Assembly (NCBI GenBank): GCA_001898835.1
Contig: MKVM01000003.1
Location: 597,842 to 661,841, forward strand
Direction: 5' to 3'
DNA length: 64,000 nucleotides
Source: Micrococcales bacterium 72-143
Lineage (GTDB): Bacteria; Actinomycetota; Actinomycetes; Actinomycetales; Microbacteriaceae
The notes beneath the pieces are model-generated. The model had not been told where the DNA came from and did no database searches. It was given only the letters and a program-made list of their open reading frames with translations. This document shows positions 1-64,000 of this stretch, piece by piece (position 1 is the first letter of the stretch; each line of letters opens with the position of its first letter). A program made the translations under genes and the position numbers.

Positions 1-1464
<1,464 letters not shown>

Positions 1465-1551
1465 TTAGATCCTACCTCAGCGGGCCTCGCGAAAGCTGCG
1501 CAAACGCCCCTCTGAGCGCCTTTTCCGACGCGGTCGACCTCTTTTGTCGTC

Positions 1552-2055
1552 TCAACCGTAAGTATCGCGCGGACCACGCCCTGGAATCGCGCGGGGGCCG
1601 CGTTTCCAGGAGGGGGCGTCCGGCCCGAGGAACCGGATCGACTCGATGCCCGCCGCGGGATGCTTCTCCGCGATGCGCGCGAGCACGTTCGTGCGCATCG
1701 AGCGCAGCTGCTGCGCCCACGCCGTCGAGTCGCACCGCACCGTGAGCAGACCCTCCTCGACCGACACCGGATCCGCGTGCGCAGCCACCTCCTCACCGAC
1801 CAGCTCCGGCCACGCGACGAGCAGCTCGGACTTCGCCAGGGGAGACTGCCACCCCATCGCGGAGGTCAGCGAGTCCAGCACGGCGTCGAGGCCGCGCGGG
1901 TCGCGGCCCGTGCCGTAGGGCACCGTCGTCTCCTCCCGGGAAGCGCGGTCGCGACGGCGGGCATCCGCGGAACGCGACTCCGGGTCGCCGAACGCCCGGC
2001 GGATGCGGCGGTATACCGCGATGTGCTCCGGCTCGCGCCGCTCCGCGCCGGTCAC
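1552..2055 (-). CDS. DUF721/DciA-family protein
   Basis: A 167-residue protein of the DUF721 family, the family of DciA, which helps load the replicative helicase in bacteria lacking DnaC. Residues about 50-135 carry the domain: a helical start (LDSLTSAMGW), the core LLVAWPELVGEEVAAHADPVSVEEGLLTVRCDSTAWAQQL (seen in pieces) and a closing LGPDAP. The N-terminal 45 residues and C-terminal 25 are basic and low complexity. It starts on a GTG overlapping the recF stop by 4 bases, so it is translationally coupled to recF. It occupies the position of Rv0004 in the mycobacterial origin region. A helicase-loading role is inferred from the family only. Confidence 0.85.
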   Translation of the reverse strand: MTGAERREPEHIAVYRRIRRAFGDPESRSADARRRDRASREETTVPYGTGRDPRGLDAVLDSLTSAMGWQSPLAKSELLVAWPELVGEEVAAHADPVSVEEGLLTVRCDSTAWAQQLRSMRTNVLARIAEKHPAAGIESIRFLGPDAPSWKRGPRAIPGRGPRDTYG

Positions 2056-3227
2056 GACGGCTCCTCACCGGATGCGAGCACCCGCCCCGCCCGGATGCGG
2101 ACCGTGTGCGCCGCGAGCGCGGGCGGCACGTCCGACTCCACGGCCGCGGTGATGAGCACCTGCTCGTACCCGGCCACGGCATCCGCGAGCCGACGCCGAC
2201 GCGACTCGTCGAGCTCCGCGAAGACGTCGTCGAGGATGAGCACCGGGTCGCCGACGGGGGAGTCGGCTCGCAGGAGGGCCGCCGAGGCGAGCCGCAGGGC
2301 GAGGGCGAACGACCACGACTCCCCGTGACTCGCGTAGCCGCGGGCCGGCAGACCGTTCAGCCGCAGCAGCAGGTCGTCGCGATGCGGGCCCGCGAGGGTG
2401 AGCCCGCGCTCGAGCTCAGCGCGGCGGTTGCGGGCGAGGGCTGCGGTGAAGGCGGATGCCGCCTCCTCGGCGTCGATCTCGGTGCGCACGCTCTGCTCGC
2501 TGACCTCGACCTCCTCGTCGGGCGCCGCGCCGAGGATCGACAGCTCGCTCGCGAGCTCCGCCTCGTGCACCTCCCCGGCGATCGCGGCGTACGCCTCGCC
2601 GACGAAGGGGCGCAGCGCCGACACCAGCCGACCGCGCGCCTCGATGATCTCAGAGCCGAGGTCGACGAGCCTCTCGTCCCAGACATCGAGGGTGGAGAGC
2701 TGCGACGCACCGACGCGCGCCGCGCGCGCCGACTTGAGAAGGGTGTTGCGCTGCCGGAGCACCCGCTCGTAGTCGGCGAGCACCCCCGCGAGCCGCGGCG
2801 TGAGCTGCACGAGCAGCTGGTCGAGGAACCGGCGACGACCGGACGGCTCCCCGCGCACGAGGGCGAGATCCTCGGGTGCGAACAGCACGGCGTGCACGTG
2901 CCGCGGCAGATCGCGGGGCTTCGCGGGGGCGCGGTTCACCTGCGCGCGGTTCGCGCCCTGCCGGTTGAGCTGCAGCTCCACGAGCAGCTGCCGGCCGGCG
3001 TGCTCCAGCCGGGCACGGACGACCGCCGCATCCTGCCCCTGACGGATGAGGGCCTGATCCGTCGACACCCGGTGCGAACCCAGCGTCGCGAGGTAGTTGA
3101 TCGACTCGACGAGGTTCGTCTTGCCCTGCCCGTTGCTGCCGACGACGAGGTTCGGGCCCGGCTCGAGGGCGAGCGACGCCGCGGTGTAGTTGCGGAAGTC
3201 GGCGAGCTCGAGGTGCGAGACGAACAC
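2052..3227 (-). CDS. recF: DNA replication and repair protein RecF
   Basis: SMC-like ATPase of 391 residues that helps load RecA at gapped DNA. It opens with MFVSHLELADFRNY, has the Walker A GSNGQGKTN near residue 33, an ABC-type signature region (YASHGESWSFALALRLA) near 300 and Walker B PVLILDDVFAELD near 330. Length is near normal for the family. It sits 7 bases after gnd and overlaps the DUF721 gene, so it probably belongs to the dnaN-gnd-recF transcription unit. Confidence 0.96.
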   Translation of the reverse strand: MFVSHLELADFRNYTAASLALEPGPNLVVGSNGQGKTNLVESINYLATLGSHRVSTDQALIRQGQDAAVVRARLEHAGRQLLVELQLNRQGANRAQVNRAPAKPRDLPRHVHAVLFAPEDLALVRGEPSGRRRFLDQLLVQLTPRLAGVLADYERVLRQRNTLLKSARAARVGASQLSTLDVWDERLVDLGSEIIEARGRLVSALRPFVGEAYAAIAGEVHEAELASELSILGAAPDEEVEVSEQSVRTEIDAEEAASAFTAALARNRRAELERGLTLAGPHRDDLLLRLNGLPARGYASHGESWSFALALRLASAALLRADSPVGDPVLILDDVFAELDESRRRRLADAVAGYEQVLITAAVESDVPPALAAHTVRIRAGRVLASGEEPS

Positions 3228-3234
3228 GGGGTGG

Positions 3235-4119
3235 TCAGGCCTTGCGGACCGCGTGCCCGCCGAACTGCTTGCGCAGGGCCGCGACCGCCTTCATGGCGGG
3301 GGAGTCCTTCTGGCGGGAGACGAAGCGCGCGAAGATCGACGCCGAGATCGTGGGCACCGGCACCGCGTTGTTGAGCGCCTCCTCGACGGTCCACCGGCCC
3401 TCGCCGGAATCCTCGACGTATCCCTCGATGTCGGTGAACTCGGGGTCCTCCTCGAGGGCGCGCACCAGCAGCTCGAGCAACCAGCCGCGGACGACCGTGC
3501 CGCGCTGCCACGCCTTGAAGACGCCGGTGACGTCGTGGATGAGTTCGTCTTTCGCCTCGAGCAGCTCGTATCCCTCGGCCCAGGCCTGCATGAGCGCGTA
3601 CTCGATGCCGTTGTGCACCATCTTCGCGTAGTGGCCGGCGCCGATCGCTCCGGCATGCACGAATCCCTCGGCGCGCGGACCCTCGGGGCGGAGCGCGTCG
3701 AAGACCGGCATCGCGCGCTCGATGTCGGCCGCGTCTCCGCCGGCCATGAGGCCGTAGCCGTTCTCGGCGCCCCAGATGCCGCCGGAGACCCCGCAGTCGA
3801 CGTAGCGGATGCCGTGCTCCGCGAGCAGCGCGGCGTGCTTCGCGTCCTCGGTGAACTTCGAGTTCCCGCCCTCGATCACGAGGTCGCCCTCCCCGAGCAC
3901 GGCGGCGAGGTCGGTGATGACCCCGGTGGTGATCGGACCGGACGGCACCATGACCCAGACGATGCGCGGCTCGGGGAGCGCGGAGGCGAGCGAGGCGAGA
4001 TCCGGGACGTCGGTGACGTCCGGGTTCGGGTCGTATCCGGTGACCTCGATGCCGGCGGCCCGCAGCCGGGTGCGCATGTTGTTGCCCATCCGGCCGAGCC
4101 CCACGAGTCCGATGTGCAT
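3235..4119 (-). CDS. gnd: 6-phosphogluconate dehydrogenase, short bacterial type
   Basis: Oxidative decarboxylase converting 6-phosphogluconate to ribulose 5-phosphate in the pentose phosphate pathway. The Rossmann start MHIGLVGLGRMGNNM and the family signature VDCGVSGGIWGAENGYGLM are clear, with the catalytic helix around KMVHNGIEY. At 294 residues it belongs to the short, usually NAD-preferring class, not the ~470-residue class. It lies between dnaN (34 bases away) and recF (7 bases away). A gnd gene between dnaN and recF is common in actinobacteria and is cotranscribed by position. Cofactor preference is inferred from length. Confidence 0.92.
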   Translation of the reverse strand: MHIGLVGLGRMGNNMRTRLRAAGIEVTGYDPNPDVTDVPDLASLASALPEPRIVWVMVPSGPITTGVITDLAAVLGEGDLVIEGGNSKFTEDAKHAALLAEHGIRYVDCGVSGGIWGAENGYGLMAGGDAADIERAMPVFDALRPEGPRAEGFVHAGAIGAGHYAKMVHNGIEYALMQAWAEGYELLEAKDELIHDVTGVFKAWQRGTVVRGWLLELLVRALEEDPEFTDIEGYVEDSGEGRWTVEEALNNAVPVPTISASIFARFVSRQKDSPAMKAVAALRKQFGGHAVRKA

Positions 4120-4153
4120 GGGTGCTCCCCTCCGCGCGCAGCGCGGTCGAATC

Positions 4154-5302
4154 TCAGCGCAGCAGGAGGTTGGGCTGCAGCAGGTACTTGTAGTTGTCGG
4201 TTCCCGGGGCCTCGCGCGAGGACTGGCTCGTGATGAGCACCGGGCCGGGCTTGTTCGGGTTCTCGGTCTTGGTGAACGAGATCCTCACGAACTCGGAGTG
4301 GACGGCGCCGAGGCCGTCGAGTAGGAACGAGGGCTTGAGGGAGACGACCGTGTCCTCGCCGACGAGGTGCGCGTCGATCGTCTCGGATGCCTGCGCCTGC
4401 TCGGAGCCGGCGGCCTCGAGCGTCAGGCCGTCGGTCGACGAGAAGCTGAACCGAAGTGCGGCCTCCCGCTCGAGCACGAGCGAGACACGGCGGGTGGCCT
4501 CGACGAGCTCGGCCGTGTTGAGCACGGCGTAGTTCTCGACGGTCTCGGGGAAGAGGCGCTTCACGGGCGGGAAGTTGCCCTTGATGAGGAGCGAGGTGAC
4601 CGTCTTCTTGTCGGCCCGGAAGGCGATGAGCTCGCGGTCGTCACCTCGGACGATCGAGACGCCGATGGTGCCCGAGTGGGCGAAGGTCTTGCCGATCTCG
4701 GAGAGCGTGCGCGCGGGGACGAGCGCCGTCGTGCCGGCCGCGGACGAGGATCCGGAATCCCAGTCGATCTCGCGGACGGCGACGCGGTAGCGGTCGGTCG
4801 CGACGAGCGAGAGGCTGCTCTCCCCGACCTCGAGCTGAACGCCGGTGATCACGGGGGTGACGTCGTCGCGGGATGCGGCGACCGCGACCTGGGACACGGC
4901 GGCCGCGAACTCCTCGGCGGGGAGCACGCCCGTCTGGTCGTCGATCTGAGGAAGGGTCGGATACTCCTCGACCGGCATGCTCAGCAGCGTGAAGCGCGCG
5001 GAGCCGCAGCTCACCTGGATCTTGCCGTCGACGGTCTCGAATACGACGGGCGCATTCGGGAGCCGGCTCGCGATGTCGGCCAGCAGGCGACCCGAGACGA
5101 GGGCCGTACCCGCCTCATCCACCTCGGCCGTGATCTCGGTGCGGCTCGAGACCTCGTAGTCGAAGGACGAGAGCGTGAGGCCGGAGCCCTCCGCCTCGAG
5201 CAGCACGCCGCTCAGGATGGGCTGGGTGGTGCGCTGCGGCAGGAGCTTCACCGCGAATGACACCGCCTCGCTGAAGACGTCGCGATTCACCTGGAACTTC
5301 AC
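4154..5302 (-). CDS. dnaN: DNA polymerase III sliding clamp (beta subunit)
   Basis: Ring-shaped processivity clamp for the replicative polymerase, 382 residues in three repeated clamp domains. It opens MKFQVNRDVFSEAVSFAVKLLP and contains the typical LSGVLLEAEGSGLTLSSFDYE and DRYRVAVREIDW segments. The C-terminal end YLLQPNLLLR is non-canonical compared with the MPMR-type tail of enterobacteria but usual for actinobacteria. The GTG start at 5300-5302 is preceded by AAGGAG. The gene faces away from oriC. Confidence 0.97.
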   Translation of the reverse strand: MKFQVNRDVFSEAVSFAVKLLPQRTTQPILSGVLLEAEGSGLTLSSFDYEVSSRTEITAEVDEAGTALVSGRLLADIASRLPNAPVVFETVDGKIQVSCGSARFTLLSMPVEEYPTLPQIDDQTGVLPAEEFAAAVSQVAVAASRDDVTPVITGVQLEVGESSLSLVATDRYRVAVREIDWDSGSSSAAGTTALVPARTLSEIGKTFAHSGTIGVSIVRGDDRELIAFRADKKTVTSLLIKGNFPPVKRLFPETVENYAVLNTAELVEATRRVSLVLEREAALRFSFSSTDGLTLEAAGSEQAQASETIDAHLVGEDTVVSLKPSFLLDGLGAVHSEFVRISFTKTENPNKPGPVLITSQSSREAPGTDNYKYLLQPNLLLR

Positions 5303-5437
5303 GCGTCACTCCTTCTGAGTCGCATCGAGGGTCCGCACGGGTTGTGTCAACGATCTTGGCACGGACTCGAGCACTCTCGGTTATCGGCCGACGACGGAGA
5401 GGAAGAGATAGCTAATCGTCTTAACGCCTGTGCGAAC

Positions 5438-5446
5438 TGTGGATAA
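5438..5446 (-). promoter_or_regulatory. DnaA box (perfect match)
   Basis: TGTGGATAA, the reverse complement of the consensus TTATCCACA, next to an AT-rich stretch. Confidence 0.85.
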
Positions 5447-5596
5447 GTATGGTGCGCGCCGCCGACGTCAGGGAACTACATCCGTGGAAGTTGTGAGCGG
5501 GCTGCGGACGATTCGCCCCGGGATGTCGGGAAACTCGCGCGGGCCGATTCCACTGTCCACACCTCCGCTCGGCGCGTTCCACATCTCATCCGGAAG

Positions 5597-5605
5597 TTAT
5601 CCACA
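5597..5605 (+). promoter_or_regulatory. DnaA box (perfect match)
   Basis: TTATCCACA exactly. It lies 7 bases after the 15-mer CGTTCCACATCTCAT (5575-5589), which recurs upstream of dnaB. Confidence 0.85.
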
Positions 5606-5642
5606 GCGCTCTCCCCAGACTGTGCAACGCGAGCGGGAGGCT

Positions 5643-7040
5643 CTACGGGCGGTACCGCTGGTCCTGCTTGATGCGGGCGGTGAGCTCGGTGACCTGGTTG
5701 TAGATCGAACGGCGCTCCTTCATGAGCTCGCTGATCTTCTTGTTCGCGTACATGACGGTCGTGTGGTCGCGGTTGCCGAACAGCTGCCCGATCTTCGGCA
5801 GCGACAGGTTCGTCATCTCCCTGCACAGGTACATCGCGATCTGGCGCGCGGTCGCGACCGCCTGCGATCGTGACGAACCGTAGAGGTCGTCGACGGAGAG
5901 CTTGAAGTAGTCGGCCGTGTGATTGATGATGTCGACCGGCGAGATGACGTTGTCCTCGTCGAGCGTGATGAGGTCCTTGAGAACGGTCTGCACGAGGGCC
6001 AGGTCGACCGGCGTCTTGTTGAGGTTCGCGAACGCGGTGACGCGGATGAGGGTCCCCTCGAGCTCGCGGATGTTCGACGACACCTTCGTCGCCATGTACT
6101 CGAGGATGTCCTCCGGCACCTGCAGGCGCTCGGACTGCGCCTTCTTCCGCAGGATCGCGATACGGGTCTCGAGGTCGGGCGCCTGCACATCCGTGATGAG
6201 CCCCCACTCGAAGCGCGACCGCATGCGGTCCTCGAATCCGGTGAGGTGCTTGGGTGCCAGGTCGCTCGTGATGACGACCTGCTTGTTGTGATCGTGCAGC
6301 GTGTTGAAGGTGTGGAAGAAGGCCTCCTGGGTGGAGTCCTTGCCCTGCAGGAACTGGATGTCGTCGATGAGCAGGATGTCGATCTCGCGGTAGCGGGACT
6401 GGAAGACCGACGCCCGGTTGTTCGCGATCGAGTTGATGAAGTCGTTCGTGAACTCCTCCGAGCTCACATAGCGGACGCGGATGCCGGGATAGAGGCTCTC
6501 GGCGTAGTGGCCGATCGCGTGCAGCAGGTGGGTCTTGCCGAGACCGGAGTCGCCGTAGACGAAGAGCGGGTTGTAGGCCTTCGCCGGCGCCTCGGCGACC
6601 GCGACCGCGGCTGCATGCGCGAAGCGGTTCGACCCACCGATGACGAAGTTGTCGAAGTTGTACTTCGGGTTGAGGCGCGAGTCGCTGCGGCGGCCGAGCT
6701 CGATGACGGGGCTCAGCTGCTCGGCATGGGGGGAGTCGATGACGTCGTCGGCGACCGGCTGCAGGATGGGCTGGATCTCCGGGTTGACGACGATCGCGAA
6801 GTTGGTGACGTCGCCGTCGACGTCCGCGAGGGCGTCGAGCAGGGGCACCCGGATGCGCTGCTCGAGCATCCCGCGCGTGAGCTCGTTGGGCACCTCGAGG
6901 TAGATGGTCTCCCCCAGGACGCCCTTCGGCTCGACGAGGTTGATGAACCCGTGGAGCTGCGGCGTGATGCGGTCATCGGATGCGAGGCGGGCCTGCACGG
7001 CCGTCCACAGCTCCCGGGTGGGGTCCGCGGGATCGGTCAT
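5643..7040 (-). CDS. dnaA: Chromosomal replication initiator protein DnaA
   Basis: AAA+ initiator that binds DnaA boxes and melts the origin, 465 residues. The domain III core shows LNPKYNFDNFVIGGSNRFAH, Walker A GDSGLGKTHLL, Walker B LLIDDIQFLQGK and the sensor region. Domain IV carries the DNA-binding signature MYLCREMTNLSLPKIGQLFGNRDHTTVMYA near the C-terminus. The domain II linker is short compared with Streptomyces. The upstream leader (7041-7200) has several DnaA-box-like sites, which fits autoregulation. Confidence 0.98.
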   Translation of the reverse strand: MTDPADPTRELWTAVQARLASDDRITPQLHGFINLVEPKGVLGETIYLEVPNELTRGMLEQRIRVPLLDALADVDGDVTNFAIVVNPEIQPILQPVADDVIDSPHAEQLSPVIELGRRSDSRLNPKYNFDNFVIGGSNRFAHAAAVAVAEAPAKAYNPLFVYGDSGLGKTHLLHAIGHYAESLYPGIRVRYVSSEEFTNDFINSIANNRASVFQSRYREIDILLIDDIQFLQGKDSTQEAFFHTFNTLHDHNKQVVITSDLAPKHLTGFEDRMRSRFEWGLITDVQAPDLETRIAILRKKAQSERLQVPEDILEYMATKVSSNIRELEGTLIRVTAFANLNKTPVDLALVQTVLKDLITLDEDNVISPVDIINHTADYFKLSVDDLYGSSRSQAVATARQIAMYLCREMTNLSLPKIGQLFGNRDHTTVMYANKKISELMKERRSIYNQVTELTARIKQDQRYRP

Positions 7041-7222
7041 CTTCTCGTTCGTTCCTGGTGGTTATTCACAGCTCTGTCCACAGTGCTGGGGGCGATGGCA
7101 CGTCGTATCCAGCGGGATCCGGGTCCCTCGAGGATGACGACCACCTTAGTTGTGGACAGCGTCCTGTGGACAACTCCCTCTCGGCGGATGTGGAGAGAGC
7201 GGGGGTATCGTGAATCTCAAGT
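7041..7222. promoter_or_regulatory. dnaA promoter region with DnaA-box-like sites
   Basis: This spacer upstream of dnaA has TTATTCACA (7062-7070), CTGTCCACA (7074-7082), TGTGGACAG (7151-7159) and TGTGGACAA (7165-7173). The last is a perfect match to the TTGTCCACA variant on the minus strand. The boxes flank the likely dnaA promoter, so they could mediate autoregulation or belong to an extended origin. Confidence 0.6.
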
Positions 7223-7251
7223 TTGACCGTTGCCGGTCGAGGCCCTATTTT
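7223..7251 (+). promoter_or_regulatory. Strong housekeeping promoter of the rpmH operon
   Basis: A TTGACC -35 element at 7223-7228 and a TATTTT -10 element at 7246-7251 are separated by 17 bases. The run of T and A is conspicuous in this GC-rich sequence. The start of rpmH is 78 bases downstream. Confidence 0.65.
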
Positions 7252-7328
7252 TAACAGGTTGTCGGCATTCAGGCGCCGACCCCGTTCTTTCCCGGTCGCC
7301 GCACACACCGGGGCCAGGAGATATCACC

Positions 7329-7466
7329 ATGAGCAAGCGAACCTTCCAGCCGAACAACCGGCGCCGCGCCAAGAAGCACGGCTTCCGCCTCCGCATGCGC
7401 ACCCGCGCCGGCCGCGCCATCCTCGCGGCCCGCCGTCGCAAGGGGCGCACCGAGCTCTCCGCGTAG
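7329..7466 (+). CDS. rpmH: 50S ribosomal protein L34
   Basis: 45-residue basic ribosomal protein, [18 protein letters not shown] at its start and ending in [10 protein letters not shown], the classic L34 pattern. CAGGAG lies just upstream of the ATG. It leads the conserved rpmH-rnpA-yidD-yidC cluster and is divergent from dnaA. Confidence 0.98.
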
Positions 7467-7475
7467 TCGGGCGAC

Positions 7476-7814
7476 GTGCTGGCCAGGGCGAACCGAGTGG
7501 TCAAGCCCTCGGACTTCCGTGCGATCGTGCGCCGCGGGCGCCGGACCACGACGGCCAGCACGCTCATCTACCGGGTCGAGCGCGACCCCGCGGACCCCGC
7601 TCGTTTCGGGTTCATCGTCGCCAAGACCGTCGGCAACGCCGTCGAGAGGAACCTGGTGCGACGCCGGATGCGTGCCGTCTGCCGTTCGATCGTCGACGCC
7701 GGAGGCAGCGGATCGGATGTCGTCGTACGAGCACTCCCCGGGTCCGCCCAGCGCGACTGGACTAGTCTCTCCGCCGAGATGCACGCGATCCTCGACCCCG
7801 CCCTGATCCCATGA
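7476..7814 (+). CDS. rnpA: Ribonuclease P protein component
   Basis: Protein subunit that assists RNase P RNA in maturing tRNA 5' ends. 112 residues, with FGFIVAKTVGNAVERNLVRRRMR carrying the conserved RNR-type RNA-binding motif near residue 60. It starts on GTG 9 bases after rpmH. The stop overlaps the yidD start (ATGA). Confidence 0.95.
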   Translation: MLARANRVVKPSDFRAIVRRGRRTTTASTLIYRVERDPADPARFGFIVAKTVGNAVERNLVRRRMRAVCRSIVDAGGSGSDVVVRALPGSAQRDWTSLSAEMHAILDPALIP

Positions 7815-8125
7815 AGCGGGCCGGGCTCTTCCTCTGGCTGTTGCCGAGGAACATCTGCGTCGCGATCCTCCGCGGCTATCGCGCCGTCATCTCGCCGCTG
7901 TACGGCGACGTCTGCCGGTACTTCCCGAGCTGTTCCGCCTACGCGATGGGCTCCATCCAGCAGCACGGCGTGATCAAGGGGATCGCGCTCGGCAGCTGGC
8001 GCATCATGCGGTGCCACCCGTGGGCGCGCGGCGGAATCGACGACGTGCCGGAGTCGCGTCGTCACCACGACCACTATCACCTCACCCGATTCGGCTTCGT
8101 CGCCGCGGGACACGGAAAGGGCTGA
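7811..8125 (+). CDS. yidD: Membrane protein insertion efficiency factor YidD
   Basis: Small membrane-associated protein of 104 residues that assists YidC-dependent insertion. The family core is clear: GYRAVISPLYGDVCRYFPSCSAYA with the conserved cysteines, then WRIMRCHPWARGGIDDVP. It overlaps rnpA by 4 bases and precedes yidC by 9. The C-terminal 20 residues are histidine-rich and variable. Confidence 0.94.
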   Translation: MKRAGLFLWLLPRNICVAILRGYRAVISPLYGDVCRYFPSCSAYAMGSIQQHGVIKGIALGSWRIMRCHPWARGGIDDVPESRRHHDHYHLTRFGFVAAGHGKG

Positions 8126-8134
8126 GCGAGCCGT

Positions 8135-9109
8135 ATGGATTTCTTGGGAACGATCCTCTGGCCCATCAAGTGGGTCATCGAGGCCATCCTGGTGGGCTTC
8201 CACTGGTTGCTGTCCGAGCTGGGAATGGATCCCTCGGGCGGTCTCACCTGGGTGCTCTCGATCGTGGGTCTCGTCCTCATCGTGCGCGCCGCCCTCATCC
8301 CGATCTTCGTGCGGCAGATCAAGAGCCAGCGCAAGATGCTCGAGGTCGCCCCGGAGCTCAAGAAGATCCAGGACAAGTACCGCGGGAAGAAGGATCAGTT
8401 CTCGCGTGAGGCGATGCAGCGGGAGACGATGGCGCTCTACCAGCGCGCCGGCACCAATCCGCTGTCGTCGTGCCTGCCGCTACTCATCCAGATGCCCATC
8501 TTCTTCAGCCTGTTCTCGGTGCTCAACGAGGCTCGCAACGACAAGGCAGGGGTGGGCCTGCTCACCCAGGAGCTCTCCGACAACTTCGGCAAGGCCAACC
8601 TCTTCGGCATCGCGCCGCTCAAGTACAGCCTCGTAGACGCCTTCAACTACGGGAACGTGGCGGTCGCGGTCATCGCCATCGCGATGATCCTCATCATGAC
8701 GGCGTCGCAGTTCTACACGCAGCTGCAGATCATGTCGAAGAACCAGACGCCGGAGATGAAGGCCAGCCCGATGTACCGGCAGCAGCGGATCCTGCTGTAC
8801 ATCCTCCCGGTCGTCTTCCTGTTCTCGGGCCTCGCCTTCCCGATCGGCGTGATGTTCTACTGGCTGACCTCCAACGTCTGGACGATGGTGCAGCAGTGGC
8901 TCGTCATCCGGAACATGCCGACGCCCGGCTCCGAGGCCGCGCTGGCCCGCGAGGCGCGCCTGGCCAAGAGGAACCGCAACAAGATGGCGGATGACGCGGC
9001 GGCGATCGCCGCGGTCGTCGAGGAGGAGCCGGCGAAGCCGGTGACCACCCAGCGACAGCAGCCCGTCGGCAAGAATCGTGCCAAGAAGCAGGGGGGACCC
9101 AAGAAGTGA
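8135..9109 (+). CDS. yidC: Membrane protein insertase YidC
   Basis: Oxa1/YidC-family insertase, 324 residues, with five or so membrane segments and no large periplasmic domain, as is usual in Gram-positives. The helical hairpin KILEVAPELKKIQDKYRGKKDQ type segment, the conserved NPLSSCLPLLIQMPIFFSLF and FPIGVMFYWLTSNVW are visible. The C-terminal tail from about 275 is charged (KRNRNKM, KNRAKKQGGPKK) and probably ribosome-facing. It overlaps jag by 4 bases. Confidence 0.95.
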   Translation: MDFLGTILWPIKWVIEAILVGFHWLLSELGMDPSGGLTWVLSIVGLVLIVRAALIPIFVRQIKSQRKMLEVAPELKKIQDKYRGKKDQFSREAMQRETMALYQRAGTNPLSSCLPLLIQMPIFFSLFSVLNEARNDKAGVGLLTQELSDNFGKANLFGIAPLKYSLVDAFNYGNVAVAVIAIAMILIMTASQFYTQLQIMSKNQTPEMKASPMYRQQRILLYILPVVFLFSGLAFPIGVMFYWLTSNVWTMVQQWLVIRNMPTPGSEAALAREARLAKRNRNKMADDAAAIAAVVEEEPAKPVTTQRQQPVGKNRAKKQGGPKK

Positions 9110-9606
9110 CCGAGGAGAACGTGGCCGAGCTCGAGCCCGCGCCGAGCGAGCAGGACGTCGTCGACGAGGGGGACATCGCCGCCGACTACATCGAGGAGCT
9201 CCTCGACATCGCCGACATCGACGGCGACATTGACATCGACTCGCGCGTCGGACGGGCGTACCTCTCGGTGACGGCCGACGACAGCTCGAACCTCAGCCTG
9301 CTCTCGAAGCCGGACACCGTGGCTGCCCTGCAGGAGCTCACCCGCCTCGCCGTCCAGGCGAAGACGGGGCGGTTCTCGCGGCTCATCCTGGACATCGGCG
9401 GTTCCCGGGATGCTCGGGCCGAGGAGCTCGCCGCCATCGTCGAGCACGCGATCACGCGCATCGAGGGCGGCGCGGCATCCGCTTCGCTGCCCCCGATGAC
9501 CAGCTACGAGCGCAAGCTCGTGCACGACATCGTCAGCGAGCGCGGCTACCACTCCGAGTCGGAGGGCGAGGGCCGCGACCGCCACACGGTGATCACCGCC
9601 CGATAG
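9106..9606 (+). CDS. jag: Jag/KhpB family RNA-binding protein (KH + R3H)
   Basis: 166-residue cytoplasmic RNA-binding protein. The acidic N-terminal 45 residues are followed by a KH-like domain (LTRLAVQAKTGRFSRLILDIGG near 80-105) and a C-terminal R3H domain (PPMTSYERKLVHDIVSERGYHSESEGEGRDRHTVI in pieces). It starts at the GTG overlapping the yidC stop. A yidC-jag pair next to rpmH is standard. It lacks the long Jag-N domain of Firmicutes. Confidence 0.92.
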   Translation: MTEENVAELEPAPSEQDVVDEGDIAADYIEELLDIADIDGDIDIDSRVGRAYLSVTADDSSNLSLLSKPDTVAALQELTRLAVQAKTGRFSRLILDIGGSRDARAEELAAIVEHAITRIEGGAASASLPPMTSYERKLVHDIVSERGYHSESEGEGRDRHTVITAR

Positions 9607-9611
9607 GCGGA

Positions 9612-9627
9612 TGTTTCACGTGAAACA
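9612..9627. other. parS: parS centromere site 1
   Basis: Perfect 16-base palindrome TGTTTCACGTGAAACA, the ParB-binding consensus, in the gap between jag and rsmG. Confidence 0.95.
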
Positions 9628-9639
9628 TCGAGGCGAGCG

Positions 9640-10266
9640 GTGAGCGGGCTCGAGGCCGAGCCGGCCGCCGCCGCGTCTCTCTTCGGAGACCGGATCGAGC
9701 TCGCTCGCCGCTTCACCGACGACCTTGCGCGCGAGGGCGAGCTGCGGGGTCTCATCGGCCCCCTGGAGCTGCCCCGCCTGTGGTCGCGGCACGTGCTCAA
9801 CTCTGCACTTCTCGCGCCCCTGCTTCAGCCGGGACGCGTGGGTGATGTGGGAAGCGGCGCCGGGCTTCCGGGGCTCGTCCTGGCCATCGCCCGACCCGAC
9901 GCGCACCTCGTGCTGATCGAGCCGATGGAACGCCGAGTCGACTGGCTGCTCGAGGAGTCCCTCGCGCTCGGGCTCGACAACGTGAGCGTGGTGCGAGCCC
10001 GCGCCGAGGACGTGCGACTCGACGTGCCGCTCGACCAGGTGACCGCCCGCGCGGTGTCGGCGCTCTCGAAGCTGCTTCCGCTCACCGCGCCGCTCGTGAG
10101 ATCCGGAGGCGAGTTCGTCTTCATGAAGGGCGCGAGGGTCGACGACGAGATCGTCGCGGCGGAGAAGGTCATCCGCCGTCTCGGGTTGCGCAACGTCATG
10201 ACGCAGGTGCTGGGGGAGGGCGTCGTGCCCGAGCCGACCCGGGTGTTTCGCGCGACGCGGCCCTGA
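9640..10266 (+). CDS. rsmG: 16S rRNA (guanine-N7) methyltransferase RsmG
   Basis: SAM-dependent methyltransferase that modifies G527 (E. coli numbering) of 16S rRNA. 208 residues, with VGDVGSGAGLPGLVLAIARPD as the SAM-binding motif I near 65-85 and LIEPMERRVDWL as motif II. The gene starts on GTG 12 bases after parS 1, and its stop abuts parS 2. Location between jag and parA is conserved in actinobacteria. Confidence 0.95.
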   Translation: MSGLEAEPAAAASLFGDRIELARRFTDDLAREGELRGLIGPLELPRLWSRHVLNSALLAPLLQPGRVGDVGSGAGLPGLVLAIARPDAHLVLIEPMERRVDWLLEESLALGLDNVSVVRARAEDVRLDVPLDQVTARAVSALSKLLPLTAPLVRSGGEFVFMKGARVDDEIVAAEKVIRRLGLRNVMTQVLGEGVVPEPTRVFRATRP

Positions 10267-10282
10267 TGTTTCACGTGAAACA
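10267..10282. other. parS: parS centromere site 2
   Basis: Perfect TGTTTCACGTGAAACA, starting at the base after the rsmG stop codon. Confidence 0.95.
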
Positions 10283-10296
10283 TCCCCGGGGCGGGG

Positions 10297-10336
10297 TGGT
10301 CTCGATACACCGCGCTGTGCGCGGCACTCGACCAGC
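10297..10336 (-). repeat. Dispersed palindromic repeat, copy 1
   Basis: Begins TGGTCTCGATACACCGCG and ends ACTCGACCAGC. This is the reverse orientation of the family GCTGGT(T/C)GAGTAG...CGTATCGA(A/G)ACC, with an inner GC-rich stem. Confidence 0.8.
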
Positions 10337-10510
10337 GGAAGCGCCGCAACCGCCGGCTCATTCCCGCACCGCAAGCGGGCGCGCTGGTCGTTGAGCCTCG
10401 CGCGGCCCCACGGGCCGAGTGGCCGTCGCAACCCGCGCACCCTCGCCGGTCGAGTAGTCGTCGCACCCGCATCCCTCAGCGGTTGGGTAGTCACTCCAGC
10501 GGCGCCCCTC

Positions 10511-10545
10511 CGCTGGTTGAGTAGCCGCGCAGCGGCGTATCGAAA
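10511..10545 (+). repeat. Dispersed palindromic repeat, copy 2
   Basis: GCTGGTTGAGTAGCCGCGCA followed by GCGGCGTATCGAAAC. The inner stem is formed by CCGCGC and GCGG-type bases. Confidence 0.85.
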
Positions 10546-10619
10546 CAGCACCGCGATCAACCCCGCCCGCTCCATCCGCGCTCGAGCAAGGCAGGGGTCG
10601 CGGGCGCCTGGTCCTCCCC

Positions 10620-10656
10620 GCTGGTTGAGTAGCGCCGAAGGCGCGTATCGAAACCA
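10620..10656 (+). repeat. Dispersed palindromic repeat, copy 3
   Basis: GCTGGTTGAGTAGCGCCGAA followed by GGCGCGTATCGAAACCA. The inner hairpin is GCGCC-GAA-GGCGC. Confidence 0.85.
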
Positions 10657-10744
10657 CTCCCTCCACATGCTCCAGATCAACCGATAGTCCACAACTCGCC
10701 GAGCCATCAACCGATCCTCGTGGAGGGGACGCCAGCCTCTCCCC

Positions 10745-11032
10745 GTGATCGCGATGTACATCCTGCGCTGTGCCGACGGCAGCTACTACGTCGGCTCGGC
10801 ACGCGACCTGGAGGCCCGCATGCAGCAGCATGCGGTCGGCCGGGGCGGCCGCTATACGAGTACTCGGATGCCGGTCGAACTCGTCTTCGCATACGAGTGC
10901 GCGAACATCGCGGAGGCGTACGCGGCGGAGAAACGCGTGCAGGGCTGGTCGCGGAGGAAGCGTGAGGCGCTCATCGCGGGGGAGCAGCATCTGCTCTCCG
11001 GGTTGAGCAAGAAGGACTTCGGTGAAGGGTGA
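10745..11032 (+). CDS. GIY-YIG domain protein (small, UPF0213-like)
   Basis: 95-residue protein consisting of one GIY-YIG nuclease-fold domain. It starts MYILRCADGSYYVGSARDLE (Y-I-L ... Y-V-G) and ends with EKRVQGWSRRKREALIAGE. The family is widespread but its function in the cell is unknown. The GTG at 10745 or the ATG at 10754 could start it; the latter places the first GIY-YIG strand at the very N-terminus. It stands alone inside the repeat-rich rsmG-parA gap, which suggests it was inserted there. Confidence 0.82.
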   Translation: MIAMYILRCADGSYYVGSARDLEARMQQHAVGRGGRYTSTRMPVELVFAYECANIAEAYAAEKRVQGWSRRKREALIAGEQHLLSGLSKKDFGEG

Positions 11033-11040
11033 GGCGGTGT

Positions 11041-11077
11041 TGGTCTCGATACGCCGCTGCGCGGCTACTCAACCAGC
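11041..11077 (-). repeat. Dispersed palindromic repeat, copy 4
   Basis: TGGTCTCGATACGCCGCTGC then GCGGCTACTCAACCAGC. It is in reverse orientation just after the GIY-YIG gene. Confidence 0.85.
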
Positions 11078-11097
11078 GGGGTACGGGCGCGCCCACC

Positions 11098-11137
11098 GCT
11101 GGTCGAGTGCCGCGCGCAGCGCGGTGTATCGAGACCA
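11098..11137 (+). repeat. Dispersed palindromic repeat, copy 5
   Basis: GCTGGTCGAGTGCCGCGCGC then AGCGCGGTGTATCGAGACCA. With copy 4 it forms an inverted pair upstream of parA. Confidence 0.85.
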
Positions 11138-11201
11138 CGCCTCGGGCGACGCGTCCGCGGCCCGTCGATTACAGTGGAGAGTCGCGGTCCGACGGCCGCG
11201 A

Positions 11202-11217
11202 TGTTTCACGTGAAACA
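11202..11217. other. parS: parS centromere site 3
   Basis: Perfect TGTTTCACGTGAAACA ending 13 bases before the preferred parA start at 11231. Confidence 0.95.
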
Positions 11218-11230
11218 CCGAGAGGCATTC

Positions 11231-12136
11231 GTGACCACCCCCAGCCCCTTCGACGCGTCGACCCCCCTCGCGCGCGAGGTCGCCGAGATCACCCGCAGGC
11301 GTCTCGCGCTTGCCGCCGAGACCTTCCCTCTCCCGGAGAAGACGCGCGTGTTCACGGTGGCGAACCAGAAGGGGGGCGTCGGCAAGACGACGACCGCCGT
11401 CAACCTCGCAGCGGGCTTGGCGCAGGCGGGCGCCCGCGTGCTGGTGATCGACCTCGATCCGCAAGGGAACGCGTCCACGGCTCTCGGCGTCGAACACCGC
11501 TCGGAGACCGTGAGCGTGTACGACGTGATCATCGGTGACGTGCCCATGCGCGAGGTGGTCCAGGCGAGCCCCGATTTCGAGAGCCTCGACTGCATTCCGG
11601 CCACCATCCACCTCGCGGGCGCTGAGATCGAGCTCGTCTCGATGGTCGCTCGCGAGCAGCGCCTGCGTTCCGCGCTGGAGGCGTACATCGCCGAGAGCGA
11701 GAACCCGCCGCACTACGTCTTCATCGACTGCCCGCCGTCGCTCGGCCTCCTGACCATCAACGCGTTCGTCGCGGCGAAGGAGGTGCTGATCCCGATCCAG
11801 TGCGAGTACTACGCGCTCGAGGGTCTGTCTCAGCTCCTCAACAACATCAAGCTCATCGAACGTCACCTCAACCCCGAGCTCGCCGTCTCGACGATCCTGC
11901 TCACGATGTACGATTCCCGCACCAACCTCGCACACCAGGTCGTCGAGGAGGTGCGCGAGCACTTCCCGGATGAGGTGCTCGACACGGTGATCCCGCGCTC
12001 GGTGCGCATCTCGGAGGCTCCGAGCTACGGCCAGAGCGTCATCAGCTACGACCTGAACTCGCCGGGCTCCCTGTCGTACCGCGAGGCCGCGGCGGAGATC
12101 GCGCGCCGCGGGGCGAAGAAGCAGGAGGAGAACTGA
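11231..12136 (+). CDS. parA: Chromosome partitioning ATPase ParA
   Basis: Deviant Walker ATPase that moves ParB-parS complexes during origin segregation. From the GTG at 11231 it is 301 residues (MTTPSPFDASTPLAREVAEI). It shows the deviant Walker A VANQKGGVGKTTTAVNLAAG near 46, the DLDPQGNASTALG switch and FIDCPPSLGLLTINAF. The frame is open back to a GTG at 11174, and an ATG at 11201 lies in it too, but both longer forms translate the parS site as MFHVKH. GAGAGG lies 7 bases before 11231. It is followed by parB with a one-base overlap. Confidence 0.95.
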   Translation: MTTPSPFDASTPLAREVAEITRRRLALAAETFPLPEKTRVFTVANQKGGVGKTTTAVNLAAGLAQAGARVLVIDLDPQGNASTALGVEHRSETVSVYDVIIGDVPMREVVQASPDFESLDCIPATIHLAGAEIELVSMVAREQRLRSALEAYIAESENPPHYVFIDCPPSLGLLTINAFVAAKEVLIPIQCEYYALEGLSQLLNNIKLIERHLNPELAVSTILLTMYDSRTNLAHQVVEEVREHFPDEVLDTVIPRSVRISEAPSYGQSVISYDLNSPGSLSYREAAAEIARRGAKKQEEN

Positions 12137-13095
12137 TGGCCGCTCCCAAGCGCACGGGACTGGGTAGGGGGATCGGCGCGCTCATCCCGACCGCCGCGAC
12201 CGACGATCACGCCGAGCGTCCCGTCGACGTGTTCTTCCCGAGCACCGACGAGCACACCGACCTCGTCGCGGTCCCCGGCGCCCGCCTCGCCAGTCTCGCG
12301 CCGGACGACATCGTCCCCAACCCCCAGCAGCCGCGCCACGAGTTCCGGCAGGAGGAGCTCGACGAGCTCATCGTGTCCGTGCGCGAGTTCGGCGTGCTCC
12401 AGCCCATCGTGGTGCGTCCGCGCCCCGGCGCGGGCCCGGGCGAGCCGCGCTACGAGCTCATCATGGGGGAGCGGCGCCTGCGCGCGTCGAAGGCGGCGGG
12501 CCTCGAGGCGATCCCGGCCGTCGTGCGCAACACCGACGACGACGCGATGCTGCGGGACGCGCTCCTCGAGAACCTGCACCGCGCGGAGCTCAACCCGCTC
12601 GAGGAGGCATCCGCCTACAAGCAGCTCCTCGAGGACTTCGGCATCACCCAGGAGCAGCTAGGGGAGCGGATCGGGCGCTCACGCCCCCAGATCACCAACA
12701 CCCTCCGTCTCCTGAAGCTGCCGGCCGGTGTGCAGCGCCGGGTGGCGGCCGGGGTGCTGAGCGCCGGCCACGCGCGCGCCATCCTGTCCGTCGGGGACGA
12801 CGCGGCGATGGAGCGGCTGGCCGACAAGATCGTCAACGAGGACCTGTCGGTGCGCGCCTCGGAGGCGGCCGCGTCGCTCGTCGAGGGGAAGCCGAGAAAG
12901 CCCGCCAAGCCCAGCGCGGGCAAGCGGCAGGACCACCTCGCCGAGATCGCGGAGCGGCTCGGCGACCGGCTCGACACGCGCGTGAAGATCAGCCTCGGCG
13001 CGAGCAAGGGCACCATCGTGATCGACTTCGCCACGGTGGGCGACCTCAACCGCATCCTGAAGGAACTCGGGCAGGACCCGTTCGAGGGTCGCTGA
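12136..13095 (+). CDS. parB: Chromosome partitioning protein ParB
   Basis: CTPase and parS-binding protein, 319 residues. It begins MAAPKRTGLGRGIGALIP, the usual ParA-interacting N-terminus. The CTP-binding region follows (PNPQQPRHEFRQEELDELIVSVREFGVLQPIVVRP, MGERRLRASKAAGL, ENLHRAELNPLEEA), then the helix-turn-helix ITQEQLGERIGRSRPQITNTL. The C-terminal dimer domain ends LNRILKELGQDPFEGR. Three parS sites lie within 2.6 kb upstream. Confidence 0.97.
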   Translation: MAAPKRTGLGRGIGALIPTAATDDHAERPVDVFFPSTDEHTDLVAVPGARLASLAPDDIVPNPQQPRHEFRQEELDELIVSVREFGVLQPIVVRPRPGAGPGEPRYELIMGERRLRASKAAGLEAIPAVVRNTDDDAMLRDALLENLHRAELNPLEEASAYKQLLEDFGITQEQLGERIGRSRPQITNTLRLLKLPAGVQRRVAAGVLSAGHARAILSVGDDAAMERLADKIVNEDLSVRASEAAASLVEGKPRKPAKPSAGKRQDHLAEIAERLGDRLDTRVKISLGASKGTIVIDFATVGDLNRILKELGQDPFEGR

Positions 13096-13218
13096 CCACC
13101 TCGGGTCGCGTCCGCGCGCTCATCCCGGCGCGGTGACGGCCGCTCGCCGGCGGGCGAGCTCCTACTCCCGGGTGGTCCCGCCTCGGCCGCTTTGGCCCGC
13201 AACAGCGGTGATCATCGC

Positions 13219-13252
13219 CGGTCAAGTAGCCGCGCAGCGGTGTACCGAAACC
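13219..13252 (+). repeat. Dispersed palindromic repeat, copy 6 (diverged)
   Basis: CCGGTCAAGTAGCCGCGCAG then CGGTGTACCGAAAC, in the 190-base gap between the converging parB and ddl genes. Confidence 0.7.
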
Positions 13253-13285
13253 CGATAGCAGATAAAACCCCTGGTCAGCGCCGTA

Positions 13286-14236
13286 TCACGCGCGGCGGGC
13301 GTCCTCCGCGAGGGCGGCGTAGACCCAGCCCAGGTCGTGGCCTGCCGCCTCGAGCGCCTGCGGCAGGAGGGAGGTCTCGGTGAGACCCGGCAGCACGTTC
13401 GCCTCGAGGAACCACGGCGTTCCCGAGCCGTCGACGATGAGGTCGACGCGCGAGATGTGCCGCATGCCGAGCGCGCGGTGGGCCGCCAGGGCGGCCTCCG
13501 CCGCGCGTGCCGCGACATCGTCGGGAAGTCGTGCCGGCACGTAGAAGCGGGTCTCGCCGGCGTTGTAGCGGGCCTCGAAGCTGTAGACACCCGACAGCGG
13601 CTCGATCTCGACCGCGGGCAGGGCCACGGGTCCGTCACCGGTGTCGATGATGCCGATCGCGATCTCGGTTCCGCGGATGCACTGCTCCACGAGCGCGACG
13701 TCTCCGTAGGTGTAGGCGTCGACCATGGCGCGCGGCAGCTCCGCGCGATCCTCGACGATGGTCACGCCCTGCGCGGATCCACCGCGGGCCGGCTTGACCA
13801 CGAGCGGAACCGGCAGCTCGTCGGCGATCGCCTCGAAGACCGCATCCGCTCCCAGCTCTCGGAAGGCGTCGCGGGGGAGGGTGATCGACCGCGGCGTGGA
13901 GACCCCGGCGCGTTCGACGACGACCTTGGCCGCGGGCTTGTCCCACGCGAGGCGGGCCGCTCCGGACCGGGAGCCGACGAACGGGATGCCGAGGAACTCC
14001 AGCAGGCCGCGGAGCGCGCCGTCCTCGCCGCTCGCGCCGTGCAGCGCAGGCCAGACGACATCCGGACGGTGCTCGCGCAGGTAGGCGAGCAGGCTGGCGT
14101 CGGGATCACGCAGCTCCACCTCGACACCGTGACCCGTGAGGGCGTCGGCGACGCGGCGTCCGGAGCGCAGCGAGACGTCGCGTTCGTGCGAGATGCCGCC
14201 GGCGAGCACGACGATGTGGAGTGGGGCGTCGGTCAT
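13286..14236 (-). CDS. ddl: D-alanine--D-alanine ligase
   Basis: ATP-grasp ligase making the D-Ala-D-Ala dipeptide for peptidoglycan. 316 residues. It begins HIVVLAGGISHERDVSLRSG, with the N-terminal substrate motif GGxSxERxVS-like, then LPVPLVVKPARGGSAQGV in the ATP-grasp core and WFLEANVLPGLTETSLLP near the C-terminus carrying the metal ligands. The gene sits 13 bases before the aminotransferase gene stop side, on the same strand. Its presence near parB is common in Microbacteriaceae. Confidence 0.9.
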   Translation of the reverse strand: MTDAPLHIVVLAGGISHERDVSLRSGRRVADALTGHGVEVELRDPDASLLAYLREHRPDVVWPALHGASGEDGALRGLLEFLGIPFVGSRSGAARLAWDKPAAKVVVERAGVSTPRSITLPRDAFRELGADAVFEAIADELPVPLVVKPARGGSAQGVTIVEDRAELPRAMVDAYTYGDVALVEQCIRGTEIAIGIIDTGDGPVALPAVEIEPLSGVYSFEARYNAGETRFYVPARLPDDVAARAAEAALAAHRALGMRHISRVDLIVDGSGTPWFLEANVLPGLTETSLLPQALEAAGHDLGWVYAALAEDARRA

Positions 14237-14249
14237 GCGAACCTCCGGG

Positions 14250-15551
14250 TCAGCCGGCGTACGGCGGGAGAACGTCGCGCTCGGCCGGCACGACCGGGAG
14301 CGGGGCGGTCTGCTGGAACTCGCCGAGCAGTGCGAGCTCGCCGTTGATGACGGTCGAGAGCCGGCGGATGCCCTCGCGGATGAAGTCGGGCTGCGGGTAG
14401 CAGAACGACAGCCGCATGTTGCGGCGGCCGTTGCCGTCGGCGTAGAACGCGGTTCCCGGTGTGTAGGCGACGAGCTCCTTCACCGCGCGCGGCAGCATCG
14501 CCTTCGAGTCGAGGTGCTCGGGCATGGTGAGCCACACATAGAAGCCGCCGTTCGGAACCGTCCAGCTCATGCCGGGCAGGTGGTCGTGCAGCGCCGCGAG
14601 CATCGCATCCCGCCGCTCGCGGTAGACCCCGCGGAAGGTGTCGATCTGCCCGCGCCAGTCGGCGGTGTCCATGTACTCGGAGATCACGATCTGCGAGAAC
14701 GACGACGGCGACAGCACTGCGGCCTCGTTGGCGAGCACGAGCTTCTCGCGGATGGCGTGCGGCGCGATCGCCCAGCCCACGCGCAGGCCGGGGGCCAGCG
14801 TCTTGGAGAAGGTGCCGAGGTACACGACCCCCTCGTCGTCGATGGAGCGCATCGCGGGCGGCGGCGCCTGGTCGAAGTAGAGCAACCCGTAAGGGTTGTC
14901 TTCGAGCACGAGAATGCCCTCCGCGCGCGCGATCTCCAGGATCTCGACCCGGCGCTCCCAGCTGAGCGTGACGCCCATGGGGTTCTGGAAGCTCGGGATC
15001 GTGTAGAGGAACTTGATCCGTCGACCCTCGGCCTTCACGCGCGCGATGGTCTCGCGGAGCGCCTGCGGGTCCATGCCGTCGGCGTCCATCGGCGAGTGCA
15101 CGATGTCGGCCTGGAACGACCGGAATACCGTGATCGCGGTCACGTAGCTGGGACCCTCGGCGATGACGACGTCACCCGGGTCGAGGAACAGCTTCGCGAG
15201 CAGCTCGAGCGCGTGCTGCGAGCCCGTCGTCACGACGACGTCGTCGACGGAGCCGTGGATGCCCTCGAGCGCCATCACCTCCAGGATCTGCTCCCGCAGG
15301 TGCGGAACGCCCTGGCCCGACCCGTACTGCAGGGCGACCGCGCCCTGGTCGGTGACCGTGCGCTCGACGGCGCGCTCGATGAGCTCGCGCGGCAGCGCGG
15401 AGACGTAGGGCATGCCGCCCGCGAGCGAGACCACCTCGGGCCGGCTCGCGACGGCGAAGAGAGCTCGAACCTCGGATGCGGCGAGTCCGGCCGTGCGCGC
15501 GGCGTAGTGGCCGTACCACGGGTCGAGGTTGGTGCCCTGGGTGCCTGTCAT
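14250..15551 (-). CDS. PLP-dependent aminotransferase (class I, MocR/2-aminoadipate type)
   Basis: Fold type I PLP enzyme of 433 residues starting MTGTQGTNLDPWYGHYAART. It shows the PLP lysine motif GTFSKTLAPGLRVGWAI, YTIPSFQNPMGVTLSWERR and LEDNPYGLLYFD, the pattern of the LysN/2-aminoadipate transaminase group. It has no N-terminal helix-turn-helix, so it is an enzyme, not a MocR regulator. The open frame continues upstream to 16112, but that part lies over trxA and is not coding. Amino donor and substrate cannot be told from sequence. It sits between trxA and ddl, on their strand. Confidence 0.88.
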   Translation of the reverse strand: MTGTQGTNLDPWYGHYAARTAGLAASEVRALFAVASRPEVVSLAGGMPYVSALPRELIERAVERTVTDQGAVALQYGSGQGVPHLREQILEVMALEGIHGSVDDVVVTTGSQHALELLAKLFLDPGDVVIAEGPSYVTAITVFRSFQADIVHSPMDADGMDPQALRETIARVKAEGRRIKFLYTIPSFQNPMGVTLSWERRVEILEIARAEGILVLEDNPYGLLYFDQAPPPAMRSIDDEGVVYLGTFSKTLAPGLRVGWAIAPHAIREKLVLANEAAVLSPSSFSQIVISEYMDTADWRGQIDTFRGVYRERRDAMLAALHDHLPGMSWTVPNGGFYVWLTMPEHLDSKAMLPRAVKELVAYTPGTAFYADGNGRRNMRLSFCYPQPDFIREGIRRLSTVINGELALLGEFQQTAPLPVVPAERDVLPPYAG

Positions 15552-15598
15552 GTGCGGTCCGTTCGATCGGTGCCCTCCAGGGTAGCCGCAGAAGCACG

Positions 15599-15632
15599 GC
15601 GGCCCCCGCTCCGACGGGGGAGCGGGGGCCGC
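15599..15632 (-). terminator. Hairpin terminator after trxA
   Basis: A 14-base-pair perfect GC-rich stem (15599-15612 with 15619-15632) around a GACGGG loop, 14 bases past the trxA stop. There is no T tract, as often in actinobacteria. Confidence 0.75.
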
Positions 15633-15646
15633 GGGTGAGCCTTTGG

Positions 15647-15970
15647 CTACGCGAGGAACTCGGCGAGGTCGGCCTCGAGGGCCGGCTTCGGCTTCGCGCC
15701 GATGACGCGCTTGACGATCTCGCCGTTCTGGAAGACGTACATCGCCGGGATGGAGGTGATGCCGTACTTCATGGCGGTCTCGGGGTTGTCGTCGACGTCG
15801 AGCTTGACGATCGAGATCTTGTCGGCGTGCTCCTCGGCGATCTTGTCGAGGATGGGGGAGACGGCGCGGCACGGGCCGCACCAGGTGGCCCAGAAGTCGA
15901 CCATGATCGGCTTCTCGGAGGCGAGCACCTCGTCGGCGAAGGTGGCGTCGGTGACGGCCTTGGTGGACAT
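15647..15970 (-). CDS. trxA: Thioredoxin
   Basis: 107-residue disulfide reductase with the active site FWATWCGPCRAVSPILDKIA near residues 28-40, the cis-proline segment ITSIPAMYVFQNGE and the usual length. It lies 47 bases downstream of trxB, the classical trxB-trxA pair. A strong hairpin follows the stop. Confidence 0.97.
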   Translation of the reverse strand: MSTKAVTDATFADEVLASEKPIMVDFWATWCGPCRAVSPILDKIAEEHADKISIVKLDVDDNPETAMKYGITSIPAMYVFQNGEIVKRVIGAKPKPALEADLAEFLA

Positions 15971-16017
15971 GCGATTCCTTTCGGTGGACGGATGAGGCGG
16001 CGCGGTGCCGCGGATGC

Positions 16018-16986
16018 TCAGCTGGATACGGCGGCGGCGGGCACGGCGGCGGCCGCCTCGGCATCCGCCAGCTCGGCCAGGTAGTGCTCGGCGTCGAGCG
16101 CCGCGACGACACCCGATCCGGCGGCGGTGGCCGCCTGCTTGTAGGTGGGGTCGACCACGTCGCCCGCGGCGAAGACGCCCGGCAGGCTCGTCTTCGAGCT
16201 GCGACCCTGCACCGCGATCGTGCCCTCGGGCGCGAGCTCGAGCTGGCCGTGCACGAGGTGGGTGCGCGGGTCGGCGCCGATCGCGACGAACAGGCCCTGC
16301 ACGTCGAGGGTGGTCTCGGTGCCGTCGACGGTGTTCACGAGCCCGATGCCGGTGACCTTCTCGTCACCGTAGATGTGGGCGACCTCGTTGTTCCAGATGA
16401 CCTCGATCTTGGGGTCGGCGAAGGCGCGCTCCTGCATCGCGGCGGAGGCGCGGAAGCTGTCGCGGCGGTGCACGAGGTAGACGGTGTCGGCGAAGCGGGT
16501 GAGGAAGGTCGCCTCCTCGAGCGCGGAGTCGCCGCCGCCCACGACCGCGACCTTGCGCTGGCGGAAGAAGGCGCCGTCGCAGGTCGCGCACCAGGAGACG
16601 CCGTACCCGGACAGGCGCTCCTCGTCGGCGAGGCCGAGCTTGCGATAGGCGGAGCCGGTCGCGTAGATCACGGTGTGGGCCTCGTGCACCGAGCCGTCGC
16701 CGAGGGTGACCCGCTTGACGGGCCCCTCGAGCTCGAGCGACACGACGTCGTCGTAGACGATCTCGGCGCCGAAGCGCTCGGCCTGCTGCTGCATCCGGGT
16801 CATCAGCTCGGGGCCCATGATGCCCTCGGGGAAGCCGGGGAAGTTCTCGACCTCGGTGGTCTTCATGAGTTCGCCGCCGAACTCGACGGAGCTCGCGATG
16901 ACGAGCGGCTCGAGGTTGGCGCGGGCGGCGTAGATCGCGGCCGTGTAGCCGGCGGGGCCCGAGCCGATGATGATGAGGTGACGCAC
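16018..16986 (-). CDS. trxB: Thioredoxin-disulfide reductase
   Basis: FAD and NADPH enzyme of 322 residues that reduces thioredoxin. The FAD motif LIIIGSGPAGYTAAIYAAR, redox site SWCATCDGAFF, NADPH motif VVGGGDSALEEATFL and FAD-binding end GVFAAGDVVDPTYKQA are in order. It lies 72 bases after murJ on the same strand, the arrangement found next to murJ in mycobacteria. Confidence 0.97.
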   Translation of the reverse strand: MRHLIIIGSGPAGYTAAIYAARANLEPLVIASSVEFGGELMKTTEVENFPGFPEGIMGPELMTRMQQQAERFGAEIVYDDVVSLELEGPVKRVTLGDGSVHEAHTVIYATGSAYRKLGLADEERLSGYGVSWCATCDGAFFRQRKVAVVGGGDSALEEATFLTRFADTVYLVHRRDSFRASAAMQERAFADPKIEVIWNNEVAHIYGDEKVTGIGLVNTVDGTETTLDVQGLFVAIGADPRTHLVHGQLELAPEGTIAVQGRSSKTSLPGVFAAGDVVDPTYKQAATAAGSGVVAALDAEHYLAELADAEAAAAVPAAAVSS

Positions 16987-17058
16987 CGGGGTTCTCCTGT
17001 CGAGGGGGTCGCGAGGTACAACACATCCTAGGTCGGCGTCATTCCGCCGACCCGTCGC

Positions 17059-18711
17059 TCAGCGGCGGCGGATGCGGGCGGCGAGCGTGCGGAGCGGCAC
17101 GAGACCGGCGCGGAGCTCGGGAACGCGGGTCACGAGCAGCAGCGCGCCGTAGACCGCGAGCACGACGGCGCCGATCACGGCGATCGACACGAAGGCGGTC
17201 GCGGGACTAGCGACCGCGAAGCCGCCGGAGAACCCGCCGAGCAGCGCGAGCACCCCGACGCCGACCAGGATCGCCACGACGGCCGCGGCGAGGAAGAGCG
17301 CAAGGCGCACCAGGATGCGGCGGCCGTCGAGGCTGCCGATGCGGCGGCGCAGCACGATCGCGAGCGTGAGCGCCTGCACCGTGCTCGCGATCGCCGTCGA
17401 GAGCGCGATGCCGACGGCGATGAGGTGGGGCGGCATCCAGAGGGCCACCGCGACCGCGGCCGCCGTGAACGCGGCCGCCTGCACGAGCTGGATGAAGAAG
17501 GGGGTGCGCGTGTCGCCGAGCGCGAAGAAGGTGCGCTGCAGCACGAACATCGTCGAGAACGGCACGAGCCCCACGAGGTAGGCGATGAGCACCGAGCTGA
17601 TTCCCACGACCTCCGCGTCGCTCTTGCCGAAGAACGCGCCGAAGGGGATGGCGGCCGTCGCGATCGCGGCGCCGGCGCCCGTCACGAGCAGGAGGATCGT
17701 GCGCAGCGACGACGAGAGGTCGGCGCGCAGCAGCTCGAGGTCGCCGGCGTGGGCGTGCGCGCTCATCCGCGTGAAGTACGGGGTCGCGATCGACAGCGTG
17801 AGGATCGAGTGCGGCAGCACGAAGAGCAGCCAGGTGGTGCTGAGCACCGCGATCGACGCGTCGTGCTGGCCGGCGAGCGACGCGACGTTCGACTGGAGGA
17901 GACCGGTGAGCTGGGTGACGACGATCATCCCGAACGTCCAGCCGGCCGCCTTGCCCGTCGCCGCGAGCCCGACCCCCTTCCAACGGAAGTCGGGACGGAA
18001 GCGGAGGCCCGTGCGGCGCCAGAAGAGCGTCAGGACGAGGGTCTGCGCGGCGATGCCGAGCGTCGCGCCGCCGCCGAGCAGCGCGATCTGCTGCGGGGTC
18101 CAGCTCGCGGGGTCGGTGTGCGCGGGGTCGACGCCGAACGCGATCGCGAAGACCACGAGCACCGCCACCATGACGACGTTGTTGACGACGGGCGCCCAGG
18201 TGTACGGCCCGAAGACGCGCCGGGCGTTGAGCACCTCGCCGAGGAGGGAGTAGAGCGCGTAGAAGAAGACCTGCGGCAGGCACCAGAACGCGATCGCGAT
18301 CGCGAGGCGCACGGTGGCCTCGTCGAAGGCGCTGTTCGGACCCTGGATCGTGTACAGCGGAACCAGGACCGGCGCGAGGAGGGTGGCGACGATCCCCGCG
18401 CCCAGGAAGACCGTGATGCCGAGGGTGAGCAGCCGGTTGACGAACGCCTGACCCCCGTCGTCGTGGCCCGCGGCGCGCACGATCTGGGGCACGAGCACGG
18501 CGCTCATGAGCCCGCCGGCGATCAGGGCGAAGAGGTTGGTCGGCAGGTTGTTGGCGAGCGAGAACGCGTTCGCCCCCGGGTTCTGCAGGCCGATCACCCA
18601 CGCGAGCATGGTGATGTTGACGAAGCCGAGCACCCGCGACACCAGGGTGCCGGATGCGATGATCGCGCTCGCGCGGCCGATCCGGTCGTCGGAGGCGGTC
18701 GCCTCAGCCAT
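17059..18711 (-). CDS. murJ: Lipid II flippase MurJ (MviN-type)
   Basis: Integral membrane protein of 550 residues with about 14 predicted membrane segments, of the MOP superfamily. It moves lipid II across the membrane. N-terminal IASGTLVSRVLGFVNITMLAWVIG is the typical TM1. The ATG at 18711 (MAEATASDDRIGRA) gives an 8-base overlap with the upstream gene; the frame opens further to 18741 but that part lies inside the neighbour. It lacks the long C-terminal kinase-like extension of mycobacterial MurJ. Confidence 0.92.
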   Translation of the reverse strand: MAEATASDDRIGRASAIIASGTLVSRVLGFVNITMLAWVIGLQNPGANAFSLANNLPTNLFALIAGGLMSAVLVPQIVRAAGHDDGGQAFVNRLLTLGITVFLGAGIVATLLAPVLVPLYTIQGPNSAFDEATVRLAIAIAFWCLPQVFFYALYSLLGEVLNARRVFGPYTWAPVVNNVVMVAVLVVFAIAFGVDPAHTDPASWTPQQIALLGGGATLGIAAQTLVLTLFWRRTGLRFRPDFRWKGVGLAATGKAAGWTFGMIVVTQLTGLLQSNVASLAGQHDASIAVLSTTWLLFVLPHSILTLSIATPYFTRMSAHAHAGDLELLRADLSSSLRTILLLVTGAGAAIATAAIPFGAFFGKSDAEVVGISSVLIAYLVGLVPFSTMFVLQRTFFALGDTRTPFFIQLVQAAAFTAAAVAVALWMPPHLIAVGIALSTAIASTVQALTLAIVLRRRIGSLDGRRILVRLALFLAAAVVAILVGVGVLALLGGFSGGFAVASPATAFVSIAVIGAVVLAVYGALLLVTRVPELRAGLVPLRTLAARIRRR

Positions 18712-20446
18712 CCGCCGCTCCGCTGCCGGCGGCCTCGGCATCCGCGTCGCGCCGGGCGCGCCGCCGCGTCACCACGAGGCGGACGATCCCGGCCGCGAAG
18801 ACGAGCACGAGCACGATGACGACGACGAGGGTGCCGATGCCCTCCCACTCGGCGCGTACCGTCACGCTCGCGTGCCCCGCGTCGAGCGGCACGCCGGTGG
18901 GGCTCGTGATCGAGGTCAGCACCCTGACCTCGCCGTTGGCGACCGCCTCGACGGGGATGCGTGCGGTGCCCGTCGACTGCGGCTCGATCGTGAGCATCTT
19001 CGACTCGCGAGCCCGGAGGATGGGGCTCTGCGGGTCGGCGGTGACCCGCACCGTGACCGCGTAGGGCAGCGCGTTGCTGACGGTCACCTTGAGGTCGGCG
19101 CTCCGCGCGAGCAGGGCGACGTCGCTGCTCTGCTCCAGCTTCACGGAGGAGCGGATCTCCGCCGAGCGGTCGTGGAACGCCTGCACGGCGGTGGCCCACC
19201 CGGTCGGGTCGTCACCCCAGGAGAGCGAGTAGAGCGCGATGCGCTCGAGGCGCCGCGGGTCGAGCAGCACGCTCGCGTCGTCGAGCACGCTCGAGAACGC
19301 GGCCTCGGCGTCCGCGTCCGCCGAGAGCGAGGTGAAGGTCGCATCGCGCTCGGCGGTGGCCGTGCCCTCCGCGAGCTCCGCCGCGGCCGGCGTCGTGGCG
19401 AGGATGGCGCTCAACGCGACCGGGGTCGCGGTGGTCGTGATGGCGAGGCGGGCGAGGGCCTCCGACAGGCCGGTGGCCGACGCCGCCCAACCCCGGGCGA
19501 CGGTCAGCACGAGCCCGCGACCCGGGGTCGCACCCGTGCGCGCCGCGAGCTGCGCCTCGAGCGCCTCGAGCGCGGTCGCCCGGGCCGACGGCGACGTGGC
19601 TGCCACGGCATCCGCGAGCTGCGAGCTGAGTCCCGAGTCGGCGACGATGCCCTGCAAACCGTCGAGGGTCACGAGCGGCGTCGCGGGCTCGCCCGTCGAG
19701 GAGGACGAGACGATGACGTCCTCGTACCCGGCGGCGGCGAGCGCCGCGAGATCGGACGACCCGATCGCCGCATCCGGCCACGCGATCCGGGGGAGCGCGG
19801 TGCTCCAGGCGAGCACGTCCTCGGTCGTCGGAAGGGGGGGCGGAGCGCCGGGGTCGGCGGTCGGCGCGGGTGAGGGGGTCGGCGCCGGCGTCACAGCAGG
19901 CGAGAAATCCGCGGGGTCGAGGGCGAACGCGAAGCCCGAGGGTGTCAGGTCGGCGACGGTTCCCGAGCGCGCCGCGCCGACCAGGTCGGCGTCGGCGTAG
20001 GCGAGCAGGAATATCTCGTTCGATGTCGCCTCGAGTCGCGCGAGCCACTGCGTCGCCGAGCTCGGGGCCGTCGACCCGAGCACGCGGATCGACGCCGGGA
20101 TCATGGGGTCGAGGGCGATCGCAGCGGGCGTGCCGGCGACCGCGTCGAGCTGGCGGGTGAGGATGCCGAACGCCCCGGTGTAGCGTTCGAGGTCGTCCGC
20201 CGCGATCAGGCCCGTGGTCGTCGCGGGAGCCGTGATCGGCACGACCACGGCGACCGATACGGGGCCCGTCCCCGGTGTCACCGTCGCGCTCGCGGGCCGC
20301 ACGCCGGCACCCCCCTCGAGGGTTGCGGATGCGGCGCTCGCGCCGAGCGCGGACGCGCCCGCCAGCGTCACGGCGAGCAGGGCCGCGGCGAGCGCCCGAG
20401 CGGCCCCCCGCGTCGTCAGCGGCACGACGGAGCGCTCACGTTCCAC
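18704..20446 (-). CDS. Exported DUF6049-type protein with C-terminal membrane anchor
   Basis: 580-residue protein with a signal peptide (AARALAAALLAVTLAGASALGASAAS near 15-40), a long extracytoplasmic region with a proline linker (PAPTPSPAPTADPGAPPPLP near 185) and one C-terminal membrane helix (LVVVIVLVLVFAAGIVRLVV) followed by a basic cytoplasmic tail. It lies directly upstream of and overlapping murJ, the position of Rv3909 in M. tuberculosis. The role is unknown, but strict linkage to murJ suggests envelope assembly. A GTG at 20446 is the assumed start; the GTG seven codons later is an alternative. The promoter region is shared with the divergent CCA enzyme gene. Confidence 0.82.
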   Translation of the reverse strand: MERERSVVPLTTRGAARALAAALLAVTLAGASALGASAASATLEGGAGVRPASATVTPGTGPVSVAVVVPITAPATTTGLIAADDLERYTGAFGILTRQLDAVAGTPAAIALDPMIPASIRVLGSTAPSSATQWLARLEATSNEIFLLAYADADLVGAARSGTVADLTPSGFAFALDPADFSPAVTPAPTPSPAPTADPGAPPPLPTTEDVLAWSTALPRIAWPDAAIGSSDLAALAAAGYEDVIVSSSSTGEPATPLVTLDGLQGIVADSGLSSQLADAVAATSPSARATALEALEAQLAARTGATPGRGLVLTVARGWAASATGLSEALARLAITTTATPVALSAILATTPAAAELAEGTATAERDATFTSLSADADAEAAFSSVLDDASVLLDPRRLERIALYSLSWGDDPTGWATAVQAFHDRSAEIRSSVKLEQSSDVALLARSADLKVTVSNALPYAVTVRVTADPQSPILRARESKMLTIEPQSTGTARIPVEAVANGEVRVLTSITSPTGVPLDAGHASVTVRAEWEGIGTLVVVIVLVLVFAAGIVRLVVTRRRARRDADAEAAGSGAADG

Positions 20447-20482
20447 ACGGCCGACATGCTCGAAAGTCTAGACTCGACCGTT

Positions 20483-21919
20483 ATGCAACCCGTCGCGGAC
20501 GCCGTCGCGCGCCTCGGCGCCCTCGCCGACTCCCCCCGCATCCGCGGCCTCGCCGAGCGCTTCGCGGCGGCGGGGCACGAGCTCGCCCTCGTCGGCGGCC
20601 CGGTGCGCGACGCGTTCCTCGGGCGCAGCTCACACGATCTCGACTTCGCCACCTCCGCGCGGCCCGACGAGATCCTCGCGATCGTCGCTCCCCTCGCCGA
20701 CGCCCACTGGGACATCGGGCGCGCCTTCGGCACCATCGGGGCGCGCCTCGGCGACGACACCGTGGAGATCACCACCTACCGCGCCGACGAGTACGACGGC
20801 ACGACCCGCAAGCCGGTCGTCGCGTTCGGCGACAGCCTCGAGGGCGACCTGCTCCGCCGCGACTTCACCGTCAACGCGATGGCGCTGCGCGTGCCCGAGA
20901 AGGTGCTCGTGGATCCCTCGGGCGGCCTCGAGGATCTCCTCGCAGGGCGCCTGCGCACGCCCATCGAGCCGGAGGTGTCGTTCGGCGACGACCCACTGCG
21001 GATGCTGCGGGGCGCACGGTTCACGGCGCAGCTCGGCTTCACGCTCGACGAGGCCACCGCGTCGGCCGTCGCCGCGATGGCCGACCGCATCGGCATCGTC
21101 TCGGCGGAGCGGATCGGCGAGGAGCTGTCGAAGCTGCTGCTGGCCGCCGACCCGGTTCCCGGCATCCGGGTGCTCGTCGACACGGGCCTCGCCGAGCGGG
21201 TGCTGCCCGAGGTGCCGGCGCTACGGCTCGAGATCGACGAGCACGCCCACCACAAGGACGTCTACGAGCACTCGCTGACCGCGCTCACCCAGGCGATCGC
21301 CCTCGAGGCCGCGCGCGGTCACGAGCCCGATCTCGTGCTGCGGCTCGCCGTGCTCCTGCACGACATCGGCAAGCCCGCGACCCGCCGCATCGAGCCGGGC
21401 GGTGCCGTGAGCTTCCACCACCACGACGTGCTCGGGGCGAAGCTCGCCACCAAGCGGCTGCGCGAGCTGCGGTTCGACGGCGACACGATCAAGGCGGTCG
21501 CCACCCTCATCCGCCTGCACCTGCGCTTCTTCGGCTACGCCGACGCGTCGTGGACGGATGCCGCGGTGCGTCGCTACGTGCGCGACGCGGGTGAGCAGCT
21601 GGAGCGGCTGCACATCCTGTCCCGCGCCGACGTGACGACCCGCAACCAGCGCAAGGCGGCGCGGCTGCAGCGCGCCTACGACGAGCTCGAGGAGCGGATC
21701 GCGGAGCTCGCCGAGGAGGAGGAGCTGGCGGCCATCCGCCCCGACCTCGACGGCGAGCAGATCATGGCGATCCTCGGCATCCGTCCGGGGCCGGGGGTCG
21801 GGGAGGCGTACCGCTACCTGCTCGAGCTGCGGCTCGACGAGGGGCCGCTCGGCGCGGAGGAGGCCGAGGCCCGTCTGCGCGCGTGGTGGGCGCAACGCCG
21901 CTCCCCGCTGGGTGAGTAG
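20483..21919 (+). CDS. CCA tRNA nucleotidyltransferase (PcnA/Cca family)
   Basis: Adds or repairs the CCA end of tRNAs. About 478 residues: a nucleotidyltransferase head (ALVGGPVRDAFLGRSSHDLDF with the DxD metal pair), the RRDFTVNAMAL motif, an RNA-binding middle region and a C-terminal HD domain (HSLTALTQAIAL, VLLHDIGKPATRRIE, HHHDVLGA). I prefer the ATG at 20483 because TAGACT (20469-20474) is an ideal -10 element for a leaderless mRNA; the ATG at 20456 is in frame too. The last codons and the TAG stop are supplied by a dispersed repeat. Confidence 0.93.
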   Translation: MQPVADAVARLGALADSPRIRGLAERFAAAGHELALVGGPVRDAFLGRSSHDLDFATSARPDEILAIVAPLADAHWDIGRAFGTIGARLGDDTVEITTYRADEYDGTTRKPVVAFGDSLEGDLLRRDFTVNAMALRVPEKVLVDPSGGLEDLLAGRLRTPIEPEVSFGDDPLRMLRGARFTAQLGFTLDEATASAVAAMADRIGIVSAERIGEELSKLLLAADPVPGIRVLVDTGLAERVLPEVPALRLEIDEHAHHKDVYEHSLTALTQAIALEAARGHEPDLVLRLAVLLHDIGKPATRRIEPGGAVSFHHHDVLGAKLATKRLRELRFDGDTIKAVATLIRLHLRFFGYADASWTDAAVRRYVRDAGEQLERLHILSRADVTTRNQRKAARLQRAYDELEERIAELAEEEELAAIRPDLDGEQIMAILGIRPGPGVGEAYRYLLELRLDEGPLGAEEAEARLRAWWAQRRSPLGE

Positions 21920-21935
21920 CGGCGTATCGAAACCC
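21907..21935 (+). repeat. Dispersed palindromic repeat, copy 7 (short)
   Basis: GCTGGGTGAGTAGCGGCGTA then TCGAAACCC. The GAGTAG of the repeat holds the TAG stop of the CCA enzyme gene (21917-21919). Confidence 0.75.
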
Positions 21936-21999
21936 GCCGAGCTCATGTAAGCTCGTCAGGTTGCCCGCGCGCCTGCGCGCGTGAGCAGATGCATTCAAC

Positions 22000-22043
22000 C
22001 CTCCTGCTGTAGAGATCCTGCAGCCGTTCAAGTCCGAAGGAGG
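22000..22043 (+). promoter_or_regulatory. rpsF leader (S6:S18-binding autoregulatory RNA)
   Basis: CCTCCT (22000-22005) pairs with AGGAGG (22038-22043), the Shine-Dalgarno of rpsF. An inner 7-bp stem GCTGTAG/CTGCAGC (22006-22012 with 22018-22024) follows. Between the two 3' arms lies an unpaired stretch with two CCG triplets (22024-22026 and 22034-22036). This matches the known bacterial rpsF leader, in which an S6:S18 complex binds a bulged CCG and represses translation. Confidence 0.7.
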
Positions 22044-22050
22044 TGGGTCA

Positions 22051-22440
22051 ATGACGCATCAGTACGAGTTGATGGTGATTCTCGATCCCGAGATCGATGA
22101 GCGCACCGTCGCACCCAGCCTGGACAAGTTCCTCGGCGTGATCACCGGCGACGGCGGCACGATCGAGAACATCGATATCTGGGGCCGTCGCCGCCTGGCG
22201 TACGAGATCAAGAAGAAGTCCGAGGGCATCTACGCCGTCGTCAACTTCACCGCCACGAGCGAGGCCACCAACGAGCTCGACCGCCAGCTGAAGCTCAGCG
22301 AGGCCGTCCTGCGCACCAAGGTGCTCCGCGCCGAGGAGGCCGTCGCCCGCGCCGGCAAGATCGCCGCCGCCGACGAGGCGAAGGCCGCCCGCAAGGCTGC
22401 CGCCAAGCCCGCCGCGAAGGCCGACAAGGACGCCGAGTAG
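22051..22440 (+). CDS. rpsF: 30S ribosomal protein S6
   Basis: 129-residue platform protein that pairs with S18. [19 protein letters not shown] and [23 protein letters not shown] are family hallmarks. The C-terminal tail from about 100 is alanine and lysine rich, as in other actinobacteria. First gene of the rpsF-ssb-rpsR-rplI operon, with a very strong GGAGGTGGG-type ribosome site that is sequestered in the leader stem. Confidence 0.97.
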
Positions 22441-22443
22441 GCC

Positions 22444-22938
22444 ATGGCCGGCGAGACGATCATCACGGTCGTGGGCAACCTCACGGCCGACCCCGAGCTG
22501 CGTTACACGCAGTCCGGCCTCGCGGTCGCGAACTTCACGATCGCGTCCACGCCGCGCACCTTCGACCGCCAGGCCAACGAGTGGAAGGACGGCGAAGCGC
22601 TGTTCCTCCGCGCTTCCTGCTGGCGTGAGTTCGCCGAGCACGTCGCCGGCTCGCTGACGAAGGGCAGCCGCGTCATCGCGACCGGCCGCCTCAAGCAGCG
22701 CTCCTACGACGACCGCGACGGCAACAAGCGCACCGCGATCGAGCTCGAGGTCGACGAGATCGGCCCGAGCCTGCGCTACGCGACCGCCCAGGTCACCCGT
22801 GCCTCGGGTGGCGGTGGCGGCGGTGGCGGCCGCTCGCAGGGTGCCGTGGCCGACGAGCCGTGGGCGGCCTCCGCGCCGTCCGACTCGGGCGACGTGTGGA
22901 ACGCGCCCGGTTCCTACTCCGACGAGACCCCGTTCTGA
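22444..22938 (+). CDS. ssb: Single-stranded DNA-binding protein
   Basis: 164-residue SSB with an N-terminal OB fold ([63 protein letters not shown]) and a glycine-rich linker. The acidic tip SDETPF is the protein-interaction tail. It starts 3 bases after rpsF. Confidence 0.97.
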
Positions 22939-22981
22939 TCCTCAGCTGATCAGACCGACACATACCTAGAAGGAAACAGCA

Positions 22982-23245
22982 ATGGCTGGAAAGAGCAGCG
23001 GCGGTCAGGACCGCCGCAAGCGCGGAGCGAAGGGCGGCAAGAACGCCGCCCCCGCGAAGTCGATCAAGGTCGGCGTCATCGACTACAAGGACGTCGCAAC
23101 CCTCCGCAAGTTCATCTCGGAGCGCGGCAAGATCCGCGCCCGCCGCATCACCGGTGTCTCCGTGCAGGAGCAGCGCCTCATCGCCCGCGCCGTCAAGAAC
23201 GCGCGCGAGATGGCGCTCCTCCCGTACGCGGGCTCGGGCCGTTAA
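22982..23245 (+). CDS. rpsR: 30S ribosomal protein S18, cysteine-free form
   Basis: 87-residue S18: [26 protein letters not shown] is unmistakable. It has no cysteine: the CxxC-type zinc residues of C-plus S18 (the CVFC of mycobacterial RpsR1) are replaced by VGVI-type residues, and the NCVQHQ segment reads VSVQEQ. So it is a C-minus, zinc-independent form, although it sits in the main ssb operon. Confidence 0.96.
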
Positions 23246-23255
23246 GGAGACCGAT

Positions 23256-23708
23256 ATGTCGAAGCTCATCCTCACCTCCGAGGTGACCGGCCTCGGTTCG
23301 GCCGGTGACGTCGTCGAGGTCAAGAACGGGTACGCCCGCAACTACCTCATCCCGCAGGGCTTCGCCGTGGCCTGGAGCCGCGGCGGCGAGAAGCAGGTCG
23401 ATCAGATCAAGGCGGCTCGCGCCGCCCGCGAGCTCGCCACCCTCGAGGAGGCCCAGGCGCTCAAGGCGAAGCTCGAGCAGGCTCCCGTCAAGCTGGCCGT
23501 CAAGGCCGGCCGCGAGGGTCGCCTGTTCGGCTCGGTCAAGACGGCGGATGTCGTCGCCGCGGTCGAGGCTGCCGGTCTCGGCACGCTCGACAAGCAGACC
23601 ATCGAGCTCAGCGCCCCGGTGAAGGCGGTGGGTCGTCACGAGGCGACCGTGCGCCTGCGCCAGGACGTGGTCGCCGCCCTCCAGCTGGAGGTCGTCGCGG
23701 CCAAGTAG
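23256..23708 (+). CDS. rplI: 50S ribosomal protein L9
   Basis: 150-residue L9 with the N-terminal domain [36 protein letters not shown] and a long connecting helix to the C-terminal domain. The ATG at 23256 is preceded by AAGGAG; the frame also opens upstream inside rpsR, which I reject. Last gene of the rpsF operon. Confidence 0.97.
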
Positions 23709-23721
23709 GCCTGCGTCTCCG

Positions 23722-23755
23722 GTAGCGGCGCATCCCCTCGGGGGTGCGCCGCTAC
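23722..23755 (+). terminator. Terminator of the rpsF-rplI operon
   Basis: GTAGCGGCGCA(T)CCCC pairs with GGGGTGCGCCGCTAC around a TCG loop: 15 base pairs with one bulged T, 13 bases after the rplI stop. Confidence 0.8.
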
Positions 23756-24135
23756 TGCGTTTCCGGGGCCGCTGTCAAGAGGATTATCCCCATGCGGAAT
23801 GTGGAATCTCGCAACCCTCAACCCGAACTCTAAACATCTTTCTACACACAGGGTGTGAAAGAAGAAAACCCTGGTCAGGCGCCCTAACCAGCACGGCTTT
23901 CCCTACTTATCCACCGATCGTTCCACATCTCATTCACATCGCCCTCGGCGTTTCGCGCCTCTCCTCCACAGCTTCATCCACAGGCCTGCTTGAAGGCCGC
24001 GAACGGCCTGCCTAGCGTGGCATCCGGCGCGGGGCTCCCGACCTCGCCGACCACCACCCACCTCGCCGCGATGACGGCGTGCCTGCGGCCCGATGTCGGT
24101 GGCGGCACGTAGTTTCCGGCTCGGAAGGAGCGCCT
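23756..24135 (+). promoter_or_regulatory. dnaB upstream region with DnaA-box-like sites
   Basis: The spacer after the rplI terminator has no gene. It is AT-rich for this genome (23771-23940). It holds near-consensus DnaA boxes TTATCCCCA (23784-23792), TTATCCACC (23908-23916) and TCATCCACA (23974-23982). The 15-mer CGTTCCACATCTCAT (23919-23933) is identical to one in oriC. An imperfect inverted repeat CTTTCTACACACAGGGTGTG lies near 23840. It may drive DnaA-dependent control of dnaB. Confidence 0.55.
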
Positions 24136-25515
24136 GTGTCCATCGCCCATCTGGGCCTCGCCCCCGAACCCGAGCGACAGCGCGAGGGCTGGCAGGGCGA
24201 GCGCACGCCGCCGCACGATCTGCTCGCGGAGCAGAGCGCGATCGGCGGCATGCTGCTCAGCAAGGATGCGGTGGCCGACGTGCTCGAGGCCGTCCGGTCG
24301 GTCGACTTCTACGTGCCGAAGCACGAGATCATCTTCGACGCCATCCTCACCCTCTACTCCCACGGCGAGCCGACCGACGTGATCGCGGTCACCGACGAGC
24401 TCACCAAGTCGGGCAACCTGCAGCGCGCCGGCGGGCCCGAGTACCTGCACACGCTCACGGGCCTCGTGCCGACCGCGGCGAACGCCGGCTACTACGCCTC
24501 GATCGTCGCCGAGAAGGCGGTGCTGCGACGCCTCGTCGAGGCGGGTACCCGCATCGTCCAGATGGGCTATGCGAGCGAGGGCGAGGTCACCGATCTCGTC
24601 AACAACGCGCAGGCCGAGATCTACGGGGTCGCGGGCGGCGTCGAGGCGGAGGACTACGTTCCGCTCGTGCAGGCCATCGAGGCTGCCACCGAGGAGATCG
24701 AGCACGCGAGCGGGCGCGACGGGCAGATGGTCGGGGTGCCCACGGGCTTCACGGAGCTCGACACCCTCACCAACGGCCTGCACCCGGGCCAGCTCATCCT
24801 CATCGCCGCGCGGCCCGCGCTCGGCAAGTCGACCCTCGCGCTCGACTTCGCCCGCGCGGCCGCCATCACGAACGGGCTGCCCGCCATCTTCTTCTCACTC
24901 GAGATGGGGCGCAGTGAGATCGCGATGCGCCTGCTCTCGGCCGAGTCGAACATCTTCCTCCAGAAGCTGCGCAAGGGCGACGTGCGCGCCGACGACTGGA
25001 CGACCCTCGCCTCCACGCGCGGACGCATCGCCGACGCGCCCCTCTACATCGACGACAGCCCGAACATGACGCTCGTCGAGATCCGGGCCAAGTGCCGCCG
25101 CCTCAAGCAGAAGGCGGGCCTCAAGCTCATCGTCATCGACTACCTCCAGCTCATGACCTCCGGCAAGAAGGTCGAGAGCCGCCAGCAGGAGGTGTCCGAG
25201 TTCTCGCGTGCGCTCAAGCTGCTCGCCAAGGAGCTGCAGGTGCCGGTCATCGCGCTGTCCCAGCTCAACCGTGGGCCCGAGCAGCGTGTCGACAAGAAGC
25301 CCGCGCTCTCCGATCTGCGCGAGTCCGGCTCGCTCGAGCAGGACGCCGACATGGTGATCCTGCTGCACCGCGAGTCCGCCTACGAGAAGGAGTCGTCGCG
25401 CCCGGGCGAGGCCGACCTCATCATCGCCAAACACCGCAACGGGCCCACCGGTACGGTGACCGTGGCCTTCCAGGGCGCGTTCTCGCGCTTCGCCGACATG
25501 GCGCCCGCGGTCTGA
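24136..25515 (+). CDS. dnaB: Replicative DNA helicase DnaB
   Basis: Hexameric fork helicase, 459 residues from the GTG at 24136 (MSIAHLGLAPEPERQREG), which has AAGGAG 5 bases upstream. The N-terminal primase-interacting domain (PPHDLLAEQSAIGGMLLSKDA) is followed by the RecA-like core: Walker A ARPALGKSTLALDFAR, Walker B LKLIVIDYLQLM and the SQLNRGPEQR and QDADMVILLHR segments. No intein. A hairpin terminator follows. Confidence 0.96.
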   Translation: MSIAHLGLAPEPERQREGWQGERTPPHDLLAEQSAIGGMLLSKDAVADVLEAVRSVDFYVPKHEIIFDAILTLYSHGEPTDVIAVTDELTKSGNLQRAGGPEYLHTLTGLVPTAANAGYYASIVAEKAVLRRLVEAGTRIVQMGYASEGEVTDLVNNAQAEIYGVAGGVEAEDYVPLVQAIEAATEEIEHASGRDGQMVGVPTGFTELDTLTNGLHPGQLILIAARPALGKSTLALDFARAAAITNGLPAIFFSLEMGRSEIAMRLLSAESNIFLQKLRKGDVRADDWTTLASTRGRIADAPLYIDDSPNMTLVEIRAKCRRLKQKAGLKLIVIDYLQLMTSGKKVESRQQEVSEFSRALKLLAKELQVPVIALSQLNRGPEQRVDKKPALSDLRESGSLEQDADMVILLHRESAYEKESSRPGEADLIIAKHRNGPTGTVTVAFQGAFSRFADMAPAV

Positions 25516-25529
25516 CGCGGCCGCTCTTG

Positions 25530-25549
25530 CGTCCCCCGTGCGGGGGGCG
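25530..25549 (+). terminator. Hairpin after dnaB
   Basis: CGTCCCCCG and CGGGGGGCG form a tight GC-rich hairpin 14 bases past the dnaB stop. Confidence 0.55.
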
Positions 25550-25627
25550 TACCTTCGTGGCGGGGGTGGGTGACACGAGTCACCCCAGGCACCGCCCGGA
25601 GATACGGCGATGACGCCGGGAGGACGC

Positions 25628-26923
25628 ATGTTCCAGCGCAGTGCAGTTCAACCATCCGTTCCCACCGAGCGCAGGAGGCGAAGGACGATCGCGTTCCTCG
25701 CCCTTCTCGCGGCGCTCGGTGTGGTCGTGCCCCTCGACGCCGGGGCGAGTCTCGCGGGGGCGCCCCCCGCATCCGCCGCCGGCCAGCTCGTGTGGGCCGA
25801 CGAGTTCAACGGCTCTGCGGGCGCGGCGCCCAACGCCGCCGTGTGGAACCACGAGCTCGGTGCCGGCGGCTGGGGCAACAACGAGCTTCAGAATTACGTG
25901 AACTCGCGCAGCAACTCGGCCCTCGACGGCAACGGCAACCTCGTGATCACCGCCCGCCGCGAGGGCAGCGGATACACCTCGGCCCGCCTCACGACGAAGG
26001 GCAAGGTCGAGCTGCAGTACGGGCGCATCGAGGCCAACATCAAGATCCCGCGCGGGCAGGGAATCTGGCCCGCGTTCTGGATGCTCGGGGCCGGGTTCCC
26101 GAGCACGCCGTGGCCGAACTCCGGCGAGATCGACATCATGGAGAACATCGGCCGCGAGCCGCACCTCGTGCACGGCACCGTCCACGGGCCGGGATACTCG
26201 GGTGCGGGCGGCATCAGCGGCACCTACCAGCACCCGCAGGGCTGGTCGTTCGCCGACACCTGGCACACCTTCTCCGTCGACTGGAAGCCCGGCGAGATCA
26301 CCTGGTACGTCGACGGGCAGCAGTACCACCGCGTCACGCGCGCGAGCGTCGGCGGCAACCAGTGGGTCTTCGACCAGAAGTTCTTCCTCATCCTCAACGT
26401 CGCCGTCGGCGGCGACTGGCCCGGCAACCCCGACGGCTCGACGCAGTTCCCGCAGCAGATGCTCGTCGACTACGTCCGCGTCTACGACAACGGCTCGTCG
26501 ACCGGCGGCGGCACCGGCGGCGACCTGCCGACCGGCACCGGCACGATCCGGGCGACCGCGAACACGGGCCTGTGCCTCGACGTCCCGTGGGCGGATGCGA
26601 GCGACCGCAACCGCATGCAGCTCGCATGGTGCAACGGCAACGCCGCGCAGAACTGGACGCGCGGCTCCGACGGCACCATCCGCGCGCTCGGCAAGTGCCT
26701 CGACGTGGCGAGCAGCGGCACGAGCGACGGCACCGTCGTCTGGCTCTACGGCTGCAACGGCACGGGCGCGCAGAAGTGGGTCTACGACTCAGGCACCCGT
26801 GCGCTGCGCAACCCGCAGTCGGGCAAGTGCCTCGACGCGTCGGGCGGCGCACCGCTGTTCGACGGGCAGAAGATGCAGATCTGGACGTGCAACCAGACCG
26901 ACGCCCAGCGCTGGACCTTCTAG
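25628..26923 (+). CDS. Secreted GH16 beta-glucanase with ricin B-type lectin domain
   Basis: Exported endo-beta-1,3-glucanase (laminarinase-like). Signal peptide: RRRRTIAFLALLAALGVVVPLDAGASLAGAPPASAA. GH16 domain (about residues 52-300) with WADEFNG, the WNHELG...GWGNNELQNY segment and the catalytic ExDxxE in SGEIDIMENIG. A glycine-threonine linker then leads to a ricin B-type trefoil (LCLDVPWAD, KCLDVASSGT, KCLDASGG; QxW-type repeats QNW, QKW, QRW) that likely binds carbohydrate. I chose the ATG at 25628, with GGGAGG 4 bases before it; the ATG at 25610 is in frame too. Confidence 0.9.
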   Translation: MFQRSAVQPSVPTERRRRRTIAFLALLAALGVVVPLDAGASLAGAPPASAAGQLVWADEFNGSAGAAPNAAVWNHELGAGGWGNNELQNYVNSRSNSALDGNGNLVITARREGSGYTSARLTTKGKVELQYGRIEANIKIPRGQGIWPAFWMLGAGFPSTPWPNSGEIDIMENIGREPHLVHGTVHGPGYSGAGGISGTYQHPQGWSFADTWHTFSVDWKPGEITWYVDGQQYHRVTRASVGGNQWVFDQKFFLILNVAVGGDWPGNPDGSTQFPQQMLVDYVRVYDNGSSTGGGTGGDLPTGTGTIRATANTGLCLDVPWADASDRNRMQLAWCNGNAAQNWTRGSDGTIRALGKCLDVASSGTSDGTVVWLYGCNGTGAQKWVYDSGTRALRNPQSGKCLDASGGAPLFDGQKMQIWTCNQTDAQRWTF

Positions 26924-26932
26924 ACCGGCACC

Positions 26933-26969
26933 GGCCGGGGGCCGCCGCGTTCTGCCGCGGCCCCCGGCC
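26933..26969 (+). terminator. Hairpin after the GH16 gene
   Basis: Perfect 13-bp stem GGCCGGGGGCCGC/GCGGCCCCCGGCC with an 11-base loop, 9 bases past the stop. Confidence 0.7.
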
Positions 26970-27000
26970 CGGGGCGCCCCCGACCGCGTAGCGTGGGCGC

Positions 27001-27894
27001 ATGCGCGTCGTCGTCGGGGGAGCATCCGGGATGATCGGCCGCGCGCTCGTGGCGCGGCTGCGCGAGCGCGGGGACCACGTGCTGGTGCTCGTGCGGCGCG
27101 AGACCGAGGCCGCCGAGGAGAGACGGTGGGATCCGTCGACCGGCTACCTCGACCCCGCGGCGTTCGCGGGCGCCGACGCCGTGGTCAATCTGTCGGGAGC
27201 GTCGATCGCGAAGCTCCCCTGGACCAGGCGGCACCGGCACGACATCCTCTCCTCCCGCGTGCAGGCGACCACCGCGATCGTGGGGGCGCTGCACGCCCGG
27301 GCGGATGCCGGCGAGCCCGTGGGCGTGCTCGTGAGCGGATCCGCGGTCGGCGTCTACGGGACGCGTCCGGGCGAGGAGCTCACCGAGGAGTCGGCGCCGG
27401 GCGGAGGCTTCCTCGCCGAGGTCGTGCGCGCGTGGGAGGCGGCGGCGCTCGCCGCGCCCGCGTCGACGCGCGTCGCGCTCGCCCGCACCGGGCTCGTGAT
27501 CGGGCCGGAGGGCGCCGCCGCACCGCTGCGGGTGCTCGCCCGGCTGGGTGTCGCCGGGCCGGTCGGCGGCGGCCGCCAGCAGTGGCCGTGGATCTCGCTC
27601 GACGACGAGGTCCGAGCGCTCGTGCACCTGATCGACGCGGAGCTGACGGGGCCCGTCAACCTCGCCGGCCCGGAGCCCGCGACCGCCGGCCGCGTGGTGC
27701 GCGCCATCGCCGCGGACGCCCACCGGCCGTACTGGCTCCCGGCCCCCGGCTTCGCGATCAGCGGCGCGCTGGGCGAGGCCGGACGCGAACTGCTGCTCGC
27801 CGACCAGTGCGTGCGGCCGGCGGCGCTCACCGCATCCGGCTTCGTCTTCCGGCACGTGACGGTCGAGGATGCGGTGGCCGCGTCGCCCCGGTAG
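27001..27894 (+). CDS. TIGR01777-family NAD(P)-binding epimerase (SDR39U1-like)
   Basis: 297-residue extended SDR relative. Start MRVVVGGASGMIGRALVARL is the Rossmann glycine motif, and VNLSGASIAKLPWTRRHR and VSGSAVGVYGTR are typical of the SDR39U1/YfcH group. Substrate unknown. TAGCGT (26989-26994) lies 6 bases before the ATG, so the mRNA is probably leaderless. Confidence 0.88.
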   Translation: MRVVVGGASGMIGRALVARLRERGDHVLVLVRRETEAAEERRWDPSTGYLDPAAFAGADAVVNLSGASIAKLPWTRRHRHDILSSRVQATTAIVGALHARADAGEPVGVLVSGSAVGVYGTRPGEELTEESAPGGGFLAEVVRAWEAAALAAPASTRVALARTGLVIGPEGAAAPLRVLARLGVAGPVGGGRQQWPWISLDDEVRALVHLIDAELTGPVNLAGPEPATAGRVVRAIAADAHRPYWLPAPGFAISGALGEAGRELLLADQCVRPAALTASGFVFRHVTVEDAVAASPR

Positions 27895-27951
27895 GGCACG
27901 TCCGAGGCACCCCGGGCGGCCGACGCCCGCGGGCGAACGTAGGATGGGCGG

Positions 27952-28584
27952 GTGCCCACCGAAGCCTCGCCCGCTCTCGGAGCGCCGGACACCTGGGTCG
28001 CTCCGCTCGCGCGAGCCGTGCCGGCGCTCGTGCTCGGACTCGTCATCACCTTCAGCCAGGACCACTCCGCGCCGTTCGGCCTCGTCGGCTTCGGGGTCTT
28101 CGCCGTGGTGACGGCCGCGGTGCTGCTCGCCTCGGGCCTGCGCGCCGACCGCGGCGCGCGTGGTCTCGTGCTGCTGCAGGGGGTCGTGACCGCGGTGGCA
28201 GGCATCGCGGCGCTCGTCGCCCCCGCGGGTGGGCTCGGCTACCTCGTGCTCGTGGTGAGCGCCTGGGCGATCGTCGCCGGTGCGCTCGAGGCCGTCAACG
28301 GCATCCGCTTCCGCCGGGGCCGGATCGCGGCGCGCGACTGGCTCGTCACCGGCGTGCTGACCGTGCTGCTGGGCCTCGCCTTCCTGCTCGTGCCGCAGAC
28401 GTTCTCGGATCCGTACGCGATCGAGGACAAGGGCGAGGTCGTGTTCGCCGGCACCGTCACCGCGGAGATCCTGCTGGTCGGCATCCTGGGCGCCTGGGCG
28501 ATCATCGCCGGCGTGCAGCTGGCGATCGCCGCGGGCTCCCTGCGCGTGCCGCGCACCGCATCCGCGAAGGCCGTCGGGGCATGA
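27952..28584 (+). CDS. DUF308/HdeD-like multi-pass membrane protein
   Basis: 210-residue protein with about six membrane helices arranged in repeated pairs (ALVLGLVITFSQ, GLVGFGVFAVVTAAVLLASG, GLVLLQGVVTAVAGIAALVA, YLVLVVSAWAIVAGALEAVNGIR, LVTGVLTVLLGLAFLLVPQ, ILLVGILGAWAIIAGVQLA). The AWAIVAGALE-type repeat is typical of the HdeD/DUF308 group. Function unknown. TAGGAT (27940-27945) lies 6 bases before the GTG, so the transcript is probably leaderless. It is coupled to the next gene by ATGA. Confidence 0.75.
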   Translation: MPTEASPALGAPDTWVAPLARAVPALVLGLVITFSQDHSAPFGLVGFGVFAVVTAAVLLASGLRADRGARGLVLLQGVVTAVAGIAALVAPAGGLGYLVLVVSAWAIVAGALEAVNGIRFRRGRIAARDWLVTGVLTVLLGLAFLLVPQTFSDPYAIEDKGEVVFAGTVTAEILLVGILGAWAIIAGVQLAIAAGSLRVPRTASAKAVGA

Positions 28585-28883
28585 GCGGAAAGACCCCGGC
28601 GCCCAGCAGGCGCGACAGGATGCGGCCCGCCGAGCTGCTCGGCATGGCGGCGGTCTTCGGGGTGTTCGTCGGCGGCTTCGTGTTCATGGGCAGCCGCGAG
28701 TGGGGTCTCTCGCTCATCATGGCGGGCGTCGCCTTCATCGCCTCGCTCGTCATCCTCGCGACGCTGCTCATCGCGGTCGGCCCGAAGATCGACGACGAAC
28801 GCGTCGACCCGGTCGACCCGGATGCGCCCTCCGGCTCCGCGGGCTCCGTGCACCGCGACCCGCACCGCCCCCGGGGCCACTGA
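28581..28883 (+). CDS. Small two-helix membrane protein, function unknown
   Basis: 100-residue protein with a basic N-terminus (MSGKTPAPSRRDRMR), two membrane helices (LLGMAAVFGVFVGGFVFMG and LIMAGVAFIASLVILATLLIAVG) and an acidic, proline-rich tail. It overlaps the upstream gene by 4 bases. I do not recognise a family. Confidence 0.7.
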   Translation: MSGKTPAPSRRDRMRPAELLGMAAVFGVFVGGFVFMGSREWGLSLIMAGVAFIASLVILATLLIAVGPKIDDERVDPVDPDAPSGSAGSVHRDPHRPRGH

Positions 28884-28915
28884 CCTCGGCGTCCGCTCGA
28901 CGTCGCATCCTGCCC

Positions 28916-29005
28916 GTCTCAGAAATGCAGGAGAATCCGCCGCCCCGGCCCGAGGTGCCGGGGAGGCATCCTCGTCGTCGGCAGGATCTCCTGCATTTCT
29001 GAGAC
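28916..29005. repeat. Long inverted repeat (90-base hairpin)
   Basis: GTCTCAGAAATGCAGGAGA (28916-28934) is perfectly complementary to TCTCCTGCATTTCTGAGAC (28987-29005). Pairing continues inward through ATCC/GGAT with one extra base. A second inner stem GCCCCGG/CCGGGG lies in the loop. It stands between converging genes, so it can act as a bidirectional terminator. The AT-rich arms are unusual here and look like a mobile palindromic element. Confidence 0.85.
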
Positions 29006-29035
29006 AGCGGACGGAGGCGGCGTGGCGCGCCCGCG

Positions 29036-30418
29036 TCAGTCGAGGTAGTCGACCAGCTCCGACGCGAGGCCCGTGTACGTCGCGGGGGTGAGGGCCAGCA
29101 GGCGCTGCTTCGCGGCGTCGCCGATGTCGAGGCCCCGGATGAACTCCGCGAGGTCGGCGGACGTCGCCCGCCTGCCGCGGGTCAGCTCCTTGAGCAGCGC
29201 ATAGGGGTCGGCGATCGAGGATCGTCCCGCCGTCACCTCGGCGCGGATGACCGTCTGGATCGCCTCGCCGAGCACCTCCCAGTTGGCGTCGAGGTCGGCG
29301 GCGAGCGCCTCGGCGTTCACGGCGATCTCGCCGAGCCCCTTCAGCAGGTTGTCGAGCGCGAGCACCGAGTGGCCGAGGGCGACGCCGATGTTGCGCTGCG
29401 TCGTCGAGTCGGTGAGGTCGCGTTGCAGCCGGCTCGTCGTGAGGGTCGCGGCGAGGGCGTCGAGCAGGGCGCTCGAGAGCTCGAGGTTCGCCTCGGCGTT
29501 CTCGAAGCGGATGGGGTTGATCTTGTGCGGCATCGTCGACGAGCCGGTCGCACCCGGCTGCGGGATCTGCGTGAGGTAGCCCATCGAGATGTAGGTCCAC
29601 ACATCCGTCGCCAGGTTGTGCAGGATGCGGTTGGCGTGCGCGACGCGCCCGAACAGCTCCGCCTGCCCGTCGTGCGACTCGATCTGCGTCGTGAGCGGGT
29701 TCCAGCTGAGCCCGAGGTGCGTCACGAACTCGCGCGACAGCGCCGGCCAGTCGGCATCCGGATCCGCGGCGAGGTGGGCGGAGAAGGTTCCGGTGGCGCC
29801 GGAGAACTTGGCGGGGAACTCGACGGCGACGATGCGCGCGCGCTGCCGCTGCAGGCGATGCACGACGACGGCGATCTCCTTGCCGAAGGTGGTCGGCGTC
29901 GCGGGCTGGCCGTGGGTGTGGGCGAGCATCGGCTGGGCGCGGTGCTCCAGCGCGAGGGCGCGCAGCGCTTCGAGCACGGCGTCGAAGCGCGGCAGCCACA
30001 CGTCGTGCAGGGCCGCGCGCAGGGTGATGCCGTAGGAGAGGTTGTTGACGTCCTCGCTCGTGCACGCGAAGTGGGTGAGCTCGGCGAGAGCCGTCAGTCC
30101 CTGGCGGACGAGCTGCTGGCGCACGAGGTACTCGACGGCCTTGACGTCGTGGCGGGTCGTCGCCTCGAGCCGGGCGAGCTCGTCGATCTCGGGCTGGCCG
30201 AACCCGGAGGCCCAGCTGCGCAGTGCGCGGGCCTGCTCCGCGTCGACGGGCTCGGCCCCGAACATCCGGTGGTCGGCCAGGAACAGCAGCCACTCCACCT
30301 CGACGTGCACGCGGGCCCGGTTGAGTCCGGCCTCCGAGAGGTGGTCGCCGAGGCCCTCGACCGCGGCGCGGTAGCGGCCGTCGAGCGGACTGAGCGGCTG
30401 GGGGGGAAGCGGACTCAC
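29036..30418 (-). CDS. purB: Adenylosuccinate lyase
   Basis: Fumarase/aspartase-superfamily lyase that acts twice in purine synthesis. 460 residues from the GTG at 30418 (MSPLPPQPLSPLDGRYRAAV). Conserved parts: HFACTSEDVNNLSYG, QPMLAHTHGQPATPTTFGKE and the C3 signature GSSTMPHKINPIRFENAE. The LSPLDGRY start and length mark the long, proteobacterial/E. coli-like subtype. It overlaps the phosphatase gene stop by 3 bases (GTGA). Confidence 0.95.
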   Translation of the reverse strand: MSPLPPQPLSPLDGRYRAAVEGLGDHLSEAGLNRARVHVEVEWLLFLADHRMFGAEPVDAEQARALRSWASGFGQPEIDELARLEATTRHDVKAVEYLVRQQLVRQGLTALAELTHFACTSEDVNNLSYGITLRAALHDVWLPRFDAVLEALRALALEHRAQPMLAHTHGQPATPTTFGKEIAVVVHRLQRQRARIVAVEFPAKFSGATGTFSAHLAADPDADWPALSREFVTHLGLSWNPLTTQIESHDGQAELFGRVAHANRILHNLATDVWTYISMGYLTQIPQPGATGSSTMPHKINPIRFENAEANLELSSALLDALAATLTTSRLQRDLTDSTTQRNIGVALGHSVLALDNLLKGLGEIAVNAEALAADLDANWEVLGEAIQTVIRAEVTAGRSSIADPYALLKELTRGRRATSADLAEFIRGLDIGDAAKQRLLALTPATYTGLASELVDYLD

Positions 30419-30933
30419 GGGACTCCCTGTCGGATGGCGGGCTCGAGCTGCCGGAAGAGCGAGGTGCAGGCCCGTTCGATCGCGACGAGCACCGTGTCGA
30501 ACATGGCGGCGTCCGAGTAGTACGGATCCGGCACGTCCATTGTCGCAGCTTCGGGGTCGAAGCCGAGGAGCAGCTGCACCTTGCTGCGGTCGGCATCCGT
30601 GGCCGCCCACTCGCGGAGGACGCGCTCGTGGCCCCGGTCGAACGCCACGACGAGGTCGAGCTCGGGGAACCAGGCCGGGTCGAACTGCCGCGCCCGGTGC
30701 CGGCCCGCGTCGTAGCCGTGCGCCTCGAGGGCGGCGAGGGTGCGCGGGTCGGCGCTCTCGCCCACGTGCCAGTCGCCCGTGGCGGCCGAGGTGACCGCGA
30801 TCGACGCGGCGTAGCCGGTGCCGGAGACGATGCTGCGCATGATCGCCTCCGCCATCGGGGAACGGCAGATGTTCCCCGTGCAGACGAAGCAGATGCGGAA
30901 CACGGCCGGTTCGGTCGTGCGCGCGAAGGCCAT
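30415..30933 (-). CDS. Low molecular weight protein tyrosine phosphatase
   Basis: 172-residue phosphatase with the P-loop ICFVCTGNICRSPMAEAI (C-x5-R) near residue 17 and the acid loop VPDPYYSD near 135. The ATG at 30933 follows a CACAAT -10-like element at leaderless distance; the frame opens much further upstream without coding signals. It is coupled to purB. The substrate is unknown; actinobacterial homologues act on tyrosine phosphoproteins. Confidence 0.9.
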   Translation of the reverse strand: MAFARTTEPAVFRICFVCTGNICRSPMAEAIMRSIVSGTGYAASIAVTSAATGDWHVGESADPRTLAALEAHGYDAGRHRARQFDPAWFPELDLVVAFDRGHERVLREWAATDADRSKVQLLLGFDPEAATMDVPDPYYSDAAMFDTVLVAIERACTSLFRQLEPAIRQGVP

Positions 30934-30984
30934 GACGCCATTGTGACGCCTCCGCCGGTGGCACGGCACCCCTCCTCCCCGGAT

Positions 30985-31020
30985 CGACAGCGGCTCGCCC
31001 ATCCCCAGATTCCGCTGTCG
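30985..31020. repeat. 9-bp inverted repeat in a divergent promoter region
   Basis: CGACAGCGG (30985-30993) and CCGCTGTCG (31012-31020) are perfect complements 18 bases apart, between the divergent phosphatase and WXG100-like genes. It could be an operator or a palindromic element. Confidence 0.55.
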
Positions 31021-31079
31021 CCGCTCCGGTCCCGGACGCCCGCGAGCACCATGTCCTCGACAGAGGGAGAGGAGTCGGG

Positions 31080-31328
31080 ATGCCGTCGGATCCGATCGAG
31101 ATCGAGCGGGCGCGCGACCGCCTGCAGCAGCTGGTCGTGCTGCATCGCACCGCCGCGGCGCGCGCCGCCCGCCCGCCGCTCGTCGAGGAGACGGCGTGGC
31201 GTGGCCCCGCCTACTTCGCGTACCGGATGCGCGCGGAGGGTGTCGCCGCCGCGTTGTCCCGCGTTGTGGGCGAGCTCGACGACGCCGTAGTGCTCGCGCG
31301 GGAGGAGCTGGCACGTGCCCTCCGCTGA
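31080..31328 (+). CDS. WXG100-like small helical protein
   Basis: 82-residue protein with two predicted helices and a W-R-G at residues 40-42 in the turn (EETAWRGPAYFAYRM), followed by an amphipathic helix [28 protein letters not shown]. Size, helix-WxG-helix layout and the WxGPA context resemble ESX/type VII WXG100 proteins. GGGAGAGGAG lies before the ATG. The stop overlaps the next gene by 14 bases, so the two are coupled. No secretion ATPase is in the window, so a secretion role is inference. Confidence 0.6.
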   Translation: MPSDPIEIERARDRLQQLVVLHRTAAARAARPPLVEETAWRGPAYFAYRMRAEGVAAALSRVVGELDDAVVLAREELARALR

Positions 31329-32751
31329 GCTCCTCGACGCGGTGCCCGTCGCGCCCGACGTCACCCCCGCGAGCCCGCTCATCGTCCGTTCCGGCGGCTC
31401 CGTGCTCGTCGCGACGGATGCGCTCCTCGCGCACCTGCCGGCCCTCGCCGAGCTGGCCGACGGCGTGGAGTCGGACGCGCATCGCCTCGCGCTGATCTCG
31501 CTCGACCTGCCGGGAGGGGCGCTGCGATCCGCGCTCGACCGCTGCGAGGCGAGCGGCTTCGCGCTCGCCGACGAGCTGCGCGGACTGCGCCTCGCCGTCG
31601 CGACCGCGGAGGCCTCCTACGAGCTCGCCGAGCGCACGGCGACCTGGCTGCAGGATGCCGCATCCGACTGGGGTGCCTCGGTGCTCGCCCGGGTCGGCGC
31701 GCAGTTCCTGCCGGGCGCCGCGCTCAGCGGCTTCCTCGCGTGGAAGCTCGCGCCCGGAGACGATGCCGAGAAGAAGCGCGCCCTGCAGAAGCTCATGCTC
31801 GACAACCCGCGGCTCATCACGAGCCCCGGGTTCTCGACGCTCGTGCGGCGCGTCGTATCGGGCACGGATGACGCGGTGCTCGGCCTCGCGGGCGCCCCGC
31901 CCTGGCTGGGTGTGCTGCTCGGCGAGCACGGCCTCGGGATCATGGGCGTCGACACCAGCGCGGCGGCGCTCATCGTGGCGGGCGGCGCGAGCGGAACCGG
32001 CTACTTCACCGAGACGCCGGTCCGGGTCGAGCGCGTATCGGAGCAGCGCACGGCCACCGCGCCGGCGGGCGCCGTGGACCGGCTCGCGCGAGTGCCCGAC
32101 GAACGGCAGGTGCGGATCGAGCGCTACCTCGCGCCCGGCGAGCCGCCGCGCTACGTCGTGTACGTCGCGCCGACGCAGACCTTCTCGCCGATGGCCGACC
32201 ACGAGCCGTGGGATCTCACGAGCAACGTGGCGGGGGTTGCCGGGCTGCCCGCGGGCTCGATCCGCGCGACAGAGCTCGCGATGGCGGATGCCGGCATCAC
32301 CTCGGCGGACGAGGTGGTGTTCGTGGGGTTCTCGCAGGGCGGGCTCGTCGCGGACGCGCTCGCCGCATCCGGGAGCTGGAACACGGTGGGCCTCGAGACC
32401 TACGGCGACCCCGGGGGCGGGATCGAGCTGCCCGAGGGCATCCGGGGCGTCGCGGTGCGGCACAGCGACGACTTCGTCGTGGCGACCGGCGGCCCGCAGG
32501 GGGCCACCGACCGCACGATCGTCGAACGACGTGCCTACCCCGAGGGCTCGGACATCCCGACCGACAAGCCGGCGCCCGCGCACCAGCGGCGTGCATACGA
32601 GGAGACGGCGCGCCTGCTCGACGCGGCGCGGTCACCCGAGCTGCGGGCTGAGCTCGACGCGCTCGACGCCTTCACGCGCGACTACCCGAACCGGGAGGGC
32701 GCCGAGATCACGACCCTCCGCTACCGGGCCGAGCGGGCGCCCGCGGGGTGA
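31315..32751 (+). CDS. Large protein with alpha/beta-hydrolase nucleophile motif, coupled to WXG100-like gene
   Basis: 478 residues. The N-terminal 220 residues are helical and alanine-rich, resembling an LXG/ESX-type tail-binding region ([38 protein letters not shown] in pieces). The rest has the hydrolase motif [17 protein letters not shown] with S340 as the likely nucleophile. [11 protein letters not shown] after it and H383 in [10 protein letters not shown] could complete a triad. No signal peptide is seen. I do not recognise a named family. It may be a lipase-like effector exported with the small partner. Confidence 0.6.
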
Positions 32752-32752
32752 G

Positions 32753-33169
32753 CTACGAGTTCCGCTTGCGGGTGAGTGGCCGGAAGATGATGCCGATGAG
32801 CCAGCCGATGACGCCGAGCACGAGCGCGCCCAGCACGCCCCACCAGAAGCTCTCCACCGAGAGGCCGAAGCCGGTGAGGGTCGAGATCCACGCGACCAGC
32901 AGGAACAGCAGCCCGTTCACGATGAGGGAGATGAGGCCGAGCGTCAGGATGTAGAGGGGGAAGGCGACGATGCGGATGGCCGTGCCGATCACCCCGTTCA
33001 CGATGCCGAACACGACGGCGAGCAGCACGTAGGTCCAGAACAGGGGCCACGACCAGCTCGTCGCGTCGGCCGCGGCGTCCCAGGAGGCGACCTGGACGTG
33101 CGGGTTCAGGATGAGCACCGTCAGCCAGAGGGCGAGGGCGTTGATCAGCAGGCGCACCAGGAATCGCAT
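32753..33169 (-). CDS. Phage-holin-4-family (DUF1469-like) membrane protein
   Basis: 138-residue protein with four membrane helices: [63 protein letters not shown] and [18 protein letters not shown]. The TLGL..LIVNGL core is the mycobacterial 4-TMS phage holin superfamily pattern; despite the name these are usually housekeeping chromosomal proteins. It converges on the hydrolase gene with 1 base between them. Confidence 0.8.
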
Positions 33170-33229
33170 GCCGCCATCATCCCACCGGCACCCCGGATCG
33201 GACACCCTCCCCGCCCTAGGCTTGACCGC

Positions 33230-34285
33230 ATGGCCGTCATCCTGCGCCCCGAGATCGCCGCCCTCGACCCCTACCGGCAGGGCCGCCCCGCCCCCGCCGA
33301 CGCCTTCAAGCTCTCCAGCAACGAGAGCCCGTTCCCCACCCTGCCCGCCGTGACGGAGGCGATCGCCGCCGCGAGCGTCGCCCGCTACCCCGACGGGAGC
33401 GCGAGCGGCCTGCGGGTGCGGCTCGCCGAGCGCTTCGGGGTGACCGTCGACGAGGTGCACGTCGGCGCCGGGTCGGTGTCGATCCTGCACCAGCTCGCGC
33501 AGGCCGCGGCCGGCCCCGGCGACGAGATCCTCTACTCCTGGCGCTCCTTCGAGGCCTACCCCGGCATCGTCACCGTGTCGGGCGCCACGAGTGTCACCGT
33601 TCCGAACCGCGCCGACGGATCCCACGACCTTCCGGCGATGGCGGCCGCCGTCACCGAACGCACCCGCCTGGTGCTCGTCTGCACCCCCAACAACCCGACG
33701 AGCGCCATCGTCACGGGCCCCGAGTTCGAGGCGTTCATGGCGGAGGTTCCCGACACCGTGCTCGTCGCGCTCGACGAGGCGTACCGCGAGTTCGTGACCG
33801 ACCCCGACGCCGTCGACGGCATCCCGCTGCTCGAGCGCTACCCGAACCTCGTCGTGCTGCGCACCTTCTCGAAGGCCTACGGCCTCGCAGGGCTCCGGGT
33901 CGGCTACGCGATCGGCCCCGCCTACGTGCTCGACGCCTGCCGCGCCACCGCGATCGCCCTCTCGGTCACCGAGCCCGCCCAGCGTGCGGCGCTCGCCGCC
34001 CTCGACCACGAGCAGGAGTACCGTCCGCAGCTCGCCGAGCTCGTCGAGCGGCGAGACCGCATCCGCGACGGCCTGCGGGCGCAGGGCTGGCAGATCCCGG
34101 AGCCGCAAGGCAACTTCGTCTGGCTGCCGACCGGTGAGCACACCGCCGCCGCCGCCCAGCTGCTCGAGGCCCACGGCATCGTCGCGCGGGTCTTCGCCCC
34201 CGAGGGGATCCGCGTGACGGTGGGCGAGGAGGAGTCTGTCGACAGACTCCTAGCGGCCGCCGACGAGGTTGTGCGCACCCTCTGA
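33230..34285 (+). CDS. HisC-type aminotransferase (histidinol-phosphate/aromatic)
   Basis: 351-residue fold-type I PLP enzyme. [43 protein letters not shown] and [18 protein letters not shown] (PLP lysine) follow the HisC pattern. It stands outside a his operon, so an aromatic amino acid or phenylalanine aminotransferase role (Pat-like) is as likely as histidinol phosphate. TAGGCT (33217-33222) lies 7 bases before the ATG: leaderless. Confidence 0.88.
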
Positions 34286-34320
34286 CCGGCGCGGAATGCC
34301 GCGCGGCTAGGGTAGAGCGC

Positions 34321-35439
34321 ATGTCCTACACCGAGGCGACGGTCCAGCTGCTCTCGCCCCAGGGGTCGCTCATCGAGAACGACGCGACGGCACCGTATCT
34401 CCCGCTCATCCGCGACCTCGACGAGAGCCTGCTGCTCGACTTCCACCGGCAGATGGTCGTCGTCCGCCGCTTCGACATCGAGGCGGGCAACCTGCAGCGG
34501 CAGGGTCAGCTGGCCCTCTGGATCCCCAGCCTCGGCCAGGAGGCCGCCCAGGTCGGCTCCGGCTACGCGGCCCGCACCCAGGACCACATCTTCCCCGCCT
34601 ACCGCGAGCACGCCGTCGGCCGCATCCGCGGGCTCGACCTCGTCAAGATCATCGAGATGCTGCGCGGCCTCAGCCACGGCGGCTGGAACCCGGCCGACAC
34701 CGGCAACTTCCACCTCTTCACCCTCGTGATCGGCTCGCAGGCGCTGCACGCCACCGGCTACGCCATGGGGATGCGGTTCGACGGCGTCGTCGGAACCGGC
34801 GACCCCGAGGTCGATGCGGCCACCCTCGTCTACTTCGGTGACGGCGCCACGAGCCAGGGCGACGTCAACGAGGCCTTCGTGTTCGCCGCGAGCTACCACA
34901 CCCCCCAGGTGTTCTTCCTGCAGAACAACCACTGGGCGATCTCCGTGCCGGTCGAGCGCCAGTCCCGCACCCCCCTCTACCTGCGTCCCGCCGGCTTCGG
35001 CATCCCGAGCGTGCAGATCGACGGCAACGACGTGCTCGCGAGCTACGCCGCCACGCGCCTCGGCCTCGACGCCGCGCGCGCCGGCGAGGGTCCCCGCTTC
35101 ATCGAGGCGCTCACCTACCGGATGGGCGCGCACACCACGAGCGACGACCCCACGAAGTACCGCGAGGACGAGGAGACCCGGTTCTGGAGCGAGCGCGACC
35201 CGATCGCGCGCTACGAGGCCTACCTCCGCGCGCAGGGGGTGGGCGAGGAGTTCTTCCGCGAGGTCGCGACCGAGGCCGAGGATCTCGCGGCCGACGCGCG
35301 GCGCCGCACGCTCGAGCTGACGGACCCGCCCACCACCAAGGTCTTCGAGCACGTCTACACCGACGCGCATCCGCTGGTCGCCGAGCAGGCCGACTGGTTC
35401 GCCGCCTTCGAGGCCGGATACGAGGGGGCCGCGGAGTGA
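34321..35439 (+). CDS. 2-oxoacid dehydrogenase E1 alpha subunit (branched-chain or pyruvate)
   Basis: Thiamine diphosphate E1 alpha chain of 372 residues. The N-terminus has LLDFHRQMVVVRRFDIEAG; the TPP motif GDGATSQGDVNEAFVFAASYHTPQVFFLQNNHWAIS is intact, with RMGAHTTSDDPTKYR after it. It overlaps the E1 beta gene by 4 bases. TAGGGT (34308-34313) lies 7 bases before the ATG, so the operon is probably leaderless. Substrate is not decided by sequence: in actinobacteria such three-gene sets are usually branched-chain ketoacid dehydrogenases, since pyruvate is handled by AceE. Confidence 0.9.
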   Translation: MSYTEATVQLLSPQGSLIENDATAPYLPLIRDLDESLLLDFHRQMVVVRRFDIEAGNLQRQGQLALWIPSLGQEAAQVGSGYAARTQDHIFPAYREHAVGRIRGLDLVKIIEMLRGLSHGGWNPADTGNFHLFTLVIGSQALHATGYAMGMRFDGVVGTGDPEVDAATLVYFGDGATSQGDVNEAFVFAASYHTPQVFFLQNNHWAISVPVERQSRTPLYLRPAGFGIPSVQIDGNDVLASYAATRLGLDAARAGEGPRFIEALTYRMGAHTTSDDPTKYREDEETRFWSERDPIARYEAYLRAQGVGEEFFREVATEAEDLAADARRRTLELTDPPTTKVFEHVYTDAHPLVAEQADWFAAFEAGYEGAAE

Positions 35440-36416
35440 CCGAGCGGATGCTGCCCATGGCGAAGGCCATCAACGAGGGGCTGCGCGCGGCCCTCGCGGC
35501 CGACCCGAAGGTGCTGCTGATGGGTGAGGACATCGGCACCCTCGGCGGTGTCTTCCGCGTCACCGAGGGGCTCAAGGCCGAGTTCGGCGAGGATCGCGTG
35601 CTCGACACCCCGCTCGCCGAGTCCGGCATCGTCGGCACCGCGATCGGCCTCGCGATGCGCGGCTACCGGCCCGTGTGCGAGGTGCAGTTCGACGGCTTCA
35701 TCTACCCGGGCTTCGACCAGATCACCTCCCAGCTCGCGAAGCTCACCTACCGGCACGAGGGCGACCAGTCGTTCCCCGTCGTCATCCGGGTCCCCTACGG
35801 CGGGCACATCGGCGCCGTCGAGCACCACCAGGAGAGCCCCGAGGCGTACTTCGCGCACACCCCCGGCCTGCGGGTCGTGAGCCCCGCCACCCCCAACGAC
35901 GGCTACTGGATGATCCAGCAGGCGATCGCCTCCAACGACCCCGTGCTGTTCTTCGAGCCGAAGAGCCGCTACTGGGTGAAGGGCGAGGTCGCCGACGACG
36001 GCGTGCCCGCTCCGCTGCACCAGAGCCGCGTCGTGCGCACCGGAACCCAGGTGACCCTCGTCGGCCACGGCGCCATGGTGGCCCAGCTGCTGCAGGCGGC
36101 CGAGGTCGCGGCGGCCGAGGGGACCAGCGTCGAGGTGATCGACCTGCGGTCGCTCTCGCCCATCGACTACGCGCCGATCGTCGCATCCGTTCACAAGACC
36201 GGGCGTCTCGTCGTCGCACAGGAGGCCCCCGGCAACGTCTCCGTCGGATCGGAGGTCGCCGCGACCGTCGCCGAGAGGGCGTTCTACTCGCTCGAGGCGC
36301 CCGTGCTGCGCGTCTCCGGCTTCGACACCCCGTTCCCGCCCGCCAAGCTCGAGGGCGTGTACCTTCCGGATGTCGACCGCATCCTCGAGGCCGTCGACCG
36401 CGCCCTCGCCTACTGA
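35436..36416 (+). CDS. 2-oxoacid dehydrogenase E1 beta subunit
   Basis: 326-residue transketolase-like beta chain. [54 protein letters not shown] and [27 protein letters not shown] are all typical. Starts on the GTG in the alpha gene stop. Acts with the alpha chain as E1 heterotetramer. Confidence 0.92.
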
Positions 36417-36447
36417 CCAGCTTCTCGACCCACACGGAGGAGGCCCC

Positions 36448-37773
36448 GTGGCCCACGCAGAGTTCCCGCTGCCGGATGTCGGCGAAGGGCTCACCGAGGC
36501 GGAGATCGTCGCCTGGAAGGTGAAGCCCGGCGACACCGTGACCGTCAACCAGGTGCTCGTCGAGATCGAGACCGCGAAGTCGCTCGTCGAGTTGCCCTCC
36601 CCGTTCGCGGGCACCGTGACCGAGCTGCTCGCCGAGGAGGGCGCCACCGTCGAGGTGGGCGCGCCCATCATCCGCGTCGACTCCGCCGGCGGCACGATCG
36701 AGCTGCAGGCGCCCGCCAACGACTCCGAGAGCCTCGGGGCGGTGTCCGACCCGGTGCACATGGCCGAGAAGGAGGAGGCGAGCGGTGCGGTGCTCGTCGG
36801 CTACGGATCGAAGGCCGGCCACGGCGCGACCCGTCGCCGTCGGCCCGGTGCGGCGGTCGCCGCCACCGACGCGCCGACGCCCGCCCCCGCGCGGCCCAAC
36901 CCGCGCCCCGGCACCCAGGTCATCGCGAAGCCGCCCATCCGCAAGCTCGCCAAGGACCTCGACGTCGACCTCGCCCAGGTGACCGCGACCGGCCCCGGCG
37001 GGGAGGTGCTGCGGGAGGACGTCATCCGGCAGGCGGAGCAGGCGAGCGTGTTCCGCAACATCCAGACGCCCGCATGGCCCGCCGAGCGCGAGGAGCGCAT
37101 CCCCGTCAAGGGCGTGCGCAAGGCGACCGCCCAGGCGATGGTGGCATCCGCGTTCACCGCCCCCCACGTCTCCGTCTTCACCGACGTCAACGCCACCCGC
37201 ACGATGGAGTTCGTCAAGCGCCTCAAGGCCTCGCCCGACTTCGCCGGCGTGCGGGTGTCGCCGCTGCTCGTCATGGCGAAGGCCATCATCTGGGCGGTGC
37301 GCCGCAACCCGACGGTCAACTCGACGTGGACGGACGAGGAGATCATCGTGCGCCACTACGTCAACCTCGGCATCGCCGCCGCCACCCCGCGCGGCCTCAT
37401 CGTGCCCAACGTCAAGGACGCGCAGGACCTCTCGCTCCTCGAGCTCGCGCAGTCGCTCGAGCAGCTCACCCTCACCGCCCGCGAGGGCAAGACCCAGCCG
37501 GCCGAGATGTCGGGCGGCACGATCACCATCACCAACCTCGGCTCCTTCGGCATGGACACCGGAACGCCGATCCTCAACCCGGGGGAGGTCGCGATCGTCG
37601 CCCTCGGCGCGATCAAGCAGAAGCCGTGGGTGGTGGACGGCGAGGTGCGTCCCGCCTACGTGACGACGGTCGGGGCGTCGTTCGACCACCGCGTCGTCGA
37701 CGGCGACGTGGCCTCGCGCTTCACGGCCGACGTGGCATCCGTGCTCGAGGAGCCGGCGCTGCTGCTCGACTGA
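36448..37773 (+). CDS. 2-oxoacid dehydrogenase E2 acyltransferase
   Basis: 441 residues from the GTG at 36448, with GGAGGAGG upstream. One lipoyl domain ([19 protein letters not shown], lipoyl lysine near 44), an alanine-proline hinge, a peripheral subunit-binding domain ([32 protein letters not shown] near 160) and the catalytic domain with [16 protein letters not shown], the histidine and aspartate motif, near the C-terminus. No E3 gene follows; lipoamide dehydrogenase must come from elsewhere. Confidence 0.93.
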
Positions 37774-37926
37774 GCCTATGGCGCCGCGATAATCCGCGGT
37801 GCGTCGCTCCGCGGGTCGGCACGAGCGTGGTCGCGCCGATCCGCGGTAGTGCGGAAGCAGGTGGGTCGCGGGTGTGCGGGCTCGTTCCCCCGCTGCGCTC
37901 ATGTGAGGCGGGCGGCGCGAGCGCCG

Positions 37927-37941
37927 TGAGAATGGTTCTCG
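37927..37941. promoter_or_regulatory. Zur box in the znuCB-zur promoter
   Basis: TGAGAATGGTTCTCG is a near-perfect match to the Zur/Fur-type palindrome (TGAnAATnnTTnTCA) with perfect GAGAA/TTCTC arms. It ends just before the -10 TAGGAT (37943-37948), which is 6 bases upstream of the leaderless GTG start. A bound repressor would block RNA polymerase. Confidence 0.75.
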
Positions 37942-37954
37942 GTAGGATGGCTCG

Positions 37955-38761
37955 GTGAGCGAACCGGTGCTGAGCGTGCGGGATGCCGAGCTGCGGCTCG
38001 GCGGGCGCACCCTGTGGTCGGGACTCGACCTCGACGTCGCGCCGGGGGAGTTCGTGGCGGTTCTCGGCGCCAACGGCTCGGGCAAGACGAGCCTCCTGAA
38101 GACGGTGCTGGGGCAGCATCCGCTCGCCGCCGGCGAGATCCGCTTCGCCGGGGAGCCCGTGCGTCGCGGCGACCGGCGCATCGGCTACATCCCGCAGCAG
38201 CGCGGGCAGGACCCGGCCATGCGCATCCGGGGTCGCGACCTCGTGCGCCTCGGCGTCGACGGCGAGCGCTGGGGACCCGGATGGCCGAGCCGCGCCCGGC
38301 GGGAGCGGGTCGACTCCCTCCTCGACGCGGTCGGCGCGAGCCATTACGCGCGTGTGCCCGTCAGCCTGCTCTCCGGTGGCGAGCAGCAGCGGCTGCGCGT
38401 CGGGCAGGCGCTCGCGGGCGACCCGCTGCTCATGCTGTGCGACGAGCCGCTCGGCTCACTCGACCTGCGCGCGCAGCGCGTCGTCTCCGAGCTCATCGAC
38501 CGGCACCGGCGCGAGCGCGGGTTCGGGGTGCTGTTCGTGACCCACGATGTGAACCCCGTGCTCGGCATGGTCGATCGCGTGCTCTACCTCGCGGGGGGCA
38601 CGTTCCGCATCGGGCCGCCGGACGAGGTGCTCACCTCCGCGGTGCTGTCCGAGCTCTACCAGGCCGACATCGACGTCATCCGCTCGCACGGCCGCGTCGT
38701 CATCGTCGGCGCCCCCGACCACTCGCACCACGAGCACGAGCATCCGGTGGGTGGCGCGTGA
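37955..38761 (+). CDS. znuC: Zinc ABC transporter ATP-binding protein
   Basis: 268-residue ABC ATPase. Walker A GANGSGKTSLLKT, Q-loop YIPQQRGQD, signature LLSGGEQQRLRVGQAL and Walker B LLMLCDEPLGSLD are present. The C-terminus ends in a histidine-rich tail DHSHHEHEHPVGG, typical of zinc systems. First gene of a Zur-boxed operon with the permease and Zur. No substrate-binding protein gene is adjacent. Confidence 0.88.
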   Translation: MSEPVLSVRDAELRLGGRTLWSGLDLDVAPGEFVAVLGANGSGKTSLLKTVLGQHPLAAGEIRFAGEPVRRGDRRIGYIPQQRGQDPAMRIRGRDLVRLGVDGERWGPGWPSRARRERVDSLLDAVGASHYARVPVSLLSGGEQQRLRVGQALAGDPLLMLCDEPLGSLDLRAQRVVSELIDRHRRERGFGVLFVTHDVNPVLGMVDRVLYLAGGTFRIGPPDEVLTSAVLSELYQADIDVIRSHGRVVIVGAPDHSHHEHEHPVGGA

Positions 38762-39633
38762 ACGACTGGTGGACGCAGCTGTTCGACTTCAGCGACTACG
38801 GCGCGCTGCTCGCCCTGCTGCACAACTCGATCCTCGCGGGCGCCGTGCTCGGCATCGCGGGCGGCCTCATCGGCGTCTTCGTCATGACGCGCGACCTCGC
38901 GTTCGCGGTGCATGGCATCAGCGAGCTGTCCTTCGCGGGCGCCGCGGCGGGCCTGCTGTTCGGGATCGGCGTCGTCGAGGGGTCGATCATCGGCTCGCTC
39001 GCGGCGGCGCTCATCATCGGACTGCTCGGCTCCCGGGCGCGCGAACGCAACTCCATCACCGCGGTGCTCATGCCGTTCGGGCTGGGCCTCGGCATCCTGT
39101 GCCTCGCCCTCTACCCGGGCCGTGCCTCCACCAAGTTCGGGCTGCTCACGGGGCAGATCGTCGCGGTCGGCGACCCGCAGCTCGGCTGGCTCGCGGCGGT
39201 GTGCGGCATCGTCGTGGTGGGGCTGCTGGTGCTGTGGCGTCCGCTGTCGTTCGCGAGCCTGGATGCGGAGGTCGCCGCCGCGCGCGGGGTGCCGGTGCGC
39301 TTCCTGTCGATCGCCTTCATGCTGCTGCTCGGGCTCGCGGTCGCGGCGAGCATCCAGATCGTCGGCGCGCTGCTCGTGCTCTCGATCCTCGTGACGCCGG
39401 CCGCCGCGGCGCTGCGCATCTCGAGCTCGCCGCTGTGGGTGCCGCTGCTGTCGATGGCCTTCGCGCTCGTGTCGCTCGTCGGCGGCATCCTGCTCGCGCT
39501 CGGGGCGAGCGTTCCGATCAGCCCCTACGTGACCACCATCTCCTTCCTCATCTGGGCGGTGTGCGTGCTCGCGGGCCGTCGTCGCCGGGATCGTCGTACC
39601 CTAGGGGCGACGAAGGGGGTGCTTGCGGCGTGA
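38758..39633 (+). CDS. znuB: Zinc ABC transporter permease
   Basis: 291-residue ABC-3 family permease with about nine membrane helices. LGIAGGLIGVFVMTRDLAFAVHGISELSFAGAAAG is the family core and PLSFASLDAEVAAARGVPVR the cytoplasmic loop. Starts on GTG in the znuC stop (GTGA) and overlaps zur by 4 bases. The frame opens upstream through znuC, which is rejected. Confidence 0.9.
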   Translation: MNDWWTQLFDFSDYGALLALLHNSILAGAVLGIAGGLIGVFVMTRDLAFAVHGISELSFAGAAAGLLFGIGVVEGSIIGSLAAALIIGLLGSRARERNSITAVLMPFGLGLGILCLALYPGRASTKFGLLTGQIVAVGDPQLGWLAAVCGIVVVGLLVLWRPLSFASLDAEVAAARGVPVRFLSIAFMLLLGLAVAASIQIVGALLVLSILVTPAAAALRISSSPLWVPLLSMAFALVSLVGGILLALGASVPISPYVTTISFLIWAVCVLAGRRRRDRRTLGATKGVLAA

Positions 39634-40025
39634 AGCGGAACACCTGGCAGCGCGAGGCGGTGCGGGATGCGCTCGGACGCACCGAGGGCTTCGTCTCGGC
39701 GCAGGCGCTGCACGCCTCGCTGCGGGGAACGGGCTCCGAGGTGGGGCTCGCGACCGTCTACCGTGCGCTCGCCGACCTCGCGCACGAGGGCGAGGCCGAC
39801 TCCCTCGTGCAGGAGGGCGAGAGCCTGTACCGCGCCTGCACGCCGGGCTCCCACCACCACCACCTCATCTGCCGCAACTGCGGAACGGCCGTCGAGATCT
39901 CGGCGGACCCCGTGGAGGCCTGGGCGCGCCAGGTCGCCGCGGAGCACGGCTTCACCGAGCCGAACCACGTCGTCGACGTCTTCGGGCTGTGCCCGGAGTG
40001 CTCGGCAGCCGCATCCGCGCGCTGA
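39630..40025 (+). CDS. zur: Zinc uptake regulator Zur (Fur family)
   Basis: 131-residue Fur-family repressor. A winged-helix (TWQREAVRDALGRTEGFVSAQALHASL, GLATVYRALADL) precedes metal sites: SHHHHLICRNC (C81, C84) and CPEC (C121, C124), the structural zinc cysteines. Starts on GTG overlapping znuB. It probably represses its own operon through the Zur box at 37927. Confidence 0.9.
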   Translation: MKRNTWQREAVRDALGRTEGFVSAQALHASLRGTGSEVGLATVYRALADLAHEGEADSLVQEGESLYRACTPGSHHHHLICRNCGTAVEISADPVEAWARQVAAEHGFTEPNHVVDVFGLCPECSAAASAR

Positions 40026-40026
40026 T

Positions 40027-40431
40027 TCAGGCGTCGGCGGGCTCCAGCAGGCGCCATCCCATCCGCTGAGCTGCGCCGCGGTCGAAGGTGACGGCGTCGG
40101 CGACACCGAAGAGCTCCATGCTCGCGGCGATCAGCGCATCCGGGAAGTCGGCGCCCGACTCGGCGAGCGAGAGGGCGCGCACGACACTCTCCCCATCCTC
40201 GAACTCGAGGGAATCCGTCTCGACGAGTCCGCGGATGAGCGCGAGCCGCACTTCGCGGGGTTCGCGGTAGCTCCGCGCGAGCACCCATTCGAACTCGGCG
40301 AGTGCGACGTGGGTGATGAAACCCGGCCGAGTGGTCGTCAGGGATGCCAGCACAGCGTCGGCTGCTCGGGCGTGGCCCGGATCATCACGAACGATCGCGC
40401 GCAACAACACGTTCGCGTCGATCCCGATCAA
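40027..40431 (-). CDS. vapC: VapC-type PIN-domain toxin
   Basis: 134-residue PIN-domain ribonuclease toxin. IGIDANVLLRAIVRDDP has the first acidic residue (D5), HVALAEFEWVL the second (E47 region), and ADFPDALIAASMELFGVADAVTFD the remaining acids. It overlaps the antitoxin by 4 bases and ends 1 base after the zur stop, converging on it. Confidence 0.9.
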   Translation of the reverse strand: MIGIDANVLLRAIVRDDPGHARAADAVLASLTTTRPGFITHVALAEFEWVLARSYREPREVRLALIRGLVETDSLEFEDGESVVRALSLAESGADFPDALIAASMELFGVADAVTFDRGAAQRMGWRLLEPADA

Positions 40432-40691
40432 CTCTCGAGACCCCTCATGACGTGCTCTGCCGCCGCTGCCGCGATGTCTTCATTCATCTGCTCGATCGTC
40501 ACGGGGACCCGGTCCGGCCGGTACAAGAGGCCCGCAAGGTCCATGATGCTGCCCGTGCGCGCCACGATCCGGTACTGGCCGTCCGCCAGACGGACGAACA
40601 GCACCTTCGACCCTGCTTCGAGATGCAGATCGTCACGCACCTCCTTGGGCACGGTGATCTGGCCTTTGCTGGTCATGGTCGCTGTCGGCAT
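40428..40691 (-). CDS. vapB: AbrB/MazE-type antitoxin (VapB)
   Basis: 87-residue antitoxin with an N-terminal SpoVT-AbrB swapped-hairpin domain: MPTATMTSKGQITVPKEVRD and VLFVRLADGQYRIV. The C-terminal helix NEDIAAAAAEHVMRG would bind the toxin. GGAAGG precedes the ATG at 40691. The longer frame to 40715 adds MLLSKEGS across the ribosome site. The AT-rich upstream stretch has TTGCC (40719-40723 region) and GGCAA arms, which may be the operator. Confidence 0.85.
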   Translation of the reverse strand: MPTATMTSKGQITVPKEVRDDLHLEAGSKVLFVRLADGQYRIVARTGSIMDLAGLLYRPDRVPVTIEQMNEDIAAAAAEHVMRGLES

Positions 40692-40939
40692 GGAACCTTC
40701 CTTACTCAAGAGCATATTGCCTTACCAAAAGCGAATCGGCAAGGAATGACTGGTTTCGAGGAGCGTCGCCGCCGGCGGACGCGTCTCGAGAGGCCACTGG
40801 ATGTGTGAACGAGTGGCGGATGCGGCATCCGTCCGGTATCTTGGGAGGGTTGCGCAGAACCTGCGCTTCTTTGTGCGCCGTCGCGACCACCGGATCCGTC
40901 CGGAGGATCTCGATCTGGTGCGCCGACAAGTGACCTTGG

Positions 40940-40957
40940 GTGGGGCGCTCGCCCCAC
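40940..40957 (+). promoter_or_regulatory. Hairpin in the rpmB leader
   Basis: Perfect 8-bp stem GTGGGGCG/CGCCCCAC with a 2-base apex, ending 12 bases before the AGGAAAG ribosome site of rpmB. The 289-base spacer before rpmB has a second inverted repeat (GCGCAG...CTGCGC, near 40853). No Zur box is seen here. Confidence 0.5.
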
Positions 40958-40980
40958 GGTAGCGATTAAGGAAAGAAACC

Positions 40981-41217
40981 ATGGCAGCTGTGTGCCAGGT
41001 GACCGGAGCCGTCCCCGGCTTCGGACACAACATCTCGCACTCGCACCGCCGGACGAAGCGCCGCTTCGACCCGAACGTGCAGAAGAAGAAGTACTACGTG
41101 CCCTCGCTCAAGCGCACCGTCACCCTCACGGTGTCGGCTAAGGGCATCAAGGTGATCGACGCGCGCGGCATCGAGTCCGTCGTCGCCGAGATCCTCGCCC
41201 GTGGGGAGAAGATCTGA
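40981..41217 (+). CDS. rpmB: 50S ribosomal protein L28, C-minus form
   Basis: 78-residue L28: [29 protein letters not shown] is the family start. It has only one cysteine (C5); the CxxC pairs of zinc-binding L28 are absent. First of three coupled ribosomal protein genes, overlapping rpmG by 1 base. Confidence 0.96.
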
Positions 41218-41387
41218 TGGCCAAGAAGGCTCAGGACGTCCGTCCGATCATCAAGCTCCGCTCGACGGCGGGCACCGGGTACACCTACGTGACCCGCAAG
41301 AACCGTCGCAACGACCCCGACCGCATCGTGCTCAAGAAGTACGACCCCATCGTGCGCAAGCACGTCGAGTTCCGAGAGGAGCGTTAA
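41217..41387 (+). CDS. rpmG: 50S ribosomal protein L33, C-minus form
   Basis: 56-residue L33: [22 protein letters not shown] and [18 protein letters not shown]. Not a single cysteine, so the zinc ribbon is lost. It begins in the rpmB stop (TGATG) and ends 3 bases before rpsN. Confidence 0.95.
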
Positions 41388-41390
41388 GCA

Positions 41391-41696
41391 ATGGCCAAGA
41401 AGAGCAAGATCGCGAAGAACGAGCAGCGGAAGGTCATCGTCGAGCGCTACGCCGCGAAGCGCCTCGAGCTCAAGAAGGCGCTCGTCGACCCGAACTCGAC
41501 CGACGAGCAGCGCGAGGCCGCCCGCCTCGGCCTGCAGAAGCTTCCCCGCGACGCCTCGCCGATCCGCGTCCGCAGCCGCGACGCGATCGACGGCCGCCCG
41601 CGCGGTGTGCTGACGAACTACGGCATCTCCCGTGTGCGCTTCCGCGACATGGCCCACCGCGGCGAGCTGCCCGGCGTGACCAAGTCGAGCTGGTAA
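41391..41696 (+). CDS. rpsN: 30S ribosomal protein S14, long zinc-independent form
   Basis: 101-residue S14: [44 protein letters not shown] and [21 protein letters not shown]. The long form without cysteines. Last gene of the rpmB-rpmG-rpsN set. Confidence 0.96.
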
Positions 41697-41713
41697 GCAC
41701 CGCACCACACGTC

Positions 41714-41748
41714 CGAGGGGGCGTCGGCATCGCGCCGGCGCCCCCTCG
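41714..41748 (+). terminator. Terminator after rpsN
   Basis: CGAGGGGGCGTCGGC pairs with GCCGGCGCCCCCTCG (15 bp with one G-T pair) around a short ATCGC loop, 17 bases past rpsN. It can also serve the converging esterase gene. Confidence 0.8.
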
Positions 41749-41782
41749 TCGTGTTCCCGCGTCCGTGTTCCGACGCGCCCGA

Positions 41783-43225
41783 TCAGCTCGAGCCGGATGC
41801 GCGACGCTCGGGGGCGGCGAGCACCTCGGCCCGCGGCAGGGGAACATCCGTCGTCTCCTCGTCGTACCGGCGCACCCGTTCGGCGTCCGAGAAGACCGAC
41901 CAGCCCGGATCACCCGTGGAGACGAAGCGCACCCAATCACCGTGCATCTGCTCGGCCAGCGCCTGCGGCGCCTGCTCACCCGCCATCCGTCGGGCATCCT
42001 CGGAGGCGAGGGCGTCGAACATGAAGCCCAGCTCGAGCGCGTGCGCGGCCCGCAGCTCGCGTACGGGGCTCGGCCACGCGAACTCGTACACCCAGGTCGG
42101 CGCGGGGCGTGTCCGCGCGACCGCGATCGCATCCGCACGCAGAACCCGGTCGGTGAGAACCTGGCCGAGGAGCTCGCCGGGCGAGGCGTCCGGCCATGCC
42201 GCTCGGTAGGCGCGCAGCCTCCGGCCGGACACCCCGAGCGCGAGAGCCGTGAGGCGAAGCCGCAGGGGACCGACCCGAGCGAGAGCGGCAGGGTCGAACC
42301 ACAGGCGGTACTCGTCGGTGTTGGTGCCGATCAGCAGTGGCACCGCCACCTCCGGGAGCGCCGCCCGCGCTGCTCGCGGGAGGGTGTCCTGGTCGATGCA
42401 GAGCGTGTAGCCCGGCGTCCCGCTCAGGGGAGAGCCGCCGCGCGACTGGGTCGTGCGCGCCTCGAGCAGCTCGTCGGGGGTGGCACCCGCGAACGACGCC
42501 TTGGTCGCCGGGCGCCCGAGCACCTTCGCCATCGCGCGCGTCACCCGGCCCGCGCGTCGCGGCGGCTCGGCGATGAGAGGACCGCTCTGCACGATCGCTC
42601 CGGCGACCGCTGCCGCAACCTCGGGGCGCGTCAGGAGCGCCGCGACGAGTGCGCCGCCCGCCGACTCGCCCGCCAGGGTGATCCGCTCCGGGTCGCCCCC
42701 GAACGCGGCGATCTCGCGTCGGACCCACGCGAACGCGGCTGCGACATCCTCCAGCCCCAGGTTCCGCGGCGCATCCTCCAGCACCGAGAAGCCCTCCGCG
42801 CCGAGTCGGTAATTGACCGAGACGAACACGACCCCGTCGCGCGCGAACGGGGCACCGTCATACACCTCGAGCGCCGCGGTACCGCGCTCGAGCGCCCCGC
42901 CGTGCAGCCAGAGCATCACGGGTGCGCCGCTCGCATGTTCGGGTGCCCATACGTTGAGGGTCAGGATGTCGTCGCCAGGGATGACGACGCTCGTCAGGAT
43001 TCCGGCGATCGCACCCCTGTACGGTGACTGCGGAGCGGTCGGTCCGTGCGCATCCGCCACGCGGGCGTCCTGCCATGCCTCCGCCGGGACCGGGGGAGCG
43101 AAGCGTCGCTCGGCGAACGGGGGCAACCCATAGGGGATGCCGAGATAGCGTTCCCACCCGGGTCCACGTGTGCCGATGAGGCGGCCGGAACTGACGGTGA
43201 CCATGGGACTCTCGAGTTCGTCCAC
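41783..43225 (-). CDS. Type B carboxylesterase
   Basis: 480-residue alpha/beta hydrolase. WERYLGIPYGLPPFAERRFAPP, LNVWAPE, oxyanion hole WLHGGALERG, nucleophile elbow LAGESAGGALVAALL, acid segment GTNTDEYRLWF and catalytic histidine in AAHALELGFMFDAL all match. No signal peptide, so it is cytoplasmic. The GTG at 43225 or the ATG at 43204 (MVTVSSGRL) could start it. Natural substrate unknown. Confidence 0.92.
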   Translation of the reverse strand: MDELESPMVTVSSGRLIGTRGPGWERYLGIPYGLPPFAERRFAPPVPAEAWQDARVADAHGPTAPQSPYRGAIAGILTSVVIPGDDILTLNVWAPEHASGAPVMLWLHGGALERGTAALEVYDGAPFARDGVVFVSVNYRLGAEGFSVLEDAPRNLGLEDVAAAFAWVRREIAAFGGDPERITLAGESAGGALVAALLTRPEVAAAVAGAIVQSGPLIAEPPRRAGRVTRAMAKVLGRPATKASFAGATPDELLEARTTQSRGGSPLSGTPGYTLCIDQDTLPRAARAALPEVAVPLLIGTNTDEYRLWFDPAALARVGPLRLRLTALALGVSGRRLRAYRAAWPDASPGELLGQVLTDRVLRADAIAVARTRPAPTWVYEFAWPSPVRELRAAHALELGFMFDALASEDARRMAGEQAPQALAEQMHGDWVRFVSTGDPGWSVFSDAERVRRYDEETTDVPLPRAEVLAAPERRASGSS

Positions 43226-43448
43226 CCGCTCATCATGTCGCTGCGGGCACGCCGGAGACCATCATCGGCTCGCGAAACCCTCAACCATCGCCTGAGGCCG
43301 AGTTGCGAAAAGGGTCCGAAAAGCCCGGAAATGTCGGGGATCGCTGGTAGTTTCGAGCACGGTTCAGGGGTCACAGCCTCAGGGCCGACCCCCGCGGCAT
43401 CCTCCCGGAAGCCGCACCGAAATCGAGAAAACCGTCCGAGGAGGACAC

Positions 43449-43733
43449 ATGGCTGACACCCTCAACAAGAGCGACCTCGTCGCCGCGATCGCGGCCGAGA
43501 CCGGCGAGAGCCAGGCGGCCGTCAACAAGGTCGTCGACGCGTTCTTCTCCGTCGTCGCGAAGCAGGTCGGCGGCGGCACGAAGGTCAGCATCCCCGGCTG
43601 GCTCTCGTTCGAGAAGACCCACCGCGCCGCGCGTGCGGGCCGCAACCCCGCGACCGGCGAGACGATCCAGATCGCCGCGTCCAACGGCGTGAAGGTCTCG
43701 GCGGGCAGCAAGCTCAAGGCCGCCGTCAAGTAA
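43449..43733 (+). CDS. hup: DNA-binding protein HU
   Basis: 94-residue histone-like protein: NKSDLVAAIAAETGESQAAVNKVVDAFF, then GGTKVSIPGWLSFEKTHRAARAGRNPATGE with the beta-arm, and ASNGVKVSAGSKLKAAVK. No lysine-rich tail like that of mycobacterial HupB. GAGGAGG lies 5 bases before the ATG. The 223-base upstream spacer has a TAGTTT -10-like element near 43348 and nothing else obvious. Confidence 0.97.
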   Translation: MADTLNKSDLVAAIAAETGESQAAVNKVVDAFFSVVAKQVGGGTKVSIPGWLSFEKTHRAARAGRNPATGETIQIAASNGVKVSAGSKLKAAVK

Positions 43734-43749
43734 GACGCGCAGACCACGC

Positions 43750-43780
43750 AGGGGCGCCGACCGCGAAGGTCGGCGCCCCT
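43750..43780 (+). terminator. Terminator after hup
   Basis: Perfect 13-bp stem AGGGGCGCCGACC/GGTCGGCGCCCCT with loop GCGAA, 16 bases after the stop, followed by GTCGT. Confidence 0.8.
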
Positions 43781-43833
43781 GTCGTATCCCCAGCGGGTGC
43801 GGGTGCCTCAGCGGGCGCGCCTAGGCTGGGAGA

Positions 43834-45798
43834 GTGCGGCGCCTCGCGTGGGTCACCGGACCCGCCCTCCTCCTGCTCGCCGCGCTCGCGGCGGTGCTCG
43901 TGGCGCTCGCGGTCGGCGGCGGGGCCGCGCCCCTGCCGCTCGTCGACCCGGGGGCCGTCGTGCGCTACGGCATCCCCATCGCGACCGTGCTCGTCGACCT
44001 CGGGGCCGCCGCCACCATCGGGTCGCTCGTGCTCGCCTGCTTCGCGCTCACCCCCGGCAGCAAGGCGTACGACCGTGCCGCCGACATCGCCGCCGCCGGC
44101 GCCGGCGTCTGGACCGTCGCATCCGCCGCGATGGCCTTCCTGCTCTTCCAGAGCCTGCACATCACCGCGCCCACCCTCGACGACGGCTACGGGCAGCAGC
44201 TCGGCACCTTCCTGACCGACGTGCCCGTCGGGCGCGCCTGGCTCACCGTGACCCTCGTCGCCGCCGCGGCCACCGCCGTGTGCTTCGCGGTGCGGAACGT
44301 CACGGCGCTCGCGCTCGTCGCCGCCGGATCCGCGCTCGGCCTCCTGCCGGTCGCGCAGCAGGGGCACGCGGGCTCCACCGCCGACCATGACCTCGCGGTC
44401 AGCGCCATCTGGCTGCACATGCTCTTCGCGTGCGTGTGGGTGGGGGGCCTGCTCGTCGTGGTCGTCGCACGGCGCACGCTCGACGGTGGGCGGATGCGCG
44501 CCGTGCTCGCCCGCTACTCCACACTCGCGCTCGTGAGCTTCATCGTCGTCGCGGTCTCCGGATACGCCTCCGCCGCGATCCGGGTGGGGGAGCTCGCGAA
44601 CCTCGGCAGCCCGTACGGCCTCATCGTGCTCGGCAAGGTCACCGCCCTCCTCGCGCTGGGCGTGTTCGGCGCCGTGCAGCGGCGCCGGGTGATCGCGCGG
44701 GTGGGCGATCGGGCATCGGCCTGGTGGTTCCGGGCGCTCGTGCTCGGCGAGCTCGCCTTCATGGGCATCGCGACGGGTCTCGCCGCCGGCCTCGCCCGCA
44801 CCGCGCCGCCCGTCGACGAGGTGCCCGCCGACCAGCTGAGCGACCCGAGCCCCGCCGCATACCTCACCGGCCGCGACCTGCCGCCCGAGCTCGACGGCCT
44901 CCGCTACCTCACCGAGTGGCGGCTCGAGATCGTGTGGGCGCTCGTCGTGGCGTTCGGCGCGTTCTTCTACCTCGCGGGCGTTCGGCGCCTCCGTCGCCGG
45001 GGCGACCGGTGGCCGTGGCATCGCACCGTCCTGTGGCTGCTCGGTCTGGCGGCCCTCGCCTGGGTCACCAACGGGGCGCCCGGCGTCTACGAGCAGTTCC
45101 TGTTCTCGGCGCACATGCTCGGCCACATGGTCCTCACCATGGCGATCCCCATCGTGCTCGTGCTCGCCGCGCCGGTCACGCTCGCCGCACGTGCCATCCA
45201 CCGCCGCGACGACGGCAGCCGCGGGCCGCGCGAGTGGATCCTGTGGGCGGTGCAGTCGCCCGTGGCGGCCGTGCTCACCAACCCCTTCGTCGCCGCCACG
45301 CTGTTCGCCGTCTCGCTGTGGGTCTTCTACTACACGGCGATCTTCCGCTGGGCGGTCACCGACCACGTCGGCCACCTCTGGATGGTCGCCCACTTCCTCA
45401 TCACCGGCTACCTCTTCGCCCTCGTGCTCGTCGGCGTCGACCCCGTGCGCAAGCGCCCGCCGCACGCGCTGCGTCTGCTGCTGCTGCTCGCCACGATGGC
45501 GTTCCACGCCTTCTTCGGGCTCGCCATCATGTCCGACCAGGGGCTCATGCTCGCCGACTGGTTCGGCGCGATGGGACGCACCTGGGGGCTGCCGCCCCTC
45601 GAGGACCAGCGCTGGGGCGGGGGGATCGCGTGGTCGGTGGGCGAGATCCCGACCGTCATCCTCGCGATCGTCGTCGCCGTGCAGTGGTCGCGGTCGGACG
45701 ACCGCGAGGCGAAGCGCCGCGACCGGGCCGCCGATCGCGACGGCGAGGCGGAGCTCGCGGCGTACAACGCCATGCTGTCGAAGCGCGCGCGGCGCTAG
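43834..45798 (+). CDS. CopD-CtaG fusion membrane protein (copper transport and cytochrome oxidase assembly)
   Basis: 654-residue protein with about fifteen membrane helices. The N-terminal half holds a CopD-type copper-resistance domain (HMLFACVWVGGLLVVVVARRTL, with histidines in membrane). The C-terminal half is a CtaG/Caa3-type assembly domain (FLFSAHMLGHMVLTMAIPIVLVLAAPVTLAARAI, HLWMVAHFLITGYLFALVLVGVDP). Such fusions are known in actinobacteria and are thought to deliver copper to cytochrome c oxidase. TAGGCT lies 6 bases before the GTG start: leaderless. Confidence 0.9.
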   Translation: MRRLAWVTGPALLLLAALAAVLVALAVGGGAAPLPLVDPGAVVRYGIPIATVLVDLGAAATIGSLVLACFALTPGSKAYDRAADIAAAGAGVWTVASAAMAFLLFQSLHITAPTLDDGYGQQLGTFLTDVPVGRAWLTVTLVAAAATAVCFAVRNVTALALVAAGSALGLLPVAQQGHAGSTADHDLAVSAIWLHMLFACVWVGGLLVVVVARRTLDGGRMRAVLARYSTLALVSFIVVAVSGYASAAIRVGELANLGSPYGLIVLGKVTALLALGVFGAVQRRRVIARVGDRASAWWFRALVLGELAFMGIATGLAAGLARTAPPVDEVPADQLSDPSPAAYLTGRDLPPELDGLRYLTEWRLEIVWALVVAFGAFFYLAGVRRLRRRGDRWPWHRTVLWLLGLAALAWVTNGAPGVYEQFLFSAHMLGHMVLTMAIPIVLVLAAPVTLAARAIHRRDDGSRGPREWILWAVQSPVAAVLTNPFVAATLFAVSLWVFYYTAIFRWAVTDHVGHLWMVAHFLITGYLFALVLVGVDPVRKRPPHALRLLLLLATMAFHAFFGLAIMSDQGLMLADWFGAMGRTWGLPPLEDQRWGGGIAWSVGEIPTVILAIVVAVQWSRSDDREAKRRDRAADRDGEAELAAYNAMLSKRARR

Positions 45799-46736
45799 CG
45801 GAGGGCGGGGGCGAGCACGACGGCGTCGCCGTCGAAGGCGATGCGGTACGCCGCGCTGAACGGCACGTCCTCCTCGAGCGTCGAGACAGAGCCGTCGAAG
45901 AGCGACTGCACCTCGACGCTCAGGTGCGCGACGCCCTCCGCGCCCGGCACCGCCCACGTGCCGATGCGGTCCGAGGGGGCGACCGTCGCATCCGGCATCT
46001 CGACGATCGTCCAGCGCGGCTCCGACACGACACGGTTCTCGATCGCGTAGCCGAACGGGCAGCCCGTGGGGAACAGGATGCGCTGCGACGCGCAGCCCGT
46101 GAGGTCGGCCTCGACGGCGGCCTGCACGGCGCGGACGAAGGCGTCGCTCGGCCGGATGTCGAGGGCGACGTCCGCCGACCCGCCGCGGGCGAGCACGGTG
46201 ACGGGGTCCGCGGTGAGGAACCGGGAGGAGTGCCCGAAGGTGTACAGCGCGGGGGTGAGCGCGGCGAAGGTCACGGGGGTGCCGCCCCAGGACTCCACCG
46301 GCAGCGAGCCGGCGGTGAACCGCGCGTCGCCGCTCGGCGTCACCGTGAGGCGGGTGACGGGGGAGGCGGCGAAGCCCCACTCGGGGAACAGCGCGAAGCG
46401 GGTGCCCACGCGGGTCACCTCGAGCACCGTCTCGCCCTGCGTCTGGCCTGTGACGCGCACGCGCACGTGATGCACCTGGCCGCGCACCTCGTCTGAGACC
46501 ACCTCGGCGGCGACGCCGGTGAACGCGCGCGGGTCGAGCAGACGATCGTCGAGGCCTGCGACGTCGACCCCCGGCAGCGCGAGCACCTCGTCGACTCGGC
46601 CCTCGGCGAGCGCCCCCAGGTAGTCGCGCACGAACCCGGATGCCGAGAACACGGTGGCGTTCGCGACGAGCACGCCGCCGATCAGCACTCCGGCGAGGAG
46701 CACGACGGCCCCCACCCAGCCGAGCACGATCCGCAT
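45795..46736 (-). CDS. Membrane-anchored exported protein of unknown function
   Basis: 313 residues. A single N-terminal helix VLGWVGAVVLLAGVLIGGVLVANATVF anchors an extracytoplasmic domain, rich in beta strands and with two cysteines (C229 region, TGCASQRILFPTGCPFGYAI) that could form a disulfide. I do not recognise the family. It converges on the CopD-CtaG gene with a 4-base overlap, and is divergent from the helicase gene. Confidence 0.75.
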   Translation of the reverse strand: MRIVLGWVGAVVLLAGVLIGGVLVANATVFSASGFVRDYLGALAEGRVDEVLALPGVDVAGLDDRLLDPRAFTGVAAEVVSDEVRGQVHHVRVRVTGQTQGETVLEVTRVGTRFALFPEWGFAASPVTRLTVTPSGDARFTAGSLPVESWGGTPVTFAALTPALYTFGHSSRFLTADPVTVLARGGSADVALDIRPSDAFVRAVQAAVEADLTGCASQRILFPTGCPFGYAIENRVVSEPRWTIVEMPDATVAPSDRIGTWAVPGAEGVAHLSVEVQSLFDGSVSTLEEDVPFSAAYRIAFDGDAVVLAPALR

Positions 46737-46795
46737 GACTCACATTCTGCCGCGCCCTCGCGGCCGACCCGGTCACGCTCGGTTAGCCTGCTGGG

Positions 46796-48088
46796 ATGCC
46801 CCGCACCGATCTCGCCCCCGAGCAGCGGGCGGTGTTCGAGGCGATCGAGACGACGCGCGACCACGTCTTCGTCACGGGCCGCGCCGGAACCGGCAAGTCG
46901 ACGCTCCTCGAGTACCTCGCCTGGAACACCTCCAAGCAGCTCGTGATCTGCGCGCCCACGGGGGTCGCGGCGCTCAACGTGGGCGGGCAGACCATCCACT
47001 CGCTGTTCCGCCTGCCGATCGGCGTGATCGCCGACCACGAGATCGAGCAGTCCGCCGAGCTGAAGAAGCTGCTCAACACGATCGAGACGCTCGTGGTCGA
47101 CGAGGTCTCGATGGTCAACGCCGACCTGCTCGACGCGATGGACCGCAGCCTCCGCCAGGCACGGCAGAAGCCCCACGAGCCGTTCGGCGGCGTGCAGCTC
47201 GTGCTCTTCGGCGACCCGTTCCAGCTCGCCCCCGTTCCCGGCGACGGCGACGAGCGCGCCTACTTCGCCGACCGCTACCGCTCCATGTGGTTCTTCGACG
47301 CGCGGGTGTGGCAGGAGGCCGACCTCACGATCTACGAGCTCGGCACCATCCATCGGCAGCACGAGCTCGAGTTCAAGCAGCTGCTCAACGCGGTGCGGCA
47401 CGGGCAGGTCACGGCCGAGATGGCGGGCCGCCTCAACTCGGTCGGCGCCCGCACGGCCCCCGACGACGGCACCATCACGCTCGCCACCACCAACCAGACC
47501 GTCACGCGCATCAACCAGACCGCTCTCGCGCGGCTGCCCGGCCGCGCGCTCACGGCCGTCGCCGACGTGAACGGCGACTTCGGCGGGCGCGCGTACCCCG
47601 CCGACGAGCGGCTCGAGCTCAAGGTCGGCGCACAGGTGATGTTCCTCCGCAACGACGCGGGCGGCGAGGGGCGCTGGGTGAACGGCACGATCGGCGAGGT
47701 GGTGCGGATCGGCGACGACGTGACGGTCGACGTCGACGGCGAGCGGCACCTCGTCGCCCCGGTCACCTGGGAGCGCTACAAGTACAGCTACTCACCGGTG
47801 ACGAAACAGCTGACGAAGGATGTGGTGGCGGAGTTCACGCAGTTCCCGCTGCGACTCGCGTGGGCGGTGACGATCCACAAGTCCCAGGGCAAGAGCTACG
47901 ACCGCGCGATCGTCGACCTCGGGCAGCGCAGCTTCGCGCCCGGGCAGACGTACGTCGCCCTCAGCCGGCTGACGGCGCTCGAGGGGCTCTACCTGAGCCG
48001 CCCGCTGCGGCCGAGCGACATCATCGTCGACGAGGCGGTGCGGCGGTTCATGTCGGGGGCGAAGCCGATCCCCGGCATCGAGGCGTAA
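46796..48088 (+). CDS. Pif1-like superfamily 1B DNA helicase
   Basis: 430-residue ATP-dependent helicase. Walker A VTGRAGTGKSTLLEYLA, Ic motif ICAPTGVAALNVGGQTIHSLF, Walker B LVVDEVSMVNADLLDAMD, motif III LVLFGDPFQLAPV, and the C-terminal IHKSQGKSYDRAIVDLG and TYVALSRLTALEGL. These are Pif1/RecD2-type signatures. TAGCCT lies 6 bases before the ATG. Short Pif1-like genes are patchy in actinobacteria; a role at DNA secondary structures is family-based. Confidence 0.88.
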   Translation: MPRTDLAPEQRAVFEAIETTRDHVFVTGRAGTGKSTLLEYLAWNTSKQLVICAPTGVAALNVGGQTIHSLFRLPIGVIADHEIEQSAELKKLLNTIETLVVDEVSMVNADLLDAMDRSLRQARQKPHEPFGGVQLVLFGDPFQLAPVPGDGDERAYFADRYRSMWFFDARVWQEADLTIYELGTIHRQHELEFKQLLNAVRHGQVTAEMAGRLNSVGARTAPDDGTITLATTNQTVTRINQTALARLPGRALTAVADVNGDFGGRAYPADERLELKVGAQVMFLRNDAGGEGRWVNGTIGEVVRIGDDVTVDVDGERHLVAPVTWERYKYSYSPVTKQLTKDVVAEFTQFPLRLAWAVTIHKSQGKSYDRAIVDLGQRSFAPGQTYVALSRLTALEGLYLSRPLRPSDIIVDEAVRRFMSGAKPIPGIEA

Positions 48089-48116
48089 GGGGCGAACCCC
48101 CACCCCCGCGATCCGG

Positions 48117-48764
48117 CTACGCGGCGGCCTTGGCGCGGGCCAGGTCGTCGAAGAGCTCGGTGTTGAAGCGGTAGGCGAGCAGCACCTCGTCGATGACGCG
48201 CTCGCGTTCGGCCGCATCCCAGTCGACGCGGTCGAGCTCGTCGCGGTAGGTCTGCTTGAACTCCTGCGGGTCGGCGATCTCGTCGAAGAGGTAGAAGCCG
48301 ACCCCGTTCGTCTCGAAGCCGAAGCGGCGCTGCATGACGCGTCCGATGAACTGGCCGCCCGACAGGTCGCCGAGGTAGCGGGTGTAGTGGTGGGCGACGA
48401 AGCCGCCCGACCAGCGCTCGGCGGTGACGCGGCGGATGCGGTCCACGTAGGCCACGGTCGTCGGCAGCGGGGTGATCTGATCGCGCCAGTCGGCGCCGAG
48501 GAGGAACTCGAGGTCGGCCTCGAGCGCCGGCAGCCGGGTGAGGCGGGGGGTCGCGAACTGCGCCACGACGGGGTCGCCTGCGAAGACCTGCTCGGCGCTC
48601 TCGAGTGCCTCGTAGATGAAGTAGTGCTGGGCGACGAGGGCGACGTAGTCCTCGCGGGTGCCGGCGCCCTTCATGAGGTCGGTCATGAAGCCGGCGCCCT
48701 CGCTGTCCGAGTGGCCGGACCAGGTGCGCTCGCGGAGGGCCTGGGAGAAGGGCAGCACCGACAC
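48117..48764 (-). CDS. hmuO: Heme oxygenase (biliverdin-producing, HmuO type)
   Basis: 215-residue enzyme that opens heme to biliverdin, CO and iron. The proximal heme ligand is H18 in RERTWSGHSDSEGAGFMTDLMKG, and the distal helix has the conserved glycines YLGDLSGGQFIGR. The GTG at 48764 is preceded by AAGGAG. The promoter overlaps a DtxR-like sequence. It allows use of heme as an iron source. Confidence 0.93.
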   Translation of the reverse strand: MSVLPFSQALRERTWSGHSDSEGAGFMTDLMKGAGTREDYVALVAQHYFIYEALESAEQVFAGDPVVAQFATPRLTRLPALEADLEFLLGADWRDQITPLPTTVAYVDRIRRVTAERWSGGFVAHHYTRYLGDLSGGQFIGRVMQRRFGFETNGVGFYLFDEIADPQEFKQTYRDELDRVDWDAAERERVIDEVLLAYRFNTELFDDLARAKAAA

Positions 48765-48777
48765 GGGGACTCCTTGA

Positions 48778-48798
48778 GGTTAGGTTTCCCTTAGTTTA
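48778..48798. promoter_or_regulatory. DtxR/IdeR-like iron box, degenerate
   Basis: GGTTAGGTTTCCCTTAGTTT resembles the DtxR/IdeR operator (TTAGGTTAGSCTAACCTAA) in its left half, TTAGGTT. The right half fits poorly. It is just upstream of the heme oxygenase ribosome site, where iron repression would be expected. Confidence 0.45.
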
Positions 48799-48818
48799 TG
48801 TCTGCCTGAAGGTTTGCG

Positions 48819-49229
48819 CTAGTCCGCATCGCGGCGGCGAGCGGCATCCGTGCGGGCGGCGCCCAGCCCCGTCGCGAGCAGCGCCGCCGACCCCGCGAAG
48901 TGCAGCACGTTGCCCGCGCCGTTCAGCGCGACGACGTTCGCGGGCGTTCCCACCGCGAAGAGCCCGAAGAGCCCGACCGCCAGCAGCAGCGCGCCGACCG
49001 CCACGTTCATCGGCCGGGCGAGCCGCTCGCCCCGCCAAGCCCCGCCCGCGAGGGCGACGGCGACCGCCAGGTGCAGGGTCGCGAGCGGCAGGTTGGTGCC
49101 CAGGATGCCCGCGAGCAGCGCGCCCGTCGACTGGTCGACCTCCGGATCGAGCGAGGCGACCAGGCCCCACGCGCCGACCGCCGCGAAGGCGACGGCCCCC
49201 GCGATCGCGGCGATCCGGTTGGGCGTCAC
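48819..49229 (-). CDS. DUF4383 membrane protein
   Basis: 136-residue protein with four membrane helices (AAIAGAVAFAAVGAWGLVASL, LATLHLAVAVALAGGAW, MNVAVGALLLAVGLFGLFAV, GNVLHFAGSAALLATGLG). The NVLH-type motif and size fit DUF4383. Function unknown. It lies between heme oxygenase and the DUF2470 gene on the same strand. Confidence 0.78.
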   Translation of the reverse strand: MTPNRIAAIAGAVAFAAVGAWGLVASLDPEVDQSTGALLAGILGTNLPLATLHLAVAVALAGGAWRGERLARPMNVAVGALLLAVGLFGLFAVGTPANVVALNGAGNVLHFAGSAALLATGLGAARTDAARRRDAD

Positions 49230-49233
49230 GGCC

Positions 49234-49533
49234 TCAGGCGTGGGGCCGGGGCTCGACCCCGAGCTTCGCGCACGCCGCGTCGTAGAGCGACACGATCTCG
49301 CGGCGGATCTCGGGCCGCTCGCTCAGCTCGCGCGACCAGGGCAGATGCAGCTCGGAGTCCTCACCCGCCACGGTGTAGCGCCACGTGCCCCCGCGGTGGT
49401 CGAGGTCGATCATGCGGGCGGACTCCGGATCGCGTCCCGCGAACGCGCGCACGATCAGGACGTTGTCGTCGGTGTGGTCGCCGTTCATGTGCGCGAGCAC
49501 GGCGTCCACGACCTCGGGGGAGAAAACGGTCAC
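49234..49533 (-). CDS. DUF2470 domain protein (heme-utilisation related)
   Basis: 99-residue protein: MTVFSPEVVDAVLAHMNGDHTDDNV and MIDLDHRGGTWRYTV. The H-x-N-x-D-H pattern is the DUF2470 signature, also found as the C-terminal domain of HugZ/HutZ heme-binding proteins. Its closeness to heme oxygenase supports a role with heme. Starts on GTG at 49533; a longer frame upstream overlaps the divergent phosphoesterase gene and is rejected. Confidence 0.8.
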   Translation of the reverse strand: MTVFSPEVVDAVLAHMNGDHTDDNVLIVRAFAGRDPESARMIDLDHRGGTWRYTVAGEDSELHLPWSRELSERPEIRREIVSLYDAACAKLGVEPRPHA

Positions 49534-49584
49534 CAGCCCACGGTAATCCACCCGCTCGGGGAGCCGGTCTGCTGAGATGGAGGG

Positions 49585-51309
49585 GTGAGCGATCGGGCGG
49601 GCGAGGAGCCCCGCGAAGGCACCAGCCGACGGGACTTCCTGCGCGTCGGCGGGGCGGCAGCCGCCGGTGTCGTGGTGGGAGCCGCGGGCGGCGCGGCGAT
49701 CGGACACGAGCTCGGCGCGCGCGACGCGCGACCCGTGCCCGATCCGGAGGCCGAGCCGGGGTTCGCGCACCTCGTGGTCGTCATGGGCGAGAACCGCTCC
49801 TTCGACAACCTGCTGGGCTACCTCTACGACGGTGCGACGCTCCCCGACGGGGCCGCCTTCGAGGGCCTCGCCTTCGGCGACCACGCGAACACGGCGCCCG
49901 ACGGCACCCGAATCCCCGCGCATCCGTACACGGGCACGACCGACCAGATCATGGGCTCCCCGAACCCCGACCCGGGCGAGCCCTACCCGCACGTGAACAC
50001 CCAGCTGTTCGGCGTGGTCGACCCGCCGTACAACATCCCCCCGGATGACAGCCATCCGACGATGGAGGGCTTCGTCGCCGACTACGCGATCAACTGGACC
50101 GAGGTGAAAGGCGCGAAGCGCGCCCCCACGACCGAGGAGCTCGCGCAGGTGATGGGCGCCTTCACTCCCGAGATGCTGCCCGTGCTGTCGACCCTCGCCC
50201 GCGAGTTCGCCGTGTACGACCACTGGTTCGCCGCGGTGCCGAGCCAGACCTTCTGCAACCGCTCCTTCTTCCACGCCTCCACCTCGCACGGCTTCGTGAC
50301 CAACAAGGAGGGCGGCGGATACCGCAAGTGGCTCGACGCGCCGGCCGCGCCCACCGTCTTCAACCGCCTGGAGGAGGCAGGGGTCGACTGGCGCATCTAC
50401 TACGACGAGCTGCAGCTCGTCTCGCTCACCGGGGTGCTGCACGCGCCCGTGCTGGAGAGGTACTGGAAGACCGAGCACTTCGCCACGATGACCCAGTTCT
50501 ACGACGACGTCGAGAACGGGCGGCTTCCCCCGTATTCCTTCATCGAGCCGCGGATGGCCTACAACCACAACGACTTCCACCCCGCGTTCGGCGAGCTGCG
50601 CGAGAGCGACGTCGACGGTTCCGAGGTCATCGACTCGGCGATCTCCGACGTGCGGGCCGGCGAGCTGCTGATCCACAACATCTACACCGCCATCCGCTCG
50701 AGCGCCTCCGCGACCGGGTCGAACGCGCTCAACACGATGCTGCTCATCACCTTCGACGAGCACGGCGGCACCTACGACCACGTGCCCCCGCCGCGCGAGT
50801 CGCCGCCCGACGACAGCGGGCCCGGCGAGATGGGTTTCGGTTTCGACCGGCTCGGATGCCGCGTGCCGGCGATCGCGGTGTCGGCGTGGACCGCGGCGGG
50901 CACCATCGTGCACGACCGCATGCACCACGGCTCGGTCACCGCCACCCTCAACCGCCTGCACGGGCTCGAGCCGCTCGCGCGCCGCGACGAGGAGGCGAAC
51001 CCGATCTTCAACGCGGTCACCCTCGCCGAGCCGAGGCATCCGTCGACCTGGCCGACGACGACCCCGCAGTACCTGCCGCCGAACCCGCAGGCGGAGGACC
51101 CGCATCCGGGCAATGCGCACCGCGACAAGCCGCTCAGCCCGCCCGCGCAGGGCCTGCTCGGGCTGCTGCTCGCGAAGTACGGCAACCCCGAGCACATCGA
51201 CCCGCAGAGCTACGGCGACGCGTACGAGGTGCTCACGAGGTACGGCACCGGGCTGTTCGGCACGGCGGCCTCGACGCCCACCGAGGCGCCGCCCACCCCG
51301 ATCCCCTGA
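49585..51309 (+). CDS. TAT-exported phosphoesterase (phospholipase C/acid phosphatase family)
   Basis: 574-residue protein. A twin-arginine signal (GTSRRDFLRVGGAAAAGVVVG) leads a phosphoesterase domain of the PLC/AcpA family: VVVMGENRSFDNLLGYLYDG holds the metal-binding ENRSFD, and FDEHGGTYDHVPPP the second site. The substrate may be phospholipid or phosphate ester. Starts on GTG next to an AGGGG ribosome site. A phosphate-starvation box is not evident. Confidence 0.9.
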   Translation: MSDRAGEEPREGTSRRDFLRVGGAAAAGVVVGAAGGAAIGHELGARDARPVPDPEAEPGFAHLVVVMGENRSFDNLLGYLYDGATLPDGAAFEGLAFGDHANTAPDGTRIPAHPYTGTTDQIMGSPNPDPGEPYPHVNTQLFGVVDPPYNIPPDDSHPTMEGFVADYAINWTEVKGAKRAPTTEELAQVMGAFTPEMLPVLSTLAREFAVYDHWFAAVPSQTFCNRSFFHASTSHGFVTNKEGGGYRKWLDAPAAPTVFNRLEEAGVDWRIYYDELQLVSLTGVLHAPVLERYWKTEHFATMTQFYDDVENGRLPPYSFIEPRMAYNHNDFHPAFGELRESDVDGSEVIDSAISDVRAGELLIHNIYTAIRSSASATGSNALNTMLLITFDEHGGTYDHVPPPRESPPDDSGPGEMGFGFDRLGCRVPAIAVSAWTAAGTIVHDRMHHGSVTATLNRLHGLEPLARRDEEANPIFNAVTLAEPRHPSTWPTTTPQYLPPNPQAEDPHPGNAHRDKPLSPPAQGLLGLLLAKYGNPEHIDPQSYGDAYEVLTRYGTGLFGTAASTPTEAPPTPIP

Positions 51310-51323
51310 GTCCTGGAGGGCCC

Positions 51324-52526
51324 ATGCTCGATGTCGAGGCGTTCCGCGCCCGCTTCCCCGCGCTCGACACGGGGGTGGCGCACTTCGACGGCCCGGGCGG
51401 CACCCAGACGCCACGCGAGGTGGGGGAGGCGATCGCGCGCACGCTCACGGGACCGCTATCGAACCGGGGGGCGGCGACGGCATCCGAGCGCAACGCGACG
51501 GATGCCGTGCTCGCGATGCGCGCCGCCATCGGCGACCTCCTCGGCGTTCCGGCCTCCGGCGTGGTCTACGGTCGCAGCGCGACCCAGCTCGCCTACGACT
51601 TCTCCCGGCACCTGTCGCGCGACTGGCGGCCGGGCGACGAGGTCGTGGTGACGCGACTCGACCACGACTCGAACGTGCGACCCTGGGTGCAGGCGGCGGA
51701 GCGCGCCGGGGCGGCGGTGCGCTGGATCCAGCTCGACCCCGCCACCGGCGAGCTGCTGCTCGACGACCTCGCGGAGGTGCTCTCGTCGCGCACGCGCGTC
51801 GTCGCCGTCACCGCGGCGTCCAACCTCATCGGCACCCAGCCGCCCGTGCGCGCGATCGCGGATGCCGCCCACGCGGCCGGCGCGCTCGTTTACGTCGATG
51901 CGGTGCACCACGCCGCGCACGAGCTCGTCGACCGCGCCGCCCTCGGCGCCGACCTCGTCGTGTGCTCGCCGTACAAGTTCCTCGGGCCGCACTGCGCGGT
52001 GCTCGGCGCGGACCCGGCACGGCTCGAGACGATCCGGCCCGACAAGCTGGCGCCGTCGACGGACGTCGTGCCCGAGCGGTTCGAGTTCGGCACGCTGCCG
52101 TACGAGACGATGGCGGGTGTGACCGCCGCGGTCGGGGTGCTCGCCGCGCTCGCGCCGGGTGCCGCGACGGGCAGGCGGGCGGCGCTCGCCGCATCCTTCG
52201 GCGCGCTGCACGCGCACGAGTCCGCGCTGCTCGCCCGGCTGGAGGCGGGGCTCGCGGGCTTCGGCGAGCGCGTCACCGTGTGGTCGCGGGCCGCGCGGCG
52301 CACGCCGACTGTGCTCATGACGTTCCCCGGCCGCTCGGCTGCGGAGGCATCCGCGTTCCTCGTCGCGCGTGACGTGCACGCGCCGGCGGGCAACTTCTAC
52401 GCCTTGGAGGCGTCGCGCGCGCTCGGCCTGGGCGAGGCGGGCGGCCTGCGTGCGGGCCTGGCGCCGTACACGACCGCGGCGGAGGTGGATCGCCTGCTCG
52501 AGGGTCTCGCCGACTTCCTCGGGTGA
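51324..52526 (+). CDS. SufS/NifS-like PLP enzyme (cysteine desulfurase-like, TIGR01976 type)
   Basis: 400-residue class V aminotransferase fold. FDGPGGTQTPREV near the start, VTRLDHDSNVRPWV, YVDAVHHAAHELVDRAALGADLVVCSPYKFLGPHCAVL with the PLP lysine. The C-terminal loop that carries the catalytic cysteine in true SufS/IscS reads HAPAGNFYALEA here, with no cysteine. So it is a desulfurase-like protein of uncertain chemistry. It starts 15 bases after the phosphoesterase gene, with GGAGGG upstream. Confidence 0.85.
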   Translation: MLDVEAFRARFPALDTGVAHFDGPGGTQTPREVGEAIARTLTGPLSNRGAATASERNATDAVLAMRAAIGDLLGVPASGVVYGRSATQLAYDFSRHLSRDWRPGDEVVVTRLDHDSNVRPWVQAAERAGAAVRWIQLDPATGELLLDDLAEVLSSRTRVVAVTAASNLIGTQPPVRAIADAAHAAGALVYVDAVHHAAHELVDRAALGADLVVCSPYKFLGPHCAVLGADPARLETIRPDKLAPSTDVVPERFEFGTLPYETMAGVTAAVGVLAALAPGAATGRRAALAASFGALHAHESALLARLEAGLAGFGERVTVWSRAARRTPTVLMTFPGRSAAEASAFLVARDVHAPAGNFYALEASRALGLGEAGGLRAGLAPYTTAAEVDRLLEGLADFLG

Positions 52527-52561
52527 GGCCGTCCGCCGACGCACGCCCTAGCGTGGGATGC

Positions 52562-53431
52562 ATGACGCTGCCCACGACCGACACCCGCGTCGGCTACCCC
52601 GCCGGCGAGCTCGCCTCGACCGGCCGGGTGCTGCACGTCGAGCCGCTCGCCGACGGGGGCGCCGTCGTGCTCCTCGACCGCACCGCGTTCCACCCGGTCG
52701 ACACGGCGTGGCCCGACCAGCCCGCGGATCGCGGACGGATGCGGTGGCCCGGCGGCGAGGCCGAGATCGTCGACGGCGTCACGGGCGGCGTGCACGAGGG
52801 TGCGCTCGCCCTCGGACCCGATCTCCCGGTGCGCGGCGGCACGCCCGGCTGGGTCTTCGTCGTCGGTCACGTCCTCGCGGGCGCGGGGCCCGCGGTCGGC
52901 GACACGGTCGAGGTGGAGGTCGACGCCGACCACCGCCTCGCCCTGTCGGCCGGCCACACCGGCTGCCACCTCGCCTCGCTCGCCCTCGACGCGGCCCTCG
53001 CCGAGGCGTGGACGAAGCCCGTCCGTGCCGACGCGCTCGGGCATCCGGGGTTCGACGGGGCCGCGATCACGTCGTCCCGCATCGAGCCGTGGGGGTCGGT
53101 CGACGTCTACCGTGTCGGCAGGTCGCTGCGGAAGGCCGGCTTCACGGTCGCCGCCCTCGACGACCCGGATGCCGTCGCCGCCCGTGCGAACGCGCTGCTC
53201 GCCGCGTGGGTCGCGGCCGGGGCGGCCATCCGCATCGAGCGCGACGACGACGCCCTCTCGGCCCGCCGCAGCTGGGTGTGCGAGCTGCCCGACGCCGAGG
53301 CGCGCATCCCGTGCGGGGGCACCCACCTGACGAGCCTCGCCGAGCTCGCCGCGATCACCGTCGCGCTCGAGACGGCTCCAGTCGAGGGCGGGCTCGAGTT
53401 GCGGATGCGCACGACCGTCGCCCCGGTGTGA
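52562..53431 (+). CDS. AlaX-like trans-editing aminoacyl-tRNA hydrolase
   Basis: 289-residue protein related to the editing (SAD) domain of alanyl- and threonyl-tRNA synthetases. The metal site is SAGHTGCHLASLAL (H132, H136) plus IPCGGTHLTSL (C and H, near 245). It lacks the synthetase catalytic core. Likely hydrolyses mischarged tRNA such as Ser-tRNA(Ala). TAGCGT (52549-52554) lies 7 bases before the ATG: leaderless. Confidence 0.87.
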   Translation: MTLPTTDTRVGYPAGELASTGRVLHVEPLADGGAVVLLDRTAFHPVDTAWPDQPADRGRMRWPGGEAEIVDGVTGGVHEGALALGPDLPVRGGTPGWVFVVGHVLAGAGPAVGDTVEVEVDADHRLALSAGHTGCHLASLALDAALAEAWTKPVRADALGHPGFDGAAITSSRIEPWGSVDVYRVGRSLRKAGFTVAALDDPDAVAARANALLAAWVAAGAAIRIERDDDALSARRSWVCELPDAEARIPCGGTHLTSLAELAAITVALETAPVEGGLELRMRTTVAPV

Positions 53432-53446
53432 CGCGGAGCCGAGAGG

Positions 53447-53842
53447 CTACTGCCGAGTGGTGTGCTCGATGCTCATCACCAGGACGACTCGGCTCGGGGC
53501 GTCGGCGGGGACGCTGAACTCCGGGTGACCGTAGCGCTCCGCGAGGTGCACGAAGTAGGCGGCTGCGGGATCCGGGATCACGTCGACGAGCCGGCCGCGC
53601 ACCTCGAGGTACCTCAGCGGGTTCGTCGGGTCGAGCACCGCGAGGCTCATGGAGGGGTTGTGCTGCAGATTGCGGTACTTCGCGCGGCGCGTGGAATGGG
53701 TGAACCGGAGGGTGTCGTCGACGAGCTCGAACCACATCGGATTCGCCTGCACGGTGTCGTCGGGGCGGACGGTCGACAGCACGCCGTAGTTGGGCGCGAC
53801 GAGCAGGTCCAGGTAGTCGTCGGGGATTTCGGCGAGAGGCAT
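53447..53842 (-). CDS. PPOX-class (pyridoxamine 5'-phosphate oxidase fold) protein
   Basis: 131-residue split-barrel flavin or F420-binding protein. NYGVLSTVRPDDTVQANPMWFEL and FTHSTRRAKYRNLQHNPSMSLAVLDP are typical of the TIGR03618 F420-dependent group. Substrate unknown. It lies between the AlaX-like gene and the sugar-acid locus and belongs to neither clearly. Confidence 0.85.
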   Translation of the reverse strand: MPLAEIPDDYLDLLVAPNYGVLSTVRPDDTVQANPMWFELVDDTLRFTHSTRRAKYRNLQHNPSMSLAVLDPTNPLRYLEVRGRLVDVIPDPAAAYFVHLAERYGHPEFSVPADAPSRVVLVMSIEHTTRQ

Positions 53843-53896
53843 CCTCCATCCCTACCACGGGGCGGTGGAGGAGCGCCGGGTCATCCGGCGCGCCGT

Positions 53897-54724
53897 TCAG
53901 AGCTCCGCGACGAACACGGAGCCGGATGCCGGATGCCGTGCGAGCTGTCCGGCGTCCAGCCCCTCTCGCGCGGTGGTGATGACGAGGGTGCGCTCGTCGA
54001 CGAGGACGCAGGAGGTCACGTGGGGGGCGTCGAGCTCGACGATCCGGTCGACCCGGCCGTCGTCGCGGTGGCGTCGCACCTCGCCGGCACCCCAGGCCGC
54101 GACCCACACGCCTCCCGCGGAATCGATCCACAGCCCGTCGGGCAGCCCGTCGTCGACGCGGAAGGCGGTGATCCAGCGGAGGGGGTCGCGTCGGTAGTCG
54201 CACCAGGACACGGTGCGCGCGAGCGAGTCGACGTGGTGCAGGCGCCCGTCGGGATGGAAGGCGACGCCGTTCGAGAGACGGACGCCCTCGCGCAGCACGG
54301 TCGTGCGGCCGTCCGGTTCGATGCGCAGCAACTGCTCGTGCGGCTCGTCGCGCCCCCGGGACAGGGTGCCCACGATGACGCGGCCGTCCGGGTCGAGGCA
54401 GCCGTCGTTGAGCCGTCGGACGCCGTCGTCGGGGAACAGCTCGGCGCCGCGCTCGATGGTGCCCTCGGCGGCCAGCCGGGCGACGCGCGTGCCCTCGGCG
54501 AGCACGAACCCTCCGCTGCCGTCGGGGAGTGCACACGATAGGGAGGTCGGCGCCTGGTGGAGCTGCGCGATCTCGTCCCACGCGCCGGGTGGGGCGGCGT
54601 AGAGCCGGCCCTTCTCGACGTCCACCCAGCTGACCCGACGCGTGACGGCGTCCCACCGGGCGCTCTCGCCGAGCTCCAGCCGCTGGGTGCCGACGGCGCG
54701 CGCGCGGACCCGGACTGGGCTCAT
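53897..54724 (-). CDS. SMP-30/gluconolactonase-type sugar lactonase
   Basis: 275-residue beta-propeller lactonase. ELGESARWDAVTRRVSWVDV carries the metal glutamate near 18; RLNDGCLDPDGRVIVGTL, RLSNGVAFHPDGR and DGLPDGLWIDSAGGVWVAAWGAGEVRR carry the asparagine and aspartate ligands. It likely hydrolyses an aldonolactone to the free acid. Starts on the ATG overlapping the SDR stop (ATGA). Third gene of the dgoD-SDR-lactonase operon; the substrate is inferred from dgoD to be galactonolactone. Confidence 0.88.
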   Translation of the reverse strand: MSPVRVRARAVGTQRLELGESARWDAVTRRVSWVDVEKGRLYAAPPGAWDEIAQLHQAPTSLSCALPDGSGGFVLAEGTRVARLAAEGTIERGAELFPDDGVRRLNDGCLDPDGRVIVGTLSRGRDEPHEQLLRIEPDGRTTVLREGVRLSNGVAFHPDGRLHHVDSLARTVSWCDYRRDPLRWITAFRVDDGLPDGLWIDSAGGVWVAAWGAGEVRRHRDDGRVDRIVELDAPHVTSCVLVDERTLVITTAREGLDAGQLARHPASGSVFVAEL

Positions 54725-55482
54725 GCGAAGCGCGCCCCGAGACCGCCGTCGACCTCCCAGTCGGCGCCGGTGACGTAGGAGGCGCGGTCGGAGCCCACGA
54801 ACACCACGACCTCCGCCACCTCGGCGGGCGTGCCGAGTCGGCGCAGCGGCTGGGTGGCGGTGATCCGGGCGCGCTCGTCGTTCCCGAGCCGCGCGAGGCC
54901 CGCTTCGACCCGCTCGCTGAGCGTCCAGCCGGGCGTCACGGTATTGACGCGGACACCGTGCGGCCCGAAGTCGAGGGCGAGCGAGCGGGTGAGGCCCGCC
55001 ACGCCGGCCTTCGCCGCGGCATAGGGGAACGCGCCCTCCGCCGTCTGGCGCGAGTGGAGCGAGCCGATGTTGACGATCGCGCCGCGGCGGCGCTCGACCA
55101 TCGAGGGCAGCACGGCGCGGCTGAGCAGCCACGGCGCCTTCAGGTCCAGGTCGAGCACGGCGTCCCACTCCGCGCCGGTCATCGAGCGGGCGTCGGCGGA
55201 GGAGTCGCGACTCGCGCTGTTGACGAGCACGTCGATCCCGGGCTCCTCCTCGAGGATGCGCGCGACCGCGGCCCCGACGGCGCCCTCGTCCGTCACGTCC
55301 ACCACGAGCGGATGCGCGCGCTCGCCGAGCGCCGTCGCCCGGGCGGCGAGCGCCGCGTCGTCGACGTCGAGCAGCCACACCGAGCGCGCCTCCTCGCGCA
55401 GGCCGGCGGCGGCGGTCGCCGCGCCGATCCCGAGCGCGCCGCCGGTGATGACGGCGGTCGCGCCGTGCCAGAGTCCTACCAT
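54721..55482 (-). CDS. SDR-family sugar 1-dehydrogenase (candidate galactose dehydrogenase)
   Basis: 253-residue classical SDR. TAVITGGALGIGAATA is the cofactor motif (TGxxxGIG), VLVNSAS the NNAG equivalent, INIGSLHSRQ the serine site and YAAAKAGVAG the YxxxK. It overlaps dgoD by 7 bases and the lactonase by 4. In such operons this SDR oxidises the aldose to its lactone. Galactose is inferred from the dgoD neighbour; L-fucose or arabinose are alternatives. Confidence 0.8.
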   Translation of the reverse strand: MVGLWHGATAVITGGALGIGAATAAAGLREEARSVWLLDVDDAALAARATALGERAHPLVVDVTDEGAVGAAVARILEEEPGIDVLVNSASRDSSADARSMTGAEWDAVLDLDLKAPWLLSRAVLPSMVERRRGAIVNIGSLHSRQTAEGAFPYAAAKAGVAGLTRSLALDFGPHGVRVNTVTPGWTLSERVEAGLARLGNDERARITATQPLRRLGTPAEVAEVVVFVGSDRASYVTGADWEVDGGLGARFA

Positions 55483-56624
55483 TCCGCGAGGCTCCCGTCG
55501 TCGTGGCGCCAGATGGGCGCGTGCCAATCGTGCCCGGTCTCGGCGGCGCGGCGCACGGCCTGCTCGTCGATCCGGATGCCGAGGCCGTCGCCCTCGAGTC
55601 GTGCGATGCCCCCGTCGACGATGTCGAAGACGCTCGTGTCGACGAGATAGTCGAGCACGTCCCAGCCCTCGTTGTAGTGGATACCGCGGCTCTGCTCCTG
55701 GATGAGGAAGTTCGGCGAGGCGAAGTCGACCTGGAGGCTCGCCGCGAGCGCGATCGGTCCGAGCGGTGAGTGGGGTGCGATCGACGCGCCGCGCAGCTCC
55801 GCCTGCGCGGCGATCCGCCGGGTCTCCGAGATGCCGCCGGCGTGCGAGACGTCGGGCTGCGCGACGGCGATGCCGGCGGCGAGCAGCGGGGCGAAATCCC
55901 ATCGCGAGTAGGCGCGCTCACCCGTCGCGATGGGGAGGGAGGTGCTCGCGACGAGCGCGGGCAGCTCGCTCGCGGCGAGCTCGGGCACCACGGGCTCCTC
56001 GACGAAGATCGGCAGCAGGGGCTCGAGCAGCGGCAGCACGCGCCGGGCCATGACGGGCGAGAAGCGTCCGTGGAAGTCGAGGGCGAGATCGCGCTCGTCC
56101 CCGAGTGCCTCGCGTGCGGTCGCCGCGCGCTCGACGACGCCGTGCAGCGCGGCCGGCGTGTCGATCGGGGTGAGCGCGGGAGACGCGTTCATCTTGACGG
56201 CGGTGAAGCCCTGCTCGAGGCGGAGCGCGATGTGCTCGGCGATCTCGGCGGGCCGGTCGCCGCCGATCCAGGCGTAGACGCGCGCCCGCTCCCGCACCGG
56301 CCCGCCGAGCAGCTCGTGCACGGGTACGCCGAGACGTTTGCCGGCGAGGTCCCAGAGGGCCTGGTCGATGCCGGCGATCGCGCTCGAGAGGATCGGGCCG
56401 CCGCGGTAGAAACCGCCGCGGGTGAGCTGCTGCCAGAGATCCTCGATGCGGCGCGGGTCGGCGCCGAGCAGTTGCGGGCGCAGCTCCTCGACGGCGGCCG
56501 CGACCGTCGCGGCACGACCCTCGACGACGGGCTCGCCCCAGCCGACGAGGCCGTCGTCCGTCTCGAGGCGGAGGAACAGCCAGCGCGGGGGGACGAGGAA
56601 GGTCTCGACCCGGGTGATTCTCAT
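55476..56624 (-). CDS. dgoD: D-galactonate dehydratase
   Basis: Enolase-superfamily enzyme of 382 residues, the same length as E. coli DgoD. It matches that protein along its length as I remember it: VPPRWLFLRLETDDGLVGWGEPVVEGRA, GFYRGGPILSSAIAGIDQALWDLAGK and the end WRHDDGSLAEW. Catalytic residues are in place: D183 and H185 (ALDFHGR), E209 (FVEEPV), E236 (ATGERAYSRWD) and H285 (APHSPLGP). It makes 2-keto-3-deoxy-D-galactonate. The ATG at 56624 has GGAGAGG upstream; a longer frame to 56708 is rejected because it covers the operator. Confidence 0.9.
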   Translation of the reverse strand: MRITRVETFLVPPRWLFLRLETDDGLVGWGEPVVEGRAATVAAAVEELRPQLLGADPRRIEDLWQQLTRGGFYRGGPILSSAIAGIDQALWDLAGKRLGVPVHELLGGPVRERARVYAWIGGDRPAEIAEHIALRLEQGFTAVKMNASPALTPIDTPAALHGVVERAATAREALGDERDLALDFHGRFSPVMARRVLPLLEPLLPIFVEEPVVPELAASELPALVASTSLPIATGERAYSRWDFAPLLAAGIAVAQPDVSHAGGISETRRIAAQAELRGASIAPHSPLGPIALAASLQVDFASPNFLIQEQSRGIHYNEGWDVLDYLVDTSVFDIVDGGIARLEGDGLGIRIDEQAVRRAAETGHDWHAPIWRHDDGSLAEW

Positions 56625-56646
56625 GGCGGACCCTCTCCGTCGTCGG

Positions 56647-56655
56647 TATCTGATA
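56647..56655. promoter_or_regulatory. Candidate GntR operator, dgoD side
   Basis: TATCTGATA, an exact odd-length palindrome (TATC-T-GATA), 23 bases upstream of dgoD. An identical copy lies 65 bases away at the gntR start. Confidence 0.65.
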
Positions 56656-56711
56656 GGGGGCTCACAGTCGAGCGGCGTTCTCCACGACTTTTGGTCGTTA
56701 CGCCGCAAACA

Positions 56712-56720
56712 TATCTGATA
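56712..56720. promoter_or_regulatory. Candidate GntR operator, gntR side
   Basis: Second exact TATCTGATA. It overlaps the likely -10 element (GATAAC, 56717-56722) of the leaderless gntR transcript, whose ATG is at 56731, so binding would be autoregulatory. Confidence 0.65.
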
Positions 56721-56730
56721 ACTTCATCGC

Positions 56731-57450
56731 ATGACGACCCTCGATGCTCCCGCGGTGTCCGCGCTCGACGCCGCGACCGAGGCCCTGCAGGAGCTCGTGG
56801 TCGAGTACCTGGCTCCCGGCGAGCAGCTGCCGGCGGAGGCGGAGCTCGCCGAGCGCTTCGGCGTCTCGCGCCTCACGATGCGCGAAGCCGTCAAGGTGCT
56901 CGCCGGCCGGGGACTGCTCGACGTGGCGCGCGGGCGCCGTGCGATCGTGCGCCGGCCTGAGAGCGGCGTGCTGTCGGACTACCTCGCGATCGCGCTGCGC
57001 CGCGACCCGCGGGGGCTGCTCGAGCTCACCGAGATCCGCCGCTCGCTCGAGGTGCTGAGCGTGGGCGCCGCGGCGCGGGCGGCGGCGCCGGCGGGGCTCA
57101 CGGCCATCCGTGACGCACTCGGACGCATGGCGGACGCGGTGGACGCCGACGACCTGGACGGGTACCACGCCGCCGACCTCGAGTTCCACGCCGCGGTCGC
57201 GCTCGCCGGAGGCAATCGCATGCTCGCGCTCCTGCTGGAGAGCCTCGCCTCCTGCCTGCGGGAGAGCTTCGCGGAGTCGGCGCGCGGGCACTTCGCCCGC
57301 GGGGGCACCATGACCGACGACCTCGACGCCCACCGTCGCATCGCCGGGGCGATCGCCGCCGGCGATGCCCGTGCGGCCGAGACCGCCATGCGCACGCACC
57401 TGGACGAGGCCGAGCGCGATCTGCGCGCCGCCCGGTCCGCGCGCGCCTGA
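56731..57450 (+). CDS. FadR/GntR-family transcriptional regulator with FCD domain
   Basis: 239 residues. Winged helix at about 15-80 (LAPGEQLPAEAELAERFGVSRLTMREAVKVLAGRGLLDV) and an FCD effector domain from about 100 (LEVLSVGAAARAA, DDLDGYHAADLEFHAAVALAGGN, AHRRIAGAIAAGDARAAETAMRTHL) with the histidine and aspartate metal-binding pattern. DgoR-type regulators of galactonate genes belong to this family. It faces dgoD and probably controls both arms of the locus. It begins leaderless. Confidence 0.9.
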   Translation: MTTLDAPAVSALDAATEALQELVVEYLAPGEQLPAEAELAERFGVSRLTMREAVKVLAGRGLLDVARGRRAIVRRPESGVLSDYLAIALRRDPRGLLELTEIRRSLEVLSVGAAARAAAPAGLTAIRDALGRMADAVDADDLDGYHAADLEFHAAVALAGGNRMLALLLESLASCLRESFAESARGHFARGGTMTDDLDAHRRIAGAIAAGDARAAETAMRTHLDEAERDLRAARSARA

Positions 57451-57484
57451 GCGCGCGAGAACCATCGATGAGGAGGACACCGCG

Positions 57485-58390
57485 ATGAGGCTGATGCGAA
57501 TCGGGGCACCGGGGGAGGAGACCGTCGCGGTCTCGGCCGACGGCATCACGGCGTGGGAGATCGGGCACCTGCTGCCGCCGGGCGACGACGGCGTGCTGAC
57601 GCCCGGGGGTCTCGCGGTCGCGCGGCGCGCCCTCGAGAACCCGGCCGGTCTCGTCGAGCGCCGACTCGACGAGGTGCGGATCGCGTCGCCGCTCGCCCGT
57701 CCCGGCAAGATCGTGTGCGTCGGCCTCAACTACCGCCGCCACGCGGCAGAGGCGGGCATGGCGGTGCCGGCCGAGCCCATCCTGTTCATGAAGGCGCCCG
57801 ACACCGTCGGCGGTCCGCACGACGACGTCGTCATCCCCCCGGGGAGCGTCAAGACCGACTACGAGGTGGAGCTCGCGGTCGTCATCGGCGACACCGTGCG
57901 CGCGCTCGGCTCGCCCGAGGAGGCGCTCGCGCACGTGGCCGGATACGCGGTCGCCGACGACGTCTCGGAGCGCGAGTTCCAGCTCGAGCGCGGCGGGCAG
58001 TGGGACAAGGGCAAGAACGCGGAGACCTTCTCCCCGCTCGGGCCGTTCCTGGTGACCGCCGACGAGGTGCCCGACCCGCAGGCGCTGCGGCTGCGCACCC
58101 GGATCGACGGCGAGGTCCGGCAGGACTCCAGCACCGCCGACATGATCTTCCCGGTCGCGCACCTGGTCTGGTACGCGAGCCGGTTCATGACGCTGTTCCG
58201 CGGCGATGTGATCCTCACCGGAACGCCCGAAGGCGTGGGATCCGGATTCGCGCCGCCGCGGTTCCTCGCCCACGGCTCGGTCGCCGAGCTCGAGATCGAG
58301 GGTCTCGGCGTGCAGCGGCACCGCTTCGTCGCGGCCGACTCGGCGGAGGCGCGGAGCCGCCTCGCGGCGATCGACGGGGTGCGGCGATGA
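57485..58390 (+). CDS. FAH-family 2,4-diketo-3-deoxy sugar acid hydrolase (candidate)
   Basis: 301-residue fumarylacetoacetate hydrolase-fold enzyme. KIVCVGLNYRRHAAEAGM, EPILFMKAPDTVGGPHDDVVIPP and DYEVELAVVIGDTV carry the metal acids (E, E, D). The KGKNAETFSPLGPFLVT and ILTGTPEGVGSGFAPPRFL segments are typical of the LRA6/diketo-deoxyfuconate hydrolase group, which cleave 2,4-diketo acids to pyruvate plus a hydroxy acid. GAGGAGG precedes the ATG. It is followed by an SDR with ATGA overlap, the pair used in hydrolytic rhamnose and fucose routes. Confidence 0.85.
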   Translation: MRLMRIGAPGEETVAVSADGITAWEIGHLLPPGDDGVLTPGGLAVARRALENPAGLVERRLDEVRIASPLARPGKIVCVGLNYRRHAAEAGMAVPAEPILFMKAPDTVGGPHDDVVIPPGSVKTDYEVELAVVIGDTVRALGSPEEALAHVAGYAVADDVSEREFQLERGGQWDKGKNAETFSPLGPFLVTADEVPDPQALRLRTRIDGEVRQDSSTADMIFPVAHLVWYASRFMTLFRGDVILTGTPEGVGSGFAPPRFLAHGSVAELEIEGLGVQRHRFVAADSAEARSRLAAIDGVRR

Positions 58391-59142
58391 GCGCCTTCCC
58401 CGACGGCTACGGCGTCATGGTCATCGGCGGAGGCGCGGGGATCGGCGAGGCGACCGCCAGGTACCTGGCGGCCGCGGGCGTCGCCGTCATGGTCGCCGAC
58501 CGCGACGCCGCAGGCGCCGAACGCGTCGCGGATGCGATCGTCGCCGCGGGCGGACGGGCGACGGGTGTGCGGGTCGACGTCACCGATCCCGAGACCCTCG
58601 CCGAGGCGCTCACGGCGATGCTCGGCTGGAACGGACGGCTGCACGGCGTGCTGAACTCGGCCGGGATCCAGGGTCCGCTGGGGCGGCCGAGCCACGAGGT
58701 CGAGATCGCGGAGTTCGAGTCCACGCTGCGGGTCAATCTCACCGCGGGTCTCGTGATCGCGCGCGAGCTCATCCCCGAGATGCTGCGCCACGGCTACGGC
58801 CGCGTCGTGCACCTCGCCTCGATCGCCGGCAAGGAGGGCAACCCGAACATGGTCGCCTACTCGGCGAGCAAGGCGGGGCTCATCGGCATGGTGAAGGCGC
58901 AGGGCAAGGAGTACGCGGGGACCGGGGTCGTGGTCAACGCCATCGCGCCCGCTGTGATCCGCACGCCGTTCCTCGACAGCCAGCCGGCCGAGGTCGTCGA
59001 CTACATGGTGCAGCGCATCCCCATGGGACGCGTGGGCGAGCCGGTTGAGGTCGCCGCGCTCGCCGCCTTCGCGGTGTCCCCCGCGTGCAGCTTCACGACC
59101 GGCTTCACCTTCGACGCGTCGGGCGGGCGGGCGACGTACTGA
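58387..59142 (+). CDS. SDR-family dehydrogenase (candidate 2-keto-3-deoxy sugar acid 4-dehydrogenase)
   Basis: 251-residue classical SDR. VMVIGGGAGIGEATARYLAA, LHGVLNSAGIQGPLG, LASIAGKEGNPNMVAYSASKAGLIG (serine and YxxxK) and FTFDASGGRATY. The IAGKEGNPN...YSASKAG segment resembles 2-keto-3-deoxyrhamnonate and fuconate 4-dehydrogenases. It would supply the diketo substrate of the FAH enzyme with which it is coupled. Substrate not proven. Confidence 0.8.
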   Translation: MSAFPDGYGVMVIGGGAGIGEATARYLAAAGVAVMVADRDAAGAERVADAIVAAGGRATGVRVDVTDPETLAEALTAMLGWNGRLHGVLNSAGIQGPLGRPSHEVEIAEFESTLRVNLTAGLVIARELIPEMLRHGYGRVVHLASIAGKEGNPNMVAYSASKAGLIGMVKAQGKEYAGTGVVVNAIAPAVIRTPFLDSQPAEVVDYMVQRIPMGRVGEPVEVAALAAFAVSPACSFTTGFTFDASGGRATY

Positions 59143-59143
59143 G

Positions 59144-60142
59144 ATGGACGCATCGCTGTCGGAGCTGCTCACCGGGGAGACGGTCGGCGGCTACCTCGCC
59201 GCCCGTGGCATCCCCGCCCGCGACGCCGCGGAGCCGCTCGCGGGCGGCGTGAGCAACGTCGTGCTCGCGGTGCGCGCGCAGGACGGCCGCGAACTCGTCG
59301 TGAAGCAGTCGCTCGAGCGACTCCGGGTGGCGGCCGAGTGGCACGCGCCGAAGCGGCGGATCCTGTCGGAGGCGGCGGGACTCGCGACGCTGCGGAGCCT
59401 GGATGCGGATGCCGCGCCCGCCGTCGTCGACGTCGATCCGGAGCGGATGGTGCTCGTGCTCGAGCGCGCACCCGAGGGCGCCGAGGACTGGAAGGCGGCG
59501 CTGCTGCGGGGCGAGGCGGATCCGGTGGTGGCCGCCCGCCTCGGCCGCATCGTCGGCCTCATGCACCGGGAGACCGCGGGCCGCCCGTTGCCCGCGCTGC
59601 TCGAGGACGATCCCGAGGCGTTCGAGGCGCTGCGCCTGGACCCGTATCACGGCGAGGTGGCCAGGCGGCTGCCCGGGCTCGCGGCGCGCGTGCGCGAGGT
59701 GGCCGATGGCATCCGGGCGACGCGCGTCTGCCTCGTGCACGGCGACCTCTCGCCGAAGAACGTTCTCGTACTGCCGGACGGGCGGGTCTGGCTCATCGAC
59801 TTCGAGGTGGCGCATCGTGGCGACCCGGTCTTCGACCTCGCCTTCCTGCTGAGCCACCTCGTGCTCAAGGCGATGCGCCGCCCCGAGGCCGCCGAGCGCT
59901 ACGTCGACGCCGCAGATGCGTTCCTCGCCGCCTATCGCGAGTCGCGGGGGGCGATCCCGCCCGACGCGGAGCTCCTCCCGCAGCTGGCCTGCCTGCTGCT
60001 CGCGCGTGTCGTCGGCAAGTCGCCCGTCGACTACCTGGACTCCGCGCAGCGCGACGCGGTGCTCGCCATCGGAACCCGGCTGCTGGGCGGCGCGCCGCCC
60101 AGCCTCGCCGCGCTCCTCGACCAGCTCCGGAGGCTGTCATGA
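59144..60142 (+). CDS. APH-fold small-molecule kinase, unknown substrate (candidate glycerate kinase)
   Basis: 332-residue phosphotransferase of the aminoglycoside/choline kinase fold. ATP lysine K54 (LVVKQS), catalytic loop CLVHGDLSPKNVLV (D201, N206) and metal motif LIDFEVAHRGDPVFDLAF (D219). SNVVLAV is the glycine-loop equivalent. Starts 1 base after the SDR and overlaps the enolase paralog by 4 bases, so kinase and enolase are coupled. Family members include methylthioribose and homoserine kinases; a glycerate substrate is inferred only from the pathway. Confidence 0.85.
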   Translation: MDASLSELLTGETVGGYLAARGIPARDAAEPLAGGVSNVVLAVRAQDGRELVVKQSLERLRVAAEWHAPKRRILSEAAGLATLRSLDADAAPAVVDVDPERMVLVLERAPEGAEDWKAALLRGEADPVVAARLGRIVGLMHRETAGRPLPALLEDDPEAFEALRLDPYHGEVARRLPGLAARVREVADGIRATRVCLVHGDLSPKNVLVLPDGRVWLIDFEVAHRGDPVFDLAFLLSHLVLKAMRRPEAAERYVDAADAFLAAYRESRGAIPPDAELLPQLACLLLARVVGKSPVDYLDSAQRDAVLAIGTRLLGGAPPSLAALLDQLRRLS

Positions 60143-61419
60143 CCGCCGATTCCATCGTCCGCGTGCTCGCCTGGGAGGCTCTCGACTCGCGCGGCAGGCC
60201 GACGGTCGCCTGCCGGGTCGAGACGGCGGGGGGTGCGGTCGGCCGGGCGATCGCGCCGTCCGGCGCCTCCCGCGGTGCGCACGAGGCGGTCGAGCGCCGA
60301 GACGGCGGAACCCGCTACGGAGGTTACGGTGTGCGCGGCGCGGTCGCGGCGGTACAGGGCGAGCTCGCCCCGCTGGTGGTCGGCCGGCGCGCCGCCGATC
60401 GCGTCGCGATCGACGACGACATCGAGGCGCTCGACGGCGAACCCGGGTTCGCGCGCCTCGGCGGGAACGCGGCGCTCGCGGTCTCGCTCGCGGTGACCCT
60501 CGCGCACGCCGCGGCGGAGCGCGAGCCGCTCTGGCGCACCCTCGACGACGGGCCGCGGCCGCTCATCCCGATGCCGATGGTCAACATCCTCTCGGGCGGT
60601 GCGCACGCCGGCGGCGCGATCGACCTGCAGGACTTCCTCGCCGTCCCGGTCGGCGCGTCCTCGTTCGCGGAGGCGATCGAGTGGGTCTCGCGGGTGCGCG
60701 CGGCATGCGCGGCGGCCGTCGACGCCGCGGGCGGATGGTCGGCGCTCGTCGCCGACGAGGGCGGCCTCTCCGCGCGCCTGGACTCGAACGAGGACGCGCT
60801 CAGGATCCTGACGTCGGGTATCGAGGATGCCGGCCTGGTGCCCGGTGAGCAGCTCGCCGTCGCGATCGACGTCGCGGCCAGCCAGCTCGTGGAGGACGGT
60901 CGGATCCGGCTCGCGACGGAGTCGATGGGTCTCGACTCGGCGGCGTGGGTGGCGCGCGTGGCCGAGTGGGTCGGACGCTACCCGATCGTGTCGGTCGAGG
61001 ACGTGCTCGGCGAGGACGACTGGGACGGCTGGGCCGTCGCGGCGCGCGCGCTGCCGGGCATCCAGCTCGTCGGCGACGACCTCTTCGCGACCGACGCCGG
61101 GCGGCTGGCGCGCGGCATCCGGGAGGGCGCCGCGAACGCGGTGCTCGTGAAGGTCAACCAGGCGGGTTCGGTGACCCGGGCCGAGCGGGTGGTGCGTGCG
61201 GCTCGGGCCGCGGGCCTGGCGCAGATCGTGAGCGCGCGTTCCGGGGACACCGAGGACGACTGGCTCGCCGATCTCGCGGTGGGCTGGCGCGCGGGGCAGA
61301 TCAAGGTCGGCTCGACGATGCGCAGCGAGCGCACGGCGAAGTGGAACCGGCTGCTCGAGCTGGAGGCGAGCGGCGAGACCGCCTTCGCGGGCCGGCGGGG
61401 GATCGCGCCGCTCGGCTGA
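60139..61419 (+). CDS. Enolase paralog with altered active-site residues
   Basis: 426-residue enolase-family protein, full length. Intact: S41 loop serine (PSGAS), H156 (GGAHAGG), E207 (ADEGG), metal acids D244, E287 and D313, base K338 (LVKVNQAGS), R367-S368 and K389. Changed: D165 replaces the glutamate of the QEFM motif (LQDFL; yeast E168), A366 replaces the histidine of SHRSGET (SARSGDT; yeast H373), and R45 replaces the loop threonine of SGASTG. So it is not the housekeeping enolase and may have shifted specificity. It ends the gntR-arm operon. Confidence 0.9.
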   Translation: MTADSIVRVLAWEALDSRGRPTVACRVETAGGAVGRAIAPSGASRGAHEAVERRDGGTRYGGYGVRGAVAAVQGELAPLVVGRRAADRVAIDDDIEALDGEPGFARLGGNAALAVSLAVTLAHAAAEREPLWRTLDDGPRPLIPMPMVNILSGGAHAGGAIDLQDFLAVPVGASSFAEAIEWVSRVRAACAAAVDAAGGWSALVADEGGLSARLDSNEDALRILTSGIEDAGLVPGEQLAVAIDVAASQLVEDGRIRLATESMGLDSAAWVARVAEWVGRYPIVSVEDVLGEDDWDGWAVAARALPGIQLVGDDLFATDAGRLARGIREGAANAVLVKVNQAGSVTRAERVVRAARAAGLAQIVSARSGDTEDDWLADLAVGWRAGQIKVGSTMRSERTAKWNRLLELEASGETAFAGRRGIAPLG

Positions 61420-61435
61420 GTGCGGCCGACCCGGA

Positions 61436-62464
61436 TCAGAGGGTCGAGTTGCGCACGACGACGCGGCCCGGCACCACGTGCTCGCCGGGTCGCGGCGAGC
61501 CGTCCATCGCCTCGAAGAGCAGCTGGGCCGCGAGGCGACCGACCTCCTGGAGGTTCATGTCGATCGTCGACAGCGGGGGCGTGGACTCGGCCGCGAAGAT
61601 CTCCCAGTTGTCGTGTCCGAGCACCGCGACGTCCTCGGGCACGCGGCGGCCGGCGGCCGCGAGGGCATCCATGACGCCTCGTGCGATCTGGTCGCTGCCG
61701 CACATCACCGCGTCGATCCCGGGCGCGCGCTCCATCAGGATGTGGGCCGCCTGCCGCCCCCAGCGCTCCGACCAGGGACCGTACAGCACGGGCGTCGCGA
61801 GCTCGCGTCCGACCGCGGTGAGCGCCGCGAGGGCGCCCTCGGCGCGTTCGCGGGCGGCGTCGTAGCTCGCGTCGCCGCCGACGTAGGCGAAGCGTTCGCG
61901 CCCGACGGCGAGCAGGTGCTCCATCCCGACCCGTCCTGCCTGGCGGTTGTCGGTGATGACCGACATGTCGCGACCGTCGAGGGAGGCGCCGTAGGCGTAG
62001 ACGACCGGCACGGGAAGGTCGCGCCCGAGCGAGGGGCGGGGCGCGGCGCTGTCCGCGACGACGATGAGCCCGTCGACGCGGCGGTTCAGCAGGGCGTTCA
62101 GGTGGTGCTGTTCGCGGATCGCGTCGCCGCGGGCGTCGCAGAGGAAGACGGAGAGGCTGCCGGCGCCGAGCGCGTCCTCGGCACCCATCAGGATGGGCAG
62201 CGAGAACCGCCCGATGAGGTCGTTGGTGAGGAGGCCGACCGTGCCGGTCTTCCCGGCGAGAAGACCCTGGGCGAGGGGGTTGGGGCGGAAGCTGAGCTTG
62301 CGCGCCGCGTCCTCGACGATCGCGCGGGTGTCCGCGCTGATGCCCGTCCGGCCGTTGAGAACCTTTGACACCGTAGCGATCGACACCCCGGCGAGGGCCG
62401 CGACGTCCCGCAGGGTGGGCTGTCGTCGCGGCGGGGGCGCCTCGTCCGCAAGGGACTGCGTCAC
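61436..62464 (-). CDS. LacI-family transcriptional regulator
   Basis: 342 residues. Helix-turn-helix LRDVAALAGVSIATVSKVLNGR with the hinge LSFRPNPLAQGLLAGKTGTVGLL, then a periplasmic-binding-protein-like sensor domain ending in VVVRNSTL. It is divergent from the sugar-binding protein gene and converges on the enolase paralog. It probably represses the transporter in response to the imported sugar. Confidence 0.93.
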   Translation of the reverse strand: MTQSLADEAPPPRRQPTLRDVAALAGVSIATVSKVLNGRTGISADTRAIVEDAARKLSFRPNPLAQGLLAGKTGTVGLLTNDLIGRFSLPILMGAEDALGAGSLSVFLCDARGDAIREQHHLNALLNRRVDGLIVVADSAAPRPSLGRDLPVPVVYAYGASLDGRDMSVITDNRQAGRVGMEHLLAVGRERFAYVGGDASYDAARERAEGALAALTAVGRELATPVLYGPWSERWGRQAAHILMERAPGIDAVMCGSDQIARGVMDALAAAGRRVPEDVAVLGHDNWEIFAAESTPPLSTIDMNLQEVGRLAAQLLFEAMDGSPRPGEHVVPGRVVVRNSTL

Positions 62465-62516
62465 GGCTGGGTCTCCTCGTCATCGAGCGTCGAAGGATGT
62501 AATGGATGGGCGGTGT

Positions 62517-62572
62517 TTGACAATCGTACATGGCGGCATCTACGCTTTGGAAAAGGTTTTCGATAAGTTTCC
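62517..62572 (+). promoter_or_regulatory. Promoter and candidate LacI operator of the sugar ABC transporter
   Basis: A -35 TTGACA (62517-62522) and a -10 TACGCT (62541-62546) are 18 bases apart. Right after the -10, GAAAAGGTTTTCGATAAGTT TCC (62550-62572) is AT-rich with imperfect dyad symmetry (GGAAA ... TTTCC), as expected for a LacI-type operator at the transcription start. Confidence 0.6.
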
Positions 62573-62672
62573 GCGCACAGCTGCCCGGAGACCCGAAAGC
62601 ACCAGCCGGACGCGCAGCATCATCCGTCCGGCGACATCCCGCTCTCAACGACGAGTAGAAAGGCACCACAGG

Positions 62673-63971
62673 ATGGACACCGCAGCTGTCAACCGCCGCA
62701 TGCGCAGGAAGGGGTGGCTCGCCGGCGGCGCCGCGCTCGCCGCCGCCGTCCTCGCGCTCACCGGATGCACGACCCCCGACAACGGCGGGGGCGGCTCCTC
62801 CACGGGCGAGGCCGTCGACGACGGCACCACGCTGACGATGTGGACGCGCGCCGCGACCCAGACGCAGAGCGAGGCGTTCGTCGCGGCGTACAACGCCTCC
62901 CACAAGAACCAGATCAAGCTCACCGTCATCCCCACGGACGACTACCAGGCCAAGATCGGCACCGCGGCCGGCAGCAACAGCCTCCCCGACCTGTTCGCCT
63001 CCGACGTCGCCTACCTGCCGAACTACACCTCGGCGGGACTGTTCCAGGACATCACCGACCGGATCGACGGCCTCGACTTCGCCGCCGACCTCGCGCAGTC
63101 GCACATCGACGCCGGCACCTGGAAGGGCAAGAAGTACGCGGTACCGCACACCATCGACGTGTCCGTGCTGTTCTACAACAAGGACCTCTACCAGCAGGCC
63201 GGCCTCGACCCGGAGGCGCCCCCCACCACTCTCGAGGAGCTCGGCGAGCAGGCGCGCGCCGTCGCGAAGCTCGGGGGAGACATCGGCGGCACCTACTTCG
63301 GCGGGAACTGCGGCGGATGCCTCGCCTTCACCTGGTGGCCGTCGATCTGGGCGGCAGGCGGCGAGGTCATGAACGCCGACGGCACCGAGTCCCTCCTGAA
63401 CTCCGCGGAGGCGAAGGCGGTCTACGCGTTCTACCGTGGGCTCTACGAGGACGGCGCCGTCGCGTCGGGCGCCAAGGAGGAGACCGGAGCCACCTGGACG
63501 GCCCCCTTCCCCGACGGCAAGGTCGGCGTCATGCCGATGCCCTCCACGATGCTCGGGCAGATGCCCTCGTCGACCGGTGTCGCAGCGATCCCCGGCCTCG
63601 GCGGGGGCGCATCGACCTTCGTCGGCGGTGACGCGATCGGCATCTCCAACTCGAGCACGCACGCCGACCAGGCGTGGGACTTCATCGCGTGGTCGCTCGG
63701 CGACGAGGCCCAGGTCGAGGTGCTGGCGAAGAACGGCGACGTCGTCGCGCGGACCGACCTCGCGTCGAACAAGTACTCGGAGGCCGACCCGCGGCTCGTG
63801 ACGATCAACGAGGTCGCGGCCAAGGGGCGCACCCCGCTCGCGATCAACATGGGCGCTGCCGTGAACGACCCGAACGGGCCCTGGACGGTGCTGTTCCGCG
63901 ACGCCGTCTTCGGCGACGCGAGCAGGATCGACGCCGACAACGACGCCATCACCGCGATCCTCGCGGGCTGA
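62673..63971 (+). CDS. Sugar ABC transporter substrate-binding lipoprotein
   Basis: 432-residue CUT1-type binding protein. Signal peptide with lipobox LALTGCTT (Cys near 31), a low-complexity GGGGSS linker, then TLTMWTRAATQTQSEAFVAAYNAS, KYAVPHTIDVSVLFYNKDLYQQAGLDP and NCGGCLAFTWWPSIWAAGGEV. The ATG at 62673 is preferred; the frame opens far upstream through the operator. The permease and ATPase genes are presumably beyond the right edge. Substrate probably a galactose-containing sugar, by context. Confidence 0.92.
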   Translation: MDTAAVNRRMRRKGWLAGGAALAAAVLALTGCTTPDNGGGGSSTGEAVDDGTTLTMWTRAATQTQSEAFVAAYNASHKNQIKLTVIPTDDYQAKIGTAAGSNSLPDLFASDVAYLPNYTSAGLFQDITDRIDGLDFAADLAQSHIDAGTWKGKKYAVPHTIDVSVLFYNKDLYQQAGLDPEAPPTTLEELGEQARAVAKLGGDIGGTYFGGNCGGCLAFTWWPSIWAAGGEVMNADGTESLLNSAEAKAVYAFYRGLYEDGAVASGAKEETGATWTAPFPDGKVGVMPMPSTMLGQMPSSTGVAAIPGLGGGASTFVGGDAIGISNSSTHADQAWDFIAWSLGDEAQVEVLAKNGDVVARTDLASNKYSEADPRLVTINEVAAKGRTPLAINMGAAVNDPNGPWTVLFRDAVFGDASRIDADNDAITAILAG

Positions 63972-64000
63972 CAGCACGGCGGGGGTGCGGTCGCACCGCA

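What the first reader, a model, noticed from the sequence alone, without database searches (positions are those of the whole stretch)
53897..61419. Candidate galactose pathway: galactonate to pyruvate plus D-glycerate to PEP, with diketo hydrolase, kinase and enolase paralog
The divergent locus encodes, in two coupled operons, a sugar SDR, an SMP-30 lactonase, D-galactonate dehydratase, a KDG-type 4-dehydrogenase SDR, an FAH diketo hydrolase, an APH-fold kinase and an enolase paralog. By analogy with hydrolytic L-rhamnose and L-fucose routes, 2-keto-3-deoxygalactonate oxidised at C4 and hydrolysed between C3 and C4 gives pyruvate plus D-glycerate; C5 keeps its D configuration. Glycerate 2-kinase would then make 2-phosphoglycerate, and an enolase PEP. 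That explains why a kinase and an enolase close the operon, and why DgoK and DgoA are absent. I know of no described galactonate route ending this way.
Basis: partly seen in the sequence, partly recalled or inferred. Interest (0 to 1): 0.88.

Follow-up and report, generated by a model that had tools for sequence, protein, structure and literature searches.

The report
Galactonate route with altered enolase module
A bacterium carries two back-to-back operons that likely break galactonate down to pyruvate and glycerate by hydrolysis rather than by an aldolase, and that end in a kinase and an enolase relative whose two residues at the water-holding site are changed in nearly all relatives examined, so the last step is predicted to be an unusual version of one of life's oldest reactions.

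Summary
The genes are as described, at the stated coordinates: SMP-30 lactonase, SDR, D-galactonate dehydratase on one strand; GntR, FAH hydrolase, SDR, APH-fold kinase, enolase paralog on the other, ends overlapping or abutting except after GntR. The gap between the operons holds two TATCTGATA sites, the only two in the 3.33-Mb genome; Microbacterium (exact) and Paraoerskovia (one mismatch each) keep such a pair at the same 65-bp spacing. [quoted passage not shown] A hydrolytic route to pyruvate plus glycerate fits families and motifs; no step is assayed. The main correction: the enolase keeps metal ligands, lysine base and phosphate/carboxylate residues, but Glu168 and His373, which in a solved enolase hold the water at C3, are Asp and Ala in all 120 closest homologues. 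The kinase-enolase pair recurs in bacteria and archaea, often beside FAH with an SDR or 2-hydroxyacid dehydrogenase; 34 of 36 genomes tested have at least two enolase matches. It is likely a dedicated glycerate-to-PEP-type module, and the kinase product may not be 2-phospho-D-glycerate.

The parts
53897..54724 (-). SMP-30/gluconolactonase family protein, 275 aa; likely aldonolactonase
   Evidence: Pfam SGL 171 bits; motifs GES, SNG, PDG present (their role as metal ligands is recalled)
54721..55482 (-). SDR1, 253 aa; candidate sugar 1-dehydrogenase, overlaps SMP-30 gene by 4 bp
   Evidence: SDR families only, none of the 25 shown above cut-off; gene ends
55476..56624 (-). DgoD-like D-galactonate dehydratase, 382 aa, overlaps SDR1 gene by 7 bp
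   Evidence: PRK14017 562.8 bits, cut-off 311; 3rr1; D183/H185, E209, H285, E310 present (catalytic roles recalled)
56625..56730 (.). shared divergent promoter gap of 106 bp
   Evidence: gene ends; read
56647..56655 (+). operator-like palindrome TATCTGATA, copy 1
   Evidence: 2 in whole genome, both here
56712..56720 (+). operator-like palindrome TATCTGATA, copy 2, 65 bp from copy 1
56731..57450 (+). GntR/FadR-type regulator, 239 aa
   Evidence: 19 models matched, NanR and LldR best, all below cut-off
57485..58390 (+). FAH-family hydrolase, 301 aa; likely 2,4-diketo-3-deoxygalactonate hydrolase
   Evidence: Pfam 241 bits; 8gsr 221 bits; H86/E89
58387..59142 (+). SDR2, 251 aa; likely KDGal 4-dehydrogenase, overlaps FAH gene by 4 bp
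   Evidence: SDR family; linkage to FAH in L013, L014, L034
59144..60142 (+). APH-fold kinase, 332 aa; predicted hydroxy-acid (glycerate) kinase
   Evidence: Pfam APH; AF2 pLDDT 93.6; nearest folds methylthioribose kinases, TM to query up to 0.80, 16-18% identity
60139..61419 (+). enolase paralog, 426 aa, Glu168->Asp (D165) and His373->Ala (A366); overlaps kinase gene by 4 bp
   Evidence: TIGR01060 417 bits; residue checks; motifs
61436..62464 (-). LacI-family regulator, likely of the neighbouring sugar ABC transporter
   Evidence: LacI-family models, all below cut-off
62673..63971 (+). likely sugar ABC solute-binding protein; two permeases follow outside the window (L004 17-892, 896-1720)
   Evidence: three weak matches below cut-off, MalE best; permeases Pfam BPD_transp_1

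Best explanation
This is a two-operon locus, with one pair of operator-like sites between the operons, that likely runs a hydrolytic D-galactonate pathway and would end by sending the glycerate half into PEP through an APH-fold kinase and an enolase paralog with a changed C3 pocket. Predicted order: sugar -> lactone (SDR1) -> galactonate (SMP-30) -> 2-keto-3-deoxygalactonate (DgoD) -> 2,4-diketo acid (SDR2) -> pyruvate + D-glycerate (FAH) -> 2-phospho acid (kinase) -> PEP or its like (paralog). Shown by the calls: gene set, motifs, operator-like sites, no match to DgoK or to the KDPG/KDPGal aldolase family, recurrence of the kinase-enolase pair, its D168/A373 signature and its enrichment beside FAH. 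Inferred: every substrate, the 4-oxidation, the cleavage point, the phosphorylated position and the final product. The paralog likely keeps the enolase half-reaction (proton taken at C2 by lysine, phosphate on C2) but handles the C3 leaving group differently.
For: DgoD model 562.8 bits over cut-off 311. FAH nearest solved relative is a diketo-deoxyrhamnonate hydrolase and it has the His-Glu pair that PMC6336799 (section 10 read) gives for such hydrolases. No PF05035 and no PF01081 match in the genome. Kinase and paralog: of 94 kinase loci, 75 have the paralog within 1.5 kb on the same strand, 81 within 8 kb. Around these 81: FAH 29 hits in 566 kb within 4 kb against 4 in 488 kb at 5-10 kb; 2-hydroxyacid dehydrogenase 18 against 0; IlvD dehydratase 10 against 0; MR dehydratase 14 against 5. 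Kinase-enolase-FAH-SDR also sit in a row in Paracoccus and Roseibium. PEP carboxylase lies one gene away from the kinase in two Rhizobium plasmids, which fits PEP as product. Operator-like pair: only two exact sites in the genome, both here; 65-bp spacing also in Microbacterium and Paraoerskovia.
Against: No assay. [quoted passage not shown] A freshwater actinobacterial locus (L051) holds FAH and the pair together with a PfkB kinase and a PF01081 aldolase, so the hydrolytic set need not replace the aldolase route. SDR2's nearest solved relatives are not named as 4-dehydrogenases of keto-deoxy acids. 56 of 81 pair loci show no FAH within 4 kb (some contigs are short). General SDRs are hardly enriched near the pair (25 against 17). 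Some loci pair the module with aromatic-ring genes, where the acid may be another one.
Confidence: 0.5

Rival explanations
1. The kinase product is not 2-phospho-D-glycerate: the pair works on a 2-phospho acid that normal enolase cannot use (2-phospho-L-glycerate, or an acid with a larger or different group at C3), and the D168/A373 change fits that group.
For: Both replaced residues hold the water 3.5 A from C3 of PEP in a solved enolase (PMC8996150 passages); 34 of 36 genomes from kinase loci have two or more enolase matches, so plain enolase activity is not missing; the pair recurs in many lineages incl. haloarchaea; the Microbulbifer pair lies beside proteins with agarase and porphyranase domains, an SMP-30 protein and a member of a sulfatase cluster, a setting rich in L-galactose derivatives (the chemistry is recalled).
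Against: D-galactonate gives D-glycerate by its C5 configuration, so in this window the ordinary enantiomer is expected. The one charge gained family-wide is Arg for Gln (167 of 179) at a place outside the catalytic motifs, so a sulfonate or second carboxylate has no obvious partner; an enlarged pocket does not by itself explain the L form.
Confidence: 0.3
2. The paralog is an ordinary, perhaps slower, enolase kept as a private copy in a transferred operon; the residue changes are tolerated drift.
For: 417 bits on the enolase equivalog model; lysine base, metal ligands, Glu211, Arg374, Ser375, Lys396 kept.
Against: Drift would not be expected to give Asp 120/120 and Ala 120/120, nor a fully supported split from normal enolases (FastTree 1.0, UFBoot 100).
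Confidence: 0.15
3. Galactonate is cleaved by a DHDPS-family aldolase elsewhere in the genome (not searched) and the FAH/SDR pair serves another compound.
For: The aldolase route to D-glyceraldehyde is the known non-phosphorylative route (PMC12076931 passages); a haloarchaeal pair locus has dgoD next to a DHDPS-family gene.
Against: DgoD faces the FAH-SDR2 operon across one gap with operator-like sites in the window, L014 and L034, and sits beside it in L013 too.
Confidence: 0.1

Closest known systems
Route III non-phosphorylative pathways (L-rhamnose, L-fucose, pentoses)
   Same: dehydratase, SDR 4-dehydrogenase, FAH-type hydrolase with His-Glu pair, pyruvate as one product (section 10 of PMC6336799)
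   Different: there the second product is lactate or glycolate; here a hexonate would give glycerate, and a kinase and enolase paralog are added
L-galactose to lactate and glycerate by the mammalian L-fucose route (Chan 1979, seen only as a reference title in PMC13406643)
   Same: glycerate from a six-carbon sugar of the galactose type
   Different: L series; no kinase-enolase module mentioned
Non-phosphorylative Entner-Doudoroff route
   Same: D-galactonate can end as D-glycerate, 2-PG, PEP (passages)
   Different: aldolase and glyceraldehyde dehydrogenase, known glycerate kinases, normal enolase
DeLey-Doudoroff (DgoK/DgoA)
   Same: DgoD
   Different: kinase and aldolase families of that route have no match here
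Enolase (phosphopyruvate hydratase)
   Same: sequence family, metal ligands, lysine base, Arg374, Ser375, Lys396
   Different: Glu168 and His373 replaced; linked to an APH-fold kinase
Methylthioribose kinase
   Same: nearest solved fold of the kinase
   Different: about 17% identity; 50 bits against a cut-off of 275

Membership tests
Route III hydrolytic aldonate pathway | aldonate dehydratase, SDR and FAH hydrolase in one locus | tested here: met
   shared gap with operator-like sites
Route III hydrolytic aldonate pathway | hydrolase His-Glu pair | tested here: met
   H86/E89, compared
Route III hydrolytic aldonate pathway | SDR oxidises C4 of the keto-deoxy acid | tested here: inconclusive
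   SDR family only; no specific model or named solved relative
Route III hydrolytic aldonate pathway | pyruvate and a hydroxy acid formed | not testable with these tools
   needs assay
Canonical enolase EC 4.2.1.11 | equivalog score | tested here: met
   417 bits, cut-off 300
Canonical enolase EC 4.2.1.11 | metal ligands, Lys345, Lys396, Arg374, Ser375, Glu211 | tested here: met
Canonical enolase EC 4.2.1.11 | Glu168 and His373 at the C3/water site | tested here: not met
   D and A
DeLey-Doudoroff pathway | DgoK (PF05035) and KDPG/KDPGal aldolase (PF01081) | tested here: not met
   0 matches in own genome
Glycerate kinase classes I-III | Gly_kinase, MOFRL or PRK/uridine-kinase type sequence | tested here: not met
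   of the two Pfam matches listed only APH is above cut-off; classes as
Glycerate kinase (by activity) | phosphorylates glycerate | not testable with these tools
   needs assay
Methylthioribose kinase | TIGR01767 above cut-off | tested here: not met
   50.1 bits, cut-off 275

The most novel reading that the evidence does not exclude
The APH-fold kinase and the D168/A373 enolase are a new two-enzyme module, shared by bacteria and archaea and plugged into sugar-acid and aromatic pathways: the kinase makes a 2-phospho-hydroxyacid that normal enolase cannot use (for instance 2-phospho-L-glycerate or a C3-substituted acid) and the paralog, a true change of function inside the glycolytic enolase family, eliminates it to PEP or an analogue.
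Probability: 0.35. Interest if true: 0.87.

Novelty: new variant of a known kind. Interest (0 to 1): 0.7.

Why it matters
Glycolytic enolase is usually treated as a single-function family, and NCBI's model scores this paralog as phosphopyruvate hydratase. A widely spread clade with two near-fixed changes at the water site, linked to a kinase of unknown substrate, would mean that many genomes carry a misnamed enzyme. It also offers a direct test of how enolase chooses its leaving group. The pathway, if right, adds a hydrolytic branch to galactonate catabolism that bypasses phosphorylated sugar acids.

Tried and rejected
Sulfo-sugar reading (kinase product 2-phospho-3-sulfolactate, paralog releasing sulfite): considered because the C3 pocket should be larger. 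Kept only as a case of the first rival: the single family-wide gained charge, Arg for Gln, lies outside the catalytic motifs. Sulfite-handling genes were not searched for; none was among the products named or scanned.

Kinase as a stand-in for a missing glycerate kinase: rejected as sole reason; PF02595 is in 14 of 21 pair-bearing genomes, own included. Class II (MOFRL) glycerate kinases were not searched.

Paralog as the only enolase of its genome: 34 of 36 genomes have two or more matches. The two with one (G017, G029) come from metagenome bins, and the coordinates of the single match fit the pair locus, so they may be incomplete.

Kinase as DgoK substitute acting on KDGal: not favoured, as the pair recurs next to 2-hydroxyacid dehydrogenases and ring-cleavage genes in stretches where no DgoD is annotated.

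Deciding D or L from the Microbulbifer agar locus: its dehydratase scored 260 bits, below the galactonate dehydratase cut-off of 311, so it stayed open.

Tree support: one search printed 0.495 for the paralog clade after my re-rooting; read on the unrooted tree the split has FastTree 1.0, and an IQ-TREE run gave 100.

Literature: nine searches ran. In the rows listed (at most 20 each, of up to 669 hits) I saw no paper on this kinase-enolase pair or on a hydrolytic D-galactonate route; the library holds open-licence papers only.

Full report
What is there. The span 53897-61419 holds seven enzyme genes and one regulator. Minus strand, in reading order: DgoD-like dehydratase 56624-55476, SDR1 55482-54721, SMP-30 54724-53897, with 7-bp and 4-bp overlaps. 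Plus strand: GntR 56731-57450, FAH 57485-58390, SDR2 58387-59142, kinase 59144-60142, enolase paralog 60139-61419, overlapping or abutting except after GntR. A LacI gene and a likely sugar ABC transporter follow.

Shared control. The 106-bp gap between the operons holds two TATCTGATA palindromes. For TATCWGATA in the window, 100 dinucleotide-preserving shuffles gave no match. A whole-genome count of TATCTGATA on both strands gave exactly these two, with 0 for the pattern read backwards. The DgoD/FAH gap of Microbacterium L014 has TATCAGATA and TATCTGATA 65 bp apart, as here; Paraoerskovia L034 has two one-mismatch sites 65 bp apart; Galbitalea L013 has one exact and one two-mismatch site 76 bp apart. 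Of 1197 sampled 106-bp windows in these four sequences, 1 had two sites at up to two mismatches. So the dehydratase and FAH operons are probably one regulon; the binding protein is presumably the local GntR (inferred).

Families. The dehydratase is far above the galactonate dehydratase cut-off. The FAH protein's best solved match is the L-2,4-diketo-3-deoxyrhamnonate hydrolase, and it has the His-Glu pair at H86/E89 that the Herbaspirillum study describes for hydrolases of this kind (section 10 of PMC6336799). The two SDRs cannot be assigned by sequence. [quoted passage not shown] D-KDGal shares its C4 arrangement with L-KDP (established chemistry), so SDR2 would have to be of the L-KDP/L-KDR type. 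A review says that the mammalian L-KDF dehydrogenase accepts 2-keto-3-deoxy-D-galactonate (passages of PMC13406643).

Genome background. DgoK family PF05035 and aldolase family PF01081 have no match in the 99.93%-complete genome. A galactokinase domain, a class I glycerate kinase PF02595 and a normal enolase are present. PF01081 members exist in two of the other three genomes tested that have the locus (G002, G010).

The kinase-enolase pair. With 14 plasmid loci added, 94 kinase loci were examined: 75 have the paralog within 1.5 kb on the same strand and 81 within 8 kb. Record titles of pair loci include Actinomycetota, Chloroflexi, Acidobacteria, Planctomycetes, Armatimonadetes, Bacteroidetes, Proteobacteria and haloarchaea. 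In the 81 loci, FAH and 2-hydroxyacid dehydrogenase genes are concentrated near the pair compared with 5-10 kb away (29 against 4 hits; 18 against 0), as are IlvD dehydratases (10 against 0) and MR dehydratases (14 against 5). SDRs (25 against 17), SMP-30 (7 against 4) and aldehyde dehydrogenases (8 against 4) are little enriched (all). FAH lies within 4 kb in 25 of 81. Many of these loci are related, so the counts are not independent. At least one of FAH, MR dehydratase, IlvD, SMP-30, aldehyde dehydrogenase or 2-hydroxyacid dehydrogenase lies within 6 kb in 51 of 81. Kinase-enolase-FAH-SDR sit in a row in Paracoccus and Roseibium. PEP carboxylase is one gene away from the kinase in two Rhizobium plasmids. 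Other loci add ring-cleavage dioxygenases or agar enzymes. Within Actinomycetota strong matches are sparse: 4 of 296 sampled genomes, own included, at E 1e-40, with 7 candidates scored per genome, and 1 of 40 relatives, the window's own genome, at 1e-30. This points to horizontal transfer (inferred).

The enolase paralog. The 120 best-scoring homologues (own included, of 7868 found) all have Asp at yeast position 168 and Ala at 373; Ser39 is Ala in 5 of them. Of 63 paralogs called at the contig loci, 63 have Asp at 168; at 373, 59 have Ala, one Gly, one Val and two are cut off. Fourteen of 14 plasmid loci have Asp; 13 Ala, one Gly. Sixteen normal enolases, own and 15 from kinase-bearing genomes, all have Glu and His; against 179 paralogs, most other family-wide changes also lie beside catalytic motifs. 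The yeast numbering was assigned from motifs and is recalled. The Synechococcus structure paper places a water 3.5 A from C3 of PEP, bonded to Glu168 and His367 (the His373 equivalent, by motif), with the lysine base on the other side (passages of PMC8996150). So exactly this water-side pair is altered and the rest of the site is kept. The split between 15 normal enolases and 69 paralogs has full support (FastTree 1.0; UFBoot 100). Of 36 genomes from kinase loci, 34 have at least two enolase matches.

Kinase. AlphaFold2 model with mean pLDDT 93.6. Nearest folds are methylthioribose kinases at 16-18% identity. HGDxxxxN and IDFE motifs are present.

Reading. What this does not explain is why a kinase-enolase pair with a changed water site travels together when glycerate kinase and enolase are already at hand. 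Two answers remain: a dedicated D-glycerate to PEP arm with altered kinetics, or a kinase product that normal enolase cannot use. I put the pathway at 0.5 and the second answer, as novel case, at 0.35; they overlap.

What is and is not new. Hydrolytic Route III is known for deoxyhexoses and pentoses. A glycerate, 2-PG, PEP ending is known for non-phosphorylative Entner-Doudoroff routes, which D-galactonate can enter (passages of PMC2063504 and PMC12076931). A review of sugar-acid routes shows aldolase and DgoK/DgoA-type routes for D-galactonate in the passages seen. In nine searches of an open-licence library I saw no listed paper on a hydrolytic D-galactonate route or on this enolase clade.

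Noticed in passing
L127 (Enterobacter chuandaensis plasmid), about 5211-7918: A distant kinase relative (31%) lies divergently beside a 29%-identical enolase annotated as hypothetical protein, with Asp at 168 and Gly at 373, in a cluster with a U32 peptidase, aminotransferase and iron redox enzyme that looks biosynthetic.
   Followed up: partly
L120, L128 (Rhizobium plasmids): PEP carboxylase, 2-hydroxyacid dehydrogenase-type gene and kinase in a row, with the enolase paralog about 4.6 kb away beside a VOC-family gene, HpaD-like in L120.
   Followed up: partly
L046, L121: Kinase-enolase pair in loci with ring-cleavage-type dioxygenase and oxidoreductase genes (plus FAH in L046), suggesting an aromatic substrate.
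   Followed up: no
L051 (freshwater actinobacterium): PfkB kinase and KDPG-type aldolase near SMP-30, SDR, FAH and the pair, as if two galactonate-type routes share one locus.
   Followed up: no
L024, L050, L058 and other kinase loci without the paralog: 13 of 94 kinase loci have no paralog within 8 kb; L063 has one about 9 kb away and L025 is cut off, while Chloroflexi ones share their own neighbour set.
   Followed up: no
window 61436-63971 and L004 17-1720: LacI regulator and likely sugar ABC importer directly downstream; the LacI/importer gap lacks TATCWGATA.
   Followed up: partly
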